A DNA stretch of 64,000 nt from contig NZ_AMZQ01000005.1 of assembly GCF_000313615.1 (NCBI RefSeq), positions 62,001-126,000 on the forward strand. The letters run 5' to 3'. The notes under the pieces are model-generated. The model had not been told where the DNA came from. It did not search any database and saw only the letters and a list, made by a program, of their open reading frames with translations. Source of the DNA: Campylobacter showae CSUNSWCD. Its GTDB lineage: Bacteria; Campylobacterota; Campylobacteria; Campylobacterales; Campylobacteraceae. Made by a program: the position numbers and the translations under genes. This document shows, piece after piece, positions 1 through 64,000 of the stretch (positions are counted from its first letter, which is position 1; each line of letters begins with the position of its first letter).

Positions 1-1
1 A

Positions 2-874
2 TTTAAGCTTGTTCAAAGCGTGAGCTCCAAGCAGACTTTTGAAAATGCGGAATTTGATTTTAAAAACGCGGCGCTAGCCGAAAACAGGGCGCATCTGGCG
101 CTAAATTTGGCGCAAAAACGGCTCGAAGACACGCGGCTACTCGCGCCTTTTGACGGGACGATCTCGAGCAAGAGCATCGAGGTCGGCGAGGGCGTGGGCG
201 GCGTAGCGCAAAAGCTGATGTCTATATTTTCCTATCCAGAGGTTAAGCTCAAGCTTAGCTTTGATGAGAAATTTAAAGACCGCGTAAAAATAGGTAGCGA
301 ATTCGTCTATAAAATAGACGGCGAAAATGAGGAAAGACGCGGTAAAATCAGCCTCATCTACCCGACTATCGACACGAAAAACGGCAAAATTTACGCCGAA
401 GTGCAGGCGCGAAATTTGACGCCTGGGCTTTTTGGCGAGGGATATATCGTCCCAGACTCGCAGGTTGAAACGGAAGCCGAGCCTAAAAAAGAGGACGCAA
501 ATAAAACATTTGGGCTTAAATTTGACGGCTTTAAAAACGGCGGGCTTGCGAGCGCGAAATTTGACGCAGAAAAAACTAGCCTTGGCGTAGCTTGGTTTTC
601 AAATTTGACGCTGCAAACAAAATGCAAGGTAAATTTGAGCTCAAATTTAGCGAATGTAGTTAAATTTGACGCCGTCGCGAAAAAAGCAAATTTGATGAAA
701 GAGGCGGACGACGGATTAAATTTAGCGCACAAAAAAGGCGACATAAATTTAAACGCCGAATTTAACTTGGCGAAAATTTTGCTCACCGCTAAATTCCAAA
801 CGCTTTTTGCAAAGCAGGGCGGACGGGTAAATTTGACGCAAAAGCCCGTTTTAGCGAAGGCGCGAAATGTATAA
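2..874 (+). CDS. RND efflux periplasmic adaptor (HlyD/HefB-like), 5' end outside window
   Basis: Periplasmic adaptor that joins an RND pump to an outer-membrane channel. The reading frame is open to the left edge, so the true start lies upstream; an internal GTG at 20 is only the first possible start in view. The visible part begins in the helical hairpin (Ala/Leu/Asn-rich coiled coil), followed by the second lipoyl half (LEDTRLLAPFDGTISSK, then VEVGEGV-like sequence), and the beta-barrel ending near PGLFGEGYIV. After that comes a tail of about 130 residues with no family resemblance, rich in KFD, NLT and NLA, encoded by at least ten AAATTT words between about 515 and 835. The stop overlaps the permease start by 8 bp, so the two genes are one operon. 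Identity as adaptor is firm; the substrate is unknown. Confidence 0.85.
   Translation, partial: FKLVQSVSSKQTFENAEFDFKNAALAENRAHLALNLAQKRLEDTRLLAPFDGTISSKSIEVGEGVGGVAQKLMSIFSYPEVKLKLSFDEKFKDRVKIGSEFVYKIDGENEERRGKISLIYPTIDTKNGKIYAEVQARNLTPGLFGEGYIVPDSQVETEAEPKKEDANKTFGLKFDGFKNGGLASAKFDAEKTSLGVAWFSNLTLQTKCKVNLSSNLANVVKFDAVAKKANLMKEADDGLNLAHKKGDINLNAEFNLAKILLTAKFQTLFAKQGGRVNLTQKPVLAKARNV
515..840 (+). repeat. Cluster of AAATTT/AAATTTGA words inside the adaptor tail
   Basis: At least ten AAATTT hexamers, most extended to AAATTTGA or TCAAATTTGA, are spread through the last third of the adaptor gene. They encode the KFD, NLT and NLA patches of the tail. The same words fill the intergenic regions of this window, so this stretch looks like intergenic-type sequence that has been kept in frame. 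It is not a tandem repeat: spacing between words is irregular. Confidence 0.6.
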
Positions 875-3800
875 ACTAGCCATAAATCGCCCGATTACGA
901 CGCTGATGTTTTTCATCGCGCTCGTATTTTTCGGCGCGATGTCGCTTCTTAGGATGCCGGTAAATCTCTTTCCCGAGGTCGTCATCCCGCTGATTAAGAT
1001 CACGACCTACGCACCGGGCGACATGAGCCTCATCGAGAGCAGGGTCACTAAAAAGATCGAGGACGAGGTCTCGACGATAGACGGTATCAAAAAGATTAGG
1101 TCTTATACATTTAACAACCTCAGCATCGTCACGGTCGAGTTTAATCTCAAGAAAAACATCGACGTTGCCGCAAACGACGTGCGCGACAAGGTCGCAAAGG
1201 CAAAGCTGGACGTCCAGCCCGAGATAGAAAAAATCAACAGCGACAGCGGCAAGGTGGCGAGCTTTTTTGTTAGCCGAAAGGACGAAAATTTAACCGCGCT
1301 CATGCAAACGGTAAAAGACGAAGCAAAGCCGTTTTTACAGCGCGTAAAAGGCGTGGGCAAGGTCGATGACAAGGGCTTTTTGGAGCCTGAGATTAAAATT
1401 TACCTAGATCCGTTTAAGCTCGATAAATACGCCCTAACCGCGGCCTCGGTCATAAATATAATCAAATCACAAAATTTAAAAGCGCCTTTAGGAAAGCTGG
1501 AAAACAGCAAGTTTGAGATATTTTTAAAGAGCGAATTTGACGCTAAAAGCGTGCAGGAGCTAGAGGAGATACGCCTGCAAAAAGATGTGTTTTTAAAAGA
1601 CGTCGCGCGCATAGAGCTATCTCATCACGACACCGACGCCGTAGCGATGTATAACGGCAAGCGCGGAGTGCTACTCGACGCTATAAAAGTAAGCGGCGCA
1701 AACACTATCGAGACGATAGACGCGCTCAAGGCTAAAACGGACGATCTAGCGGCAAGACTAGGCGAGAACTACGAAGTAGAGCGGGTTTATGAAAAGAGCG
1801 AAAGCATCCTAAAGCACATAAATCAGGTCAAATTTGACATGATGCTGGGCGTCGCGCTCACGGTCGTCATCGTCTTTTTCTTTTTGCGAAGCTTTAGCGC
1901 GACCATCATAGCCGCGCTCGCGATCCCAGCTAGTATCGTGGGGACGTTTTTTATCATCGACGTTTTGGGCTTTGATCTAAACCGCCTCACGCTGCTGGCT
2001 CTCACGCTTGGTATCGGTATATTTATCGACGATGCGATCGTGGTCGTGGAAAATATCTCCAAAAAGATGCAAGAGGGCGATAGCAATCCGCTAAAAGCTA
2101 GCTTTGAGGGCGTGCGCGAGATCGCCTTTAGCGTGCTTAGTATTAGCGCGGTGCTGCTTTGCGTGTTTGTGCCGATTGCCTTTATGGAGGGCATCATTGG
2201 GCAGTATTTTAACTCCTTTGGCATGAGCGTGAGCGGCGGTATCGTGGTGTCGTTTTTGGTTTGCATTATGCTGATACCTAGCCTCGCGGCGAGGTTTTTG
2301 AGTGAGGGCGAGAGTAAATTTTACCGCGTGACGGAGCCATTTTTTGAGGCGCTTGAGAGCGGTTATGAGCGGCTTTTGAAGCTTATTTTGAGGTTTAAAA
2401 CTGCGTTTGTTATACTCACTTTGGGCGTGCTGGCTCTTTGTATGAGCCTAGCCGGCAAGGTCGGCATGGACTTTTTACCCGTCGAGGACGAGGGCCAGTT
2501 TGAGATATTTTTAAAAGCAAGCCCGGGTATCTCGGTCGAAGCTATGAGCGCGAGAGCTAGCGAGGTCGTGCGCGAGGTAGATAGCGATCCGCGCGTCGAG
2601 TACTCCTATATGATCGCTGGCTACACGGACTCAAAGGACGCGTACAAGGCTAAAATTTACGTCCGCTTAAAGGGCTTTGAGTCGCGAAAAGAGCGCCAAA
2701 CGCAGATAATGGACGAGTATAGAAAAAAGCTTAAATTTGACGATCTCTCGGTCAAGGTTCTGCAGATACCATACGTCGATACGGGCAGCGACAGCGAGCC
2801 GGTGCAACTAACGATCACGGGAGATAGCCTAGAAAAGCTAGACGAAATCCTGCCAAAAGCCATCGCCATGGTGCGCGCGATAGAGGGTACGACGGATGTG
2901 GGCAGCGATAACGAAGACAAGATAAACGAGCTGCAAATCAGCGTAAACAAAGACAAGGCCAAGCGCCTAAGCGTCGATCCTAGCGCGGTCGCGCAGGTGA
3001 TATATGCGTCCTTTGGGCAAAATAGGCTAGGTAGCTTTGATAACGGCGACGCGCAGTACGATATGATACTGAGGTTTGACGACGAGTACCGCAAGGACGT
3101 GCAGGCGCTACAAAAACTAAAGATCAAAAACGCCCACGGCGAGAGTATAAGCCTAAGCGCGGTGGCGGAGTTTAAGACGAGCAAGACCTTTTCTGTGATA
3201 AACCGCTTTAACAAACAACGTCAGATCAGGATCGTCGCAAACGTAGATAACGTCCCGCTAGGTGCCGTGCAAAAGGGTATCGACGAAAATATCGGTCAAA
3301 TTTTGCCTGAGGGCTATGACTACGTGATGACGGGCTTTATCGAGATGATGAACGACACGAACGCGGCCTTTGTCTTTACGATCAGCCTTAGCGTCGTGCT
3401 CATCTATATGATCCTAGCCGCGCTTTACGAGAGTTTTATTTTGCCGCTCATCATCATGATCTCGATGCCGCTTGCCTTTGGCGGCGTAGCGGTCGGGCTG
3501 TATCTTAGCGGCAACTCGTTTAGCTTGTTCGTCATGGTCGGCGCGATCTTGCTTTTTGGTATGGTGGGTAAAAATGCGATTTTGGTCGTGGATTTCGCCA
3601 ATCGCTACGCAAACGAGGGCGTGGAGCTAAACGAAGCCATTGTGCGCGCGGGCGTTAAGAGGCTACGAGCGATACTGATGACTACTTTTGCGATGATATT
3701 TGCGATGCTGCCGCTAGCGCTTAGTAGGGGTGCTGGGTACGAGGGCAACTCCCCGATGGCGATCTCGGTGATCTCGGGGCTTATTAGCTCGACACTGCTA

Positions 3801-3887
3801 ACGCTACTTGTTGTGCCTGCACTCTTTGGTGCGGTATATAAGATAGATAAATTTGTGAGTAAAATTTATAAAAGGGAGGAAATTTAG
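867..3887 (+). CDS. RND family efflux permease (HefC/AcrB-like inner-membrane pump)
   Basis: Proton-driven inner-membrane pump of the AcrB/MexB class, 1006 residues, the usual length. An N-terminal transmembrane helix (YKLAINRPITTLMFFIAL) precedes the first porter loop. The TM4 proton-relay pair is present in GIFIDDAIVVVENI (Asp388, Asp389), and the matching TM10 lysine is in GMVGKNAILVVDFA (Lys902). The duplicated porter and 6-TM halves are both complete. ATG overlaps the adaptor stop by 8 bp, indicating translational coupling. No outer-membrane channel gene follows; it is either upstream of the window or the pump shares a TolC-like protein. Substrate cannot be read from sequence; Hef/Cme-type pumps export bile salts, dyes and antibiotics. 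Confidence 0.93.
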   Translation: MYKLAINRPITTLMFFIALVFFGAMSLLRMPVNLFPEVVIPLIKITTYAPGDMSLIESRVTKKIEDEVSTIDGIKKIRSYTFNNLSIVTVEFNLKKNIDVAANDVRDKVAKAKLDVQPEIEKINSDSGKVASFFVSRKDENLTALMQTVKDEAKPFLQRVKGVGKVDDKGFLEPEIKIYLDPFKLDKYALTAASVINIIKSQNLKAPLGKLENSKFEIFLKSEFDAKSVQELEEIRLQKDVFLKDVARIELSHHDTDAVAMYNGKRGVLLDAIKVSGANTIETIDALKAKTDDLAARLGENYEVERVYEKSESILKHINQVKFDMMLGVALTVVIVFFFLRSFSATIIAALAIPASIVGTFFIIDVLGFDLNRLTLLALTLGIGIFIDDAIVVVENISKKMQEGDSNPLKASFEGVREIAFSVLSISAVLLCVFVPIAFMEGIIGQYFNSFGMSVSGGIVVSFLVCIMLIPSLAARFLSEGESKFYRVTEPFFEALESGYERLLKLILRFKTAFVILTLGVLALCMSLAGKVGMDFLPVEDEGQFEIFLKASPGISVEAMSARASEVVREVDSDPRVEYSYMIAGYTDSKDAYKAKIYVRLKGFESRKERQTQIMDEYRKKLKFDDLSVKVLQIPYVDTGSDSEPVQLTITGDSLEKLDEILPKAIAMVRAIEGTTDVGSDNEDKINELQISVNKDKAKRLSVDPSAVAQVIYASFGQNRLGSFDNGDAQYDMILRFDDEYRKDVQALQKLKIKNAHGESISLSAVAEFKTSKTFSVINRFNKQRQIRIVANVDNVPLGAVQKGIDENIGQILPEGYDYVMTGFIEMMNDTNAAFVFTISLSVVLIYMILAALYESFILPLIIMISMPLAFGGVAVGLYLSGNSFSLFVMVGAILLFGMVGKNAILVVDFANRYANEGVELNEAIVRAGVKRLRAILMTTFAMIFAMLPLALSRGAGYEGNSPMAISVISGLISSTLLTLLVVPALFGAVYKIDKFVSKIYKREEI

Positions 3888-4094
3888 GGCCCAAATTTGA
3901 GCTTGCCTTGGGCGAGACCTGCGTAAAATTTGCGCTCGGCAGTTGCTCGACCGTTGGGCGCTAATTTTGCTTTGAGACCACATTAAATTGATTTCCGTAA
4001 TTTAACGTAACAAATTTGTCGTTTTGCATTCGTCTGCCTCTGCTAAACCCTGTTTTTAAATATCTAGCGCAAAATATAGATTCCTTATTTATTT

Positions 4095-4136
4095 GATAAT
4101 GGTTTTAGAAATTATTAACTTTTAAAATGTTAAAAT
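4095..4136 (+). promoter_or_regulatory. Probable Fur-controlled promoter for the PepSY/TonB receptor pair
   Basis: GATAAT (4095-4100) and ATTATTA (4111-4117) form an imperfect AT-rich dyad that resembles a Fur box. Just downstream an extended -10 is readable as TGT-TAAAAT (4128-4136), about 44 bp before the GTG start. The two genes that follow are classic iron-uptake genes, which is the main support. The rest of the 292-bp gap (3888-4179) shows only AAATTT words and no gene. Confidence 0.5.
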
Positions 4137-4179
4137 CCGCGCCGATTTAGAGTAAATTTTAAAAGGGCAAATTTTAAAC

Positions 4180-5277
4180 GTGAATATACTTGACAAAAAG
4201 GCAATGTATAAAATTCATACCTATATTTCGCTGATATTTTGCATTCCGCTAGTTATCGTTTGCTTTACGGGCTCTGTTTTGGTTTATAAAGACGAGATAA
4301 ATAATATCTTAATGCCAGGCGTCATCTACGTCGTAAAAAATAGCGACGAAAACGAGCAGAAAAGTAGATTAAAATTTGACGAGCTAAGAGAAAAAATAGA
4401 AAAAGAGTATCCGCATCACGAGATCGTAGGGTGGAATATCGACGCAGATCCCCAAAAAACGGACAAAATTTGGCTGTTAAAGCACGGAGCGGGCGAAAAA
4501 GAGTGGGCGTGCGTGTATCTGGATGCTTTTAGCGGAGAGATAAAAAGCGACCTCGTGCCGCACGATAGCGGATTTATCGGCGTTATAACCGAGCTTCACG
4601 AAAATTTGCTTCTTGAAAAAAGCGGTCAAATTTTGCTTGGGCTAACGGCGATTTTTGCTTTTATTATTTCGATCAGCGGCTTTATCGTTTACCGAAACTT
4701 TTGGGCAAATTTGCTGCGTCTTCGGTTTGCGCGCATGACTACTTTTATGAGCGATTCGCACAAATTTATCGGCGTTTTTTCTACGCCCGTTATCTTTGCG
4801 GTCGCGCTTAGCGGGGCTTGGTGGGAGCTTAGGTTTATGTTTATGCCACCTTTTGATAATTCAAAATTCGTAATCGGGCCGGAAATTTATGACAAAAATA
4901 TCTCTATCGACGCCCTGGTACAAAGAGCGGCCTCGGATATGCCCGGATTTAGGACGCACTACGTTAGCTTTCCGTTTTTTGATGGCGCAAATATCACGCT
5001 TTACGGGCAAAAACCGAGTCAAGGTTTCCTGCATAGCCAGTACTCAAGCACCGTTACTTATGATAAAAATAGCGCAAATTTAATCGATGTAAAAGATATA
5101 GAGCTAGCAAGCAAAACGGATAAATTTTTATCGACGTTTAGGCGAGCTCACTACGGCGACTATAACGCCGCGACCAAGTTTATCTGGTTTTTGTGCGGTT
5201 TAGCGCCGCTTGCGCTTAGCGTTTCGGGGATTTATTTATGGATAAAAAGATCAAATTTTAAAAGGGGAAAAAGATGA
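4180..5277 (+). CDS. PepSY-associated transmembrane protein, iron-uptake linked
   Basis: Inner-membrane protein of the PepSY_TM (PiuB-like) family, 365 residues. Membrane segments are visible at about 12-35 (SLIFCIPLVIVCFTGSVLVY), near 150-170, near 195-215 and at the C-terminus (FIWFLCGLAPLALSVSGIYLW). Large periplasmic portions carry PepSY-like sequence. Such proteins usually sit beside siderophore receptors and are thought to help reduce or release iron at the inner membrane. Start chosen as GTG 4180; an in-frame ATG at 4204 would remove only eight residues. The stop overlaps the next ATG (ATGA), so it is co-translated with the receptor. Function in iron uptake is inferred from family and context. 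Confidence 0.82.
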   Translation: MNILDKKAMYKIHTYISLIFCIPLVIVCFTGSVLVYKDEINNILMPGVIYVVKNSDENEQKSRLKFDELREKIEKEYPHHEIVGWNIDADPQKTDKIWLLKHGAGEKEWACVYLDAFSGEIKSDLVPHDSGFIGVITELHENLLLEKSGQILLGLTAIFAFIISISGFIVYRNFWANLLRLRFARMTTFMSDSHKFIGVFSTPVIFAVALSGAWWELRFMFMPPFDNSKFVIGPEIYDKNISIDALVQRAASDMPGFRTHYVSFPFFDGANITLYGQKPSQGFLHSQYSSTVTYDKNSANLIDVKDIELASKTDKFLSTFRRAHYGDYNAATKFIWFLCGLAPLALSVSGIYLWIKRSNFKRGKR

Positions 5278-7412
5278 AAAATAAAATTTTACTTTCGGTT
5301 GCGGCGATAAATTTGCTCGCGTCCGTTCAAATTTTAGCCGCTCAAAACGGCGAGAGTTCAGCCGGCAAAGAGACGCTACAGGCCGTCGAAGTCACTAGCG
5401 AACAAAGGCGCGACGACATCAAATACAACGCAAAAGAGCTTGTAAAAAGCACCACGAGGCTAGACCTCACCTCGCGCCAAACGCCTCAATCGCTAACCGT
5501 CATCACCGAGGCCAGACTAAAGGATCAAAATATCAACGACTATCAGGTGCTTTTACGAAATATCCCCGGCGTCACGCTTAGCAAGTGGGATGAGCGCGTA
5601 TATCCTACGGCTAGGGGCTTTAAGATAGATTATTATTTGCTTGATTCGATGCCTAGCTTTGGCGGATTTAGCCTAGGCGCAAACGATATGAGCTTGCTAC
5701 CATATGAACGCGTCGAAGTCGTAAAGGGCGCAAACGGCCTGCTAGCGGGTGCCGGCAATCCGGCGGCTAGTTTAAATTTTATCCGAAAAAGAGCAAATTC
5801 TAAAGAATTGACGGGAAATTTCAAACTAAGCGCGGGCTCGTACGATAGATACGGCGTATCGGGCGACGTGCAGACTCCAGTGACTGCTGACGGCAGCGTG
5901 CGGGCTAGAGCGTCGTTTATGCATGAAAAGTCGCATTCGTATATGGACTACTATAACCGTAAAAACACCGCTATCTACGGCGTTGTTGATGCGGATATCA
6001 TGGATAGCTCGTGGCTAAGCCTAGGCGCTTTTTATCAGGAGCTAAAGCGTCACGGCATACGCTGGGGAGGAATGCCGGCATTTTACAAAAACGACGCTAG
6101 GCGCGAGTTTAGTAAAAATGAAATTTTCTCTCAGCCTTGGACTAGGTGGGATATCAAGACTTTTGACGTTTATGCCGATTTTAGGCACTACTTTGAAAAC
6201 GAAGCCAGCCTAAATCTCTCCTACTCCTTCCGCCGCGCAAATACGGACTCAAATCTACTCTACTACGGCGGCAAGGTAAATTTAGACGGTACGGGCGATG
6301 TTAGCGGACTTAGCGTCTATGCAAACAAACGCGAAGAAAATATCCATAACATAGACGCTTACGTAAATCTGCCGTACGAAGCGTTTAGCTTGCCTCACGA
6401 GGCGGTTTTTGGCGCTATGTACAACAACTATAAAAAAAGCTCCGACAACGTCAGCAGCTACTGGAATAGCCGCACGACTCCGGCAGGCCTAGCCTATGCG
6501 GCGCGCACCAGGATAGATTTTAACAACCTACACCTAGACGACCCGAAGCTACCTTACGCCGATCAAAACAACGCCGATAAAACGGTGCAAAAGGCGGTCT
6601 ATTTCGCTAATAAATTTTCTATCACGGACGAGCTTAAGTTTTTGCTAGGAGCCAGAATGAGCTACTATAAGTACCGCATCACGGGTGGCAACGGAAATAG
6701 AAATTTCACTCAAGAAATCACGCCGTATCTAGGTATCACTTACGATATCGGCGAAAACCACACGCTTTATGCTAGCTATACAAGCATCTTTAAACCCCAA
6801 ACCGTAAAGGATATCAACGACAAATACTTAGACCCGGTCCAAGGCAAAGACTATGAGCTCGGCATAAAGGGGGATTATTTTGACGGCGCGCTTTCGGCTT
6901 CGTTTGGCGTATTTAAGGTTGTTCAAGATAAACTAGGCGCAAGAACGGGGCAAAAGATCCCAGGCACTACGACCGATGCGTACGAAGCTAAAAAAGGCGT
7001 GACGAGCAAGGGCTTTGAGGTAGACGTAAATGGCGAGATAAATCAAAACTTAAGCCTAGGTCTTGGTCTCACGCACTTTAACGCAAAGGACGCAGACGGT
7101 AAGAAATTTGACACCGAAAGCTCGCGCACTACGGCAAATCTCTTTGCTAAATACTCTATAGCGGACTTTAGAGCGGGTGCGGGAGTGCAGTATAAAAGTA
7201 AAATTTACGTCGGTAGCGGCGCAAATGAAATCACGCAAAAGGCCTATACGCTGGCAAATTTGATGTTTGGCTACAAGATAAGTAAAAATTTCGACATCCA
7301 GCTAAACATCGATAACGTATTTAACAAAAAATACTTCGAGGGCATCGGAAACAACAAGATGGTTTACGGCGATCCGCGAACGTTTAATCTAGGCTTTACG
7401 TATAGTTTCTAA
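5274..7412 (+). CDS. TonB-dependent siderophore receptor
   Basis: Outer-membrane receptor of 712 residues. A Sec signal peptide ends near residue 22 (SVQILAAQ). A plug domain follows, with RQTPQSLTVIT and VKGANGLLAGAGNPAASLN, the typical siderophore-receptor (FhuE/FpvA class) plug motifs. The rest is an aromatic-rich beta-barrel that ends in phenylalanine (GFTYSF), as barrel proteins inserted by Bam do. It imports an Fe(III)-siderophore using TonB energy. Co-translated with the PepSY protein (4-bp overlap) and behind a probable Fur site, so iron starvation should induce it. The ligand is not predictable here; a hydroxamate siderophore is only a guess from the class. Confidence 0.92.
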   Translation: MKNKILLSVAAINLLASVQILAAQNGESSAGKETLQAVEVTSEQRRDDIKYNAKELVKSTTRLDLTSRQTPQSLTVITEARLKDQNINDYQVLLRNIPGVTLSKWDERVYPTARGFKIDYYLLDSMPSFGGFSLGANDMSLLPYERVEVVKGANGLLAGAGNPAASLNFIRKRANSKELTGNFKLSAGSYDRYGVSGDVQTPVTADGSVRARASFMHEKSHSYMDYYNRKNTAIYGVVDADIMDSSWLSLGAFYQELKRHGIRWGGMPAFYKNDARREFSKNEIFSQPWTRWDIKTFDVYADFRHYFENEASLNLSYSFRRANTDSNLLYYGGKVNLDGTGDVSGLSVYANKREENIHNIDAYVNLPYEAFSLPHEAVFGAMYNNYKKSSDNVSSYWNSRTTPAGLAYAARTRIDFNNLHLDDPKLPYADQNNADKTVQKAVYFANKFSITDELKFLLGARMSYYKYRITGGNGNRNFTQEITPYLGITYDIGENHTLYASYTSIFKPQTVKDINDKYLDPVQGKDYELGIKGDYFDGALSASFGVFKVVQDKLGARTGQKIPGTTTDAYEAKKGVTSKGFEVDVNGEINQNLSLGLGLTHFNAKDADGKKFDTESSRTTANLFAKYSIADFRAGAGVQYKSKIYVGSGANEITQKAYTLANLMFGYKISKNFDIQLNIDNVFNKKYFEGIGNNKMVYGDPRTFNLGFTYSF

Positions 7413-7699
7413 GTGATTTTTGGATTTTGCCGCGCGGCTTGGTTTGCGAGCATGATATAAATTTGGCGCTTTTTGTCGGTATTAAATTTGTAAATTTATG
7501 AACTACGATAGGCGCCGAATTTAGATATAAAATTAAGCGTAAATTTATCTTAACGTGCTAGAAATACTCTTTTAATGAGCAATAAATTTGTTACAAACTC
7601 GGTACAGTTTGATTGTAATTAAGTTTTTAAAGTTTATTTTAAGCATTATTTTGGCGAACGTAAGGTAAGATTAAGGCAAATTTCTCTTAAGGCTAAATT

Positions 7700-8317
7700 T
7701 TGAAACGCGCTCTTGTTCAAGCTATCTCGCATGTTGTCGTTTTTGCGCTGGTTGCGGCGTTTGCTAGCGGTTGCGCCGCTCAAAAAAAGGCGACTCCCGC
7801 ACCCCAAAAGCCGGTTACGCAAGCTGAAGTTAAGCACATCTGCGACGCCAAAACTCCAAAAGAGTGCAATGATACGGGCGTAAAATTTGAAAACAGTAAA
7901 GACTACGAGCGCGCGAAGCTCTACTACCAAAAGGCCTGCGACGACAACGAGGGTATCGCCTGCTCAAATCTAGGTTCGCTACATCAAAAGCTAAAAAGCA
8001 AGGAGGAGAGCGAGATTTTGACGATATTTGCGAAATCCTGCAAGCTCGGTAACAAGTACGGTTGCTATAACGCGGCTAACTTTTACCGCCTCGGACGCGG
8101 TACGGAGCACGATTTTGCCGCAGCGCGTAAGCTATACGAAAAGTCGTGCTTAGAGCTAAATCACGCGCAAAGCTGCTCAAATCTGGGCGGTATGTATCAG
8201 TTCTCGCTAGGCGTAAAAACCGCCGATTCTAAAATGGCAAAAAAATTTTACAAAATGGGCTGCGAGATGGGCGATGAGATAGGATGCAGGAACCTTTCTC
8301 TTGTCGGCGGTGAGTAA
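7700..8317 (+). CDS. Cysteine-rich Sel1-repeat (Hcp-like) lipoprotein
   Basis: Secreted protein of 205 residues. The N-terminus MKRALVQ plus a hydrophobic stretch leads to FASGC, giving a likely lipid-anchored Cys25 (the lipobox is not ideal: Ala at -3). The rest is Sel1/TPR-like helical repeats with regularly spaced cysteine pairs: 48/56, 80/88, 114/122, 150/159 and 188/196. That is the disulphide-stapled pattern of the Helicobacter cysteine-rich proteins (HcpA-E). TTG is chosen as start because it places Lys-Arg before the hydrophobic core and has TTAAGG at 7687-7692 as ribosome site. Hcp proteins are extracellular or periplasmic; some bind cell-wall fragments or host partners, but the role here is unknown. 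Confidence 0.8.
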   Translation: MKRALVQAISHVVVFALVAAFASGCAAQKKATPAPQKPVTQAEVKHICDAKTPKECNDTGVKFENSKDYERAKLYYQKACDDNEGIACSNLGSLHQKLKSKEESEILTIFAKSCKLGNKYGCYNAANFYRLGRGTEHDFAAARKLYEKSCLELNHAQSCSNLGGMYQFSLGVKTADSKMAKKFYKMGCEMGDEIGCRNLSLVGGE

Positions 8318-8465
8318 AATTTATTTATACTTTCTTGATTTTACCGCCAAATTTGACGATTCTACAAGTATCCTAATCAAAATTTGACTGAGAGTGTTTG
8401 TGATTTGAGCCAAATTTGCCAGTTTGGAGAAAAGCACCGTCGCTTTTATGACGCAAAATCTAAAT

Positions 8466-9638
8466 TTAAGACTTCCACCTAAGCGTGAAGGTTGTTTCTT
8501 TACCAGGCTCACTTTCGCAGGTTACGGATATGGCGTTGTTTTCACAGGCTCTTTTTACCAAATTTAGCCCTATGCCAAAGCCGCCTTGGTCTTCGTTAAA
8601 CCGCGTGTATCGCTCGAAAATTTTATCTTGCTGCTCTTTACTTAGCCCCTCGCCGCTGTTTGATATTTTTAACTCGCCGTTTTTAAGGCTAACGGCGACG
8701 TAGCCGTCTTGGTTTGCGTATTTTACGGCGTTGCTTAGTAGATTATCCACCGCTCGTTTTAGCTCGTAGCCGTTTGCATTTATGAGAGCGTCATTTAAAT
8801 TTAACCTTAGACCAAGCCCTCGCTTGGCAAAAAATGGAGCGAAAAACTCGAGCCGCTCGTTTAAAATATCTTTCAAATTTAGCTCTTCTTTAGGCGCGCA
8901 GCGCTCGGCGCCAAACGATAAATACGTGAGATCCTCATAGGTGCGGCTTAGCGTTTTGGCGGCGGTTTGGATGTTGTTTATGCGTTTTAGATTGCGCTCG
9001 CTTAGGCTGCTTTTATCCGCCGTTTCGATGCTCATGAGTATCACGCTAAGGGGCGCGTTTAGCTCGTGGGTTGAGTCTTTGATAAAACGATTTAGCGCGG
9101 CGATCTTGGCGTGAAGCGGCGCTAGTGCGGTCTTTGCTAGATAAAAGGCGATTATCATGATGACGCCTAAAACGATGAGCGAATTTAATGCCGTTCGCAG
9201 CCGTAGTAAATTTAGCTCGCTCGTGACGTCCTTGCCGCTTAGTGCGATTTTTGCCGTCGCTAGCTCGTCCGCGCCGCCTTCGTCCATGTTTTGCAAGGCT
9301 TCAAATATCGTCACCTTGCCGTCTGCTGCGACCGAGCTACTCTGTGCGTCGTCAAATTTAGCGCAGCCCGCCTCGCCGTATAAAATTTGACCGCTTTTGG
9401 CTACGATGCAGGCTTTGACGTCTTTTTCTGCGGTAAAGCTTTCTACCGCGCCAAGCCCATCCATACGCGCTTTCATATAGATACCCATCTTGATCTCTTT
9501 TAGGTTTTTGACCTCGTTTGAGACGAGGGATTCTTTTTTCATCTTATAGTCGTTCGTGAAAAAATATCCTAAAAATAGGGTGCTAGTGATGAGATAAAGC
9601 GAGAGAATTTTGGCTATAACGGCGGAGCGCTCAGCCAT
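8466..9638 (-). CDS. Sensor histidine kinase, partner of the adjacent OmpR-type regulator
   Basis: Membrane kinase of 390 residues. TM1 is about 8-27, a periplasmic sensor covers about 28-145, TM2 is about 148-168, then HAMP-less linker and HisKA. The phospho-accepting His191 is in STHELNAP. The ATPase domain has the N box (AVDNLLSNAVKYA), G1 (NSGEGLS) and G2 (GGFGIGLNLV). The sensor holds two cysteines (Cys77, Cys92) 15 residues apart, possibly a disulphide. It overlaps the regulator gene by 8 bp and is third in the operon MxKDx peptide - regulator - kinase. The stimulus is not known; the peptide encoded first in the operon is a candidate ligand or modulator. Confidence 0.9.
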   Translation of the reverse strand: MAERSAVIAKILSLYLITSTLFLGYFFTNDYKMKKESLVSNEVKNLKEIKMGIYMKARMDGLGAVESFTAEKDVKACIVAKSGQILYGEAGCAKFDDAQSSSVAADGKVTIFEALQNMDEGGADELATAKIALSGKDVTSELNLLRLRTALNSLIVLGVIMIIAFYLAKTALAPLHAKIAALNRFIKDSTHELNAPLSVILMSIETADKSSLSERNLKRINNIQTAAKTLSRTYEDLTYLSFGAERCAPKEELNLKDILNERLEFFAPFFAKRGLGLRLNLNDALINANGYELKRAVDNLLSNAVKYANQDGYVAVSLKNGELKISNSGEGLSKEQQDKIFERYTRFNEDQGGFGIGLNLVKRACENNAISVTCESEPGKETTFTLRWKS

Positions 9639-10293
9639 AGATATAGCCGTCGCCTCGCCTGTTTACGATCGCGTCCTTGCCTAAAATTCGGCGTAAGTTT
9701 TTAACGTAAACTCGCAGGCTTAGCTCGCTAGGCTCCTCGCCGTAGTTCCAAATTTTCTCAAATATCGCCTCTTTGCTAAGCAGCGTGTTTTTGTTCTCCA
9801 AAAATAGCGCCAAAAGTTCGCTTTCTTTGTTTGAGAGGCTTACGATTTGCCCGTTTTGCCGGAGCGTTTTGGAGCTTGGATAAAATTTATATCCGCCATT
9901 AAGCTCGATAAATTCGTCATTTACGTGAGAAAATTTGCGCTTGATTAAAATTTGAATACGAAGCAAAAGCTCTTTTAGCTCGTACGGCTTTTTAAGGTAG
10001 TCGTCGCAGCCGCTTTTGTAGCCGATCTCTAGGTCTTGCAGTGCATTTAGCGAGGTGGTAAAGATCGCAGGCGTGTCGTCGCCAAGCCGCCTAAGTTCGC
10101 GCAAAAGGGAGAAACCGTCGCCTTTAGGTAGCTTGACGTCAAGGATGAGGATATCAAAATTTCGCTCGTAGGCGGTATCTAGAGCTGCTTTAGCATCGGC
10201 GCGAACGGTCACGTCGTAACCTTGTTCGCTCAAATACTCGCTGATGAGTTCGCTTAGCGTCTCATCGTCCTCTACGAGCAAAATTTGCGTCAT
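9631..10293 (-). CDS. OmpR/PhoB-family response regulator
   Basis: DNA-binding response regulator, 220 residues. Receiver domain has the acidic pocket in LLVEDD (Glu8, Asp9), phospho-acceptor Asp52 in ILDVKLPKGDG and Lys102 in LKKPYE. The winged-helix effector covers about 125-220 and ends RRILGKDAIVNRRGDGYIYG. Its start codon overlaps the last base of the peptide gene stop (TAATG at 10291-10295), and its own end overlaps the kinase start by 8 bp. So all three proteins come from one tightly coupled mRNA. A tandem 6-bp direct repeat upstream of the operon (10585-10601) has the 11-bp spacing expected for a regulator of this family, which suggests autoregulation. Confidence 0.92.
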   Translation of the reverse strand: MTQILLVEDDETLSELISEYLSEQGYDVTVRADAKAALDTAYERNFDILILDVKLPKGDGFSLLRELRRLGDDTPAIFTTSLNALQDLEIGYKSGCDDYLKKPYELKELLLRIQILIKRKFSHVNDEFIELNGGYKFYPSSKTLRQNGQIVSLSNKESELLALFLENKNTLLSKEAIFEKIWNYGEEPSELSLRVYVKNLRRILGKDAIVNRRGDGYIYG

Positions 10294-10538
10294 TACATCT
10301 TATCCTTTTTCATATCTTTCATATCGTCTTTCTTTTTACCCATATCGTCTTTCATCTCTTTCATGTCGCCCTTCATTTCGTCCTTTTTTATCATCATATC
10401 GTCTTTTTTCTCCATCATGGCGTCCTTCTTTTCCATCATGGTATCTTTTTTCTCCATCATATCGCCTTTCATCTCGGCGGCAAAGATAGAACCTGTAACG
10501 AACAACGCGCTAAGCGCAACTAAAGCTAACTTTTTCAT
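10293..10538 (-). CDS. Secreted MxKDx pentapeptide-repeat small protein
   Basis: Small protein of 81 residues: a clean Sec signal peptide (MKKLALVALSALFVTGSIFA, cleavage near 21) followed by about 60 residues made only of Met, Lys, Asp, Glu and a few others. Units read MMEKKDT, MMEKKDA, MMEKKDD, MMIKKDE, then MKGDMKEMKDDMGKKKDDMK. This matches the family named pentapeptide MXKDX repeat protein; its function is not established. The Met-rich, charged, disordered mature part could bind soft metals such as copper, but no His or Cys is present. First gene of the operon, with good ribosome site AAAGGAGA; stop overlaps the regulator start (TAATG). Confidence 0.85.
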   Translation of the reverse strand: MKKLALVALSALFVTGSIFAAEMKGDMMEKKDTMMEKKDAMMEKKDDMMIKKDEMKGDMKEMKDDMGKKKDDMKDMKKDKM

Positions 10539-10584
10539 AGCATCTCCTTTGGGAAAATTTATGATGGAAGTTTAGCTAAGAAAT

Positions 10585-10601
10585 GTGAAACGAGCGTGAA
10601 A
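10585..10601 (-). promoter_or_regulatory. Tandem direct repeat, likely OmpR-type regulator box
   Basis: On the minus strand the sequence reads TTTCAC-GCTCG-TTTCAC: two identical hexamers separated by five bases, an 11-bp period. OmpR/PhoB-family regulators bind exactly this architecture. The site lies 47-63 bp upstream of the ATG of the MxKDx peptide and directly after the AEC permease stop. No consensus -10 is obvious between site and start, so the promoter itself is not assigned. Confidence 0.5.
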
Positions 10602-10602
10602 T

Positions 10603-11514
10603 TTAAGCCATCAGGCTAAAAACAAACGATAAAAGCGGCAAACTAACGAAGCTAAACGCGACTCCGACGGCCACTGCGGCGACAGCTAGCTGGCTATCTA
10701 GCTCTGCTTTCATGATCATCGCGCTTGCTAGCACCATCGGCGGCATGGCGCACTGCAGGATGCCTATCATCCAAATTTGACCGAAATTTACGCCAAAAAC
10801 TATCGTGGCTAATATAAAAATAAAAGGCGCTAGCAGCATCTTGCCGATGATAACGACGGCGGTTGATTTATAGCAGCTTTTGATACTGCGAAAACCAAGC
10901 CCGATGCCGATCGCAAAAAGCGCGACTGGAACGACGCTCTGAGCAAAAAGAGTAAGCGCGTCAAATAGCACGCTTGGAAGCGGAACGCCGCGGAGTAAAA
11001 AGCCTAAAATAAGTGCGACAAACGGCGGAAATTTGACCACTTTCATCACGTTTTGCACGATCGAAACCTTTGCCGGAGCACCGAAAGCTAATACAAAAGG
11101 CCCAAAAATGCTAATCGGGATCGAGGTAGCTAGCTGATCGTAAAAGATAACTTCGTTCATCGCATCCTCTCCGAAAAAGCCCTTAATGATAGGCATGCCC
11201 ATAAATACGGTGTTTCCAAACATTCCTAGCAGTACGGCGCTCACGGTCGTGGCTTTGTTAAATTTTAAAAATTTGCACGCTAAAAATATCGCCGCAGCGC
11301 CCAGCATCGAACAGGCAAAACCCGTGGCGATGACGTTTATAAGCGTGGTGTCGATGTTTACGTGGTAAATTTTATCGAAAATCAGCGCCGGAAGCGCGAA
11401 GCAAAGCGCGTAGTTTATGAAAACGGAGGCGTTTTTTTGCTCAAAGACCTTAAATTTTTTCGCCCCGTAGCCGGAAGCGATAATGATAAAAATGGATAAT
11501 AATTGCGTAAACAT
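10603..11514 (-). CDS. AEC-family (auxin efflux carrier type) permease
   Basis: Inner-membrane transporter of 303 residues with ten hydrophobic segments in two sets of five, typical of the AEC family (malonate, malate or auxin carriers). N-terminus FTQLLSIFIIIASGYGAKKF and the centre with VPVALFAIGIGLGF match the family pattern. C-terminal half has CAMPPMVLASAMIMKAELD, a recognisable AEC stretch. No substrate can be assigned. It is transcribed toward the MxKDx operon, with 64 bp between; the divergent MacA promoter lies on the other side. Confidence 0.85.
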   Translation of the reverse strand: MFTQLLSIFIIIASGYGAKKFKVFEQKNASVFINYALCFALPALIFDKIYHVNIDTTLINVIATGFACSMLGAAAIFLACKFLKFNKATTVSAVLLGMFGNTVFMGMPIIKGFFGEDAMNEVIFYDQLATSIPISIFGPFVLAFGAPAKVSIVQNVMKVVKFPPFVALILGFLLRGVPLPSVLFDALTLFAQSVVPVALFAIGIGLGFRSIKSCYKSTAVVIIGKMLLAPFIFILATIVFGVNFGQIWMIGILQCAMPPMVLASAMIMKAELDSQLAVAAVAVGVAFSFVSLPLLSFVFSLMA

Positions 11515-11595
11515 TTGCGTAATCCGAGTTATAAATTTTAAAAAACCGATTATACGGCGGCTTGCATTAAAGAAAAATAAAATTTAATTGAATTA

Positions 11596-11629
11596 CTTAA
11601 CATCGCCTTAACGGGTTTTTGTATATAAT
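11596..11629 (+). promoter_or_regulatory. macA promoter with CTTAAC direct repeat (CosR/HsrA-like box)
   Basis: A good -10, TATAAT at 11624-11629, precedes macA by about 30 bp. Upstream, CTTAAC occurs at 11596-11601 and again at 11607-11612, exactly 11 bp apart, covering the -35 position. Read on the other strand the repeats are GTTAAG-N5-GTTAAG, close to the TTTAAG-N5-TTTAAG consensus I recall for the orphan regulator HP1043/HsrA, the orthologue of Campylobacter CosR. Promoter confidence is high; the regulator assignment is inference. Confidence 0.6.
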
Positions 11630-11659
11630 CTCGAGTTAAATTTAAAAAAGCGAGAAATA

Positions 11660-12871
11660 ATGAAAAAACTTATCAAATTTATCGCGGTTTTCGCCGTGCT
11701 AGCAGGGGTTGGTTACTATTTTTACGATAAAAATTTTAACATCCCGCAAGTCGATCAGTTTATCACCTCAAAAGCCGTTCGTGGCGAGCTGGTAAAAAGC
11801 ATCGAAAGTAACGGCGAGATCTACGCTACCGAGTTAATCGACGTTGGCGCGCAAGTCGGCGGTCAGATCAAAAAACTATACGTCAAACTAGGAGATGTCG
11901 TAAAGGCTGGCGATATGATCGCTGAAATCGACTCGGCGACCCAGCAAAATAACGTAGATACAAAAAAAGCGCAGCTTGGAATTTATGAAGCGAAGTTAAA
12001 TTCGGCCAAAGTCGCGCTTGAGATTTCAAAGACCAAATTTAAGCGTGAGCAAGAGCTTTTTGCCAAAAACGCAACCTCGAAAGAGGAGTTTGAAAACGCC
12101 AAAAATACCCTAGCCGCAAACGAAGCCTCGCTAAAAGAGATCGAGGCGCAAATCGTGCAGGCTAAAATCTCTCTAAACACCGCTCAAATCGACCTTGGTT
12201 ATACTAAAATCACCGCTCCAAAAGGCGGCGTCGTGGTCTCCGTGCAGGTTGAGGAGGGGCAAACCGTAAACTCAAACCAAACTACGCCAACTATCGTAAA
12301 TATCGCCGATCTAAGCAAAGTCCAGCTAAAAATGGAGATCGCCGAGGGCGACATAACTAAAATCAAGGTCGGCTCGAAAGTCGAATACTCGATACTCTCC
12401 GAGCCAAACCGTAAATTTCACGCTCATATTAGCTCGATAGACCCTGGCCTAACCACGCTAAGCAATGGCAAATACAAAACTACCTCAAGCTCGGGCACGG
12501 CCACCTCTAGCTCCAGCAGCTCGGCGATCTACTACTACGCTAAGGCCGTTGTAGATAATCCTGACGGCACGCTAAGGATCGGCATGACTACGCAAAACAC
12601 AGTCATCCTAGATAGCGTTAAAGACGCCGTCATCGTACCATCGATCGCTATCAAAAAAGAGGACGGCAAAAGCGTAGTTTACGTATTAAAAAAAGGTAAA
12701 GACGGACTAGATACGGCTGAGCGAAGAGAGGTACAGACGGGACTAATAGATAGCCTAAAAACTCAAATTTTAAGCGGAGTAGAGGAAGGCGAGGAAGTCG
12801 TGACGAAGCGAAATTCGGCGGCTGAGATCAGCGAAATGCTTGAAAAAGAGAAAAGAAAAATGGGCTTTTAA
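11660..12871 (+). CDS. macA: MacA-like periplasmic adaptor of an ABC efflux pump
   Basis: Membrane fusion protein of 403 residues that links the MacB-type transporter to an outer-membrane channel. A single N-terminal membrane helix covers about 4-22. The lipoyl half EIYATELIDVGAQVGGQIKKLY is followed by a long coiled-coil hairpin (about 98-178) and the second lipoyl half (LGYTKITAPKGGVVVSVQVE). A beta-barrel domain contains a Ser-rich loop (about 274-292, TTSSSGTATSSSSSSA), and a membrane-proximal domain closes the protein. First gene of the macA-macB-tolC set, with only 9 bp to macB. Substrates of this class include macrolides, peptides and haem precursors; which one applies here is unknown. 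Confidence 0.9.
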   Translation: MKKLIKFIAVFAVLAGVGYYFYDKNFNIPQVDQFITSKAVRGELVKSIESNGEIYATELIDVGAQVGGQIKKLYVKLGDVVKAGDMIAEIDSATQQNNVDTKKAQLGIYEAKLNSAKVALEISKTKFKREQELFAKNATSKEEFENAKNTLAANEASLKEIEAQIVQAKISLNTAQIDLGYTKITAPKGGVVVSVQVEEGQTVNSNQTTPTIVNIADLSKVQLKMEIAEGDITKIKVGSKVEYSILSEPNRKFHAHISSIDPGLTTLSNGKYKTTSSSGTATSSSSSSAIYYYAKAVVDNPDGTLRIGMTTQNTVILDSVKDAVIVPSIAIKKEDGKSVVYVLKKGKDGLDTAERREVQTGLIDSLKTQILSGVEEGEEVVTKRNSAAEISEMLEKEKRKMGF

Positions 12872-12880
12872 GGTAGTATC

Positions 12881-14815
12881 TTGAAAAATTTGATAGAACT
12901 TAAAAATTTAAGTAAGAAATTTAAACTCGGCGATAACGTGTTTGACGCGCTAAAAGACGTAAATTTAACCATAAAAAAGGGCGAGTTTATCGCTATCATC
13001 GGACAAAGCGGATCTGGTAAATCCACGCTCATGAACATCCTTGGCTGCCTAGATAACCCAAGCGGCGGACAGTATCTGCTAGAAGAGCGCGACATATCTA
13101 AATTTGAAGGCGACGAGCTGGCGCGTCTGCGCAGAGAAAAATTCGGCTTTATCTTTCAGCGCTATAACCTTCTATCTACGCTAACTACGCTGCAAAACGT
13201 GGCTTTGCCTAGCGTATATGCGGGCGTTTCTAAAAAAGATCGCGAGAAAAAGGCCGGCGAGCTTTTAGAAGGACTCGGTCTTGGCGAAAAGCTGCAAAAC
13301 TTACCCAGCAAACTTAGCGGCGGACAGCAGCAGCGAGTCTCGATCGCTAGGGCGCTCATAAACGGCGGCGAGATCATCCTGGCAGATGAGCCAACGGGTG
13401 CGCTAGATAGCAAAAGCGGCCTCATGGTCATGGATATCTTGACAAATTTACACAAAGACGGACACACGATCATCATCGTCACGCACGACCCAAATATCGC
13501 CGCATACGCAAACCGCGTCATCGAGATAAAAGACGGTAAAATTTTGAGCGATACGGTAAAAAGCGAGGAAATTTTCGCCTCCGAAAAGCCAGCCGTAAAG
13601 CAAAAAAATATCTTTAGCTTTTACAAAGATCAGTTTATCGAGAGCTTTAAAATGTCGATAAACGCGATCCTTAGCCACAAACTGCGCTCGGTGCTAACGA
13701 TGCTTGGCATTATCATCGGCATTACCTCCGTTATCTGTGTAGTGGCGCTAGGGCAGGGGTCGCAGGAGCAGATACTCTCCGATATACGAGGTATCGGCAC
13801 AAATACGATCGACATCTACAACGGCAAGGGCTTTGGCGATAGATCAGAGCGCATAAAGGCTCTAACAATCAGCGACGCGACGCTACTATCAAAACAAGAC
13901 TATCTTGATAGCGTCACGCCAAACGCTTCAACCTCCGCGACTCTGACATATAGAAACAAATCCGCTAGCGCGACCGTAAGGGGCGGCAGCGAAGATAGCC
14001 TCGATGTCATGGGTTACAAAATGGAGTCTGGGCGTGAATTTACCGCTGATGACGTGAGAGACTCAGCCTCTGTCGCGATCATCGACCAAGCTACAAAGAA
14101 TGAATTCTTTAAAAATGCCGACCCAGTTGGAGAGACACTACTCATCAACCGCCGTCCGTTTAAGATAATCGGCGTCTTGCAAAAGCAAGAAAAGGGCTTT
14201 GACGATGGTAGCACATTAAAGGTCTATACGACCTACACGGCGATCATCAATAAACTAACTGGCGACAAGCACATAGCCTCGATCACCGCAAAGGTAAAAG
14301 ACAATATAAATGCCCAAATAGCCGAGCAGAGCATAACTGAAATTTTGACCGCAAAGCACGGCAAAAAGGACTTTAAAACAAGAAATTCTGACAGCATAAA
14401 AGTAACGATAGAAGAAGCGACAAAGACGATGACGCTACTGATCTCTTGTATCGCGTTTATCTCGCTGCTAGTTGGCGGTATCGGCGTGATGAACATCATG
14501 CTGGTCTCAGTCACCGAGCGCACCAAGGAGATCGGCATCCGTATGGCGATCGGCGCGCGTCAGGGAAATATCCTGGAGCAGTTTTTGATCGAGGCCGTGT
14601 TGCTGTGCCTGATCGGCGGGCTTATTGGCGTCGGGTCGGCGTTTAGTATCGGCTATCTAACGGAAAATTTCGCACCCGATATCAAGATGATATTTTCGCA
14701 GACCTCTATCGTGGTCGCACTCGTCGTTTCTAGCGCAATAGGCGTGATATTTGGCTACATGCCGGCTCGCAGCGCCTCAAAGCTAAATCCGATCGACGCT
14801 CTTTCAAGGGAATAA
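12881..14815 (+). CDS. macB: MacB-like ABC exporter, ATPase fused to permease
   Basis: Mechanotransmission-type ABC protein of 644 residues. The ATPase domain has Walker A GQSGSGKST (41-49), signature LSGGQQQR (about 146-153) and Walker B IILADEPTGALD. A membrane helix follows at about 265-290 (LRSVLTMLGIIIGITSVICV), then a periplasmic domain (about 290-515) and three more helices (about 517-540, 568-590, 605-628) including the family stretch GGIGVMNIMLVSVTERTKEI. It powers extrusion of periplasmic substrate through the MacA/TolC-type conduit. Start is TTG 12881, the only candidate consistent with the family N-terminus MKNLIELKNLSKKF. Two bases separate it from the channel gene. Confidence 0.93.
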   Translation: MKNLIELKNLSKKFKLGDNVFDALKDVNLTIKKGEFIAIIGQSGSGKSTLMNILGCLDNPSGGQYLLEERDISKFEGDELARLRREKFGFIFQRYNLLSTLTTLQNVALPSVYAGVSKKDREKKAGELLEGLGLGEKLQNLPSKLSGGQQQRVSIARALINGGEIILADEPTGALDSKSGLMVMDILTNLHKDGHTIIIVTHDPNIAAYANRVIEIKDGKILSDTVKSEEIFASEKPAVKQKNIFSFYKDQFIESFKMSINAILSHKLRSVLTMLGIIIGITSVICVVALGQGSQEQILSDIRGIGTNTIDIYNGKGFGDRSERIKALTISDATLLSKQDYLDSVTPNASTSATLTYRNKSASATVRGGSEDSLDVMGYKMESGREFTADDVRDSASVAIIDQATKNEFFKNADPVGETLLINRRPFKIIGVLQKQEKGFDDGSTLKVYTTYTAIINKLTGDKHIASITAKVKDNINAQIAEQSITEILTAKHGKKDFKTRNSDSIKVTIEEATKTMTLLISCIAFISLLVGGIGVMNIMLVSVTERTKEIGIRMAIGARQGNILEQFLIEAVLLCLIGGLIGVGSAFSIGYLTENFAPDIKMIFSQTSIVVALVVSSAIGVIFGYMPARSASKLNPIDALSRE

Positions 14816-14817
14816 AA

Positions 14818-16167
14818 ATGAAAAAAATCTCCATAATCCTAGCCGCTTTTTTGCTCGGCGGCTGCGCAGTAACGCAGATAAACGAAAACTACGAGCAAAT
14901 TTTGCTAAAAGACGATGCAAATTTGACGGCGAATTTTAGGCTGGAACGCGAGTGGTGGCGAGGCTATAACGAGCCCGCGCTAAACGAGCTAATCAGCCTC
15001 GCGCTAAAAAATAATATAGATCTGGCAAAATCAGCCATCGTCGTAAATAAAGCCCTCGCGCAAGCAGGCGTCTTGCAGGCCGATCTCGTGCCTAGCTTTA
15101 ACGCAAATTTGGGCGCGGAAACGGGGAAAAATATAAAAACGGGCGGTAGCTGGAGTGAAAGCTATAAAAGCGGCATATCGCTAAGCTACGAGATAGATCT
15201 ATGGCGCAAGCTCGCAAACTCCGCAGACGCCGCCATGTGGGAAGCAAACGCGACCAAATACGACCTAGAGGCTGCTCGTCTCGCACTCATTAACTCCGTC
15301 TCAGATGCGTATTTTGAGGCAAAATATCAAAAAGAGAGCATAAATCTATACGAAAAAACTCTAAAAAACTACGAGGAGCTTGAAGCCATCATAAAGGCTA
15401 AATTTGAGCTCGGTAAGGAAGAGGAGCTAAGCTTAAAACAGGTAAAAAGCTCTGTAATCTCGGCTAAAAATAGAATTTTAAACGCAGCCAAGAGCCTTGA
15501 TGCGGCAGAAAAAACGCTAAGAAATCTGCTAAATGTTAGGCCCGAGTTTGAGTTAAATTTGAGCGGAAATTTGAGCGATATCTCGCCGCAGGGCGTAAAT
15601 TTAAATGTGCCGCTTTATGTTATCGGCGCGCGCCCTGATTTGCAGGCTGCGATATCGCGTATCAAAGAGGCGCTTTTGGGGGTCAAGGTTAGCGAAAAAA
15701 GCTTTTATCCAAGCATCACGGTAGGAGCCGGCCTTAGCGGTAGTGGAGATAGCGCGAGCGAGGGGCTTAAGTTAAATTTTTTAAGCGGAAATATCGCGAT
15801 AAATTTGCCGTTTTTAAATTACTCCAAGCTTAAATCAAAGCTAAAAATCTCCGAGCTAGAGTTTGAAGCAATGAAGCTAAACTACGCGCAGACGCTAACC
15901 ACCGCGCTAAACGAGATAGACGCGAGCTATAAAAATCTGCAAAAAGACGAGGCGGTCTTGCGAAATTTAAACGAAAATTTGCGAAATCTAAGCTCTATCA
16001 GCGACATATATAAACTCAAATACGACTACGGCAAAACCGAGCTAAAAAACTATCTGGAGGCGCAAAATTCGCTACTTGAAGGCAGGATCGGTGCGCTAGC
16101 GCAAAAGTATAAAATTTTGCAAGACGAAATCGGTATCTATAAAGCTATGGCGGGAAAAGCGGAGTAA
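14818..16167 (+). CDS. Outer-membrane efflux channel lipoprotein (TolC/NodT family)
   Basis: Outer-membrane factor of 449 residues that completes the tripartite MacAB pump. Signal peptide with lipobox LLGGC gives lipidated Cys16, as in the NodT/OprM branch. The two OEP repeats are seen as paired helical regions (WWRGYNEPALNELISLALKN near 42-61, SYEIDLWRKLANSADAA near 122, and the second repeat from about 270 with ARPDLQAAISRIKEALLGV). Spacing of two bases after macB and common direction show one operon. It could also serve the RND pump at the left end, which has no channel gene in view. Confidence 0.9.
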   Translation: MKKISIILAAFLLGGCAVTQINENYEQILLKDDANLTANFRLEREWWRGYNEPALNELISLALKNNIDLAKSAIVVNKALAQAGVLQADLVPSFNANLGAETGKNIKTGGSWSESYKSGISLSYEIDLWRKLANSADAAMWEANATKYDLEAARLALINSVSDAYFEAKYQKESINLYEKTLKNYEELEAIIKAKFELGKEEELSLKQVKSSVISAKNRILNAAKSLDAAEKTLRNLLNVRPEFELNLSGNLSDISPQGVNLNVPLYVIGARPDLQAAISRIKEALLGVKVSEKSFYPSITVGAGLSGSGDSASEGLKLNFLSGNIAINLPFLNYSKLKSKLKISELEFEAMKLNYAQTLTTALNEIDASYKNLQKDEAVLRNLNENLRNLSSISDIYKLKYDYGKTELKNYLEAQNSLLEGRIGALAQKYKILQDEIGIYKAMAGKAE

Positions 16168-16274
16168 ATTTGACTATGTCGCGCCTGATTTGCAGTTTTG
16201 ATTTGGGGCGAGTTAAATTTGCAGCGAATTTGACGGTGAGCTAAAATTAGCTAGCTGCAAATGACCTGACAAAT

Positions 16275-17000
16275 TTACTCGCGTCGTTTGCCTAGAAAAT
16301 AAAACAGTCCCGCTAGCGTCGCAAAAAGAGCAAGCATAGATCCGGCGACTACTGCCGTGCCGTTTTGAAAGCCGTTTAAAAACATCCCGTTCGTGTTCAT
16401 TCCGAAAAATCCCGTGATCAAATTTAGCGGCAAAAATAGCGCCGAAAGCAGCGTCAGTATATAGATGTTTCGGTTGATTTTGTCGTTTTTTACGCTTTGG
16501 ATATGCGCGTAGATATCGTCCAGCTCCGCCCCGCACTCGGCAACTACGCTTTTTGCGGCGCCGGTTTCGGCGATGAAGCGTTTTAGCGGTTTTTTAAGCG
16601 CGGTTTGCTCGTTGGCGCAGGTTATCAGCGCGTCTTGCAGGCGCGAAATTTTATTATAGAATTTGCTAATTTCGTATTTTAGCTCGGCGTGTCGCTTCAT
16701 AAATTCAGGATATTCTTTTGGCTTTTTGTAAATCGTCTCGAAACTCTCCAAATGCCCTAAATAGCGTGAAATTTTCTCCTTATGAGAGTTTAAAATTTTT
16801 TTGATCGCAGCCGTTAGCTCGTCTATACTCGTGCGCTCGCTTAGCGCTTCGTCGGTAAAAATTTCGCCGTCTTTAAAGAAAAATTTGTAATGCGCCAGCT
16901 GCGCGGAAGTGGCGAAATTTAAGTATTCGTAACTCTCGGCGTAAAAATATCCCGTAACCGCTCTGGCGCCGGGCTTTAAATTTTGCGAATTTTCGCTCAT
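16275..17000 (-). CDS. Short CorA-like magnesium/divalent cation channel
   Basis: CorA-superfamily protein of 241 residues, clearly shorter than the usual 310-330. The C-terminal two-helix membrane unit is intact: TM1 about 180-199 ([19 protein letters not shown]), the signature GMN at 200-202 and TM2 about 214-236. The residues after GMN are TNG rather than the common PEL/FEH-type loop. The cytoplasmic N-terminal domain is reduced, retaining the long stalk helix region (about 105-180). Overlaps the tgt stop by 4 bp (ATGA), so co-translated with it. I recall C. jejuni having a similar CorA-like gene next to tgt. Ion preference (Mg, Co, Zn) cannot be settled from sequence. Confidence 0.8.
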
Positions 17001-18121
17001 TTGGCTTGCCTTTTTGCGTAAAATTCTCTTCTAAATTCGGCGAATTTCCCGTCCTTTATCGCCTCTCTCATTTGCTTCATCAAATTTAAATAATAGTGCA
17101 AGTTATGCAAGCTCGCTAGTCGGAAAAACGTCAGCTCGCCTGCGCGGTAAAGGTGACTAAGATATGCGCGCGAGTAGTTTTGGCATGCGTAGCACTCGCA
17201 CTCGGGATCTATCGGAGCGCGGTCGGTTGCAAATCTCGCGGACTTGATATTTATCTTACCAAAACTCGTAAATAGCGTGCCGTTGCGAGCGTTTCGCGTC
17301 GGCATCACGCAGTCAAACATATCCACGCCGCGAGCCACGTTTTCTACGAGGTCTTCTGGGGTGCCTACGCCCATGAGATAGCGCGGACGCGCCGCGTCGA
17401 TGTATGGCATCACGGCCTGCACGGTGTCGTACATCTCTTGATTGCTCTCGCCTACGCTAAGACCTCCGATAGCAAGCCCGTCAAAGGGCATCTCGCACAG
17501 CGCCTCAGCGCAAAATTTACGCGCCGCCTCGTCCGTGCCGCCTTGGATTATGCCGAATATATTTTGCGTGAGCCCTTCGCCTTTGTTTTGCTTAAATTTA
17601 TGATAGTCTATCGCCTCGCGCGCCCATTTTATCGTGCGTTTGATACTTAGCTCCACGCGCTTTTTTTCAGCCGGAAGCGCGACTAGATCGTCTAGGATCA
17701 TCATGATGTCGGAGTTTAGGTCGTACTGGGTATCTAGCACCGAGCGCGGCGTGAAATAGTGCGTGCTGCCGTCGATATGGCTTTTAAATTTGATACCGTT
17801 TTCATCGGGCTTTGAGATTTTACTTAGCGAAAAGGCCTGAAAACCGCCGCTATCGGTTAAAAACGAGCGGTTAAATTTAGTAAAGCCGTGCAGGCCGCCA
17901 AGCTCTTTTACGACCTTGCTGCCGGGGCGCAAGTAGAGGTGGTAGGTGTTGCCTAGGATTATTTGGGCGTCTAAAATCTGCATCATATCCACGGCATCTA
18001 GGCTTTTTACCGCACCTACGGTGCCAACTGGCATAAACACGGGCGTTTTTATCGTCGAGTGGGCGGTCGTTAGCGTGCCCGCGCGCGCCGCACCGTCCGT
18101 TTTATCTATACTAAAAGTCAT
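16997..18121 (-). CDS. tgt: Queuine/preQ1 tRNA-ribosyltransferase
   Basis: Exchanges guanine-34 of tRNAs Asp, Asn, His and Tyr for preQ1, an early step of queuosine formation. 374 residues, the standard length. Visible family marks: [10 protein letters not shown] near the N-terminus, the active-site stretch [17 protein letters not shown] with catalytic Asp, GGLSVGE in the substrate loop, a nucleophile region with GVGTPEDLV and [16 protein letters not shown], and the zinc site [17 protein letters not shown] near 300. First gene of a two-gene minus-strand unit with the short CorA. The 35-bp gap to the divergent gene holds a plus-strand promoter. Confidence 0.97.
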
Positions 18122-18126
18122 TTTGA

Positions 18127-18132
18127 TATAAT
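18127..18132 (+). promoter_or_regulatory. -10 box of the plus-strand block beginning at 18157
   Basis: TATAAT at 18127-18132 within TTTTGATATAATAG, 24 bp before the ATG, is a typical Campylobacter sigma-70 -10. It should drive the tightly packed run COG3400 protein - aroB - mscS - mtaB - ftsH-like, where no other clear promoter is visible. Confidence 0.7.
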
Positions 18133-18156
18133 AGTCCCTTTAAATTTGGAGTTTTA

Positions 18157-19560
18157 ATGAAAAATATCTTGATAGTTGCGGACGGCATTGTAGCGAAACA
18201 TTTCTTAGAAAGACTATTTGTAAGCAGAAGTAGCACGCATCACTACGTAGTTATCGCTTGCGGAGACGAGGATTACTCGGACGTAAATTTAGAAAATTTT
18301 ACCTTTTACCGCTTTGATCCCACGAGTCTTGATAGACTGAGGCAAGTAGCCAGCGGTTATTTCAGCCAGTTTATGATAATGCTAAAAGACGGCTTTGATA
18401 CGGTCAGCGTCTATAATAACCTGCGTCAAATCAGCAAAAAAACAGAAATTTTGATGCTCGATCTTTGGGGGCTAGGCGGACTAGAGGACGACTCGCATCT
18501 AACCGTCTTGGACGCGCGAGCGGTACTAACGGCTAGACTCATGGACTTTTTACCCGACATCCCCGTCGTAGCCGATAACGTAGGCCTTGGCAAGGGCGAG
18601 ATAATGGAAGTAAAAGTACCCGTGGGCAGCTCCTTTATGTACCGCCACATCAGCTCGATAACGCAGAAAAAATGGCGCATAGCGATGATTTATCGCGGTT
18701 CAAATTTTATGATTGCAAAGCCAAATTTAATGATCCTGCCAGGCGACGTTTTGCTAATAGTGGGCGAACCAAGCGTGCTTTTAAGCGTGTTTAGAAGCGT
18801 AAAAAAAGAAACGGGGCAGTTTCCAAGCCCTTTTGGACATAACACTTATCTGTTTTTAGATATGCGCGCTATGGGCGAAGAGGCTTGTTTGCGACTGCTA
18901 GAACAGAGCTTAAAACTGCACGAAAAGCTAAATAGCAAACGCCTCTACGTCAAGGTCGTAAATCCGACGTTAAATTTAGCCTACGAGAGGCTAAAATCGG
19001 TCGGAGACGAGAGGGTTGCGGTAACGTTTGATTTTTTCGGCCGCGGCGTAGAACAGATAAAAGACGACGTATTTAAAAACGACGTCGGGTTAATAGTAAC
19101 CGATAATAAATTTTTCTCGGCTCATAAAAGGATGCTTTTTGAGCTTAAAAGGCCGGTAACTACTATCGGCCGAGGCGACGTGGACGAAATAAAAAAAGGC
19201 GTGATATTAAGTAGCGGTTTTGGCGACGAGATAGAAAACCAATCAGCCGTCATTATGGACTGCTGTGCGCAGCTAGATACGCAAATCTCGCTATATCACT
19301 TCGGCGCGCCTAGCGGCGGCGAGGGCGCGGAGGAGCATTTTGATAGTCTTTCTAAAATTTTTGGACGTAAGGTCGAGATAGTCGAGGATAGAAATATAAA
19401 TCCTATTTTAAAGCTAAAAAATGAGCAAAATTTGCTTCAGTTCGTGCCTTTTAGCAAAAAAATAAGCAGGCCCGATCCGTTTGCGGCGTTTTCAAATGAT
19501 ATGAACCGTCTGCACTCGCGCCTTAGCGACAACTATCAGATTTTTATACCGATAAATTAG
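18157..19560 (+). CDS. COG3400-type protein with TrkA nucleotide-binding and RCK-C domains
   Basis: Cytoplasmic protein of 467 residues. N-terminus MKNILIVADGIVAKHFLERL resembles the Rossmann NAD-binding start of TrkA/RCK proteins. A TrkA_C (RCK-C) domain is recognisable around 145-215, containing SFMYRHISSITQKKWRIAMI and the LILPGDVLLIVGE stretch typical of these domains. A second region (about 240-400) looks like another nucleotide-binding fold. No membrane segment is present, so it would regulate a potassium or other ion channel rather than form one. First gene of the aroB operon. I recall this kind of protein as conserved beside aroB in Campylobacter; its partner channel is unknown. Confidence 0.7.
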   Translation: MKNILIVADGIVAKHFLERLFVSRSSTHHYVVIACGDEDYSDVNLENFTFYRFDPTSLDRLRQVASGYFSQFMIMLKDGFDTVSVYNNLRQISKKTEILMLDLWGLGGLEDDSHLTVLDARAVLTARLMDFLPDIPVVADNVGLGKGEIMEVKVPVGSSFMYRHISSITQKKWRIAMIYRGSNFMIAKPNLMILPGDVLLIVGEPSVLLSVFRSVKKETGQFPSPFGHNTYLFLDMRAMGEEACLRLLEQSLKLHEKLNSKRLYVKVVNPTLNLAYERLKSVGDERVAVTFDFFGRGVEQIKDDVFKNDVGLIVTDNKFFSAHKRMLFELKRPVTTIGRGDVDEIKKGVILSSGFGDEIENQSAVIMDCCAQLDTQISLYHFGAPSGGEGAEEHFDSLSKIFGRKVEIVEDRNINPILKLKNEQNLLQFVPFSKKISRPDPFAAFSNDMNRLHSRLSDNYQIFIPIN

Positions 19561-19593
19561 GCTATTTTGGATAAAATAAAATCGGAGAATAAG

Positions 19594-20631
19594 ATGAAAA
19601 TAGATATAAAATTTGACGGCAAGCCTGGCTATGGCGTCTATATAAACGAGTTAGAAGAGCTTAAATTTGACGCTAAAGTCGCTATCGTGACAAACGCAAA
19701 AGTAGGCGGGCTTTATCTGCAAAATTTACTCTCGCTCATAGACTGTCCGCAAAAATTTATCATCAGCGTTCCAGACGGCGAAGAGTATAAAAATATGCAA
19801 ACGATAGAGGCGATCTTGGAGCAGCTTTTCGTTAGCCGCCTTGATCGCAGCAGCGTGATCATCGCGCTTGGCGGCGGAGTGGTGAGCGATATGGCGGGCT
19901 TTGTTGCGAGTATTTTTGAGCGCGGGATCAAATTTATAAACATCCCCACGACCCTGCTAGCGCAAGTGGATGCTAGCGTAGGCGGAAAAACGGGCGTAAA
20001 TAACAAATTCGGCAAAAATCTAATCGGCTCGTTTTATCAACCTAGCGCCGTTTACTGCGAGACAGGGTTTTTAAAGACGCTTGAAAAGCGCGAATTTGCC
20101 GCGGGACTTGCAGAGGCTGTAAAGATGGCGGTAACCTTTGACGAAAATCTATTTTCATGGATGGAGGGCGCAAATTTGACGGATGAGGCGAATTTGCAAA
20201 ATTTGATCTACCGCTGCGTGCAGATAAAAGCTGCCGCCGTAGAAGCCGACGAGCGCGAAAAAGGAGTGCGTGCGGTGCTAAACTACGGTCACACCTTCGC
20301 TCACGTGATAGAAAACGAAACGAACTATAAAAAATATCTACACGGTGAGGCGGTGGCGATCGGGATGAATATGGCTAATGCGCTAGCGGTGAAGCTTGGC
20401 CTTATGAGCGAGGAGCAAAAGGCGCGCGTGGCGGAGCTTTTAGTTAAATTTGACTTGCCAACAAGCTACAAGGTGCCAAACGCAGACGGCTTTTACGAGG
20501 CGTTTTTTCTCGATAAAAAGGCGGAAAACTCAGCGATCAAATTTATCTTGCCGCGAGGTATCGGAGACTACGAGATACGAAAAGACGTGCCGCGCGAGCT
20601 CGTGATGGACGTTTTAAGAGAGTTTAAATGA
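19594..20631 (+). CDS. aroB: 3-dehydroquinate synthase
   Basis: Second step of the shikimate pathway: converts DAHP to 3-dehydroquinate, NAD and zinc dependent. 345 residues from the ATG at 19594, which has the ribosome site CGGAG at 19583-19587; a longer reading from TTG 19567 has no ribosome site and adds nine unconserved residues. Conserved stretches: GGGVVSDMAGFVASIFERG, INIPTTLLAQVDASVGGKTG, the zinc ligands in LNYGHTFAHVIE and HGEAVAIGM, and KMAVTFD. Follows the COG3400 gene closely and overlaps mscS by 4 bp (ATGA). Confidence 0.97.
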   Translation: MKIDIKFDGKPGYGVYINELEELKFDAKVAIVTNAKVGGLYLQNLLSLIDCPQKFIISVPDGEEYKNMQTIEAILEQLFVSRLDRSSVIIALGGGVVSDMAGFVASIFERGIKFINIPTTLLAQVDASVGGKTGVNNKFGKNLIGSFYQPSAVYCETGFLKTLEKREFAAGLAEAVKMAVTFDENLFSWMEGANLTDEANLQNLIYRCVQIKAAAVEADEREKGVRAVLNYGHTFAHVIENETNYKKYLHGEAVAIGMNMANALAVKLGLMSEEQKARVAELLVKFDLPTSYKVPNADGFYEAFFLDKKAENSAIKFILPRGIGDYEIRKDVPRELVMDVLREFK

Positions 20632-22223
20632 GAAAAATTTTATTTATTTTATTTTTTGCGATCTTTGCTTATTCGCTAGATGATATACCTAGCGATTTTA
20701 ACGGGACAAAAGAAGCTCAGTTATCCGAGCTAAACGCGTCTTTGTCGTTTATCGAGGACGAGTTAGCCGATAACATCTGGGCGACTCGCTACTCAAACTA
20801 CAACACCTTTCAAAAGCTAAGCGCGGAGCTCGATGAAATCGAAGCAGCGATAAAAAGACAGGCTAAAAATACCGAAAAAGTTCTCGAGCTACAAAAAAAA
20901 CAAAGCACGCTAAAAGAGCAGATTGAGCTTTTAAGAGAGTTTCAAAAAGCGCCGTTTTCTAGCATGATAACGGCTCCCGAGATAGAAATTTTACAAAAGA
21001 TAACCAATCCCGTCGCCGTGATCTCGGGCTTTTCGCACATAAAGCAGCTAAAAAGCGAAAAAGACGAGTATAAGCGCCGACTAGATGGGCTTTCTAAGAC
21101 GACCGACGAGCTAGCTAGAAAAGAGCAAATTTTAACCCAGATCGTAAATTTGAGCGACGACGCGCGCTTTCAAGCCGAGCTTGCCGAGGCCAGACAGGAA
21201 CTAGCGGAATTTAACGCCGCGGCCGACATCGCAAAAACAACCTACGGCGTGTATGAAAAGCGCGTAAACGAGGCGATAAACCGCACCAGCGAGGATATCA
21301 AAGCGCAGATGAAAAAGGCGCTTGATATCGGTATATTTATCGTCGTCGTGATCGGGCTTTCGTTTTTGTTTAAATTTATCATCAAAAAGACGATTACCGA
21401 CAATGAGCGCCTATACACGGCGAACAAATTTATAAACCTAGTAAATATCACGCTCATAATCATGATCTTGCTTTTTGCTTATATAGAAAACGTGACCTAT
21501 CTCGTTACGGTGCTGGGCTTTGCGTCTGCGGGTATCGCGATTGCCATGAAAGATATGTTTATGAGTATGCTCGGCTGGACGGTCATCGTTTTTGGCGGTA
21601 GTTTTCACGTCGGCGACCGCATAAAGGTGCGCAAAGACGGAGAGGATGTCGTGGGCGATATCATCGATATCTCGCTACTTAGGATGACTATTTACGAGGA
21701 TGTCACGATCGTCACGGTAAACTCAAACCGCAGAGCGGGGCGCATTATATTTGTGCCAAATAATTATATCTTCACCGATCTGATCGCAAACTACTCGCAC
21801 CACAGTATGAAGACCGTTTGGGACGGTATAGACGTCGTTTGTAGCTTTGATTCTAATCACAAAAAAGCCGCTCACATCATCAAAGATATCGCGCGAAAAT
21901 ACTCCAAAGGCTACACGGAAATCGCCAAAAAGCAAATGAGCAAGTTGCGAAATCAATACAGCATAAAAAACCCGAACGTCGAGCCGCGCGTGTTTACCTT
22001 TATCGAGCCTTACGGTGTGAAAATTTCGGTCTGGTACATGGCAAACACCTTTGCCACGCTATCTTTGCGAAGCACGATAAGTGCGGAGATAATGGAAGCC
22101 ATCGCCAGCCATGACGACATCGTGATAGCCTATCCGACGCAGACTTTATATATGGATAGACGCGTAAAAGCAGGCGAAACAAAGCCGATGGGCGAAGGCG
22201 ACAAGGAAAAGCATGAATCCTAA
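20628..22223 (+). CDS. MscS-family mechanosensitive channel with long N-terminal domain
   Basis: Large MscS-type channel of 531 residues. Signal peptide about 1-16, then a periplasmic/coiled-coil region to about 220 rich in charged residues, which bacterial MscS of the YbdG/YnaI or MscK classes also carry in various forms. Transmembrane segments at about 230-252 and 267-290 precede the pore helix region (VTVLGFASAGIAIAMKDMFMS, where Gly/Ala spacing is typical). A beta-domain (FGGSFHVGDRIKVRKDG) and the alpha/beta cage complete it. It relieves osmotic pressure by opening under membrane tension. Overlaps both neighbours (4 bp with aroB, 11 bp with mtaB). Confidence 0.87.
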   Translation: MRKILFILFFAIFAYSLDDIPSDFNGTKEAQLSELNASLSFIEDELADNIWATRYSNYNTFQKLSAELDEIEAAIKRQAKNTEKVLELQKKQSTLKEQIELLREFQKAPFSSMITAPEIEILQKITNPVAVISGFSHIKQLKSEKDEYKRRLDGLSKTTDELARKEQILTQIVNLSDDARFQAELAEARQELAEFNAAADIAKTTYGVYEKRVNEAINRTSEDIKAQMKKALDIGIFIVVVIGLSFLFKFIIKKTITDNERLYTANKFINLVNITLIIMILLFAYIENVTYLVTVLGFASAGIAIAMKDMFMSMLGWTVIVFGGSFHVGDRIKVRKDGEDVVGDIIDISLLRMTIYEDVTIVTVNSNRRAGRIIFVPNNYIFTDLIANYSHHSMKTVWDGIDVVCSFDSNHKKAAHIIKDIARKYSKGYTEIAKKQMSKLRNQYSIKNPNVEPRVFTFIEPYGVKISVWYMANTFATLSLRSTISAEIMEAIASHDDIVIAYPTQTLYMDRRVKAGETKPMGEGDKEKHES

Positions 22224-23502
22224 CTCAAATTTGACCCAGCAAGAGCCGCGCCGAGAAAAGGTATTTTTTAAAACCTTCGGCTGCCGCACGAACATCTACG
22301 ACACCGAGCTGATGAAAAGCTACGTCAAAGACTACGATATCGTTAGCGACGAAAACGAAGCTGACATCGTAGTGGTAAACTCCTGCACGGTCACAAACTC
22401 CGCCGATAGCGGCGCGCGCAGCTACATAAACGGCATAAAAAAACGCGGCGCTAGAGTGATACTAACGGGCTGCGGCGCGGTGAGCAAGGGTAAGGAGCTG
22501 TTTAACAAAAGCGCGGTTTTTGGTGTGATAGGCGCGAGCAAAAAAGAGGATATAAACGCGCTGCTAAAGTCGCAAGATCCGTTTTTCGAGCTGGGAAATT
22601 TAAAAAGTATCGACAAAAATATCGTAACAAACTACGAAAATCACACCAAAGCCTTTATCAAAATCCAAGAGGGTTGCGACTTTGCGTGTAGCTACTGCAT
22701 CATCCCGGCCGTTCGCGGCAAGGCGCGCAGTATGGATGAGGAGGCGATTTTAAAAGAGGCTAAAATTTTAGCCTACAACGGCTACAACGAGCTAGTGCTA
22801 ACGGGCACAAATATCGGTAGCTACGGCAAGGATACGGGCTCAAGCCTGGGCCGCTTGCTAGGACAGCTCGGTAAAATAGGCGGCATAAAGCGCATAAGGC
22901 TTGGTAGTATCGAACCAAGCCAGATAGACGAGAGCTTTCGCGAGATTTTAAAAGAGAGTTGGCTAGAGCGGCACCTGCACATCGCGCTTCAGCATACGAG
23001 TGAGGCGATGCTACGTATCATGCGGCGGCGAAATCAAGCCTTTAGGGACTTGGAGCTGTTTTTGGAGCTTAGCCAGATGGGTTTTGCGCTAGGAACCGAC
23101 TACATCGTTGGGCATCCTGGCGAAAGCGAGGAAATTTGGAGCGAGGCGCTAGACAATTTTAAAAAATTTCCGCTCACGCATCTGCACTGCTTTGCGTATT
23201 CGCCGCGCACGGGCACGCACTCGGCGGATATGAAAATGGACGTTAGCGGCGACGTGGCGAAGGCTAGGCTTAAGGTTTTAAAGCAAATCGTAGCGGAAAA
23301 TAATTTTAAATTTAGGCAAGAGTACGCTAAAAAGGGCGGGAGCCTAAACGTACTCGTCGAGCAGCTAAACGGCGAATTTTACGAAGGTTTCGATCAGTTT
23401 TATAACAAAGTAAAAATCAAAACGGATAAGCAAATTTTAAAAGAGTGGGCGGTCATAGATAAATTTGAAGTAAAAAGCGAGGGCGACTATGCACAAATTT
23501 AA
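22213..23502 (+). CDS. mtaB: tRNA t6A37 methylthiotransferase
   Basis: Radical-SAM enzyme that converts t6A37 to ms2t6A in tRNAs. 429 residues. N-terminal MTTase domain with cluster cysteines Cys24 (FGCRTNIYD), Cys58 (NSCTVTNSAD) and Cys87 (GCGAV). Radical SAM cysteines Cys155, Cys159, Cys162 in GCDFACSYCIIP. The C-terminal TRAM domain follows (KVKIKTDKQI). The CRTN variant near Cys24 and the NSCTVTN motif favour MtaB over MiaB or RimO. Overlaps mscS by 11 bp and the FtsH-like gene by 14 bp, so the block is tightly coupled. Confidence 0.92.
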   Translation: MNPNSNLTQQEPRREKVFFKTFGCRTNIYDTELMKSYVKDYDIVSDENEADIVVVNSCTVTNSADSGARSYINGIKKRGARVILTGCGAVSKGKELFNKSAVFGVIGASKKEDINALLKSQDPFFELGNLKSIDKNIVTNYENHTKAFIKIQEGCDFACSYCIIPAVRGKARSMDEEAILKEAKILAYNGYNELVLTGTNIGSYGKDTGSSLGRLLGQLGKIGGIKRIRLGSIEPSQIDESFREILKESWLERHLHIALQHTSEAMLRIMRRRNQAFRDLELFLELSQMGFALGTDYIVGHPGESEEIWSEALDNFKKFPLTHLHCFAYSPRTGTHSADMKMDVSGDVAKARLKVLKQIVAENNFKFRQEYAKKGGSLNVLVEQLNGEFYEGFDQFYNKVKIKTDKQILKEWAVIDKFEVKSEGDYAQI

Positions 23503-25156
23503 GCTAAATAAACAAAAGATCATCGTGATTTTGACGGCTATTTTGGCGGTTTTGCTAGCCGTTGCGGTAGGTAGAAGCCAGCCCAAAAGCATAATGTACG
23601 AAAGCTACGAAAAGCTGCTAGAAGGCGACATGATCGCAAGCGCGACCGTAAACGGCGGCGAGCTAGAGCTCACGACAAAAGGCGGTAACAAATATATCAT
23701 CGTGAAAGACGGCGTAGATATGCGTGCTCTAGTGCAAAAAGTGCCAGTCGATCTAAAAAAAGAGACGCCAGTACTGGATGAAATTTTAGCCGTGCTGACG
23801 CTGCTTGTTATCTGTTTTGCGGGGCTTGCGGTTTATGCGAGGTTTAAAAAACAAAAGCTCGCTGCTCAAAACGAAAATCAAAAAGCAAACGTCTACGAGT
23901 ACGATAATATCGCCGCTAGCTCGGTAGCTCCTGCTATCTCAAACGTCAAATTTGACGACGTGGCGGGCATAAAGGACGTCAAATTTGAGCTAAGCGAGAT
24001 CGTGGATTTTCTAAAAAATCCGACGAAATATAAAAAATTCGGCATCAAAATGCCAAAAGGCGTGCTGATGGTCGGGCCTCCCGGAGTGGGCAAGACGCTA
24101 GTGGCAAAGGCCGTCGCGGGCGAGGCGGGAGTGCCGTTTTTTTACCAAAGCGGCGCTAGTTTCGTGCAAATTTACGTCGGCATGGGTGCAAAACGCGTGC
24201 ATGAGCTGTTTTTAAAAGCTAAAGCCTATGCGCCCTCCATCATCTTTATCGACGAGATCGACGCCGTGGGCAAGGTACGCGGCGGCAACCGAAACGACGA
24301 GCGCGAGGCTACGCTAAATCAGCTGCTAACGGAGATGGACGGCTTTGAGGATAACTCGGGCGTCATCGTGATCGCTGCGACTAACCGCATCGAGATGATA
24401 GACGAGGCGCTACTGCGCTCGGGGCGATTTGATAGACGAATTTTTCTTTCGATGCCTGATTTTGCCGATAGGGTCGAGATTTTAAAATCCTATCTAAAAG
24501 ATAAAAACACGAGCGTAGAGGCGCAGGACGTGGCGCGTATCAGCGTCGGTTTTAGCGGGGCGGCGCTTTCTACGCTGGTAAACGAAGCCGCGATAAATGC
24601 GCTAAGGCGCGGCGGCGAGATAATCGAATTTAGCGATTTTGAAAGCGTTTTAAACAAAGTCCTGCTCGGTAAAAGAAGGATTTTAAGCTACAACGACGAG
24701 GAAAAGCGCATCCAAGCGCTCTATCAGGGCGCAAAGGCTTTGGCTGCGTATTGGTTCGGGATAGAATTTGAAAAAATTTCGCTCGTCGAGGAGCAGTTTA
24801 TGCGCCCCGAGCGAGAGATAGAGTCGCGCTCGCAGATGTTTGCGCGTATCAAGGTCTGTTTGGCGGGCATGAGCGCGCTAAAGATGGTCAAAGACGATAC
24901 CTTTTCAAACTCCAACGCCGATATCCAAAAGGCCCGTGAGATAGCGCAAAACATGGTTTTTGAGTACGGCATGGGGCATACTTTTACGCCGAGTGCGGCT
25001 GAGGCCGAGGAGCTACTGCAAGAGGCATACGCCGAGGTCGGAACGTTTTTAGCGGGTATGAAAACGCAGCTAGAGCGTATCAGCGAGCATATTGAGATAT
25101 ATGAAAGTATCGACAAAGACGCGCTGGGCAAAATTATCAAAGAGTATTACAACTAA
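23489..25156 (+). CDS. FtsH-like membrane AAA+ ATPase lacking the zinc-protease motif
   Basis: 555 residues, FtsH architecture: TM1 about 11-28, short periplasmic domain, TM2 about 98-117, then the AAA+ module with Walker A GPPGVGKT (196-203), Walker B IIFIDEID (251-258), pore loop FVQIYVGMG (225-233) and the second region of homology [20 protein letters not shown]. Where FtsH has the HEAGH zinc site, the aligned residues are YQGAK (412-416), so both histidines and the glutamate are missing (Tyr, Gln, Lys). The rest of the C-terminal domain is still recognisable. So the ATPase motor looks intact but the peptidase looks dead. An active FtsH must be elsewhere in the genome. ATP-dependent unfolding, membrane-protein remodelling or regulation of true FtsH are options. 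Last member of the overlapping block with mtaB. Confidence 0.85.
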
Positions 25157-25171
25157 ATTTAAGGAGAAAAA

Positions 25172-25711
25172 ATGAAAGCAAAAATAGGCATATTGACGCT
25201 GAGCGACCGCGCTAGCGAAGGCAAATACGACGATCTGTCGGGCGCGGCGATAAAAGAGGTTTTGGATGGCTGGATAACGAGCGAGCGCGAGTATTTTTAC
25301 GAGGTGATTCCCGATGAGATCGAGCTCATAAAAGAGCGCCTAAAACAAATGATAGACGTGCTAGGCTGCGATCTAGTGCTAACGACGGGCGGCACGGGAC
25401 CGGCTCCTCGCGACGTGACGCCTGAGGCGACCGAGGCCGTATGCGAAAAGATGATGCCAGGCTTTGGCGAGCTAATGCGCGCAGCCAGCCTAAAATACGT
25501 CCCCACAGCGATCCTATCGCGCCAAACGGCCGGCATCAGAGGGCACGCGCTCATCGTAAATTTACCCGGCCAGCCAAAGGCGATCAGAGAGTGCTTGGAG
25601 CCCGTATTTCCAGCGATTCCGTACTGCATTGACCTCATCGGCGGCGCATTTATAGAGACTGATGAGAGCGTGATGAAGGTGTTTCGCCCGAAACAAAAGA
25701 AAATTTCATAA
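25172..25711 (+). CDS. mog: Molybdopterin adenylyltransferase
   Basis: Adenylates molybdopterin before molybdate insertion in Moco synthesis. 179 residues, compact MoCF-binding fold. Motifs: LTLSDRASEGKYDDLSG at the N-terminus, TTGGTGPAPRDVTPEAT, the nucleotide/MPT-binding core, and LSRQTAGIRGHALIVNLPG with the family Pro-Gly. ATG with AAGGAGAAAA ribosome site, 15 bp after the FtsH-like stop. Supports molybdoenzymes expected in this respiring organism, such as formate dehydrogenase or nitrate/TMAO reductases. Confidence 0.93.
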   Translation: MKAKIGILTLSDRASEGKYDDLSGAAIKEVLDGWITSEREYFYEVIPDEIELIKERLKQMIDVLGCDLVLTTGGTGPAPRDVTPEATEAVCEKMMPGFGELMRAASLKYVPTAILSRQTAGIRGHALIVNLPGQPKAIRECLEPVFPAIPYCIDLIGGAFIETDESVMKVFRPKQKKIS

Positions 25712-25718
25712 TCCACGC

Positions 25719-26378
25719 GTGCTAAACTTTTTTGAAAATATAAATTTAAAGGCTACAAGGCTGCTTGAGGGCTATTATTCGCTCTTTTGCGGCCTTTTTA
25801 CGCTTTGCATCGGCGTTTACGCGCTCGCACTCGTTTTTAGGGTCGAGTGGCTTTTGCTTGCCGCTAGCGCTTGTATCTATGCGTGTTTCGTCCTACTTGC
25901 GTTTCGTTCGCTTTTTTGGTTCGTCTTGAGTCTGATTTTCTCGCCTGTTTTTGCTATCGTAGTACGCGAGCGTTATGATGAAAATTTGCTTTTAGACGCC
26001 GTTTTTGCGCTTATGTGGATATTTTGCTGGCTGTTTTTATCGCTAGCCGTGAGTGAAAATATTTCAAAACTAGGTAACGAAATCGTATCTAAAATTTTAC
26101 GCATCGCCGCGCTTGTTGCCGTGATCGGCGTTTACTACGTCAGTATCGAAAATAGCCTAAATTTACAAGCTATTTTAAAAGATACCGTTACGCTTCGCAT
26201 CGTGCTTATTGCCATAAATATCTACATGTTTCCTTCCCTTATCACGCTTTTGGCGCTTGATTTGCGTGGGTATTATTTGGAAAACAAAGACATAAAAAGG
26301 GCTAAATTTTCATTTTTTAATTTCACTAAAGAAGCTTTAAAAGTAATCAAATTTATTGCCTTAAGGCGTAGAATTTAA
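25719..26378 (+). CDS. Polytopic membrane protein of unknown function
   Basis: 219 residues with about six hydrophobic helices (roughly 19-40, 44-60, 63-80, 92-112, 127-145, 162-182) and a basic C-terminus (KEALKVIKFIALRRRI) that should face the cytoplasm. I recognise no family. GTG 25719 is taken as start, 7 bp after the mog stop, with no convincing ribosome site, so translation may be coupled to mog. It ends 196 bp before the convergent dedA gene, with a hairpin between them. Its role is not predictable. Confidence 0.6.
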   Translation: MLNFFENINLKATRLLEGYYSLFCGLFTLCIGVYALALVFRVEWLLLAASACIYACFVLLAFRSLFWFVLSLIFSPVFAIVVRERYDENLLLDAVFALMWIFCWLFLSLAVSENISKLGNEIVSKILRIAALVAVIGVYYVSIENSLNLQAILKDTVTLRIVLIAINIYMFPSLITLLALDLRGYYLENKDIKRAKFSFFNFTKEALKVIKFIALRRRI

Positions 26379-26524
26379 ACGCATAAACTTTTTATACAGT
26401 CTCTAAAAACGCTATTTTTGTAAATTTGAGAGATAGAAAACTGTTCCGCTACTTTTGATTGGTAGCGGCGAAGTTAAAATTTTAATGTTTTTGCAGTTAA
26501 ATTTGATAAAGTAGACCTTGCAAC

Positions 26525-26554
26525 GTAAAGCCGTAATTTAAATTTCGGCTTTAC
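26525..26554. terminator. Hairpin between convergent genes, likely bidirectional terminator
   Basis: GTAAAGCCG (26525-26533) and its exact complement CGGCTTTAC (26546-26554) form a 9-bp perfect stem with a 12-base AT loop. It sits between the stop of the plus-strand membrane protein and the stop of the minus-strand dedA gene. The flanking T tracts are weak, so confidence is moderate. Confidence 0.5.
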
Positions 26555-26574
26555 TTGCCGGCTTACTCGGCGTC

Positions 26575-27201
26575 TTACTCTAGCTCTTTTGCGCCGATTT
26601 TTGATTTTTTGCTTAGGCGTTTTACGTAAACGATATAAAGCGTAGTGAGCAGGCCGACGACGGCGAGTAGGGCGACAACGATGTGGCTAAACGCACTCTT
26701 GTCGTAGTTTTTGCCTAGATACCAGCCCACTGCTAGTAGTATAGCGACCCAGATGCCCGCACCAAGAGTCGTGTAGAGGCTAAATTTAAAAAGGTTCATC
26801 TTGGCAAGGCCAGCAGGCAGGCTGATATACTGGCGGATGCCCGGGATCAGGCGGCAGTTAAAGGTCGAAATTTCGCCGTGTCTTTTGAAAAACGCCTCAA
26901 ATTTTCGCATTTTTACCTTCGTGATGCCGACGTATTTGCCGTATTTTAGTACGAGTTCGCGACCGAAAAAGTAGCATAAATAGTAGTTAAACACTGCTCC
27001 TGCGAGACTGCCAGCCGTGCCTGCGCACCATGCCAGCACTAGACTCATCTGCCCTTGGTGCGCAAGGTAGCCCGCGGGTATCATCGCCACTTCGCTTGGA
27101 AACGGGAAAAACGAACTCTCTAAAAACATCATCAAAAATATGCCCGCATATCCCCACTCGCCGACGGTTTGGACGATAAAATTTATAAAATCGCCTAGCA
27201 T
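26575..27201 (-). CDS. DedA-family inner-membrane protein
   Basis: 208 residues, the SNARE-associated/DedA (VTT domain) family of membrane proteins that act in undecaprenyl-phosphate or phospholipid scrambling and membrane-potential homeostasis. Conserved features: [13 protein letters not shown] near 26-38 with the Glu and Pro of the re-entrant loop, GYLAHQG, and the family arginine stretch [17 protein letters not shown] at about 113-129. Four or five transmembrane segments and a basic C-terminus ([10 protein letters not shown]). Monocistronic: 357 bp of gene-free sequence lies upstream, and a hairpin lies downstream. Confidence 0.88.
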
Positions 27202-27558
27202 TTTTCTCCTTAAATTTAAAATTATGATTTTAGCAAACTACGTTAAATTTTAGCTTTAGATGGGCGTAATTTGGGGTTAGGGCTGTCTGCGGCGATTAAA
27301 TTTAACGGCATTACGGGCGAGTTTTTAATTTGCTTGGAGGATAAATTTAGAAGATAAAGATTTGGGTTTAACCCGCGCCTTGATAAAGTTATCGAGTTTA
27401 AAAAGTGAGTCGCAGTTAAATTTGAACTCTAAATTTAACCGCGTCCGCTTGAGAGTCAAATTTGACGATAAAACCCAAATTTGACTCAAATTTTATCGAC
27501 CGACTTTAAAATCGGCCAAAAAGCTTCCGTCCTGCGCTAAAACGCAAGCGGCACGTAA
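27202..27558. other. Gene-free stretch with AAATTT words and a small hairpin
   Basis: No open reading frame with a plausible ribosome site is visible. The segment holds many AAATTT/TCAAATTTGA words, especially 27415-27495, and a stem CGATAAAA (27466-27473) / TTTTATCG (27491-27498) that lies just downstream of the metQ operon end and may act as its terminator. The dedA promoter should be near the left end, but I cannot place it. Confidence 0.5.
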
Positions 27559-28338
27559 TCAAAACACCGGCAGTATCGCTCCATCGTATCTTTTTAGGAT
27601 AAATTCCTTTGTCTCCGGGCTGGTTGCGGCTTTAACTAGGGCTTTGATTTTCGGGCTGTTTTCGTTGCCCGCTTTGACCGCGATGATGTTGGCGTACGGG
27701 CTTTCAGTGCCCTCGATGGCTAGCGAGTCTTTTTTGGGATTCATACCGATGTCAAGGACAAAGTTTGTGCTGATGGCGGCTAGATCGACTTCGTCCAGAG
27801 TGCGAGGTATCTGCGCACCCTCGAGCTCGACGAAATTTAAGTGCTTTGGATTTTTCACGATGTCTTTTGGTGTGGCGAGTTCGGCGCTTTTATCTAGCTC
27901 TATGAGGCCAGCTTTTTGCAGGATGTTTAGAGCGCGGTTGCCGTTAGTCGGATCGTAGGCGATCGCGACTTTAGCGCCGTCTTTTAGCTCGCTTAGGTTT
28001 TTTATCTTTTTTGAGTAGAAGCCCAGCGGCTCGAGATGTATCGCTGCGGCAGTTATCAAGGTCGTGCCCTTGGTTTCATTATGATTTTTTAGATACGGCC
28101 AGTGCTGAAAGAAATTCGCGTCCAAATCGCCGTCTTGCGTCGCTAAATTCGGGATCGAGTAGTCGTTTATCTCTTTGATGACTAGATCGTAGCCCTCTTT
28201 TGCTAGGACGGGTTTGATAAACTCCATGATTTCTGCGTGAGGTACAGGCGAGACGGCTACTACGATAGTGTGATCTTTATCTGCTGCATAGAGGTTAAAG
28301 GCTAGCGCCAAACTTGCTAAAATTTTAAAAACTTTCAT
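27559..28338 (-). CDS. MetQ-like methionine-binding protein, third paralogue
   Basis: Substrate-binding protein of the NlpA/MetQ family, 259 residues. Sec signal peptide (KILASLALAFNLYA) without a lipobox cysteine, so predicted soluble periplasmic rather than lipid-anchored. Family marks: VSPVPHAEIMEFIKPVL, DLDANFFQHWPYL, LEPLGFYSKKIKNL, IAYDPTNGNRALN. It delivers methionine or a related ligand to MetNI. Last of three tandem paralogues; the most divergent at the binding loops (FFQHWPYL instead of YFQHLPYL, ATPKDIVKNPKHL), so its ligand may differ. Confidence 0.85.
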   Translation of the reverse strand: MKVFKILASLALAFNLYAADKDHTIVVAVSPVPHAEIMEFIKPVLAKEGYDLVIKEINDYSIPNLATQDGDLDANFFQHWPYLKNHNETKGTTLITAAAIHLEPLGFYSKKIKNLSELKDGAKVAIAYDPTNGNRALNILQKAGLIELDKSAELATPKDIVKNPKHLNFVELEGAQIPRTLDEVDLAAISTNFVLDIGMNPKKDSLAIEGTESPYANIIAVKAGNENSPKIKALVKAATSPETKEFILKRYDGAILPVF

Positions 28339-28361
28339 TGTATTTTCCTTTTTTGTTTTGA

Positions 28362-28400
28362 AAAACGACGCTAAAAAGGTAAAAGCTTTTACGCCGTTTT
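28362..28400 (-). repeat. Intercistronic hairpin repeat, copy 2 (before third metQ)
   Basis: A 39-bp element matching the copy at 29326-29364 at 38 of 39 positions. It contains the perfect palindrome GTAAAAGCTTTTAC (28379-28392) flanked by AAAACGACG and CGCCGTTTT arms. It ends about 23 bases before the ATG of the third metQ, just ahead of its ribosome site. It could be a partial terminator, a processing site or an mRNA-stabilising stem. Confidence 0.7.
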
Positions 28401-28531
28401 GTTTTTGGAGATTTTTCTCGACTATTTTTCTTTATTTAGCCAAATTTGAGCCATAAAATTTAGGTAAAAAACGCCTATGGCGATTTTTAATACTAAAATT
28501 TACGATGGCAAACGAGTCAAATTTGACGCGA

Positions 28532-29305
28532 TCAGAAGCTCGGTATAACCGCGCCTTGATAGCGCTTTATGATAAAGTCTTTAACCTCGGGAGTTAGTAT
28601 CGCTTTATCTAAAGCCTTGATTTTTGGGTTGTTTCCGTTGCCGGCCTTAGTCGCTACATAGTTGGTGTACGGGCTGTCTTTATCCTCGAGGATTAGCGCA
28701 TCTTTGGTTGGTTGGAGGCCGACGTCTAGGGCGTAGTTTACGTTGATAAAGGCTAGTGCGACGTCATCGAGAGAGCGGGGCGTCTGTGCGGACTCCATCT
28801 CTTTAAATTTGAGATTTTTCGGGTTTTCTATGATATCGAGCGGGGATTTGTATTCGTCATCTTTAGCCTTTACGATGCCCGCTTTTTCTAGCAAATTTAT
28901 AGAGCGGGTCGAGTCTGCGGCGTTGTTTGAGATAGCGATGATATCGCCGTTTTTTAGCTCGCCAAGGCTTTTTATCTTTTTAGAATACGCACCCATAGGC
29001 TCGACGTGTACGCCCACAGTTGGTACGATGTGGGTGCCGTTGTCTTTGTTAAACGACTTCATATACGGTAGGCCCTGGAAGTAGTTTGCGTCGAGTTCGC
29101 CGTTTTCGACGGCGAGGTTTGGTATCACGTAGTCGTTAAAGATTTTAACTTCGAGCTTGTAGCCTTCTTTTTCTAGTATCGGCTTTACGACCTCTTCTAA
29201 GATCTCTGCGTGAGGTACGGGAGATGCGCCTACGGTGATGGTTTTGTCGCTAGCATACAGGCCGCTAGCTAGAAGCGCGCCAAGAAGTATTTTTGAAAAT
29301 TGCAT
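28532..29305 (-). CDS. MetQ-like methionine-binding protein, second paralogue
   Basis: 257 residues, NlpA/MetQ family. Signal peptide KILLGALLASGLYA with no lipobox cysteine, so a soluble periplasmic protein. Family marks: GASPVPHAEILEEV, ELDANYFQGLPYM, VEPMGAYSKKIKSLGEL and AISNNAADSTRSINLLEKAG; the last replaces the usual NDPTNxxRAL motif with NNAADSTRSI, which lines the binding cleft. That change suggests altered ligand range relative to the first paralogue. Middle gene of the three-gene cluster, separated from each neighbour by a 39-bp hairpin repeat, with a good ribosome site (AAAGGAATAATA). Confidence 0.85.
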   Translation of the reverse strand: MQFSKILLGALLASGLYASDKTITVGASPVPHAEILEEVVKPILEKEGYKLEVKIFNDYVIPNLAVENGELDANYFQGLPYMKSFNKDNGTHIVPTVGVHVEPMGAYSKKIKSLGELKNGDIIAISNNAADSTRSINLLEKAGIVKAKDDEYKSPLDIIENPKNLKFKEMESAQTPRSLDDVALAFINVNYALDVGLQPTKDALILEDKDSPYTNYVATKAGNGNNPKIKALDKAILTPEVKDFIIKRYQGAVIPSF

Positions 29306-29325
29306 TATTATTCCTTTTTTGATAA

Positions 29326-29364
29326 AAAACGGCGCTAAAAAGGTAAAAGCTTTTACGCCGTTTT
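29326..29364 (-). repeat. Intercistronic hairpin repeat, copy 1 (before second metQ)
   Basis: 39-bp element with outer arms AAAACGGCG (29326-29334) and CGCCGTTTT (29356-29364), a perfect 9-bp stem, and inner palindrome GTAAAAGCTTTTAC (29343-29356). It ends about 20 bases before the ATG of the second metQ. Almost identical to the copy before the third metQ, although the genes themselves have diverged much more. Confidence 0.75.
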
Positions 29365-29456
29365 ATTTTAATAGCGGTCTCTAAACTAAATTTGGATTCG
29401 TCGTTTTGCTAAATTTGCCCGTGCCGCTAAATTTGAGCGGGCGGAGTTAAATTTGA

Positions 29457-30230
29457 TTAAAACGTCGGGATTATCGCGCCTTTATATTTTTCCTCGATGA
29501 ATTTCTTTACCTCCGGGCTTGTTACGGCTTTATCTAGAGCTTTGATTTTCGGGCTATTTTCTTTACCGACTTTGACCACGACGTAGTTGGTGTACGGACT
29601 ATCTTTGCTCTCAAGCACGAGCGCGTCTTTTGTCGGGTTTAGGTTGGCGTTTAGAGCGTAGTTCGTGTTGATAACTGCGATAGTAACGTCATCTAGCGTA
29701 CGAGGAACTTGAGCGGTCTCGATCTCTTCAAATTTTAGCTTTTTTGGGTTTTCCGTGATATCAAGCGGAGTTTTTAGAGGGTTGTCGTTTAGCTTGATAA
29801 GACCTGCGCTAGCTAGCACGTCAAGTGCGCGGCTCTCGTTTGTCGGATCGTTTGGTATCGCTACGGTGCTGCCGTCTTTTAGCTCTTTGATATCTTTTAT
29901 CTTTTTAGAGTAAACACCCATAGGCTCGAGGTGAACGCCTACGGTTTTAACTAGATGAGTGCCTTTGTTTTTGTTAAATTCCTCAAGATACGGCAGGTGC
30001 TGGAAGTAGTTAGCGTCTAGATCGCCGTCTTCGGTGGCTAAATTTGGAGTAGAGTAGTCGTTAAATTCTTTGATCTCAAGAGTAAAGCCATCTTTTGCAA
30101 GGATTGGTTTTACGACTTCTAAAATTTCAGCGTGCGGAACCGGCGTAGCGCCTACGACGATTTTCTCGGCTGCATTTGCTGCGACTGTTAGGCTTAGAGC
30201 GACTAGAGAGTATTTGAGTAGATTTTTCAT
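29457..30230 (-). CDS. metQ: MetQ-like methionine-binding protein, first paralogue
   Basis: 257 residues, NlpA/MetQ family, the copy closest to the family norm. Signal peptide KYSLVALSLTVAANA/AE, no lipobox cysteine. Motifs: GATPVPHAEILEVVKPIL, DLDANYFQHLPYL, HLEPMGVYSKKIKD, IPNDPTNESRALD, QVPRTLDDVTIAVI, the last two forming the ligand cleft. It should bind L-methionine (and perhaps D-Met or Met peptides) for MetNI. First gene of the metQ cluster; its ribosome site AAGGATAT can be sequestered by a complementary segment upstream, within a leader that also encodes a Met-rich peptide. Confidence 0.88.
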   Translation of the reverse strand: MKNLLKYSLVALSLTVAANAAEKIVVGATPVPHAEILEVVKPILAKDGFTLEIKEFNDYSTPNLATEDGDLDANYFQHLPYLEEFNKNKGTHLVKTVGVHLEPMGVYSKKIKDIKELKDGSTVAIPNDPTNESRALDVLASAGLIKLNDNPLKTPLDITENPKKLKFEEIETAQVPRTLDDVTIAVINTNYALNANLNPTKDALVLESKDSPYTNYVVVKVGKENSPKIKALDKAVTSPEVKKFIEEKYKGAIIPTF

Positions 30231-30233
30231 TTT

Positions 30234-30343
30234 ATATCCTTTTTAAAATTTGGCTAGCATTTAAAAAAGGATATGAGCGGAGGCTCAAATTTCTTTTTAA
30301 ATGCTTAGCAAGACTAAGCGCTTAAAAAGAAATTTGCGCTTAG
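30234..30343 (-). promoter_or_regulatory. metQ leader with competing hairpins, putative attenuator
   Basis: Three structures are readable on the minus-strand transcript. (1) AAATTTCTTTTTAA (complementary arms at 30322-30335 and 30287-30300), a 14-bp perfect stem topped by a CTAAGC/GCTTAG stem (30314-30319, 30303-30308). (2) An alternative pairing in which 30314-30321 (CTAAGCGC) pairs with 30336-30343 (GCGCTTAG), the segment right after the leader-peptide stop; it cannot form together with the tip of (1). (3) An 11-bp perfect stem between 30264-30274 and 30234-30244 that covers the metQ ribosome site. Mutually exclusive pairings beside a small ORF and over the ribosome site are the hallmarks of attenuation. 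No experiment supports it yet. Confidence 0.55.
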
Positions 30344-30345
30344 CG

Positions 30346-30405
30346 TTAGTCTTTCGACGACTTAAGTTGAGTGAAGCGACGCATTTCGCACATATCTGAT
30401 TTCAT
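30346..30405 (-). CDS. 19-residue leader peptide upstream of metQ
   Basis: ATG at 30405-30403 preceded by AAAGGAT at good spacing opens a 19-codon frame: MKSDMCEMRRFTQLKSSKD, then TAA. Three of the first eight codons are Met and one is Cys. It lies between the promoter (-10 TACAAT, 30445-30440) and the hairpins that control access to the metQ ribosome site. By analogy with amino-acid leader peptides, translation speed through the Met/Cys codons could set which hairpin forms. It could also be a coincidental ORF; the strong ribosome site and position argue against this. Confidence 0.5.
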   Translation of the reverse strand: MKSDMCEMRRFTQLKSSKD

Positions 30406-30439
30406 TTTCTATCCTTTCTTTGTAAAATTAATTTCGCGC

Positions 30440-30445
30440 ATTGTA
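30440..30445 (-). promoter_or_regulatory. -10 box of the metQ leader transcript
   Basis: On the minus strand TACAAT follows a T/A-rich tract (TTTTTTTTTAAACTTTTTTT), the usual Campylobacter sigma-70 arrangement. Transcription would begin near 30433, some 28 bases before the leader-peptide ATG, giving a metQ leader of about 200 nt. This places the metQ cluster under its own promoter, downstream of arsR. Confidence 0.5.
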
Positions 30446-30482
30446 AATAAAAAAAGTTTAAAAAAAAATAAATTTTAGGAAT

Positions 30483-30818
30483 TTATCTTAGACTTTTTAT
30501 GACGCCTCTTGCATTTTCTGAGTTTTTGGCTGCTTTTTCCTCTAAAATATTTTTTAAACATTCCAAAAAATTTGGCAAACAGCAAATATCAACCGAGTAA
30601 AAAACATTAAGTCCGGACTTCTCGCTTTTTAAAATTCCCCCATTTTTTAATACCCCAAGATGCTTTGAAACCGTTGTTTGTTCTTTGTTTAAAAGCTCGC
30701 AAATTTCACCTACGCTCATCTTTTTTTCACCTAAAATCTCAACTATCCCAATCCTAAGAGGATGAGCTAAAACTCTCATAAATTCGCTTTTTAGCGCAAG
30801 AATATCAACATATTGCAT
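30483..30818 (-). CDS. arsR: ArsR-family metalloregulator
   Basis: Winged-helix repressor of 111 residues. The DNA-binding helix-turn-helix is LLNKEQTTVSKHLGVLKNGG (about 43-62). Cysteines at 40, 79, 80 and 87; the Cys79-Cys80 pair with Cys87 (SVDICCLPNFLEC) forms a plausible trithiolate site for As(III), Sb(III) or an organoarsenical, at the C-terminal dimer interface rather than the alpha-3 helix. Divergent from arsP, with a shared 101-bp promoter region. It should repress arsP (and itself) until the metalloid binds. The metal specificity is inferred from the partner permease. Confidence 0.87.
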   Translation of the reverse strand: MQYVDILALKSEFMRVLAHPLRIGIVEILGEKKMSVGEICELLNKEQTTVSKHLGVLKNGGILKSEKSGLNVFYSVDICCLPNFLECLKNILEEKAAKNSENARGVIKSLR

Positions 30819-30865
30819 TTTTATACCTTTTTTATGATTTTAACTTAAAAGAGCTAAATTTATAC

Positions 30866-30894
30866 TTGACTATATTCCTATATTAGTATATAAT
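30866..30894 (+). promoter_or_regulatory. arsP promoter with canonical -35 and -10, overlapping ArsR operator
   Basis: TTGACT (30866-30871), 17-bp spacer, TATAAT (30889-30894): a textbook sigma-70 promoter. Campylobacter promoters usually lack a -35, so this looks foreign. CTATATT is directly repeated at 30870-30876 and 30878-30884 inside the spacer, an AT-rich zone where ArsR is likely to bind. Confidence 0.65.
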
Positions 30895-30919
30895 CATATA
30901 AAAAATTTAAAGGTAAAAA

Positions 30920-31879
30920 ATGCTCGATCTTTTTAATCAACACAATATATTTGAGTTTATCAAATTTTTCATACTTTATTTTACAGAGATTTCACTACTA
31001 TTTTTTTGCGTCTCTTTTTTAGTATTTATCGTATCTGAAAAATTTAGTCAAAAACTCAAAAAACACCTTATAAGCACAAGAATTTCAAGCTTTATCAAGG
31101 CGTTTTTGGTTGGCGCAATTACGCCGTTTTGTTCGTGCTCTACTATACCGCTTTTAAATGGGTTTTTAAAAAGCGGCGTATCGCTTGGCGTTAGTAGCGT
31201 ATTTTTGTTAAGCTCTCCGCTTGTTAATCCTGTAATTTTAACGCTTCTTTTTATGAGCTTTGGGTTTAAATTTGGCATTATTTATTTTACAGTCATTTTC
31301 ATCTCATCGCTTGCTTTTGGTCTTTTGTTATCAAAAGCAGATCAAAATCTATTTTTAAAAGATGATTTTTTAAAACCAAAATTTAGCCCAAACAATCCAA
31401 CTAAAAGTTTTGTTTTTACACCCGTTAATCAGACGCAAGCTTGTTCTTGCAAGGATATAAAAAATAGTAAAAATATTTACAAAATGGCGCTTTTAAACTC
31501 GGTAAAAGAGTATAAAAAGCTATTTTATTACATACTGCTTGCGATGTTTATCGGCGCCGCTATGCACGGATTTGTTCCGCAAAAGCTTATCTCAAACTAT
31601 CTTGGTTCTAGCGACATCACCTCGATATTTATTTCGGCATTTTTTGGAATTTTACTCTATGTTAGAGTAGAAGCGCTAGTGCCAATTGGCTTAGCGCTTC
31701 TTACCTCGGGTGCTAGCGCGGCCGCATTTGGAGCGTTTGTAATAACGGCGGCAGGGGTTAGCCTGCCGGAAATCATACTTCTTAATAGGTTTTTTAAGCC
31801 AAAATTTATGGCAATTTTTATCGCTTTTATCTTATGTGTAGCATTAGCATTTGCAATGTTTTTAAAATCATTTTTTTGA
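30920..31879 (+). CDS. arsP: ArsP-like organoarsenical efflux permease
   Basis: Inner-membrane permease of 319 residues, DUF318/ArsP family, about eight transmembrane segments. The family signature TPFCSCSTIP at 68-77 holds Cys71 and Cys73 in the membrane, the pair tied to trivalent organoarsenic transport in Campylobacter ArsP. A cytosolic loop carries a further CSC (about 174-176). It would expel methylarsenite or reduced aromatic arsenicals. Paired divergently with arsR. Its end overlaps the convergent metI end by 12 bp, and the AT-rich composition differs from the surrounding met genes, consistent with insertion into this locus. A related permease for other metals (DUF318 is broad) is the main alternative. 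Confidence 0.8.
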   Translation: MLDLFNQHNIFEFIKFFILYFTEISLLFFCVSFLVFIVSEKFSQKLKKHLISTRISSFIKAFLVGAITPFCSCSTIPLLNGFLKSGVSLGVSSVFLLSSPLVNPVILTLLFMSFGFKFGIIYFTVIFISSLAFGLLLSKADQNLFLKDDFLKPKFSPNNPTKSFVFTPVNQTQACSCKDIKNSKNIYKMALLNSVKEYKKLFYYILLAMFIGAAMHGFVPQKLISNYLGSSDITSIFISAFFGILLYVRVEALVPIGLALLTSGASAAAFGAFVITAAGVSLPEIILLNRFFKPKFMAIFIAFILCVALAFAMFLKSFF

Positions 31880-32557
31880 AATTTTATAGAGATAGTTGCC
31901 TAAAATTTGAAAAATTTGCACCATTATGATGAGAATAACCACGGTATAAAGCATGATATCTGGGCGAAATCTCTGATAGCCGTAGTTTATAGCGACAGAT
32001 CCTAGTCCGCCACCGCCAACTGCGCCAGCCATCGCCGAAAAGCCGATATTTACGATAAGCGTTAGTGTAAATGCCGAGATGATGCCAGGAAGCGCCTCAA
32101 CAAACATCACGCGAAAAATGATCTGAAATTTTGAGCTACCAAAGCTTTGCGCAGCTTCGATGATGCCTTTATCAACCTCTTTTAGCGCATTTTCAATGAG
32201 CCTTGCGACAAAGGGAGCCGCTCCGATAGTTAGCGGAACGATCGCAGCAGTCGTGCCGATACTGGTGCCCACGATCAGGCGCGTGAGCGGGAAAAGCACA
32301 ATGATGAGGATGATAAAAGGAAAGCTCCTTAGCGTATTTACCGTGATATCAAGCGCGATAAATAGCGGCTTGTTTGGCTTTAGACCGTCCTGCGCGGAAA
32401 GAACGAGCAAGATAGCGGGCACTAGACCTATGAGAAACGCTAAAAGCGTCGAAACCACGCTCATATAAAGCGTCTCGCCGATAGCCGGTAGCAAAATGCG
32501 CTCGAAAACGTCGGGAAATTTAGAAAAATCTATGCCAAACATCACGCCACCTCCCAC
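31868..32557 (-). CDS. metI: Methionine ABC transporter permease
   Basis: Membrane subunit of the MetNIQ importer, 229 residues with five transmembrane segments. The EAA coupling motif is at [18 protein letters not shown] (about 134-151), and the family motif [24 protein letters not shown] follows. It forms the dimeric channel that receives methionine from MetQ. Overlaps metN by 16 bp, so it is translated together with it. The expected downstream partner metQ is separated by the inserted arsR/arsP pair; this end overlaps the convergent arsP. Confidence 0.92.
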
Positions 32558-33498
32558 AATACGCCGCTTTGCTTGATATACTCGGTCACGCGCGCTTCGT
32601 CTTTTGGATCGACGTTGATGACGAGCGAGCCAAGTACGTTTTCGTTTAGCTTTTCAAGCTTGCCCCAGACGATGTTAAAGTCGATGTTTAGCGTGCGCGC
32701 CATATGCGTGATGACGCTGTTTTGCGCGACTTCTTTTGGGAAAAAGAGCCTGATATTTACGCCCTCGCTCGGCAAAATTTCATCCTCGCCGAGGAATTCC
32801 TTCATCTTTTCATCTGGCTTTAAAAATAGCTCCTCAATCGTGCCGCTACCGATTATCTTGCCGCTTTCTAGTAGCACTGCGCGGCGCGCGATGCTTTTTA
32901 CGACCTCCATCTCGTGCGTGACCAAAACGACGCTGATATTTAGCGTTTGATTGATCTGTTTTAAAAGCTCGAGTATAGAATTTGTCGTGTTTGGATCAAG
33001 TGCCGAGGTCGCCTCGTCGGAGAGTAAAATTTTGGGACTTAACGCAAGCGCGCGGGCGATAGCGACTCGTTGTTTTTGCCCGCCGCTTAGTTCGCCCGGG
33101 TAGCTTGCCGCCTTGTTTGCAAGACCTACGAGTTCTAGTAGTTCGCTCACTCTTTTTTTGATATCGCTGTCTGAGTAACCCCAAAATTTAAGCGGAGTCG
33201 CGACGTTTTCAAACGCCGTTTTTCTAGCCATCAGCGCAAAGTGCTGAAATATCATCCCCACGTCGCGCCTAAGCTCTCTTAGTTCTCTATCTCTTAGCGC
33301 CGAAATTTCTTTGTCAAATACCTTTAGGCTGCCGCTTTGATAGTCCTCTAGGCCGTTTATGCAGCGCAGCAGCGTACTTTTACCCGCGCCGCTGTGGCCG
33401 ACGATGGCAAAAATTTCGCCCTGTTTCACCTCTAGGCTCACATCGTCGATCACGCATGTCTTGCCGTAAAATTTCTTTAAATTTTCTATCTTTATCAC
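32542..33498 (-). CDS. metN: Methionine ABC transporter ATPase
   Basis: ATPase subunit of MetNIQ, 318 residues. Walker [10 protein letters not shown] (about 34-42), signature LSGGQKQR, Walker [14 protein letters not shown]. The C-terminal NIL domain (about 245-318: [22 protein letters not shown] and [16 protein letters not shown]) binds methionine and causes trans-inhibition when cytoplasmic Met is high, so import is self-limiting. Follows ddh by 30 bp and overlaps metI by 16 bp. Confidence 0.94.
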
Positions 33499-33528
33499 TA
33501 ATTTTCCTTGTTTTTAAAACCGCTTAAT

Positions 33529-34515
33529 TTATAAAATTTCACGCCGTAGCTCATCGGCGCTCTTTGGCGAAAGAAGCGCCGGAGCGATGTCAAACACACT
33601 AAATGCGCCACTCTCACCTCTTTGCGCCAAACGATAGGCTGCTCTGGCGTAGGCAACGAGCACACTAGCGGTAAATTCGGGATTTGAGTCAAGCTTTAGC
33701 GAAAACTCGATCAAATGTTTGTTTTCGCCGCGCTCGTCCGTCGCTCCGCTTCGCAAAACAAATCCTCCGTGAGGGATGCCGCCATGCTCCTTTTTGAGCG
33801 TTTCAAGACTTACGAAATGCACGCTCGTGTCGTAGTCGGCGAAGTAATTGGGCATCGTTTTTATCTCTTTTTCGATGCGCGCTTTATCGGCGCCCTCTTC
33901 GGCTACGACATAGCACTCGCGCAGGTGTTTTTCGCGCGTAGTTAAATTTGGGTTTTCGCCCGCGCGGACTCGCTCCAAGGCGCTTTCTATCGGTACGGTG
34001 TATTGGCGCGCATCCACGACGCCCTCGATCCTGCGGATAGCGTCTGAGTGGCCTTGACTCACGCCTTTGCCCCAAAACGTGTAGCTGCTGCCGTTTTCTA
34101 GCACACTCTCGCCAAATAGTCTATTTAAAGAAAATAGCCCCGGATCCCAGCCAACGGCGATGATGCCTACGTTTCCGCCTTTTTTAGCGGCGGCGTCTAC
34201 CGCGGCGAAGTGCTCAGGGATTTTCGCGTGCGTATCGAAGCTATCGACGACGTTAAATTCCTTTGCAAACTCGGGCGTCTGAGTCGGCAGATCCGTCGCG
34301 CTACCGCCGCAAAGAACTAAAACGTCAAATTCGCCCTTGTGCGCTAAAATTTCATCCGCGCTAAATACAGGTGCGCCGCATGTTTTTACTTCGATTGGAT
34401 TTCTGCGACTAAAAACTGCCAAAAGCTCTAAATCCTTGCTATTTTGCGCAGCAAGCTCTACGCCGCGACCTAAATTTCCATATCCTAAAACTGCTATTTT
34501 TATTTTTTCGCTCAT
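33529..34515 (-). CDS. ddh: meso-diaminopimelate D-dehydrogenase
   Basis: NADPH-dependent enzyme (EC 1.4.1.16) that makes meso-DAP directly from tetrahydrodipicolinate and ammonia, bypassing the acylated branch of lysine synthesis; it can also run in the reverse direction. 328 residues, normal length. N-terminal Rossmann start IAVLGYGNLGRG, FSRRNP cofactor loop, DSFDTHAKIPEH, VGWDPGLFSLNRLF and GKGVSQGHSDAIRR in the substrate domain, HGGFVLRSG near the C-terminus. It leads the ddh-metN-metI unit, linking DAP/lysine and methionine, both from the aspartate pathway. Few epsilonproteobacteria are expected to use Ddh, so transfer is possible. Confidence 0.9.
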   Translation of the reverse strand: MSEKIKIAVLGYGNLGRGVELAAQNSKDLELLAVFSRRNPIEVKTCGAPVFSADEILAHKGEFDVLVLCGGSATDLPTQTPEFAKEFNVVDSFDTHAKIPEHFAAVDAAAKKGGNVGIIAVGWDPGLFSLNRLFGESVLENGSSYTFWGKGVSQGHSDAIRRIEGVVDARQYTVPIESALERVRAGENPNLTTREKHLRECYVVAEEGADKARIEKEIKTMPNYFADYDTSVHFVSLETLKKEHGGIPHGGFVLRSGATDERGENKHLIEFSLKLDSNPEFTASVLVAYARAAYRLAQRGESGAFSVFDIAPALLSPKSADELRREIL

Positions 34516-34573
34516 TTTTTATCCTTCAAATTTTAAAATTTAGCGCGTAAAACGGCGCGCTGCCGATGAATTT

Positions 34574-34717
34574 TCACTTCATTAGCAAATAATAAATCAC
34601 GTATATCCAGCTTAAAAATCCGTGAATTATCGCCCACAATATGCTTTTGTTTGCTCCCCATGATAGTGCGACGGCTATGACCGTGCCTAAAGTAAATCCG
34701 CCGATACTGCCTTTCAT
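34574..34717 (-). CDS. 47-residue small membrane protein between ddh and valS
   Basis: Short frame on the minus strand with a strong ribosome site (AAGGAGAAAA) before its ATG. The product starts MKGSIGGFTLGTVIAVALSW and continues with GANKSILWAIIHGFLSW, then a second hydrophobic stretch IYVIYYLLMK: two transmembrane helices with a short polar turn. I have seen similar tiny proteins with a NKSILWAIIHG-like middle in many bacteria, but none with a known function. Located 39 bp after valS, likely on the same transcript. Confidence 0.72.
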   Translation of the reverse strand: MKGSIGGFTLGTVIAVALSWGANKSILWAIIHGFLSWIYVIYYLLMK

Positions 34718-34756
34718 TTTTCTCCTTGATTTAAAATTTAGGCTCAAACGAGCGGA

Positions 34757-37378
34757 CTACTTGCCAAATACCTTTAGTTCGTCGCATACCTTGACGAATT
34801 TCTCCTGCGCGCTTTGCAGCCCTTCACGGTTGGCTTCGACTACGGCTTGCGGGGCGGAGGCTACGAATTTCTCGTTATTTAGCATACTTGATAGCTTTGC
34901 TATCTCTTTTTCTAGTTTGGTTTTTTGCGACCGCAGTCGCATGATCACCGCACTCATGTCCACACCTTCAAGTGGAACAAATGCCTCTAAATTTTCACTC
35001 ACGTCGCGCGCGGCGTTTTCGATCTTAGCGTCGCAAAACTCGATCTGCTCGCATTTAGCTAGCAGCGCGATGTAGTTTGTCGCCTCGGTCAAATTTTCGT
35101 TTCCGTTTAGCTTGATGAAAGCTTTTGGGATTTTTGAGTTGCCTTGCTCGATGGTCGCCTTTGCGCGGCGGATAGCTACTATGGCCTCGATCACTAGCTC
35201 AAAGGTCTTTTCTATCTGCAAGTCGCGCTCGTTAGCTTGCGGATACTCTTCCACCATAATCGAGCTTGCGTTTTCTAAATTTGAGCCGCTAAGCTCGTGG
35301 AAAAGAAATTCTGAGATAAACGGCATAAAGGGACTTAGTAGTCTCATCGCCTCTTTAAATATGCTTCCAAGCTCTTTTACGCTGCCTTTGTCTGCTTTGC
35401 TAAGCTCGATGCCCCAGTCGCAAAACTCATCCCAAAGGAATTTATAAAGTGTGTTTGCCGCGTCGTTAAAGCGGTAAGCGTCTATGTTTTCTCGCACCTC
35501 GCGCACGCACTCGTTAAAGCGGCTTAGCATGTATTTACCAAGCTTAGTTTCGATTTTGACATCGCTTAAATTTGCAAATTTAGACTCGTTTAGCAGTAGA
35601 TATTTGCTTGCGTTGTAAAGCTTGTTTGTAAAATTTCGCACGAGCTTCATCTTTTCGTCGCTTAGCTTTATGTCGCGTCCCTGTACGGCTAGCAGCGCAA
35701 GCGTAAAGCGCAAGACGTCGGCGCTGTACTCCTCGATGCTAACGAGCGGATCGATGACGTTGCCCAGGCTCTTGCTCATTTTTCTACCTTGCTCGTCTTT
35801 AACTAGCGCGTGCAGGTAGATGTCATCAAACGGCAGCTTGCCAAGGGCATTTTCACCCTGAAACATCATCCTAGCAACCCAGAAAAATAATATATCAAAG
35901 CCAGTTATGAGAAGGTTGTTTGGATAAAACTCAGCGAGGTCTCCCTCAAACCACTTTTCATTTTTTAGCTCATTTTCATTGCCCCAGCCAAGCGTGCTAA
36001 ATGGCCAAAGACCAGAGCTAAACCACGTATCTAGCACGTCTGGATCTTGGTGGAAATTTTTACTTTTACACTTTTTACATTCACACGGCTCGCCCTCGTC
36101 AGCCCACATATGACCGCACTCATCGCAGTAAAATACTGGAATTTGGTGCCCCCACCAAAGCTGACGTGAGATACACCAGTCTCTTAGCTCTCTCATCCAC
36201 GCATTAAAGCTGTTTATCCAGTGTGGCGGGTAAAATTTAGCAAGACCTTCTGAGACTTTTTGTATCGCTTCGTCTGCGATCTCTTTTTTTACAAACCACT
36301 GCTTTGAGATGTATGGCTCGACGACATTTTTGCAGCGGTAGCAGTAGCCCACTTGGTTTTCGTAGTCCTCGATTTTCTCGACATTGCCAAGTTTTTCAAG
36401 CTCGGCCACAACAATATCTCTAGCCTCAAGTCTCTCAAGACCTGCGAATTTATCGCACTTGTCGTTTAAAATGCCCTTTTCATCAAATACAGTGATAAAC
36501 TCAAGGTCGTGCCTTTTGCCAACCTCGTAGTCGTTTTGATCGTGCGCAGGCGTGACCTTAACAAGGCCTGTTCCAAACTCCATATCGACGTGCTCATCTG
36601 CGATGATCTCGATCTCTCTATTTATGATAGGTAGCACCACTTTTTTGCCGATTAAATTTTTATAACGCTCGTCGTTTGGATTTACCATTACCGCCGTATC
36701 GCCGAAGTATGTTTCAGGTCTTGTCGTTGCCACAACAACAAATTCGCTTGGCTCATCTGCGAAGTAGTATCTTAAATGATAAAGCTTGCCTTTATTTTCT
36801 TTGTGCTCTACCTCGATGTCAGAGAGTGCGCCATCATGCGTACACCAGTTTATCATGTAGTTTTTCTGAACTATCAGACCTTTGTCGTATAAATTTACAA
36901 AGGCTTTTTTCACAGCTTTCCTTAAGCCCTCATCCATAGTAAATCTCTGGCGTGACCAAGCCGGAGTGATGCCAAGTTTTCGCATCTGATGAACTATCAT
37001 ACCGCCGCTTTTTTCTTTCCACTCCCACACTTTTTCTACAAATTTCTCACGGCCAAGCTCTTCTTTTTTTATCCCTTGTGCTAGGAGCTGCTTTTCAACG
37101 ACGTTTTGAGTAGCGATACCAGCGTGATCAAGGCCTGGCTGCCAAAGTGTCTTGTATCCGTCCATCCTTTTATAACGAGTCATGATATCTTGAAGTGTGA
37201 AGGTTAGGGCGTGTCCGATGTGAAGCGAGCCAGTCACGTTTGGAGGTGGCATCATAATGCAAAATTTACGTCCATCTTTTTGGATATCTTTGTTTGCGTC
37301 TATCTCGAAGTATCCGCGTTCTTCCCAAATTTTATAAAATTTATCTTCTACTTCTTTTGCGTCGTAAAATTCCGCCAT
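34757..37378 (-). CDS. valS: Valyl-tRNA synthetase
   Basis: Class I aminoacyl-tRNA synthetase, 873 residues. HIGH motif at 53-56 within PPNVTGSLHIGHAL, KMSKS loop in GRKMSKSLGNVIDP near 535, an editing CP1 domain, zinc-binding cysteines (FYCDECGHMWADEGEPCECKKC split around residue 420-450), anticodon-binding domain, and the C-terminal valS coiled-coil arm (LRSQKTKLEKEIAKLSSML). Upstream of it on the same strand I recall the order valS-metN-metI-metQ in C. jejuni, matching this layout without arsRP. A short AT-rich gap precedes the terminator of the neighbouring operon. Confidence 0.98.
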   Translation of the reverse strand: MAEFYDAKEVEDKFYKIWEERGYFEIDANKDIQKDGRKFCIMMPPPNVTGSLHIGHALTFTLQDIMTRYKRMDGYKTLWQPGLDHAGIATQNVVEKQLLAQGIKKEELGREKFVEKVWEWKEKSGGMIVHQMRKLGITPAWSRQRFTMDEGLRKAVKKAFVNLYDKGLIVQKNYMINWCTHDGALSDIEVEHKENKGKLYHLRYYFADEPSEFVVVATTRPETYFGDTAVMVNPNDERYKNLIGKKVVLPIINREIEIIADEHVDMEFGTGLVKVTPAHDQNDYEVGKRHDLEFITVFDEKGILNDKCDKFAGLERLEARDIVVAELEKLGNVEKIEDYENQVGYCYRCKNVVEPYISKQWFVKKEIADEAIQKVSEGLAKFYPPHWINSFNAWMRELRDWCISRQLWWGHQIPVFYCDECGHMWADEGEPCECKKCKSKNFHQDPDVLDTWFSSGLWPFSTLGWGNENELKNEKWFEGDLAEFYPNNLLITGFDILFFWVARMMFQGENALGKLPFDDIYLHALVKDEQGRKMSKSLGNVIDPLVSIEEYSADVLRFTLALLAVQGRDIKLSDEKMKLVRNFTNKLYNASKYLLLNESKFANLSDVKIETKLGKYMLSRFNECVREVRENIDAYRFNDAANTLYKFLWDEFCDWGIELSKADKGSVKELGSIFKEAMRLLSPFMPFISEFLFHELSGSNLENASSIMVEEYPQANERDLQIEKTFELVIEAIVAIRRAKATIEQGNSKIPKAFIKLNGNENLTEATNYIALLAKCEQIEFCDAKIENAARDVSENLEAFVPLEGVDMSAVIMRLRSQKTKLEKEIAKLSSMLNNEKFVASAPQAVVEANREGLQSAQEKFVKVCDELKVFGK

Positions 37379-37476
37379 ATTTTATCCTTAATAATTGTTT
37401 AAAAAATGTCGGATTTTACTACAGATTTGCTAATAGTATGTTTAAAATAGGTTGTTTTTAAGAATAGGCAAAGAAA

Positions 37477-37502
37477 GCGAAGCGGCTAAAAAACCGCTTC
37501 GC
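37477..37502 (-). terminator. Terminator after the alpha-2-macroglobulin gene
   Basis: GCGAAGCGG (37477-37485) and CCGCTTCGC (37494-37502) make a 9-bp perfect GC-rich stem with an 8-base A-rich loop. It begins 7 bp after the stop codon. On the minus strand it is followed by TTTCTTTG, a modest U-tract. A typical intrinsic terminator. Confidence 0.8.
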
Positions 37503-37508
37503 AAAGGA

Positions 37509-40500
37509 TCATTTGACGATAAATTCGTGCTGAGCTAGATCGTAGTCGCTCATACTCTCGTCGTACATGTTTTCCGTGATGACCGCAGGTAGCATGCACT
37601 TGCCGCTCATAACGACTCGTAGAGGCGTATAAAGCGTATCTTCATCGTCATTATAGTAAAGACTGTAAAAGCTCAAAACTCTGTCGTCCTCGATGTTTTG
37701 GTGCTCGAGCGTTAAAGAGCTTTTTGTAGCTTCCGTTCTTGCGTTTGGTACGATGTTTTCGTTTATCACCTCAAAGCAAGGGCTAATCGTCTCGTTTATC
37801 ACGCCGTTTCTAATAAATTTATCCGTTCTTAGCGTAAGTTTAGAGTAGATGATGTCGTTTACTTTGAGAGCATTAATATCTATCTCTTTACCGTCTTTAT
37901 CGACGAAAGTTCTATAGATATCAAGCCCTCTTTTGTCAAATTTATGATTTACGCCTAGCTTTTTGTAGCCTGACGCGCTAACGCCTAGATACACGCTAGC
38001 GTTACCCTCCGGCACGATGGTGATTTCAGATTTTTTCGGAGTGACGTTGATAGCGCCTCTACCGCTAAAGTCTAGCTCGTGGCCGTCTGCTATGAGCTTA
38101 AATTTATTCTCGCTTGAGACGTCCTTGATATAGGCTCTTAGCGCCCTTAGCGTAAACGCGCGCTCCTGCGTGGAGTAAAGCTTGTCTACGTTTTTTATCA
38201 AGAAATCAGCCAAAGAGTCGCTAAATTCATTCTTCTCGAAGTGATTGGCATGAAGAAGCAGGATAAAGGCTTTATTTCTCACGTTTGAGCCAAAATCCGA
38301 AGGATCGTCCGACTGCTCGTTAAAGAAATTATCGCTGACCCCTTTTAGCACTTTTTTGCTCTCTTCGGTTAGTCCTTCGTTTTTGAGCGTGGCCGCCATC
38401 AAGTAACCCTCTAACGCGCCGCCTTCGTATCGTTTTTGATCGTAAAGCGCGTTTAGTTTTGATCTATCTAGCTTGCCTTGCGTACTTAGGATGTATGCGG
38501 CGTATAGCGCTTGGAAATTATTTACCGGATCAAAATCCCTAAGCCAGCCAAGTGCCTTGCTTTTTACTCCGCTATCTAGCGCAAAGCCTGATTTTTCAAG
38601 CGTTAGTAGCATATCTATAGCGTAGACGGAGGCAAAGTTGTTCGTATAGCTTAGCTGATTCCAGTAGCCGATGCTGCCGTCTGTTTTTTGCATTTTGATT
38701 ACGTCTTGCATGCCGGAAAGGACGAATCTTTTCCTGTCGGCCTCTCTTGCTTTTGCCTCTTTAGAGTCGCCGCCCCCAAGCGTTAGGAAATTTAGCTCAA
38801 AAAGCTTACTAGAGCGCTGTTCGGCGCATCCGTAAGGGTAATTTACGAGTTTATCGCTATTTGTGCTTAGCACGCCTTTGATAGAGCTTGAAGCGTCTAT
38901 CGTGATATCGTTTAAACCTTCATCCAGTTTAAAGGTCTTTTTCTCGCTCGCGTAAAATGTCTTAGCGTAGGTGCTTAGCGGATAGGCGCTTATGACGTCT
39001 AGTTTTTGCGAGTAGGAGTAGCCCTCTTTGCCGTCATTTGCGGTAAAATTTATATACGCTTTGCCCGTAGCGTTAGCATCGACCGTAAAATTTAGCTTAG
39101 CGTTTTCCTCGGGTTTTAGCTCGATACTATCTACGCCTAGTTTCGCGTTCAGGTTGGTATCTAGGCTTAAGGCCACCTTTTTTGGCTCTTTGGTCGTATT
39201 TATCACCCTTAGAGAGTAGTTTATCTTATCACCCTTGATAAGATACGCCGTTTGAGTCGGTTTTAGGATGATATCGTCTTTTACCTTGACGGCGTTTACG
39301 CTAAAGCCGAGCTTATCGCCGACTACGCTAAGCGCGGCTAAATTTATCTCTGAGTTAAAGTCACTAGGTACTTCTATCTCGAAATTTGCTATGCCGTCGG
39401 CACCGGCTTTTGCCGTTTGCATTTTGATATAGGTTTGTATATTTTTCTTATCTACCGGGCTAGCAAATTTAGCCATTCTCATCTCCTTGAGAGCAGCAGC
39501 CGCGTCGCCGCCGAAGCTTAGCACCTTGCCGTCTTTTTTAAATCCGCTCAAATTTGCGTAGATGTCGTAGTCAAGCACGCCGTCGTTTAAAATTTTGTCA
39601 AAAAAGTCAAGCGGGCTCTTTAGCTTTTGATTTGTTACTTGTAGCACGCCTTCATCAACCGCAAATAGCGTAACCTCCGCATTTGGCTCGGTTTTTACGG
39701 TAGTTTTAAATTTGGAGTTTGACTTGACGACTTTTGGCGCTTCGATGCTAACGTTTGTCGCTCGGTATGATTTATCCGCTTTTGCATAGACTTTATCGTA
39801 GGTTCTAAACGGCAAGACGTCGTTATCGGCTACGCGCATGATGGATGCAGTTACATAAAGTCCCTCAAAATCGAAGTCAAGGTCAAATTTAGCGTTTGCG
39901 ACGTTGTTTTCGATATTTACGACTTTATACTTTTTGACGTTTTCGGACTCTACCGTGATGATGCCGATGCCGCTTTTTAGCACGGAGCTAACGTCTACGT
40001 TTAGCGAGTCGCCTTTTTTATAGACTTTTTGATTTAGCTTGATTTTAGCTTTTGCTAGCTCTTTTGTCGGTTGCAACGTGCCGCCGTAGTCCCAGCCGCT
40101 GACATAAACGTTTAAATTTGCCGAATGGCCGCTAAGGATGTCTGAGACCGTGACGACGTAATCGCCGCTTTGCTTAAAGTCATAGACGAACTCGTTTCCG
40201 CTAAGGGTATCGCTAAAGACCTTTTCATAGCGACTGTGCCATCTTAGATAGCCGTCTTTATCGTAGTTGTAGTCCCAGATTTCTTTTTTTATCTCTATAG
40301 CTTTTTGCCTGTCTTTTAGCTCCTCGTCTTTAAGCGGATCGACGCTGACGAAATTTAGCGTTAGCTTGGAGTTTGCGTCGATGTAGGTATCGTTTGCTCT
40401 TATTCCCACCATCGCGTCAAACGGATAAACGCTAAAGCTCTTGCTAGCGCTTACGTTTTTGCCGTCATCGTTAATGGTAAATACTGCGGTGCCTTTTAAA

Positions 40501-42674
40501 ATGCTTGCGATTTTGGATTTATTTTCCAGCCTAAACACGGTTTCGCCTTTGCCCTCATCGTCTAGTTCTACTTGCTTGACGCTTTGGTCTAGGCCGTTTG
40601 CCGCGTATTCGCCGTTGCTAAATTTATACTCTTTAAATTTATCGTTTTTGTAATCTTGCTGATATAAATTTATCGTTACGTCGCCCTTTAGATTTGCCGC
40701 CACACCGCCGAAAAGATACGCGCTTTGCAATTTAACGTCCATAACGTCGCCTAGAGCGTAAATTTCTTTTTCGAGACTAACGTCGTTTTTGATGCGTTGC
40801 GGAGTAAAGGACTCGACTGAAAAGTCGTAGCTATCGATGATTTTATTTGCAAAGATCACTTCAAATTTAAACGTTCCGGTTAGGCCGGAGTTTACCGGCT
40901 CGTCGAAATTTATAACGCCAAGCTCGGTGGTGTTTACGCTTTTATCTAGGATCGTTTTGTTTTGCGGATCTTTGATTTTTAGCTTAACGGGCATATTTGA
41001 GAGGCTCTTAAACAGCGCGTTTTTGATGATGATCTCGCCTTTTATGTTTTCCTGCGGGCGGATGATGTTGCTAGCAAAGTGCAAATACGCGCTATACGTT
41101 TCGCTTCTATCTTTGGCGTCTAAATTTGATTCCTCGTTTAGGCGTTTGTTTTGTGATAGGGCGATGAAGCTTTGCTCTTTGCCTAGCGTTAAAACTGCGC
41201 TTGAGACGTCTTTGCCGATATCTTTTTTGTTAAATTTAAATACGCCTTCGTCGTTTGTGATGCCGCTTGCGATGAGATTGTTTTTAGTGGAGTAAATTTT
41301 GACGTCCGCGTTTGCGACTACTTCGTTTTTGCTCAAGCGGTTGGCAAACAAAAATACCTCGTCTTTTGAAACCTTCATGCTTAGGCCGATATCGGTTAGA
41401 TAGACCGCTTTTTGTACGCTTTTATCTTTGTCGTAGTAGACCGTAACTAGATAAACTCCATCTCCGCCCTCGGCAAAGTCAAGCTTGATCTTGCTTTTTT
41501 GCATTTCGTTTTGAGCGCCGCCGATCTCGTAGTTTTTGCTAGCTACTTCCTCGGCGTAGTTATCCAAAGGAGTCTCGATGAAATTTAAAAAGTATCTTAA
41601 ATTTTGCTCTTTTAGCTTCTCGACGACAACTTTAGCGGTGTTTGTGTTTACGCTTTTTATGCCGATCTCGCCCAGGCTAGACATATACGTGCCGCTATCG
41701 GTAAACTCCAAAAACGGCTTTAGATCGCCAAAAGCTACGTTAAATGAGGAGTTTTCTCGTAGCATCGAGTAGTCGTCGCCAAAGCCCTTATAGAAAGTGA
41801 CTTTGTAGGTTGTCTGCGGTTTGAAGTCTTTACTGGTAATGTCGATATAGTAGTAGTAATACTCGCCGTCGGCGTCTTGGTGGCTAGTGTACTCCATTTC
41901 GCCAACTTCAAAGCTATTTACGCCCTCGACCTTGATAAATTTTTTAATATTGTCAGAATCTATCCAATCTTTAAGATAGAGTCTAGCCGCTAGTTTGCCG
42001 TTATCTAGGCTGATGCCTTCGACTTCGTTTAAAAACATAGTCTTGGCTTTTGGTTTATCGACGAAATTTTCATCTGGATTTGAGACTTTTTGCACTACTT
42101 CAAAATCGTCGGCCAAATTTATACCCGAAGTATTTTTGAGATTTTTTGAGATTGCAAATACTAAATTGTCGCCGCTTTCAAGTAACTTTATCTGAAAGCT
42201 TTTAGGCGTTTTGGCTACGATTTTATATTTGATGTTTTGCTTAGCCAAATTTTGCTTGTCGTAAATTTTAAAATTCGCGGCAAACTCATCCTCGCTAACC
42301 TCGTCGTTAAATATCGCTAAAAAGGTATCTCCGGAGTACTCGATCATATTTGATAGCACGAAATCTCCGCCGTAAAATTTAACCTTACTATCGCCTTTTT
42401 TGCACGAGTAACTTATGCCTTTTGCAAGAGGCTTTTTAGGGTAAAATAAAATCGAGTCTGATCCGTACTCAAAGGCTCCCGTTATCTCGGGCGAACACTC
42501 GATTATTTTTTTGTGTGTGACCTTGCCGATGAGAGACTGTTCGTTTTGGGCATATTTGACGCCAATGCTTACCGAGCCATCGTCTAATGCTCTGCTTGAA
42601 CCGTCAAGTGTAAAGGCGCTTAAATTTGCTACCAAGATGCAGCTTAGGCTTAAGCCGACTAGCTTTAAACGCAT
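37509..42674 (-). CDS. Bacterial alpha-2-macroglobulin family protein
   Basis: Large periplasmic protease trap (YfhM class), 1721 residues from the ATG at 42674-42672, which has a strong AAGGAGG ribosome site; a longer reading frame into pbpC is spurious. Sec signal about 1-20 (SCILVANLSAFT); no good lipobox. Several MG (fibronectin-like) domains follow. The thioester motif GCAEQ is intact with Cys near residue 1283 in YPYGCAEQRSS, so it should covalently trap proteases that cut its bait region. Start overlaps the pbpC stop (TAATG), and the pair is the well-known A2M-PBP1c combination: PbpC repairs the wall while A2M neutralises invading proteases. A2M usually matters when the outer membrane is damaged. 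Confidence 0.92.
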   Translation of the reverse strand: MRLKLVGLSLSCILVANLSAFTLDGSSRALDDGSVSIGVKYAQNEQSLIGKVTHKKIIECSPEITGAFEYGSDSILFYPKKPLAKGISYSCKKGDSKVKFYGGDFVLSNMIEYSGDTFLAIFNDEVSEDEFAANFKIYDKQNLAKQNIKYKIVAKTPKSFQIKLLESGDNLVFAISKNLKNTSGINLADDFEVVQKVSNPDENFVDKPKAKTMFLNEVEGISLDNGKLAARLYLKDWIDSDNIKKFIKVEGVNSFEVGEMEYTSHQDADGEYYYYYIDITSKDFKPQTTYKVTFYKGFGDDYSMLRENSSFNVAFGDLKPFLEFTDSGTYMSSLGEIGIKSVNTNTAKVVVEKLKEQNLRYFLNFIETPLDNYAEEVASKNYEIGGAQNEMQKSKIKLDFAEGGDGVYLVTVYYDKDKSVQKAVYLTDIGLSMKVSKDEVFLFANRLSKNEVVANADVKIYSTKNNLIASGITNDEGVFKFNKKDIGKDVSSAVLTLGKEQSFIALSQNKRLNEESNLDAKDRSETYSAYLHFASNIIRPQENIKGEIIIKNALFKSLSNMPVKLKIKDPQNKTILDKSVNTTELGVINFDEPVNSGLTGTFKFEVIFANKIIDSYDFSVESFTPQRIKNDVSLEKEIYALGDVMDVKLQSAYLFGGVAANLKGDVTINLYQQDYKNDKFKEYKFSNGEYAANGLDQSVKQVELDDEGKGETVFRLENKSKIASILKGTAVFTINDDGKNVSASKSFSVYPFDAMVGIRANDTYIDANSKLTLNFVSVDPLKDEELKDRQKAIEIKKEIWDYNYDKDGYLRWHSRYEKVFSDTLSGNEFVYDFKQSGDYVVTVSDILSGHSANLNVYVSGWDYGGTLQPTKELAKAKIKLNQKVYKKGDSLNVDVSSVLKSGIGIITVESENVKKYKVVNIENNVANAKFDLDFDFEGLYVTASIMRVADNDVLPFRTYDKVYAKADKSYRATNVSIEAPKVVKSNSKFKTTVKTEPNAEVTLFAVDEGVLQVTNQKLKSPLDFFDKILNDGVLDYDIYANLSGFKKDGKVLSFGGDAAAALKEMRMAKFASPVDKKNIQTYIKMQTAKAGADGIANFEIEVPSDFNSEINLAALSVVGDKLGFSVNAVKVKDDIILKPTQTAYLIKGDKINYSLRVINTTKEPKKVALSLDTNLNAKLGVDSIELKPEENAKLNFTVDANATGKAYINFTANDGKEGYSYSQKLDVISAYPLSTYAKTFYASEKKTFKLDEGLNDITIDASSSIKGVLSTNSDKLVNYPYGCAEQRSSKLFELNFLTLGGGDSKEAKAREADRKRFVLSGMQDVIKMQKTDGSIGYWNQLSYTNNFASVYAIDMLLTLEKSGFALDSGVKSKALGWLRDFDPVNNFQALYAAYILSTQGKLDRSKLNALYDQKRYEGGALEGYLMAATLKNEGLTEESKKVLKGVSDNFFNEQSDDPSDFGSNVRNKAFILLLHANHFEKNEFSDSLADFLIKNVDKLYSTQERAFTLRALRAYIKDVSSENKFKLIADGHELDFSGRGAINVTPKKSEITIVPEGNASVYLGVSASGYKKLGVNHKFDKRGLDIYRTFVDKDGKEIDINALKVNDIIYSKLTLRTDKFIRNGVINETISPCFEVINENIVPNARTEATKSSLTLEHQNIEDDRVLSFYSLYYNDDEDTLYTPLRVVMSGKCMLPAVITENMYDESMSDYDLAQHEFIVK

Positions 42675-44842
42675 TAAAACCTCCTTATTTCGATATTGAT
42701 TTCGCTTAAATTCGAATTTTCGTCTAGACATCCGAGCTTGTGTTTGCCTTGTGTTAAATTTAAGGTATTTTCGCTCGCGTTGTTTACTTTTTCCCACTCG
42801 TTTTCGTCGATCTTGAGATATATCTCATCGCCGATATAAGCGTAGCATTTTAGCATAACTTTAGTTAAATTTTCATCGCTTAGCAGAATTTGATTATTTG
42901 ACGGCGTTGCAACGAGAGGTTTATAGCTTTTAAATTTATAGTAACAAGGACTCTCTTTGATATCTTCTTGAGTGATCGCGCCGTTTTTTAGTAAAAATCC
43001 TACCTCATCGCCTCTGATACTCTCGCAGATATCTTTTAGTGCAACGCCCTCTATCTGCCAGTCGTCCTCCTCGTCTCTACACTCTTTAAATTTAAACGCA
43101 TCAAGGCATGTTTTTTTGCTCTCAATGCCGCCTGGCGCGCTCATGAAAGACAATTTTTGCTTTTGAGCTAGCAGCTTAAAGACGTCAAAAACCGTGCGCG
43201 AAGCGTCGCTAAATCCGCTTAAATTTTGCGTCTTTTTGCCGTTAAAGTTACCAAACCAAACAGCGACCGTGTAGTCGCTATTTACGCCGATCGTATAGAT
43301 ATCGCGCGAGCCGTAGCTGGTGCCGGTTTTAAAGGCGATTTGAGGCGTGTCTTTTGCGTATTGCCACGCGACGCCTAGATAGCTTCTTGACGCGCTTGAG
43401 AGCATTTTTGAGGTTAGATACGCGCTTTGCGGGCTGATTAGCCGTCCGTAGCCTAGTATCGTCTTGCCGGCCGCTTCCAGCGGTTTTAGCTCGCCGCCGT
43501 TTGCGTAGATCGTGTAGAGGTGGGCTAAGCTTAGCAGGCTCATCTCCGCACTTCCAAGCGCGATACTGTCGGCGTAAAATTCCTTTGAATAACTCACTAA
43601 ATGCACGCGAGAAAGCAGCTCGTAAAGAGATTTTTCGCCTAATTTGTTGTTTAGGCTAACGGCCGGGATATTTAGGCTAAGTGCCAGCGCCTCGGTCGCT
43701 GAGATGATACCAAAAAACTTGCTGTCGTAGTTTTTAGGCGCGTACTCTCCGAGGAAAATTTCTGTATCTATCATCTGGCTTTTTGGCGTGATGAAGCCCT
43801 CGTCGAGTCCTAGCGAAAATATAAACGGCTTTAGCGTCGAGCCCACGTTTCTACTCATCGTTACGCCGTCGTTTTGCCCCTGCGGAGCGTACCAGTCGTG
43901 CGAGCCCACGTATGCCGCTACACTCATATTTTTGTTGTCGATTATTATTCCCGCTGCGCTGTAGGCGTCTTTTGATTTTAGCGAGGTAGCCGTATTTTTT
44001 AGCGCGTTTTCTAGTAAAATTTGCAAATTTAGATCCAAATTTGAGTGCGTAACGCCGTTTTTTAGAGCTTGCGCGGCGTAGTGCCTGGCCTTATAAACGG
44101 CGTCGTAGCGTTTGTTTTTAAACGGCTCTCTTTGCGCCCTTTGAAATGCGCTTTGATCTATCACGCCCGCTTTATAAAGCAGCTTTGCGACGCGGTTTTT
44201 TAGCGCGTTGATGTTTGATTTTTTATCTAGGCGGTTGGCGTTTGGATTTTTTGGGATCGTGCTTAAAAGCGCGCACTCGGCGATACTAAGCTCGCTTAAA
44301 TCTTTACCGAAATAAAACCTCGCCGCAGCCGCCGCACCCTCGATATTTCCGCCGTAGGGAGCGAGATTAAAGTAAAAATTTAAAATCTCGTCCTTGCTAT
44401 AGTGCCACTCAAGCTGAAGCGCGGTAAAGATCTCTTTAAATTTGTTCGCGTAGGTGCGCTCCTCCCGCTTCATCATGCGTGCGACTTGCATCGTGATAGT
44501 GGAGGCGCCGATACGGTTTTTGTGCGTGAGGTTGTGCGCGGCCGCGCGGATCATGGCAAAGGGATTTACGCCGATGTGATAGTAGAAAAATTTGTCTTCA
44601 AACAAAAGAACGCTATCTTTTAACGTCTGCGGTATGTTTTTAGCCTCAAATCTCCAAATTTCGTCGCTGCTCGGCCGAAGGGCGACGATACGGCCGTTTT
44701 TATCAAAAAGTATGAACGAATTTTCCCGCTTTAGCGCTTTGACGTCGAGCGGATAGGCAAAGTCAAGCGCCAAAAAAGCTACAAAGCAAAGCAGGGCAAA
44801 GGCGGCGGTAAATTTGACAAATTTAGCTAAAACTCTTTTCAT
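42674..44842 (-). CDS. pbpC: Penicillin-binding protein 1C
   Basis: Bifunctional peptidoglycan synthase, 722 residues. N-terminal membrane anchor about 10-28. Glycosyltransferase 51 domain with EDKFFYYHIGVN (82-93) and GASTITMQVARMM (112-124). Transpeptidase domain with catalytic Ser335 in GSTLK (S335-K338) and the KTGTS box in FKTGTSYG. The BiPBP_C-type C-terminal domain (about 630-722) is present. Overlaps the A2M start by one base (TAATG), which is the standard partner. Enzyme activity of PBP1c in wall repair is inferred from the family. Confidence 0.94.
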   Translation of the reverse strand: MKRVLAKFVKFTAAFALLCFVAFLALDFAYPLDVKALKRENSFILFDKNGRIVALRPSSDEIWRFEAKNIPQTLKDSVLLFEDKFFYYHIGVNPFAMIRAAAHNLTHKNRIGASTITMQVARMMKREERTYANKFKEIFTALQLEWHYSKDEILNFYFNLAPYGGNIEGAAAAARFYFGKDLSELSIAECALLSTIPKNPNANRLDKKSNINALKNRVAKLLYKAGVIDQSAFQRAQREPFKNKRYDAVYKARHYAAQALKNGVTHSNLDLNLQILLENALKNTATSLKSKDAYSAAGIIIDNKNMSVAAYVGSHDWYAPQGQNDGVTMSRNVGSTLKPFIFSLGLDEGFITPKSQMIDTEIFLGEYAPKNYDSKFFGIISATEALALSLNIPAVSLNNKLGEKSLYELLSRVHLVSYSKEFYADSIALGSAEMSLLSLAHLYTIYANGGELKPLEAAGKTILGYGRLISPQSAYLTSKMLSSASRSYLGVAWQYAKDTPQIAFKTGTSYGSRDIYTIGVNSDYTVAVWFGNFNGKKTQNLSGFSDASRTVFDVFKLLAQKQKLSFMSAPGGIESKKTCLDAFKFKECRDEEDDWQIEGVALKDICESIRGDEVGFLLKNGAITQEDIKESPCYYKFKSYKPLVATPSNNQILLSDENLTKVMLKCYAYIGDEIYLKIDENEWEKVNNASENTLNLTQGKHKLGCLDENSNLSEINIEIRRF

Positions 44843-44903
44843 TTCGCGATTATATCGAATTTACGCGTAAAATCTCGAAAGATTAAATTTATGATAATTG
44901 ATA

Positions 44904-44909
44904 TATAAT
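44904..44909 (+). promoter_or_regulatory. fumC -10 box
   Basis: TATAAT at 44904-44909 in GATATATAATTTC, 35 bp before the fumC ATG and preceded by an AT-rich tract. The pbpC start lies 101 bp away on the other strand, so the region is divergent; a minus-strand promoter is not clear. Confidence 0.65.
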
Positions 44910-44943
44910 TTCAAATACTAATTTAAGTAAAGGAGATAAAGAC

Positions 44944-46371
44944 ATGGAATATAGAATAGAAAAAGACACGATGGGTGAGGTGAAAGTTCCGAATGAGAAA
45001 TATTGGGGAGCGCAGACGCAGCGCAGCCATGAAAATTTCGAGATCGGAGTGGGACTGGAGACGATGCCAAGAGAGGTCATAGAGGGTTTTGCCTATCTAA
45101 AAAAGGCGTGCGCGCTTGTTAATCGCAAGCTAGGCCGCCTAGACGAGCCTCGCACCGAGGCAATAGCGCAGGCGTGCGATGAAATTTTAAACGGCAAGCT
45201 GGACGGAAATTTTCCTCTAGTCGTGTGGCAGACGGGCTCGGGCACGCAGTCGAATATGAATTTAAACGAGGTCGTCTCAAACCGCGCGATGGAGATTTTG
45301 GGGCTAAATTTCCGCGATAAGGCGGCGCTGGACGTTAAAGACGCAAAATTCGTGCATCCAAACGATCACGTAAATAAAGGTCAGAGCTCAAACGACACCT
45401 ATCCTACGGCGATGCGAATAGCTTTTGTGCTAGAGCTTCAAAAAAAGCTACTGCCCGCGATCGAAAAATTAGAAGCGACGCTGGATAAAAAGACCGCCGA
45501 GTTTGCGCGGATCGTAAAAATCGGCCGCACTCACCTACAAGACGCCACGCCGCTCACGCTCGGGCAGGAATTTAGCGGCTACGCGCATATGCTAAAGGCG
45601 AGTAAGGCGCAGATCCTAGCTACCGTGCCGTTTTTGCAGGAGCTTGCCATCGGCGGTACGGCGGTCGGCACCGGGCTAAACTCGCACCCGAAATTTAGCG
45701 AGATGGTAAGCGACGAGCTAAATGCGCTAACGGGCACGGCGTTTAAATTTAAATCCCATCCAAATAAATTTCACGGCCTAACGAGCCACGACGCGGAGGT
45801 ATTTTTAAGCGGCGCGCTAAACGGCCTGGCGGCAAATTTGATGAAGATCGCAAACGACGTGCGCTGGCTGGCAAGCGGGCCTAGGTGCGGTATCGGCGAG
45901 ATAAACATCCCCGAAAACGAGCCGGGAAGCTCGATAATGCCGGGTAAGGTAAATCCGACGCAGTGCGAAGCCGTCACGATGGTAGCGGCGCAAGTAATGG
46001 GCAACCACGTCGCGATTTCCGTCGCCGCAAGCCAAGGAAACTTCGAGCTAAACGTCTTTAAGCCGGTGCTTACGTACAACCTCATCCAAAGCATCCGCCT
46101 GCTAAGCGACGCGATGAACAGCTTCGATAAACACTGCGCTTGCGGTATCACGGCAAACGAGGCTAAAATCGACAAGCTACTGCACGAGAGCCTGATGCTC
46201 GTAACCGCGCTAAATCCGCACATCGGCTATGCAAATGCCGCCAAGATCGCGAAAACCGCGCATCATAACGGCACGACGCTGCGCGAGGAGGCGATAAAAT
46301 CAGGCATACTGACCGCCGAGGAATTTGACGAGTGGGTGGTGCCTGAGGATATGATCGCGCCGAAGGAGTAA
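44944..46371 (+). CDS. fumC: Fumarate hydratase, class II
   Basis: Hydrates fumarate to L-malate in the TCA cycle, or runs in reverse to feed fumarate respiration, which is central in Campylobacter. 475 residues. N-terminus [15 protein letters not shown]; active-site regions [28 protein letters not shown], and the fumarase/aspartase signature [13 protein letters not shown] near 320. The C-terminal domain is complete. Good ribosome site AAAGGAGATAAAG, single gene behind its own -10. Iron-free class II, so oxygen-stable. Confidence 0.97.
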
Positions 46372-46392
46372 ATTTGGTTGCTTGACTTTTTG

Positions 46393-46461
46393 GGCTCGGT
46401 GAGATTTGGGCGATTTTGCCGAGCCTAAGTAAAATCCGTAAATTTAAGAGCGAGATTTTAC
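46393..46461 (+). terminator. Paired hairpins downstream of fumC
   Basis: Two stems: GGCTCGG (46393-46399) with CCGAGCC (46419-46425), and GTAAAATC (46429-46436) with GATTTTAC (46454-46461). Loops are long (about 18-20 bases), so efficiency as an intrinsic terminator is doubtful, but they occupy the gap to the next gene. Confidence 0.35.
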
Positions 46462-46521
46462 GGTTGCGCCTTAAATTTTACTCAAATTTGCCGATATACT
46501 TTTAAATTTAAAGGCGCGGCG

Positions 46522-46920
46522 ATGGATGTAAAACTAAACATAAATTTAAACTCAAATTTGATGAATTTAGGTAAAAGTGGCTCAGCGGTCGTGGCAAATT
46601 TAAGCGCTGGCACGCTAAATTTGAAAAATGAAAATCCACAAAGCGGCGATAAGGTCAATATTTTACGTGACGCGTCAAATTTGGCGATCGGCGCAAACGA
46701 GGGCGAAAGTAGCGCCGATATCCTAAAAAAGCAGCTAGAAAAACTTCAAAAACGGCTAAAAGAGCTTGAAGCGGCGATAAAGCGGGTAAATGCCAGCAAA
46801 AATCCGTACGCAAAAGATATGGCGGCCTCGCTCGAGACGCAAAAGGGAGCGGTTTTTGCGCAGATAATGCAAATAAGCGCGCGAATTTTAGAGATGCAAG
46901 TCGGCCAGAGCAAAATTTGA
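46522..46920 (+). CDS. Unknown small protein with predicted coiled coil
   Basis: 132 residues. No signal peptide or membrane segment. The first 60 residues are Asn/Leu-rich and repetitive (NINLNSNLMNLGK, NLSAGTLNLKNEN), encoded by AAATTT words. The second half is a clear amphipathic coiled coil (about 65-95, LKKQLEKLQKRLKELEAAIKR) followed by a Gln/Met-rich helix to the end. I recognise no family. Ribosome site is weak (AAAGG 12 bp before the ATG). It stands between the fumC hairpins and the hydrogenase promoter region, apparently alone. It is likely expressed given the coherent coiled coil, but the function is open. Confidence 0.6.
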   Translation: MDVKLNINLNSNLMNLGKSGSAVVANLSAGTLNLKNENPQSGDKVNILRDASNLAIGANEGESSADILKKQLEKLQKRLKELEAAIKRVNASKNPYAKDMAASLETQKGAVFAQIMQISARILEMQVGQSKI

Positions 46921-47294
46921 CGCCGTAAATTTTCCGTTCGCTAGAGTCAAATTTAAGTAGCGTAAATTTGCTTTTCAAATTTTAAAAACAAAAATCTTGA
47001 AGCCTTAAACCTAATTAAGAAATAGGGCGATTTTGATTTTAAAATATCAAAATGCAAAAAATAATTTGTTAAATTTATTTTTTTATACTTTAATTATTTT
47101 TAGGACTCTTCTCACAAAAATAACACTAAAATAATAATATACTTAATCATAAAAACTAATACTTTTACTAAATATAGAATTTTAATGTTTAGTTGTAATA
47201 TTTCAATATTTAAAGCTATTTGATAATAATTAAAAACGAATTTATGCCGTTGTTAAATATGCTAAAAATACACATTTTACCCCAAGGAGAGAGC
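46921..47294. other. AT-rich upstream region of the hydrogenase operon
   Basis: 374 bp with no convincing gene and strikingly AT-rich from about 46990 to 47280. It should hold the hydA promoter; candidates such as TATAGA or TGTAAT occur, but none stands out. A dyad TTTTGAT (47031-47037)/ATCAAAA (47046-47052) has spacing too wide for an FNR site. AT-rich repeats such as AATAATA near 47131 resemble Helicobacter NikR half-sites, but no clear pair is present. Confidence 0.5.
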
Positions 47295-48443
47295 ATGAGA
47301 GATGACGTCCTAGTTAGGATAAACGAGAGGCTTAACGTGCTTGCCGCGCTTCCGACTCTAAAAAACGGATCGATCGGTGAAGCTTTGAAGAAAAGCGGAT
47401 TTAGCAGGCGCGATTTTATGAAATGGGCCGGCGCGATGACGGCGTTTATGGCGTTGCCTGCGTCGATGACGCCAACCGTGGCTAGAGCCGCCGAGCTTAG
47501 CGATAGATTGCCCGTGATATGGCTACATATGGCCGAGTGCACCGGATGCAGCGAGAGCTTGCTTCGCACAGATGCGCCGAGTATAGATAGCTTGATTTTT
47601 GACTACATCAGCCTCGAGTATCACGAAACCGTGATGGCTGCGGCAGGCTGGCAGGCCGAGGAAAACCTAGAAAGCGCAATCGAAAAATACAAAGACAGAT
47701 ACATCCTGTTAGTCGAGGGCGGCATACCTACGGGCGATACGGAAAACTATCTAACCGTCGGTCCTTTAGGTCTTAGCGGACTTCATCACGCAAAGCATGC
47801 GAGCGAAAACGCCGCGGCGATATTTGCCATCGGTACCTGTTCGAGCTTTGGCGGTATACAAGCTGCAAAGCCAAATCCGTCAAATTCCGTCGGTCTATCA
47901 AAAGTAACTTCAAAACCGGTCATAAATGTCCCGGGCTGTCCTCCGAGCGAGAAAAATATCGTGGGCAACGTCCTTCACTACATACTTTTCGGTACTTTAC
48001 CCGCACTTGACGTATTTAACCGTCCAAAGTGGGCTTACGGGCTTAGGATCCACGATCTTTGCGAAAGACGCGGTAGGTTTGACGCGGGTGAGTTTGTGCA
48101 GACCTTTGGCGACGAGGGCGCAAAAAACGGCTATTGCCTCTACAAAGTCGGCTGTAAAGGCCCATATACGTTTAATAACTGCTCTCGCGAGAGATTTAAC
48201 CAGCACACTAGCTGGCCGGTGCAGGCGGGTCACGGCTGCATAGGTTGCTCGGAGCCTGATTTTTGGGATACGATGGGGCCTTTTGAGGAGCCGATGGCAG
48301 ATAGGCTGTTTAACACCGTTTTAGGCCTAGGCGCCGATAATGTCAGCGATAAAATCGGCATCGGAGTGCTGGCGCTCGCAGGTATCGGTATAGCAGCGCA
48401 CGCCGCGATAAGCATTTTTGCTAAAGACAAAGAGGAGGCGTAA
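47295..48443 (+). CDS. hydA: [NiFe] uptake hydrogenase small subunit
   Basis: Iron-sulphur electron-transfer subunit of the membrane-bound H2-oxidising hydrogenase. 382 residues from ATG 47295, chosen for the ribosome site AAGGAGAG and because it gives a normal twin-arginine signal (SRRDFMKW, 38-45). Cys-rich mature part with ECTGCSESLLR (proximal cluster), GTCSSFGG, NVPGCPP, and C-terminal GCKGPYTFNNCSRERFN and AGHGCIGCSEPDFW for medial and distal clusters. A C-terminal transmembrane helix (IGIGVLALAGIGIAAHAAISIF) anchors it. Exported by Tat with HydB. H2 electrons pass through it to HydC and menaquinone. Confidence 0.97.
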   Translation: MRDDVLVRINERLNVLAALPTLKNGSIGEALKKSGFSRRDFMKWAGAMTAFMALPASMTPTVARAAELSDRLPVIWLHMAECTGCSESLLRTDAPSIDSLIFDYISLEYHETVMAAAGWQAEENLESAIEKYKDRYILLVEGGIPTGDTENYLTVGPLGLSGLHHAKHASENAAAIFAIGTCSSFGGIQAAKPNPSNSVGLSKVTSKPVINVPGCPPSEKNIVGNVLHYILFGTLPALDVFNRPKWAYGLRIHDLCERRGRFDAGEFVQTFGDEGAKNGYCLYKVGCKGPYTFNNCSRERFNQHTSWPVQAGHGCIGCSEPDFWDTMGPFEEPMADRLFNTVLGLGADNVSDKIGIGVLALAGIGIAAHAAISIFAKDKEEA

Positions 48444-48445
48444 AA

Positions 48446-50164
48446 ATGAGCGAGCAAAGAATAGTAATAGACCCGATAACCAGGATAGAAGGCCACCTGC
48501 GCATAGAAGTCGTCGTAGATGAAAATAACGTAGTTAAAGAAGCCTACTCGGGCTCGACGCTTTGGCGCGGCATAGAGCAGGTCGTAAAGGGGCGCGATCC
48601 GAGGGATGCGGGATTTTTCATGCAGAGGATTTGCGGAGTTTGTACGTTTTCGCACTACCGCGCGGGCATCATGGCCGTCGAGAACGCGCTAGGCATCGTC
48701 CCTCCGCTAAACGCTCAGCTAACGCGCACGCTGATGAACAACGCCCTTTATATGCACGATCACGTAGTGCATTTTTATCAGCTTCACGGCCTTGACTGGA
48801 CGGACGTGGTTTCGGCTCTAAGCGCGGACGTACGCAAGGCTAGCGACGAGGCGTTTAAATACTGCGATACACCTTATGCGACCGGCGCAGATAAGCTAAA
48901 AGAGGTAAAAGAGCGCGTCGAAGCCTTTGTGAAAAAGGGAAATTTAGGACCTTTTGCCAACGCCTACTGGGGACATCCGACCTATAAATTTACGCCGGAG
49001 CAAAATTTGATCGTGCTTTCGCACTATTTAGAGTGCCTAAGGATACAAAGAACGGTAGCGCAGATGATGGCGATATTTGGATCCAAAAACCCGCACCCGC
49101 AAAGCCTAACCGTAGGCGGCGTGACCTGCGTCATGGACCTACTTGATCCTGCAAGACTGGGCGAATACCTAACCAAATTTCATGAAACGGCCGATTTTAT
49201 TAACAGGGCATATTATCCAGATCTCGTCATGGCTGCCAAAGCCTACGGTAGCGAGCCTAGCGTGCTAAAAGACATCGGCGTGTCAAATTTGTTCGCTTAT
49301 GACGAGTTTTTAGTCGGTAGAAACGAGTATCTGATCCAGGGCGGTGCTATCCTAAACGGCGATATCAGCAAGGTTTACGAAGTGAACGGCGATAAGATCA
49401 CCGAGGAAGCCACTCGCGCATGGTATAAAAACCCGGCCCCGCTGCATCCGTATGACGGCGAAACTGAGCCAAACTACACCGGCCTAAAAGATATGAAAAC
49501 TTTAGACGGTTACGGCAAAGAGGTGGATACTAAAGTCTTTGACGAAAAAGGCAAATATAGCTGGATCAAAGCTCCTCGTTATGAGGGCAAACCTATGCAG
49601 GTGGGCCCGGTAGCTAGCATCGTGATAAACTACGCCAAAGGCAACGAGCGCGTGGTAAAGATCGTAGATAAATTTTTAAAAGACACGGGGCTTCCGCTCG
49701 AGGCGGTATTTTCTACGCTGGGTAGAACCGCAACCAGGATGCTAGAGGCCAAACTAGTAGCCGATCACGGACTAACCGCCTTTAATAGCTTAGTAGAAAA
49801 TCTAAAAACCGATCAAGAAACCTGCGCGAAGTACGTCATAGATAACGGCAAAGAGTATAAGGGAAATTTCCAAGGTAATGCCCCTCGCGGAGCGCTCAGC
49901 CACTGGTGCCGTATAAAGGGCGGCGTGATAACCAACTGGCAAGCCGTCGTGCCTAGTACGTGGAACGCCTCGCCAAAAGACGCCTCAAACGTACGTGGAA
50001 GCTACGAGGAGTGCCTCATCGGGCTAAAGATCGCCGATCTAACCAAGCCTCTTGAGATCATACGCAAGATCCACTCGTACGATCCTTGTATCGCATGCGC
50101 CGTGCACGTGATGGATGCGCGCGGCAAGCGGCTAGGCGAATACAAAATCAACCCGAATTTGTGA
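48446..50164 (+). CDS. hydB: [NiFe] uptake hydrogenase large subunit
   Basis: Catalytic subunit holding the Ni-Fe(CN)2CO centre, 572 residues. N-terminal ligand motif RICGVCTFSH (Cys63, Cys66) and C-terminal DPCIACAVH (Cys548, Cys551) supply the four thiolates. The last 18 residues after His554 (VMDARGK...NPNL) are the propeptide that HydD-type endopeptidase removes once nickel is in place. Two bases after hydA, with ribosome site GGAGGCG. Group 1 hydrogenase, oxidising H2 as in Wolinella and Helicobacter; this makes H2 a probable main electron donor. Confidence 0.97.
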   Translation: MSEQRIVIDPITRIEGHLRIEVVVDENNVVKEAYSGSTLWRGIEQVVKGRDPRDAGFFMQRICGVCTFSHYRAGIMAVENALGIVPPLNAQLTRTLMNNALYMHDHVVHFYQLHGLDWTDVVSALSADVRKASDEAFKYCDTPYATGADKLKEVKERVEAFVKKGNLGPFANAYWGHPTYKFTPEQNLIVLSHYLECLRIQRTVAQMMAIFGSKNPHPQSLTVGGVTCVMDLLDPARLGEYLTKFHETADFINRAYYPDLVMAAKAYGSEPSVLKDIGVSNLFAYDEFLVGRNEYLIQGGAILNGDISKVYEVNGDKITEEATRAWYKNPAPLHPYDGETEPNYTGLKDMKTLDGYGKEVDTKVFDEKGKYSWIKAPRYEGKPMQVGPVASIVINYAKGNERVVKIVDKFLKDTGLPLEAVFSTLGRTATRMLEAKLVADHGLTAFNSLVENLKTDQETCAKYVIDNGKEYKGNFQGNAPRGALSHWCRIKGGVITNWQAVVPSTWNASPKDASNVRGSYEECLIGLKIADLTKPLEIIRKIHSYDPCIACAVHVMDARGKRLGEYKINPNL

Positions 50165-50175
50165 AAGGAGCGACT

Positions 50176-50859
50176 ATGAGCGAGCATAAATTTGACTGCA
50201 AAAGCGAGTATGAATTTTCCATCGGGCTTAGAGCGACGCACTGGATCAGGTTTTTTGCCATCACATTTTTAGTCGTGAGCGGATACTATATATCGTATGT
50301 TTTTGTTAGCCCCGAGGTCGCGACCGAGCCGGTGCTGTTTATGAACGCCAAGTTGCGCGCGGCTCATCAGATCGCGGGATTTATCTTGATAGCGTGCTTT
50401 ATTTTCAAGCTCTACCTATTTATATTTGATAAATACAGCCGTAAAGAGGTCGTTAGTATCGTCGATTTTTTTAATCCCAAAGTCTGGATAGCGCAGATAA
50501 AATACTACCTGTTTTTAGGCCCGCACCCGCATCTAAGGGGCGTTTATAACCCGCTTCAGTTTGCGTCGTATTTTTTCTTTTATCTGGTGCTTTTTCTGAT
50601 CTGCCTAACGGGCCTCGTGCTCTATGTCCACGTCTATCACGAGGGACTTGGCGGGCTACTTTACGAGCCGATGAGGCAGTGCGAGGAGCTCATGGGCGGG
50701 CTGGCAAACGTCCGCACGATACACCGCATATGCATGTGGATTATCATGGTTTTTGTCGTAGCGCACGTGTATATGGCAGTATTTAACGCTGTAAAAGGCA
50801 AAAACGGAGCTATGGACGCCATCGTAAGCGGCTATAAATTCGTAAAAGACGAGCACTGA
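50176..50859 (+). CDS. hydC: Hydrogenase cytochrome b subunit
   Basis: Membrane dihaem cytochrome b, 227 residues from ATG 50176 (ribosome site AAAGGAG); a longer reading into hydB is not credible. Four to five transmembrane helices, starting near residue 20 (LRATHWIRFFAITFLVVSGYYI). Histidines in the first two helices (ATHW; AAHQIAGFI) and later helices (YVHVYHEG, IHRICMWIIMVFVVAHVYM) are the haem b ligands, and the last part carries the quinone-reducing site. It moves electrons from HydA to menaquinone. Its stop overlaps hydD (TGATG). Confidence 0.95.
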   Translation: MSEHKFDCKSEYEFSIGLRATHWIRFFAITFLVVSGYYISYVFVSPEVATEPVLFMNAKLRAAHQIAGFILIACFIFKLYLFIFDKYSRKEVVSIVDFFNPKVWIAQIKYYLFLGPHPHLRGVYNPLQFASYFFFYLVLFLICLTGLVLYVHVYHEGLGGLLYEPMRQCEELMGGLANVRTIHRICMWIIMVFVVAHVYMAVFNAVKGKNGAMDAIVSGYKFVKDEH

Positions 50860-51530
50860 TGCGCGTTTTGGTGCTAGGTATCGGCAACGTGATGTTTGGC
50901 GACGAGGGCGTGGGGGTGCATTTTGTCAAAATGATGGATCGAAACTACAAATTTAGCCCTAAAAACGGGGATAAATTTGACTCGTCAAATTTGAGCGGTA
51001 AATTTCGCTCGTCAAATTTGGACGTCGCAAACTCAAATTTAAGTAGCGATCTCGCTCGTAGCGACGGCTCTAAATTTAACGCAGACGGCGCAAATTTGGA
51101 GCTAAAATTTATTGACGGCGGTACGCTAGCCATGGCGCTCACGCCCGTTATTGCTTGGGCGGATGCTTTGATAGTTGCCGACTGCATCAGCGCCGAGGGC
51201 GGCGAGACGGGGGACGTGTACTTTTTCGGTTACGAGCAGATGCCGCCCGCCGTCTCGTGGAACGGCTCCGCGCACGAGGTCGAGATGCTAGAGACCTTGC
51301 GGCTCATGGAGCTTGCGGGCGATTTGCCGCGGACGAAAATTTTAGGTATCGTGCCAAAGCGTATCGAGCCTATGAGCTTTGAGCTCTCCGCGCAGGCGCA
51401 AGAGGGGGCAAATTTGATGGAAAAGACGCTTTTAAACGAGCTTTCGCAGCTTGGATTTAACTACGAAAAGATCGCAAATTTTAGCGTCTCCGATATCGCT
51501 TTAGAGTTTTCAAAAAAGGGCGCGATATGA
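50859..51530 (+). CDS. hydD: Hydrogenase maturation endopeptidase with an expanded loop
   Basis: Aspartate-dependent protease that trims the HydB C-terminus after nickel insertion. 223 residues against about 180 for relatives. N-terminal core VLVLGIGNVMFGDEGVGVHFV carries the nickel-binding Glu; IDGGTLAMALTPVIAWADALIVADCI and EVEMLETLRL continue the fold. Between them residues about 31-80 are an added Ser/Asn/Lys-rich loop (SSNL, SNLS, KF repeats) encoded by nine AAATTT words (50949-51110). Despite this the conserved residues are intact, so the protease is probably active. Overlaps hydC (TGATG) and hydE (ATGA). Confidence 0.9.
   Translation: MRVLVLGIGNVMFGDEGVGVHFVKMMDRNYKFSPKNGDKFDSSNLSGKFRSSNLDVANSNLSSDLARSDGSKFNADGANLELKFIDGGTLAMALTPVIAWADALIVADCISAEGGETGDVYFFGYEQMPPAVSWNGSAHEVEMLETLRLMELAGDLPRTKILGIVPKRIEPMSFELSAQAQEGANLMEKTLLNELSQLGFNYEKIANFSVSDIALEFSKKGAI
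50949..51110 (+). repeat. Nine AAATTT words forming the HydD insertion
   Basis: Nine AAATTT hexamers in 162 bp, several as TCAAATTTG (encoding SNL) or TAAATTT (KF). They coincide exactly with the residues absent from normal HydD proteins. Irregular spacing excludes a simple tandem repeat. Confidence 0.7.
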
Positions 51531-53068
51531 TTTTAGCTTACGAGTTTGACTGTGCGAGCGAAAATTTTGCATTTTTTCTTAAATTTTACGCGCAAAAAAG
51601 CGGGTTAAATTTTAACCTTAAAAAGGAGCATGATTTAACGACGCTTTATACTGAAGGCTCGCAAGAGGAGCTTTTGGCGTTTTCTGATTTGCTCTCTAGC
51701 GCGCTTCCTCACAGCGTGTTTTTGCGAGGTTCAAAGGTTTGCGCGAGCGAAAATTTGCCCCAAGGCGAAGCAAACGAGCCCGTAAATACTTTCTCAAATA
51801 TCACGCCAAGCGTCGTTAGCGCCTATCTAAAGGGTGAGCTAAAAGAGTGCGAAAACAGCGTTTTTAGCGACATTTGCGTTTTTGTGGATGGCAAATTTAC
51901 GCCTGTTACGAAGGCAAATTTTAACGAGCTTTTGGAGTTTGCTTTTAAAAATTTATGCGCGGGCGAAAGCGTTAAATTTAAAGATATTAGCGGCGAATTT
52001 GAAGCGTCAAATTTTACTGAACTAAATGAAAATTTTAATCTTTTAATGCCGACGAATCTTAAAAATTTACCTAAAATTTTTATCGCAAATGAAGCTGAGC
52101 AGGTTGCCCTAGCAAGCTACGAAAAACCAGTCGTTACGCTAAAAACGACGGCCATTTACCGCGGCAATCACCCGAGCTCGCCTAGATTTTTTGACGCCTG
52201 CGCGGCTAGAGACATTTTCATCTACGCGCTTTGCGACAAGCTTTCTAAAGCGGGCGTAAATTTTATTGCGTTAAAGGCGCAAAAGCCGCCGTTTAAGGCC
52301 GTAGTGCTTGAAAACGGATATATTTTTAGCGGCTCTAGGATTTATTATGCGCGCTCAAATTTGAGCCAGATAGAGGGCGCTGCGGATAAAAATCTAGCCG
52401 CTTTTAATCTCGCAAAAAAAGAATTTGACGCAGACGGCGGGATAGCTAGGATATTTTTAAGCAGGTTTAAAGACGATGAAGTTAAAATTTACCCCAAATT
52501 TGATGATTTTAACGTCTTAAATTTCGCCTTGCCTGCGAGCTTTGAAGAGCTTTACGCGCAGATAAAGCGCGAGGAGGGCGGCGAGAGATTGCTTCAAAAT
52601 TATGGCGAAAACTTTAGCTTGCCGCGCGGCGAGCTTGGCGTACAAAACGGCTTTTTTGGGCTATTTTGTATGGCTGGAGCGCTGCTTGGATTTGATAGCG
52701 ATGCGCAAAAAGCGGGAGAGATTTTGCTGCAAAACGCGAGCGATTTTAACGGCGCAAAAGGGCCTAGGCTCGATTTTAAAATGCTAAACAAAACGCATTT
52801 TGACGTCGTTAAATTTGCCAGAAGCGGCATGAGCTTTAGGCTAGCTGGCGTCGATGCTAGGCTGCTTAGCTACGGATACGCCGAGTCGCTGGCGTATTTT
52901 TTGAGCGATTTTGCAGACTCGCTAAAGCAGGATTTTGGCGTGCAAAACGCGCTGCTTTGCGGCTCGCTTTTTGAGAACAAGACGCTTGCAAATTTGACGT
53001 TAAAGCATCTAAAAACAGGTTTAAACGCCAAATTTAGCAAAGAGTTTTTGATTGAAGAGATGTTTTAA
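51527..53068 (+). CDS. hydE: Hydrogenase accessory protein HydE
   Basis: 513 residues, located between hydD and hypF as in Wolinella and Helicobacter, where HydE is needed for hydrogenase activity. The protein's last third is readable as a degenerate relative of the HypF Kae1-like domain: GVQNGFFGLFCMAGALLGF, ARLLSYGYAESLAYFLSDFA and NALLCGSLFENKTLANLTLKH correspond to HypF's SLGRIFDAFAAVILGL, and ILLAGGVFQNKALLEN. No zinc fingers or acylphosphatase region are present. N-terminal half has KFYAQKSGLNFN and is unlike known domains. Overlaps hydD by 4 bp and hypF by 17 bp. A role in cofactor assembly, perhaps as a partner of HypF/HypE, is inferred. Confidence 0.75.
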   Translation: MILAYEFDCASENFAFFLKFYAQKSGLNFNLKKEHDLTTLYTEGSQEELLAFSDLLSSALPHSVFLRGSKVCASENLPQGEANEPVNTFSNITPSVVSAYLKGELKECENSVFSDICVFVDGKFTPVTKANFNELLEFAFKNLCAGESVKFKDISGEFEASNFTELNENFNLLMPTNLKNLPKIFIANEAEQVALASYEKPVVTLKTTAIYRGNHPSSPRFFDACAARDIFIYALCDKLSKAGVNFIALKAQKPPFKAVVLENGYIFSGSRIYYARSNLSQIEGAADKNLAAFNLAKKEFDADGGIARIFLSRFKDDEVKIYPKFDDFNVLNFALPASFEELYAQIKREEGGERLLQNYGENFSLPRGELGVQNGFFGLFCMAGALLGFDSDAQKAGEILLQNASDFNGAKGPRLDFKMLNKTHFDVVKFARSGMSFRLAGVDARLLSYGYAESLAYFLSDFADSLKQDFGVQNALLCGSLFENKTLANLTLKHLKTGLNAKFSKEFLIEEMF

Positions 53069-55277
53069 ATATGAAATTTCAGGCCTTGTTCAAGGTGTGG
53101 GTTTTCGCCCTTTTGTTTATAATCTAGCCCTTAAATTCGGCCTAGCAGGCGAAATTTATAACGACGACGAGGGCGTAAAACTAACGCTTTGCGGCTCACA
53201 CGAGCAGATAGAAGAGTTTGAAAAAGCTCTGTATGAGGAGCTGCCAAGCCTCGCTCGTATCGACGAGATGCGAAAAACCGAGCTAGCGGACGTAAAATTT
53301 GATGACTTTCAGATAGTCGCCTCAAAATCAGCCAAAAAACACGCGCCTATCTTGCCTGATTTTGCCCTCTGCGCAGACTGCGAGCGCGAGTTTCACGATC
53401 CCGCAGACCCGAGGTATCATTATCCTTTTATCAACTGCACCAACTGCGGCCCGAGGTTTTCTATCATCAAGTCCCTGCCTTACGACCGCGCAAACACGAC
53501 GATGAACGCGTTTAAGATGTGCGAATTTTGCGAGGGCGAATACAAAAATCCGCTAAATCGCCGCTATCACGCCCAGCCCGTTTCATGCCCAAACTGCGGG
53601 CCTAGGCTTGCCTTAAAAGACAAATTCGGGCGGGTTTTAGCGCAGGATAATGAAAGCGCAAAGCAGGCCGCGTATCTCATAAACGAGGGTAAAATTTTAG
53701 CCGTCAAAGGGCTTGGCGGATTTCATCTGATGTGCCGCCTAGATGAGGATACGGTAGGGCTGCTAAGAGAGCGCAAAAAGCGGCCTAAAAAGCCATTTGC
53801 CGTGATGTGTAAAGACCTAGCGCGCGCTAAAAAATACGCTCAAATTTCGCCCGAAGAACAGCGTCTTTTAAGCTCGAATTTAAAACCGATCGTCGTTTTG
53901 CAAAGCTTGCCTGGCGCGCCGGTTCCCTCAAATTTAGCGCCGGGACTCAATAAAATCGGCATATTTTTGCCATACACGGGCGTTCATCTTTTGCTTTTTG
54001 AGTACCTAGAGGGCGACGTTATCGCCACCTCGGCCAACGTCTCTGGCGAGCCCATCATCTATGGCGAAAAAGACCTGCGAGAAAAGCTGGGCGGCGTGAT
54101 AGATTTTTATCTGGATAACGACCGAGAGATCCACTCGCCAAGCGATGATAGTATCGCGTTTGTGGCAGACGGCGAGCCCATTTTTATCCGAACTAGCCGC
54201 GGCTTGCATCCCAAATTTATCCGCACGAAATTTAAGAGCGAAAAGACCGTTTTAGCCGTCGGAGCCGAGCTAAAAAATCAGTTTGCGATCTTTAAAGACG
54301 GCGAGCTGATGATAAGCCCGTATATCGGCGATCTAAAAAACGTCGCGACCTATGAGCGGTTTTGCGCACTAATCAAGCTTTTTAGCGAGATTTACGAGCT
54401 AAAATTTGACGAGATCGTAGCCGACTTGCATCCGCATTTTTTAAATTTGAAATGGGCGCGCGAGTATGCCGCGAATTTTGGCTCAAAAATCACGCAGATT
54501 CAGCATCATCACGCACACTTGCTTTCGGTGATTTTAGAAAACGATCTGGACGCAAATCGCGAGTATCTGGGCTTTTGCTTTGACGGCACGGGATACGGCG
54601 CGGATGGGAGCGTCTGGGGCGGAGAGATCCTAAAAGTGCGCGGCAAAGAGTACGAGCGGGTTTGTAAATTTGATGAAATTTTGCTAATCGGCGGCGAAGC
54701 TAGCGTAAAAAATATCTGGCAGATTGCTTATGCCGCGATTTTAAAATATGATTTGGAGTGCGAGGCGGAGGCGTTTTTGGCCAAATTTGAGCCAGCCAAG
54801 CTAAAAAATCTAAAAATCCTGCACGAAAAGCAAATAAATTGCGTCAAAACCAGCTCGCTTGGGCGCATTTTCGATGCGTTTGCGGCCGTGATCCTAGGGC
54901 TTGATAGCATCAGCTACGAGGGTGAGGCGGGAATGAGCTTAGAAGCGCTCTACGACGCAAATTTAGACGCTTGCTATGAGTTTGAGATTAGAAGTGACAA
55001 AATTTGCTTTAAAGAAGCCTTTAAAAGAGCTTTAAAAGACGATGCTAAAACAGCTGCGACGGGCTTTATAAAAGGGCTGGCAAAGCTCGTAACAGACGTA
55101 GCTTGCGCGCAGGCAAACGACATCTTGCTCGCAGGCGGAGTCTTTCAAAATAAAGCCTTGCTTGAAAATGTAATTTTAATTCTTAAGCAAAAAGGTAAAA
55201 AGTATTACATAAATAAGAACTTTTCGTCAAACGACTCTTCGGTAGCTATCGGTCAGATCGCGCTTACATTAATTTAA
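53052..55277 (+). CDS. hypF: Carbamoyltransferase of hydrogenase cyanide ligand synthesis
   Basis: Uses carbamoyl phosphate and ATP to carbamoylate the C-terminal cysteine of HypE, the first step to the CN ligands. 741 residues, domains in order: acylphosphatase (GLVQGVGFRPFVYN, 11-24), two zinc fingers (Cys107, 110, 129, 132 and Cys157, 160, 179, 182), YrdC-like nucleotide domain (GKILAVKGLGGFHLM near 217-231) and Kae1-like C-terminal domain with the metal-binding pair in IQHHHAHLLSV and the LAGGVFQNKALLEN stretch. TTG 53052 is the start, since it yields KRCFKYEISGLVQG; overlaps hydE by 17 bp. Confidence 0.95.
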   Translation: MKRCFKYEISGLVQGVGFRPFVYNLALKFGLAGEIYNDDEGVKLTLCGSHEQIEEFEKALYEELPSLARIDEMRKTELADVKFDDFQIVASKSAKKHAPILPDFALCADCEREFHDPADPRYHYPFINCTNCGPRFSIIKSLPYDRANTTMNAFKMCEFCEGEYKNPLNRRYHAQPVSCPNCGPRLALKDKFGRVLAQDNESAKQAAYLINEGKILAVKGLGGFHLMCRLDEDTVGLLRERKKRPKKPFAVMCKDLARAKKYAQISPEEQRLLSSNLKPIVVLQSLPGAPVPSNLAPGLNKIGIFLPYTGVHLLLFEYLEGDVIATSANVSGEPIIYGEKDLREKLGGVIDFYLDNDREIHSPSDDSIAFVADGEPIFIRTSRGLHPKFIRTKFKSEKTVLAVGAELKNQFAIFKDGELMISPYIGDLKNVATYERFCALIKLFSEIYELKFDEIVADLHPHFLNLKWAREYAANFGSKITQIQHHHAHLLSVILENDLDANREYLGFCFDGTGYGADGSVWGGEILKVRGKEYERVCKFDEILLIGGEASVKNIWQIAYAAILKYDLECEAEAFLAKFEPAKLKNLKILHEKQINCVKTSSLGRIFDAFAAVILGLDSISYEGEAGMSLEALYDANLDACYEFEIRSDKICFKEAFKRALKDDAKTAATGFIKGLAKLVTDVACAQANDILLAGGVFQNKALLENVILILKQKGKKYYINKNFSSNDSSVAIGQIALTLI

Positions 55278-55294
55278 ATTAAAGTTTTCTGATG

Positions 55295-55300
55295 TATAAT
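55295..55300 (+). promoter_or_regulatory. nikR -10 box
   Basis: TATAAT at 55295-55300 in GATGTATAATATT, 28 bp before the nikR ATG. A good Campylobacter -10. It lets nikR be read independently of hypF. Confidence 0.65.
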
Positions 55301-55328
55301 ATTTAATAATTTCTTTAAGGAGGCAGCG

Positions 55329-55742
55329 ATGGAAAACATCATAAGATTCAGCGTCTCATTGCCTAAGCAGTTATTAGACGAACTCGACAATAAAATAGGC
55401 GCTCAGGGCTATGCTTCAAGAAGCGAATTTACTCGCGATCTGATTAGGGAAAAAATAGTAAATGACAGCTGGAAGGATGCCGACGAAGATCTCATCGGCG
55501 TTTTGACGCTCATTTATTTGCACCACCAAAACGACCTCGTCGTGAAAATGATGGACATCGAACACCAGGCAAATTTGCACATCGCCTGCACGACTCACGT
55601 CCACATAGATCACGACAACTGCCTCGAGACTCTGATACTGCGCGGTAAAGCGGGAGCTATCGAGAAATTTTCCGAAAAAATGGGCGGACTAAAAGGGGTT
55701 AAATTTTCAAAACTAACCAAGGCCGCCGTCCCACACTCGTAA
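55329..55742 (+). CDS. nikR: Nickel-responsive regulator NikR
   Basis: Ribbon-helix-helix repressor, 137 residues. N-terminal ribbon [22 protein letters not shown] and helices (about 1-45) bind DNA; the C-terminal ACT-like domain tetramerises. The high-affinity Ni ligands of the E. coli protein (His76, His87, His89, Cys95) are matched in spacing by His79, His90, His92 and Cys98 here ([18 protein letters not shown]). Between the hydABCDE-hypF block and hypBCDEA, so it is placed to tune nickel uptake or hydrogenase genes. Its targets are not determinable here. Ribosome site AAGGAGGCAGCG is strong. Confidence 0.94.
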
Positions 55743-55872
55743 CGCTTAAAATGCGGGCAAGCTTGATAAGCCATATCAAATTTGCCCGCAAAAGTCTCTC
55801 TTTTATCACGCATTTATCTCTTTAACGCTAAAATTATCAGGATTCATCACTATTTTTATTTCAAGGTTAAAT

Positions 55873-57057
55873 TTGAAACATATCTCTTTTAAAAATTTCG
55901 TCCAAAACGAGGCTAGTTCGGGTATTTTGCTCATACTTGCCGCGATTTTTGCGATGATATTTCAAAACGGCTTTTTAAGCGAATTTTACAACTCCTTTTT
56001 GCGCATAAATATGGGCGTGGTTTTTGGCGAATTTAGCCTGCAAAAGCCGCTTATTTTGTGGGTAAACGACGGGCTCATGGCGGTTTTTTTCTTTCTTTTG
56101 GGGCTTGAGCTAAAGCGCGAGATAGTCGAGGGCGAGATGCGAAATCCCGCTCAGATCGTGCTACCTATCGTAGGTGCGGCAGGCGGTATCGTCATGCCCG
56201 CGCTCGTTTTTTACGCGTTTAACCACGCCGATGCTTTCGCGCTAAAAGGCTGGGCTATCCCGACTGCGACGGATACGGCGTTTGCGCTGGGGCTTATAAT
56301 GATCCTTGGTAAAAGAGTGCCGGCGAGTCTTAAAATTTTTCTCGTGACGCTCTCTATCATCGACGACGTTTGCGCGATTTTGATAATGGCGATATTTTAC
56401 AGCGGACATCTATCTGCTGTATCGTTTATGGTTGCCGGAGCGGCTACTTTGGGGCTTTTAGCCTTAAATTTAGCCGGCGTAAATAAAAAAGCCTGCTACA
56501 TGATTTTGGGCATTATCCTTTGGGTGAGCGTGCTAAAATCAGGCGTGCACGCGACGCTAGCGGGCGTCGTGGCGGCATTTTTCATACCGCTTAAGGCAAA
56601 AGACGGCGAGGGCTCGATGCTAAAACAGATCGAGTACGACTTGCACGGTTACGTCGCCTTTTTCGTGCTGCCGGTGTTTGCCTTTGTAAACGCTGGTATC
56701 TCGCTAAAAGGCATCGGACTGGAGCAGATTTTCCACCCCGTGTCGCTAGGCGTCATACTGGGGCTGTTTGCGGGCAAGCAGCTTGGGGTATTTGGATTTT
56801 GCTTTCTTGCGATCAAATTTAAGCTAGCAAAGCTACCAAAATACTGCAACCTTGCGCAGTTTTACGGCCTTTGCTTGCTTACCGGTATCGGCTTTACGAT
56901 GAGTCTTTTTATAAATTCGCTTTCCTATCACGACACCTATGAGTTTGCATACGCCGATAAGCTAGCCGTGCTAATCGCATCGGTGATCTCGGGTGCGGCG
57001 GGCTATGCGGTGCTCTACTGGGCAGGGCGACACAGGATAATGAAATGCGTGGAGTAG
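55873..57057 (+). CDS. nhaA: Na+/H+ antiporter NhaA
   Basis: Exchanges cytoplasmic Na+ or Li+ for protons and sets pH and sodium homeostasis. 394 residues, twelve transmembrane segments. TM4/TM5 core PTATDTAFALGLIMILGKRVP and the two essential aspartates in IIDDVCAILIMA are intact. TTG start fits the family N-terminus LKHISFKNFVQNEASSGILL. Starts the plus-strand block nhaA - DUF2157 - GDYXXLXY that separates nikR from hypB. C. jejuni relatives also have NhaA; no specific link to hydrogenase is known. Confidence 0.95.
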   Translation: MKHISFKNFVQNEASSGILLILAAIFAMIFQNGFLSEFYNSFLRINMGVVFGEFSLQKPLILWVNDGLMAVFFFLLGLELKREIVEGEMRNPAQIVLPIVGAAGGIVMPALVFYAFNHADAFALKGWAIPTATDTAFALGLIMILGKRVPASLKIFLVTLSIIDDVCAILIMAIFYSGHLSAVSFMVAGAATLGLLALNLAGVNKKACYMILGIILWVSVLKSGVHATLAGVVAAFFIPLKAKDGEGSMLKQIEYDLHGYVAFFVLPVFAFVNAGISLKGIGLEQIFHPVSLGVILGLFAGKQLGVFGFCFLAIKFKLAKLPKYCNLAQFYGLCLLTGIGFTMSLFINSLSYHDTYEFAYADKLAVLIASVISGAAGYAVLYWAGRHRIMKCVE

Positions 57058-57061
57058 AAAA

Positions 57062-58345
57062 ATGATGATATTTCATAAAAATTTTCTCGCGGACGAGCTT
57101 ACGAAATGGCGAGAGGACGGGCTAATAAGCGACGAGGCGGCGCGCAAGATAGCTGCTAGATACGATATAGATTTATCGGGCGCAAACGAGCGGCGAAGCT
57201 TTATATTAAAGCTCGTAGCATATTTGTTTTTGGCGCTTTCGCTATTTACGCTTGTAGGCGCAAACTGGGAGGAGCTGCCGCGCGCTGTGAGGCTAATCAT
57301 AGTACTTGGCATACTCGCGGCGGTAAATTTTAGCGGAGTTTTGGCGCAAAAAAACGGTAAAGAGACGCAGGCTACGACGCTGTTTTTCCTGGGTAACTTC
57401 TGCTACGGCGCGGCGATCGTTTTAGTCGCGCAAATTTACCATCTAGGCGAGCATATGCCAAACGGCGTGCTGCTGTGGGCGGTCGGAGCTTTGGCGCTCG
57501 GACTTGCTACGCGCAAATCCATCATCACGCTTCAGGCTCTTATTTTAGGGCTTGTTTGGTTTTTGATGGAGTTTGAGTTTAGCGGCGTTTCGCACGGATT
57601 TTTGCTATTTATCGTAGCTTCGGCTGCGGTGCTTTGGCGCGACGATTCGCGGCTGCTTACGGGCGCGCTTTTTGCTAGCGTGTTTACTTATATCGTATCT
57701 TTCGTGCTTTACGAGCGGTATTTTATGACGGATTTGCGCGTGGACGACGCGTTTTACGGCGTTCATTTTTTTGCGCTTAGCTACTGCTTGCTAGCCGTTT
57801 GCGCTTCGTTTTTGCTTGAGAGGGTGGGTAAATTTGAACTCGCGTTTTATCTCAAAACCGTCGGCATCGTCTGCGGCGCTGGCATCTTGTGTTTTGATAT
57901 GTCGCTTTACGAGGACTTGCATTTTTCGCGTCCGTGGTCTTACGGCGCCCAGAATTACGAAAATGTTTTAAACGGCGTTACATTTTTAAAAAGCGTGTTT
58001 GGAGCGTTGTTTACGGCTTTTTGCGCGGCCTCTTTGGGACTTGCGTTTTACTTTAAAAAATATGCCGCCGCAACAGTCGGAGCGCTTTTACTGGCGCTAC
58101 CGTTTATCTTAGACGCGTTTGCGGGCTACGAGGAGGGCGTGTTTTCGCTCATCGGCGTTTGCGTCGCAGTCACTCTTATAAAGCAAAATAATATGAAATT
58201 TGGCATCGCGCTCATCTTTTGGGTGGCGTTTGTGCGATATGTCGATCTAGTTGGTGATTACGTCAGTGCTAGCGCGCTGTTTTTGGTATTTGCGCTGGTG
58301 GTGCTCGGGGTATCTAGGATCTCTAAAAAAAGGAGCGCGAGATGA
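57062..58345 (+). CDS. DUF2157 polytopic membrane protein
   Basis: 427 residues. N-terminal soluble segment (about 1-45, LADELTKWREDGLISDEAARKIAARYDI) is the DUF2157 signature, followed by about twelve closely spaced hydrophobic helices. It lies 4 bp after nhaA and overlaps the next gene by 4 bp (ATGA). DUF2157 and GDYXXLXY proteins commonly occur as pairs, so they probably act together, but the activity is not known. Suggested roles in the cell envelope are speculative. Confidence 0.85.
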   Translation: MMIFHKNFLADELTKWREDGLISDEAARKIAARYDIDLSGANERRSFILKLVAYLFLALSLFTLVGANWEELPRAVRLIIVLGILAAVNFSGVLAQKNGKETQATTLFFLGNFCYGAAIVLVAQIYHLGEHMPNGVLLWAVGALALGLATRKSIITLQALILGLVWFLMEFEFSGVSHGFLLFIVASAAVLWRDDSRLLTGALFASVFTYIVSFVLYERYFMTDLRVDDAFYGVHFFALSYCLLAVCASFLLERVGKFELAFYLKTVGIVCGAGILCFDMSLYEDLHFSRPWSYGAQNYENVLNGVTFLKSVFGALFTAFCAASLGLAFYFKKYAAATVGALLLALPFILDAFAGYEEGVFSLIGVCVAVTLIKQNNMKFGIALIFWVAFVRYVDLVGDYVSASALFLVFALVVLGVSRISKKRSAR

Positions 58346-58869
58346 AACTAAAGCTGATTTTTGCCGCCGCGGTATTTCAAATTTTAGCCGTGATCGCGAT
58401 GCTTGCGTATGCGTATGCGCCGATATATTTTGGCAAAGAGATCTTGCTGCAAACTACTCTTTACGATCCGCGCGATATGCTTCGAGGCGATTACGTGCGC
58501 CTTAGCTACGGCTTTGCGGGCGTTTACGAGCTGGACAAAAGAGACTCAAATTTGAGCAAAAGGCAGCAGCTGCACGGTAGTAAAATTTACGCTATCTTAA
58601 AGCAGGACAAAGACGGCAGGTATAAATTTGACCAATATAGCTTCGAGCGGCCTAGCGGCGGGACGTTTTTAGCGGGCAGAGTTGATTATAATACCGCAAA
58701 TTTCGGTATAGAGGCCTTTTTCATGCCACCTAAAAAGGCGCAGCAGATGGAGCGAGATATGATGGAGTTTAACGCCACCGCCGTAATTAGCGTGATGGAT
58801 AACGGCAAAGCTCGCATCAAAGATATCGTGCTAGAAAAATCAAACGCGGGCGAGTCTAGCAAGCATTAA
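58342..58869 (+). CDS. GDYXXLXY-motif protein
   Basis: 175 residues with one N-terminal membrane helix (about 4-25) and a periplasmic domain. The family motif is exact: DMLRGDYVRLSYGF (GDY-VR-L-S-Y). Further conserved portions are GGTFLAGRVDYN and FGIEAFFMPP. Directly follows DUF2157 with a 4-bp overlap. Family members are always small membrane-anchored and linked to DUF2157; their biochemical function is unknown. Confidence 0.88.
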   Translation: MKLKLIFAAAVFQILAVIAMLAYAYAPIYFGKEILLQTTLYDPRDMLRGDYVRLSYGFAGVYELDKRDSNLSKRQQLHGSKIYAILKQDKDGRYKFDQYSFERPSGGTFLAGRVDYNTANFGIEAFFMPPKKAQQMERDMMEFNATAVISVMDNGKARIKDIVLEKSNAGESSKH

Positions 58870-59107
58870 ATTTATCGGCAAAGAGGAGCTAAATTTGATT
58901 TGGTTTATCTGAACTCAAATTTAGCCTAGTGCTTCAAATTTAACGCGGCTTAAATTTGAGTCAAATTTGACCCACCTCGCCGCTACCGTAAAAATCTCAA
59001 AATATAAATAAAATGCAACGAAATAATATCCGCAAGGTATGAAACTAAAGCGAGATTTTAACATCTAAGAGTATAATAACCCCAAAAAATCGCTAAGGAG
59101 AAACAAA
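58870..59107. other. Promoter region of the hyp operon
   Basis: 238 bp without a gene. Its left half is packed with AAATTT/TCAAATTTGA words. TATAAT at 59072-59077 is a clean -10, 31 bp before the hypB ATG, with ribosome site AAGGAGAAAC. A half-site GTATGA (about 59037-59042) matches one half of the E. coli NikR operator, but no partner half-site is visible. Confidence 0.6.
59072..59077 (+). promoter_or_regulatory. hypB -10 box
   Basis: TATAAT in AGAGTATAATAACC, 31 bp before the hypB ATG. No clear -35 is visible; typical for Campylobacter. Should drive hypBCDEA. Confidence 0.7.
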
Positions 59108-59914
59108 ATGTGTAAAGATTGCGGATGCTCGCTGGGTGGGCACGACCACACCCACACTCATGCTGACGGCACGACTCACTCGCACGCTCACGATCACGGC
59201 GCCGAACACGGACACGGCGCGGCTCACGAGCATAGCCACGGCCACGCGCACCCTGCGCTAAACGAGAGCAAAACGGTCGAAGTTATAACGAAAATTTTAT
59301 CCCAAAACGACGAAGAGGCCGCGCACAACCGCGCTCACTTGGACGAGCACGGGATTTTATGCATAAATCTCATGAGCAGCCCCGGCAGCGGCAAAACAAC
59401 GCTACTAGAAGCCACGATAAAAAGCGGTAAATTTAAAATCGGCGTCGTCGAGGGCGATCTAGAAACCAACCAAGACGCCGACCGCATTATAAAAGCTGGC
59501 GGCAAAGCCCACCAAATCACGACCGGGCAGGCATGTCATCTCGATGCCTTTATGGTGCACGAGGGGCTTCATCATCTGCCACTAGAGGGCCTTGATATAG
59601 TTTTCGTTGAAAACGTCGGCAACCTCGTTTGCCCGGCTAGCTACGACGTGGGCTCGCACTTTAACGTCGTGCTGCTATCAGTACCTGAAGGCGACGACAA
59701 GGTAGCTAAATACCCCGTGATGTTTCGCGCCGCCGATCTCATCGTGATAACCAAAACTTCGCTGTTGCCGCATTTTGAATTTGACGTGAAAAAAGTCGTC
59801 AAAGAGGCTCGCAAGCTAAATCCGAAGGTTGATGTAATCGAGCTAGACGCAAAAACGGGCGAAGGTATGGAGAAGTGGCTAAATTTCTTAAAATTTAAAA
59901 AAGAGCTTAGATAA
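59108..59914 (+). CDS. hypB: Hydrogenase nickel-insertion GTPase HypB
   Basis: GTPase that delivers nickel to the hydrogenase large subunit with HypA; often also needed for urease. 268 residues. N-terminal CKDCGC high-affinity Ni site, then 15 histidines between residues 12 and 48, a nickel storage tail. G domain with SSPGSGKTTLLE (P-loop), EGDLETNQDADRI, switch regions, and ITKTSLLP. The Zn/Ni Cys-His site is at TTGQACHLDAFM. ATG has AAGGAGAAAC. The stop shares a base with hypC (TAATG). Confidence 0.96.
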   Translation: MCKDCGCSLGGHDHTHTHADGTTHSHAHDHGAEHGHGAAHEHSHGHAHPALNESKTVEVITKILSQNDEEAAHNRAHLDEHGILCINLMSSPGSGKTTLLEATIKSGKFKIGVVEGDLETNQDADRIIKAGGKAHQITTGQACHLDAFMVHEGLHHLPLEGLDIVFVENVGNLVCPASYDVGSHFNVVLLSVPEGDDKVAKYPVMFRAADLIVITKTSLLPHFEFDVKKVVKEARKLNPKVDVIELDAKTGEGMEKWLNFLKFKKELR

Positions 59915-60228
59915 TGTGCCTCTCAATCCCTTCAAAAGTGGTCTCAATCGACGAAGATAACGTCGCTACCGTCGAGACGCTAGGCGTGAGTCGCCGCGTG
60001 AGCCTCGATCTCATCGCCGAGCCCGTAGCCGTGGGCGAATACGTACTCATCCACGTCGGCTACGCGATGGAAAAAATCGATACGAAATTTGCACTAGAGA
60101 GTATCGAAATCTACCGCCAAATCGCCAAAGATATGCAAAGCGGCGAGATCAGCGCGGACGAGGGCGACGCGGGACTAAGCGCCATGCAAGCGGCGGCAAA
60201 TGAGCCAAACGCAAAGGAAAAAGCGTGA
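59914..60228 (+). CDS. hypC: Hydrogenase assembly chaperone HypC
   Basis: Small chaperone that carries the Fe(CN)2CO unit between HypD and HydB. 104 residues; N-terminal MCLSIPSKVVSI with Cys2, the residue that binds the complex, and the usual HVGYAMEKID C-terminal helix. A longer Ala-rich tail (about 75-104) is present. TAATG overlap with hypB and GTGA overlap with hypD show tight coupling. Confidence 0.95.
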   Translation: MCLSIPSKVVSIDEDNVATVETLGVSRRVSLDLIAEPVAVGEYVLIHVGYAMEKIDTKFALESIEIYRQIAKDMQSGEISADEGDAGLSAMQAAANEPNAKEKA

Positions 60229-61322
60229 ATCTAATCAATGATTTTCGCGATAAAGAGCTTATTTTAGCGCTTTCAAAACTCATAAAAAAAGAGAGCGTAA
60301 AACCGCTAAATATCATGGAAATTTGCGGGGGACATACGCACTCGATCATGAAATTTGGCCTACCTCAGCTAGTGGGCGAGCATATAAATTTCGTCCACGG
60401 CCCCGGCTGTCCCGTATGCGTGATGCCAAGGAGCCGCATAGATGAGGCGATAAAGCTAGCCCAGATGCCAGGCACCATCCTGTGCACTCTAGCCGATATG
60501 ATGAGAGTCCCGGGCTCAAACACCAGCCTGCAAAAGCTGCGTGGCGAAGGTTGTGACATCAGAGCACTATATAGCCCGCTAGACTGTATCAAAATCGCGC
60601 GCGAAAATCCCGAAAAGAGCGTGATATTTTTCGCGATCGGGTTTGAGACGACGACGCCTATGAGCGCAAATTTAGTCCAAAAGACGCTAGAACTCGGGCT
60701 AAAAAATCTATTTTTTCACATAAATCATGTTACCGTCCCCGCACCCGTGCGAGCGATCCTAAATGACAAAGACGTCAAGATCGACGCATTTTTGGGGCCT
60801 AGCCACGTGAGCGTGATCACGGGATATGGCATCTACGAGAGCATCGCGGCGGAGTATAAAAAACCTATCGCGGTTAGCGGGTTTGAACCGCTTGATCTGA
60901 TGGACGGTATCCTAAACCTCGTCCGCCAGCAAAACGCAGGCATGCACGAGGTCTATAACGAGTACGCCAGAGTCGTCACACGCGAGGGCAATCAAAAAGC
61001 AAAGTCGCTCATAGAGGAGTTTTTCGAGCCGTGCGACTTCTCGTGGCGCGGTCTTGGCGTGATCGCGCAAAGCGGTATGAAGCTGCGCTCCGAGTACGCC
61101 GAGCTTGACGCGAGGGTCAAATTTGACTGCAGCGTGCAAAGCAAAGGTGAGAGCAAGGCCTGTATCTGCCCTGAAATTTTACGCGGGCGAGCAAAGCCGT
61201 TTGACTGCAAAATTTTCGCCAAAGCCTGTACGCCAAAAACTCCCGTGGGCTCGTGTATGGTTTCTAGCGAGGGCGCGTGCGCGGCATACTACAAATACGG
61301 CGACGTCAAAAGCGCGGGCTAA
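60225..61322 (+). CDS. hypD: Hydrogenase Fe-S scaffold HypD
   Basis: Scaffold for assembling Fe(CN)2CO, with one [4Fe-4S] cluster. 365 residues. N-terminal MEICGGHTHSIMKFGLP and GPGCPVCVMP hold the cofactor-binding Cys and the redox pair; FFAIGFETTTPMSANLV is the second region. The C-terminal Cys cluster CICPEILRGRAKPFDC binds the Fe-S centre. GTG start at 60225 overlaps hypC (GTGA); 12 bp before the hypE start. Confidence 0.96.
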   Translation: MNLINDFRDKELILALSKLIKKESVKPLNIMEICGGHTHSIMKFGLPQLVGEHINFVHGPGCPVCVMPRSRIDEAIKLAQMPGTILCTLADMMRVPGSNTSLQKLRGEGCDIRALYSPLDCIKIARENPEKSVIFFAIGFETTTPMSANLVQKTLELGLKNLFFHINHVTVPAPVRAILNDKDVKIDAFLGPSHVSVITGYGIYESIAAEYKKPIAVSGFEPLDLMDGILNLVRQQNAGMHEVYNEYARVVTREGNQKAKSLIEEFFEPCDFSWRGLGVIAQSGMKLRSEYAELDARVKFDCSVQSKGESKACICPEILRGRAKPFDCKIFAKACTPKTPVGSCMVSSEGACAAYYKYGDVKSAG

Positions 61323-61334
61323 GAGGAGGCAAAT

Positions 61335-62384
61335 TTGAGCAAGATAATGCTAAGCCACGGCGGCGGCGGCGAGGAGATGAACTCGCTCATAAACGAGACG
61401 ATTTTTAGGATATTTGACAACGAAATTTTGCGCGAGAGCAACGACAGTGCGATACTAAATTTCAGCGATTTTCGCGCAGACGAAAACGCTGACGACTCGG
61501 CAAATTTGACGCCTAAATTTAACGGCAAGCTAGCCTTTAGCACCGATAGTTTCGTGGTTACGCCGATATTTTTTAACGGCGGCGACATCGGCAAGATCGC
61601 CGCATGCGGCACGATAAACGACCTAGTTATGGTGGGTGCCGAGGCAAAATACCTAAGCTGTGCGCTCATCGTCGAGGAGGGCCTAGAAATAGCCGAGCTA
61701 GAGCGCGTGCTAGGCTCGCTAGCCGCGGTCGCTCGCGAAAACGGCGTGCGGATAGTTTGCGGCGATACGAAGGTCGTGCCGCGTGGCAAATGCGATAAAA
61801 TTTTTATCAACACGAGCGGTATCGGCGAGATCGTCTGTGAGGGTGTGGAGCTAAAAAGCCTGCGCGCGGGCGCAAAGATCCTGGTCTCGGGCGACGTGGG
61901 CAGGCACGGCGCGGTGGTGCTGGCTAGCCGCGAGGAGCTCGATCTGCAAAGCGAGCTAAAAAGCGACTGCAAAGCGCTAGTGGGCGTGGTAAAGGCGCTG
62001 ATAGAAGGCGGCGTGAAGCCCCTTTGTATGCGCGACGCGACGCGCGGCGGACTCTCGGCGGTGCTAAACGAATGGGCGAAATTTAGCGGCCTAGACATCC
62101 TCGTGCGCGAGGAGGATATCAAGGTTAGCGACGAAGTAACTGGCGTTTGCGAGTTGTTTGGTTTTGAACCTTACGAGCTAGCAAACGAGGGTACCTTCGT
62201 GCTAGCCGTCGATGAAAAAGACGAGGCGCGCGCGCTTGAGATTTTACGCAAATTTGACGCTAACGCGGCTTTGATCGGCGAGATTTTATGTGCTGCAAAC
62301 GGCCGCGTCATCTTGCAAAACGCATACGGCTCGAAGCGCTTTTTAGAAGCGCCAAAGGGCGAGCTGTTGCCTCGAATATGCTAG
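61335..62384 (+). CDS. hypE: Hydrogenase maturation protein HypE
   Basis: PurM-like ATPase that dehydrates the thiocarbamate on its own C-terminus to thiocyanate, the CN donor. 349 residues; ends PRIC with acceptor Cys349 last. ATP-binding portion MLSHGGGGEEMNSLI, FSTDSFVVTPIFFNGGDIG and VCGDTKVVPRGKCD. Residues about 48-64 (ADENADDSANLTPKFNG) are an extra loop encoded by AAATTT words, absent from close relatives I can recall. TTG is the start, with AAGAGGAGG as ribosome site. HypF carbamoylates it. Confidence 0.95.
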   Translation: MSKIMLSHGGGGEEMNSLINETIFRIFDNEILRESNDSAILNFSDFRADENADDSANLTPKFNGKLAFSTDSFVVTPIFFNGGDIGKIAACGTINDLVMVGAEAKYLSCALIVEEGLEIAELERVLGSLAAVARENGVRIVCGDTKVVPRGKCDKIFINTSGIGEIVCEGVELKSLRAGAKILVSGDVGRHGAVVLASREELDLQSELKSDCKALVGVVKALIEGGVKPLCMRDATRGGLSAVLNEWAKFSGLDILVREEDIKVSDEVTGVCELFGFEPYELANEGTFVLAVDEKDEARALEILRKFDANAALIGEILCAANGRVILQNAYGSKRFLEAPKGELLPRIC

Positions 62385-62529
62385 GCTCGGCAATGGATAG
62401 ATCAAATTTAAGTGCGCAATATTTTTGGGCTTGTACGGCACGGGAGTCGGCTCGCAAAATTTATCAAATTTACGTCTTGAGTGCATCCGTGCAAATAAAA
62501 TCCGCTCCGTCCGCAATCAAGGAAATCCG
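62385..62529. other. 145-bp gap between hypE and hypA
   Basis: Unusually wide for this otherwise overlapping operon. Holds several AAATTT words. A frame that could extend hypA upstream (from 62425) has no family match, so the gap is probably untranslated. No promoter motif is clear. Confidence 0.45.
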
Positions 62530-62871
62530 ATGCATGAACTAAGCATAGTGCAAAGCCTAGTGGCGCTCTGCGAGAAAAACGCCGCCGCAAACGGCGCGAA
62601 AGAGGTTGTGCGTCTTGAAGTGCGTATCGGGCGGCTAAGCGGCGTCGAGCCTCACTATCTAGAAAGTGCATTTGAAGTCTATAAAACCGGCACGATCTGC
62701 GAAAATGCCGAGCTTGCAATTATCGTGCAAAACGTCGCCGTGGAGTGCAAAAGCTGCGGTTTTAGCGGCGAGCTTAGCGAAAACAACTTTACTTGCCCGG
62801 TTTGCGGTTCACAGGAGCTCGAGGTCACGGGCGGCGAGGATATGCACCTCATGCGCCTTGAGATGCGGTGA
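62530..62871 (+). CDS. hypA: Hydrogenase/urease nickel chaperone HypA
   Basis: Binds nickel with its N-terminal MHE and carries it to HypB. 113 residues from the ATG at 62530, required because the nickel site must be at the exact N-terminus (MHELSIVQSLV). The zinc domain has CKSCGFSG and CPVCGS, two CxxC pairs. Ribosome site AAGGAAATCC. Last gene of hypBCDEA, followed by a perfect palindromic terminator. Confidence 0.96.
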   Translation: MHELSIVQSLVALCEKNAAANGAKEVVRLEVRIGRLSGVEPHYLESAFEVYKTGTICENAELAIIVQNVAVECKSCGFSGELSENNFTCPVCGSQELEVTGGEDMHLMRLEMR

Positions 62872-62937
62872 TTTTGCCGCAAATTTTAGCTCAAATTTGA
62901 TGTTTAAATTTGAGTCGGTTTTTAAAATTTACTTCTA

Positions 62938-62963
62938 AAAACGCGTCAAATTTGACGCGTTTT
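62938..62963 (+). terminator. Perfect 26-bp palindrome, terminator of the hyp operon
   Basis: AAAACGCG (62938-62945) is matched by its exact complement at 62956-62963, and the centre is TCAAATTTGA. Every base of the 26-bp element pairs, so it can form a cruciform or a tight hairpin ending in TTTT. It follows hypA by 66 bp. Reading in either direction gives the same stem. Confidence 0.75.
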
Positions 62964-63006
62964 CCACTCTTTAAAACGCGGCAAAATAAATTTAAAAAGA
63001 AGCCAA

Positions 63007-63297
63007 ATGCCTAAATACTCATTTAAAACCATAGAGCAAATGCTGCTAAAATGCGTAGCCCAGGGCGGCAAGCCCGAGCTTAGCTTTCATCTGCGCGGTG
63101 CAGAATATATAATCATCACCTATGCGGATCGCTGCTCGTTTCAAAGATGCGCGGACGAATCCGGCGCAAATGCGAGCGGCGAGCGGTATTTTGCCACATT
63201 GCAAGAACTCTACGCCGCGCCGCAGATAGACGGGCGCTCTCTAGGGGAGCTTTGGGACGAGGCGGATGAATTTTACTGCTTTGATTTTGAGCCGTGA
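63007..63297 (+). CDS. Unknown small cytoplasmic protein
   Basis: 96 residues, no signal peptide. Features: basic N-terminus (MPKYSFKTIEQML), a core with two Cys (ADRCSFQRCADE, 41-52), then an acidic C-terminus (WDEADEFYCFDFEP). The ribosome site is modest (AAGAAG). I recognise no family. Codon use fits the neighbours. Downstream of the hypA terminator and just upstream of another unknown gene, with which it may be co-transcribed. A role is not predictable. Confidence 0.6.
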   Translation: MPKYSFKTIEQMLLKCVAQGGKPELSFHLRGAEYIIITYADRCSFQRCADESGANASGERYFATLQELYAAPQIDGRSLGELWDEADEFYCFDFEP

Positions 63298-63353
63298 GAC
63301 CGCGAGATTTGCGCAGCACAGGCAAATGCGCGGATAAATTTGAAAGGAAATAA

Positions 63354-63899
63354 ATGGGTCCTGCTTGGAGTTACAGCGCGAAAGAGTGCAGCGCGGACGG
63401 TAAATTTAGCGCGGAATTTGATGGTCATGAGATAGCCATGGGCGCGCCGAGTTTTGGCGAGCTACGGCTTTACGCGAGCGCGGAGCTTTTGCGAGGCAGC
63501 ATAAATTTGCAAAGCGGATTTAGCGGCGACGCGAGCGCTGAGGCGCAGGATTTAAATTTGAAGCGCAAAGAAAACGGTGGCGAGAGCGAAAACGTAAAAT
63601 TTAGCCAAAGCGGCGAGATTGAGCAAATTTTACTTAGCGAGCAGGCTACGGCGTGTTTTACGTTTTCGGACGATTCGCAGTTTTTGGCATTTGCCGAGTG
63701 GACGGCTGATAAAATGCAGCTCGTAAAGGTGCTGCGGCTAGCGGACATGAGCCTAAAAACCGTTGACAGACTCCAAAGAGTCGCGGAGTTTTTATCTTTT
63801 AGGGACGGCCTACTTGAGATTTTGGACTCGCCGATTTTTATGCCCGAAAGCTTTTGGGTGGACGTTCGCGAGCTTTTTGACGATGAGATCAAAAGCTAA
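63354..63899 (+). CDS. Unknown protein with WSDD-like beta-propeller hint
   Basis: 181 residues, no signal peptide. N-terminus GPAWSYSAKECSADGKFSAEFDGHEIAMGAPSFGEL is split by beta turns; the stretch CFTFSDDSQFLAFAEWTADK looks like a WD40/TolB-type blade. Residues about 60-80 (AQDLNLKRKENGGESENVKF) are another AAATTT-coded insertion. The last part has WVDVRELFDDEI. Ribosome site AAGGAAAT is good, so translation is likely. No family assigned with confidence. About 100 bp of non-coding sequence follow to the window end. Confidence 0.6.
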   Translation: MGPAWSYSAKECSADGKFSAEFDGHEIAMGAPSFGELRLYASAELLRGSINLQSGFSGDASAEAQDLNLKRKENGGESENVKFSQSGEIEQILLSEQATACFTFSDDSQFLAFAEWTADKMQLVKVLRLADMSLKTVDRLQRVAEFLSFRDGLLEILDSPIFMPESFWVDVRELFDDEIKS

Positions 63900-64000
63900 A
63901 TTTGACGCCGCAAAACGCCCGAGCCGCTAGTGGTAAATTTGACGATAAACCGCAATCTAGGCAAGATAGCGCCGAGCACCAAAACTAGCCGTAAATTTGT

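Follow-up and report, generated by a model that had tools for sequence, protein, structure and literature searches.

How might methionine uptake be controlled in bacteria devoid of MetJ and of the SAM-I riboswitch? Searches of 48 genomes of the genus to which Campylobacter showae CSUNSWCD belongs returned neither MetJ (PF01340; 0/48) nor SAM-I (RF00162; 0/48), with positive controls that worked, as the original prediction on this locus had anticipated. Other classes of SAM riboswitch were covered by an Rfam scan of the window, the 64,000-nucleotide stretch of C. showae DNA analysed here, in which no family reached its gathering score; ten matches obtained between positions 30150 and 30480 up to an E value of 1 consisted of nine microRNA precursors and one sRNA, all far under their gathering scores. 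Upstream of a metQ gene in this window lie a short open reading frame (ORF) with Met and Cys codons and a series of competing hairpins, taken by the same prediction for an attenuator. We consider it likely that this leader and the five-segment RNA relay that follows it constitute a cis-acting, sulfur-amino-acid leader-peptide attenuator acting mainly on the translation of metQ. In a genus without MetJ or SAM-I, the element represents a concrete and conserved candidate for the control of methionine uptake.

Organization of the leader-metQ region

The region is located on the minus strand between an ArsR-family gene and metQ1, and its features are as follows, the promoter hexamer and both Shine-Dalgarno (SD) sequences being assigned from the nucleotide sequence.

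33498-31868, minus strand: metI and metN, upstream of the leader; the best NCBIfam matches are MetI (200.5 bits, cut-off 212) and MetN (291.0 bits, cut-off 499.7), both below cut-off
30818-30483, minus strand: ArsR-family gene
30445-30440, minus strand: hexamer TACAAT resembling a -10 box, candidate promoter for transcription of the leader
30416-30411, minus strand: leader SD, AAGGAT, 6 nt upstream of the leader ATG
30405-30346, minus strand: leader ORF MKSDMCEMRRFTQLKSSKD, 60 nt from ATG to TAA, with Met at codons 1, 5 and 8 and Cys at codon 6
30344-30336, minus strand: segment 1 (s1), GCTAAGCGC, directly 3' of the leader stop; partner s2
30335-30313, minus strand: segment 2 (s2), AAATTTCTTTTTAAGCGCTTAGT; partner s1 or s3
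30309-30287, minus strand: segment 3 (s3), GCTAAGCATTTAAAAAGAAATTT; partner s2 or s4
30272-30253, minus strand: segment 4 (s4), ATCCTTTTTTAAATGCTAGC; partner s3 or s5
30249-30236, minus strand: segment 5 (s5), ATTTTAAAAAGGAT, holding the metQ SD
AAGGAT from 30241 and ATG at 30230-30228, minus strand: SD and start codon of metQ
30230-29457, minus strand: metQ1, NlpA/MetQ-family substrate-binding protein (PF03180, 326.6 bits, cut-off 27), the gene proposed to be under control
29305-28532, minus strand: metQ2, downstream paralogue (PF03180)
28338-27559, minus strand: metQ3, downstream paralogue (PF03180)

Against TIGR00363, metQ1 scored 213.3 bits, under the cut-off of 228.85. The leader ORF, its ribosome-binding site and its Met and Cys codons were present as originally described. 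The hexamer proposed as a -10 was likewise found, and TACAAT- or TAAAAT-like hexamers occur at the matching place in relatives (alignment A1, by eye), but since a scan for sigma-70-type promoters listed none ending at 30440, the promoter is a candidate assigned from the hexamer itself.

Between metI and the metQ leader, the window also encodes an ArsR/SmtB-family regulator and an ArsP_1-type permease with weak likeness to SaoE (30483-31879), while in two other loci of the collection (L119 and L123) metI is directly followed by the leader and metQ. A diaminopimelate dehydrogenase gene (33529-34515; TIGR01921, 446.2 bits) lies directly upstream of metN. Just 5' of their SD, metQ2 and metQ3 each carry a near-identical inverted repeat, AAAACGGCGTAAAAGCTTTTACCTTTTTAGCG(C/T)CGTTTTT, at about 29365-29325 and 28405-28360 on the minus strand; these repeats look terminator-like and are absent from the list returned by the terminator scan.

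Conservation and Met/Cys content of the leader peptide

Each of the 47 genus genomes read (37, plus 10 added later) had an open leader frame, and the alignment of these leaders, a check called for by the original prediction, revealed Met1, Lys2, Asp4, Met5, Cys6 and Met8 to be invariant. Cys9 is common, the window leader having Arg at this position, and most leaders end in SKD. Codon 7 and codons 9 onward are variable, the conservation of Lys2, Ser3 and Asp4 comes close to that of Met5 and Cys6, and synonymous changes are very few. Changes in leader length stay in frame (12 to 23 residues), with the stop positioned at s1. An AAAGG-type leader SD is conserved in alignment A1.

Met or Cys occupies 3 of the 18 non-initiator codons of the window leader, compared to 101 of 3564 residues (2.8%) in ten window proteins (binomial P 0.014), an excess that, taken alone, is only suggestive. 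Across 31 distinct leader peptides, Met or Cys accounted for 131 of 539 non-initiator residues, or for 100 of 508 upon omission of codon 5, a second count made because the pattern used to collect leaders required Met5. The collecting patterns demanded several conserved codons, and every genus locus fetched for a metQ-leader match fitted them. Given this conservation across 31 distinct peptides, the leader, as judged from the sequences, is far richer in Met and Cys than expected by chance. The locus thus presents what is looked for in the coding part of an attenuator, namely a short ORF preceding the putative target gene (47/47 open frames, each with a predicted SD of its own) and enriched in codons for the amino acids, here Met and Cys, that bear on the downstream gene.

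Co-variation of consecutive segments

Directly after the leader stop, CTAAGCGC (30343-30336, minus strand) is complementary to GCGCTTAG (30321-30314), in competition with the hairpin built on a 14-bp stem (30335-30322/30300-30287); further downstream, an 11-bp stem (30274-30264/30244-30234) covers the metQ SD. These pairings had been predicted at the same coordinates. Both hairpins, 2:3 and 4:5, are present in the unconstrained minimum free energy structure (-54.1 kcal/mol, z -4.1, with 0/200 shuffles equally stable). The original attenuator reading was right in kind but its mechanism was incomplete in that it overlooked the pairing of s3 with s4: it is because s3, the 3' arm of the long hairpin, also pairs with s4, the 5' arm of the SD hairpin, that the leader and the SD hairpin are linked. 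It also lacked three further points described below: the inverted default, the part played by Cys and the second copy of the element, located upstream of the gene for a cystine-type binding protein.

In a swap test on 14 representatives, native partners outperformed swapped ones for 1:2, 2:3, 3:4 and 4:5 (0, 4, 1 and 9 of 20000 permutations as good), whereas for the skipped pairs 1:3, 2:4, 3:5 and 1:4 native partners were no better (10088, 14897, 15032 and 13743 of 20000). The s1:s2 helix was paired in 99.6% of 243 cells over the 27 sequences of alignment A1, its first pair occurring as four types (GC, GU, UA and AU). Five summary measures were computed for the helices, three of which (cells paired, double-change cells and covariation) exceeded shuffles (0 to 3 of 500), and two of which, the numbers of double-change pairs and of pair types, did not for 1:2 (314 and 288 of 500) and 3:4 (299 and 442 of 500). 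One slid version of 3:4 had more double-change cells (19 versus 15). Support for helix 4:5 comes from the swap test. The 27 sequences of A1 and the 14 of the swap test were picked from 45 elements so as to thin near-identical ones. Thus, the consecutive pairs 1:2, 2:3, 3:4 and 4:5, which are mutually exclusive in the manner of attenuator helices, co-vary, and the skipped pairs do not.

Predicted direction and energetics of the switch

Folding was performed on 41 of the 45 elements, three duplicates and one locus (L092) in which no downstream ORF was found having been dropped. Forcing 1:2 in the window element led to the formation of 3:4, leaving the metQ SD 63% unpaired, whereas forcing 2:3 led to the formation of 4:5 and an SD 0% unpaired. 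Exposure of the SD was higher with 1:2 than with 2:3 in 40 of the 41 elements and equal in the remaining one. Pairs 1:2 and 3:4 would thereby free the metQ ribosome-binding site, and pairs 2:3 and 4:5 bury it.

Of 41 elements, 39 have the CTAAG of s1 starting 5 to 7 nt away from the first base of the leader stop, and in two it overlaps this codon. The footprint of a ribosome extends about 16 nt from the P site. Given this footprint and the spacing of CTAAG, a terminating ribosome should cover s1 and a ribosome located at codons 5 to 9 should not. In window transcripts extending up to s4, the probability of 3:4 was 0.87 with s1 free and 0.00 with s1 covered. At the same stage it was larger with s1 free than covered in 27 of 41 elements and smaller in none, exceeding 0.5 with s1 free in 12/41 elements only; the many C. 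concisus-type elements, with values of 0.10 or less, had almost no equilibrium preference for 3:4. Shuffling s1 of the window (20 shuffles) still left an average probability of 0.60, perhaps owing to a second register offered by GACTAA at the leader end.

At equilibrium, the full-length RNA favours the OFF fold in 39 of 41 elements, by 1.4 to 9.8 kcal/mol, even with s1 free. Folding of whole leaders at equilibrium in the free, stalled and terminating states accordingly revealed no direct switch, opening of the SD in the stalled state exceeding 0.3 in 2/41 elements; the four divergent elements scored, which lack a window-type metQ, displayed a small effect at most. Because equilibrium favours OFF, a switch would need a co-transcriptional choice followed by kinetic trapping. 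Heuristic findpath estimates of the barrier from 1:2 to 2:3 in 15 elements ranged from 9.9 to 18.0 kcal/mol with s3 complete, 17.5 to 23.3 with s4 complete and 11.6 to 23.9 at full length, and in transcripts ending at s4 the 1:2 state was the lower one in 9/15 elements. As modelled, these barriers would allow, and support, kinetic trapping of the ON fold.

Distribution, divergent members and a second copy

A DNA search of 60 relatives found the metQ element in C. showae CSUNSWCD and in all 36 other genus genomes of the set. A covariance model of the leader and the 2:3 hairpin was positive in 47 of 48 genus genomes, C. concisus (L009 and L010) being among the carriers; in the sole exception (G085), the coding sequence of the upstream gene ends immediately before metQ. 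Stricter filters, which lose weak matches, were applied in model searches that covered more than 40 genomes, and under these a family-wide search matched 55 of 153 genomes, those outside the genus being 5/14 in sister genus g24, 2/2 in g27 and a single genome, G138; an order-wide sample of 248 genomes gave matches limited to seven in the genus and two in g27. The match in G138 is a different thing, corresponding to the start of a longer coding ORF with no hairpin. A search of 49 genomes of genus g25 with model R1 gave no true match. A dispersed repeat was considered and rejected, the C. showae genome having two full elements.

Divergent relatives of the element were present in two sister genera, with leaders MMSDMCEMRYTS (G087), MKSDMCDMCHLDLD (G088), MKSDMCEMYGLEFSCQMT (G092), MTSEMSDMYEMCSF (G099) and MKSDMSDMYEMCRCLAMRCRK(T/I)F (G154 and G155). 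Their s1 and s2 differ in letters from those of the window yet remain mutually complementary; in a cross-genus swap of s1:s2 over eight elements, 2 of 40320 permutations were as good, native order counted, the corresponding test of s2:s3 being weak (726/40320). In G154 and G155, the SD of the next gene, a 135-residue ORF resembling in sequence the start of MetQ, lies inside s3, yielding a three-segment form of the same sign as the five-segment one. The two forms illustrate how an RNA relay may lengthen and yet keep its sign. G090, which belongs to another genus, has an element almost the same as that of the window (L198, G090:C1:1085600-1086800) together with a fragment of metQ that shares 99% identity over residues 1-165, a degree of identity that makes a recent transfer of the leader and fragment probable. 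In G092 and G099 (L199 and L200), a second small ORF (MISILLNFINSVLNGFIY; MKLNFLTIFINSVLNE) starts in s3, with its SD within the hairpin, between the leader and metQ; it may act as a relay through translational coupling.

Five genomes (C. showae CSUNSWCD, G013, G021, G023 and G030) contain a paralogue of the element, its leader being MKNDMCDMCCCEMKS or MKNDMCDMCCKVKV (MKNDMCDMCC...). It lies upstream of the gene for a family-3 binding protein; the best NCBIfam match of this protein is a cystine-binding protein, at 171.9 bits and hence below the cut-off of 312, and its best solved-structure match by sequence is 2yln. Homologues of this protein occur in 48/48 genus genomes, the five with the element being those at least 84% identical to the C. 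showae protein. In this copy, the leader is retuned from Met toward Cys codons.

Proposed mechanism and alternative explanations

In the mechanism that we propose, a ribosome supplied with charged Met- and Cys-tRNA would reach the leader stop and cover s1 during termination; s2 would then pair with s3 and s4 with s5, burying the metQ SD (OFF). Should the ribosome stall at Met5-Cys6-x-Met8(-Cys9), or should initiation fail, s1 would stay free and pair with s2 as the latter is transcribed, so that s3 would be released to pair with s4, leaving the SD in s5 open (ON). The element would probably let the cell switch the importer on when Met or Cys run short, and, being translational by anatomy, probably acts on translation. 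What was computed here is the conservation, the open frames, the covariation of the relay pairs and the geometry; from these we infer the stalling of ribosomes upon Met/Cys shortage, the trapping of the ON fold, the effect on metQ output and the ON state without translation.

A classical transcription attenuator, in which the target of the leader would be a terminator and not the SD, appears unlikely. Termination has been proposed for LeuL, TrpL and MetL, other leader peptides of C. jejuni (PMC3847290, in the part available), and this species has, at 30287-30274 (minus strand), a terminator-like hairpin of five bp whose tail is rich in T. This site, however, lies outside helices 2:3 and 4:5 and is not visibly conserved beyond the near relatives of the window (A1, by eye). 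No T run follows the conserved long hairpin 2:3, and with neither 2:3 nor 4:5 called by the terminator scan, the exclusive hairpins do not include the terminator that a trp-type attenuator has. The SD instead lies within one of the alternative helices, as in translational attenuators, the conserved last helix 4:5 covering that of metQ and s3 holding that of the next gene in G154 and G155. Arrest by the nascent peptide, in which MKSDMC would sense Met, SAM or Cys in the exit tunnel rather than tRNA charging, would account for the conservation of residues 2 to 4 and the scarcity of synonymous changes. It is nonetheless quite improbable: a peptide of six to nine residues scarcely enters the ribosome tunnel, codons 7 and 9 onward vary, and arrest at codons 5-9 would, through the relay, switch on the importer in the presence of ample metabolite, which is the wrong sign.

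It is still somewhat less probable that the RNA acts as a metabolite riboswitch or thermometer to which the ORF is incidental. The placement of the SD in a stable AU-rich hairpin and the equilibrium preference for OFF would fit such a device, but the frame is kept through in-frame changes in length with the stop placed at s1, and both SAM-I and any Rfam family at gathering score were missing from the searches described above. A 22-bp hairpin would be stable alone, so that the hairpins could merely stabilise or process the mRNA; the co-variation of mutually exclusive helices, across genera too, makes this absence of a regulatory role the most improbable explanation of all.

Relation to known attenuators

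The Met/Cys leader is best regarded as a variant within leader-peptide attenuation, a known kind of control; its proposed wiring, ON when the leader is untranslated, would be unusual. In the trp, his and leu attenuators of enterobacteria, regulatory codons lie in a short ORF and the position of the ribosome picks one of several exclusive helices, and an untranslated trp leader results in termination. In erm-type translational attenuators, a leader ribosome stalled by the antibiotic blocks s1 and frees the downstream SD via alternating helices, which in some cases form a chain of several segments. The present element would share with the erm type the stalled leader ribosome, the freed SD and the alternating helices, and with some of its members the chain of segments, but OFF here would need a ribosome at the stop, and the trigger would be Met/Cys shortage. 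With the trp/his/leu type and, as far as the available part of their description goes, LeuL, TrpL and MetL (PMC3847290), it shares a short ORF containing codons of the relevant amino acid and exclusive helices, the choice among which would likewise depend on ribosome position; it differs in having no conserved terminator and in that s1 stands behind the stop, not among the regulatory codons. Unlike the trp leader, the untranslated leader is predicted to be ON, yielding a sharp prediction: a leader that has lost its start codon should leave metQ ON, not OFF.

More tentatively, with somewhat less than even confidence, we propose that this is a new wiring suited to methionine: s1 behind the stop and an odd-numbered chain of segments (five in the present element and three in that of one genus) would make OFF dependent on a finished leader and render stalling and failed initiation both ON, and one element would read two sulfur amino acids and, when copied to an importer of the cystine type, would have had its codons shift toward Cys. 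Such wiring would suit methionine in that initiation itself needs Met-tRNA.

Leader peptides of mycobacterial and other actinobacterial cys operons resemble the element in being short ORFs that contain Cys codons and precede genes for sulfur amino acids, but they consist of Cys runs and are, in the available part of the report, without conserved hairpins (PMC1262725); the present element combines conserved hairpins with a mixture of Met and Cys codons. A search of open-licence PMC articles returned no description of the Met/Cys leader or relay and no paper on this leader in the C. concisus group; a 2025 study of a C. jejuni sRNA names metQ copies and, in the part available, mentions no leader (PMC11774046), and the word Campylobacter is absent from the main text of a study that compares the regulation of methionine across Proteobacteria (PMC4239095). 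The original statement that no attenuator had been described for a Campylobacter methionine importer was nevertheless mistaken, since CJsORF19 (MMYQMR), located upstream of the methionine-binding-protein gene Cj0772c and found by Ribo-seq in C. jejuni, has been proposed to be a leader peptide (PMC11955535, in the part available); MetL before metBA was proposed in 2013, as were LeuL and TrpL, MetL being reported in that article, as far as available, only in C. jejuni, C. coli and C. doylei (PMC3847290). CJsORF19 is likewise a short Met-rich ORF before a methionine-transport binding-protein gene, and one whose translation was seen, but it has six residues, no Cys and, in the available part of that paper, no RNA relay (PMC11955535). 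Compared by eye, MMYQMR and MKSDMC... had no recognisable sequence relationship. In Campylobacter sp. MIT 97-5078 (L012), a small ORF, MMTQMR, located at -120 from metQ and followed by an inverted repeat, is unrelated to the window leader and, from its sequence, looks like a relative of CJsORF19.
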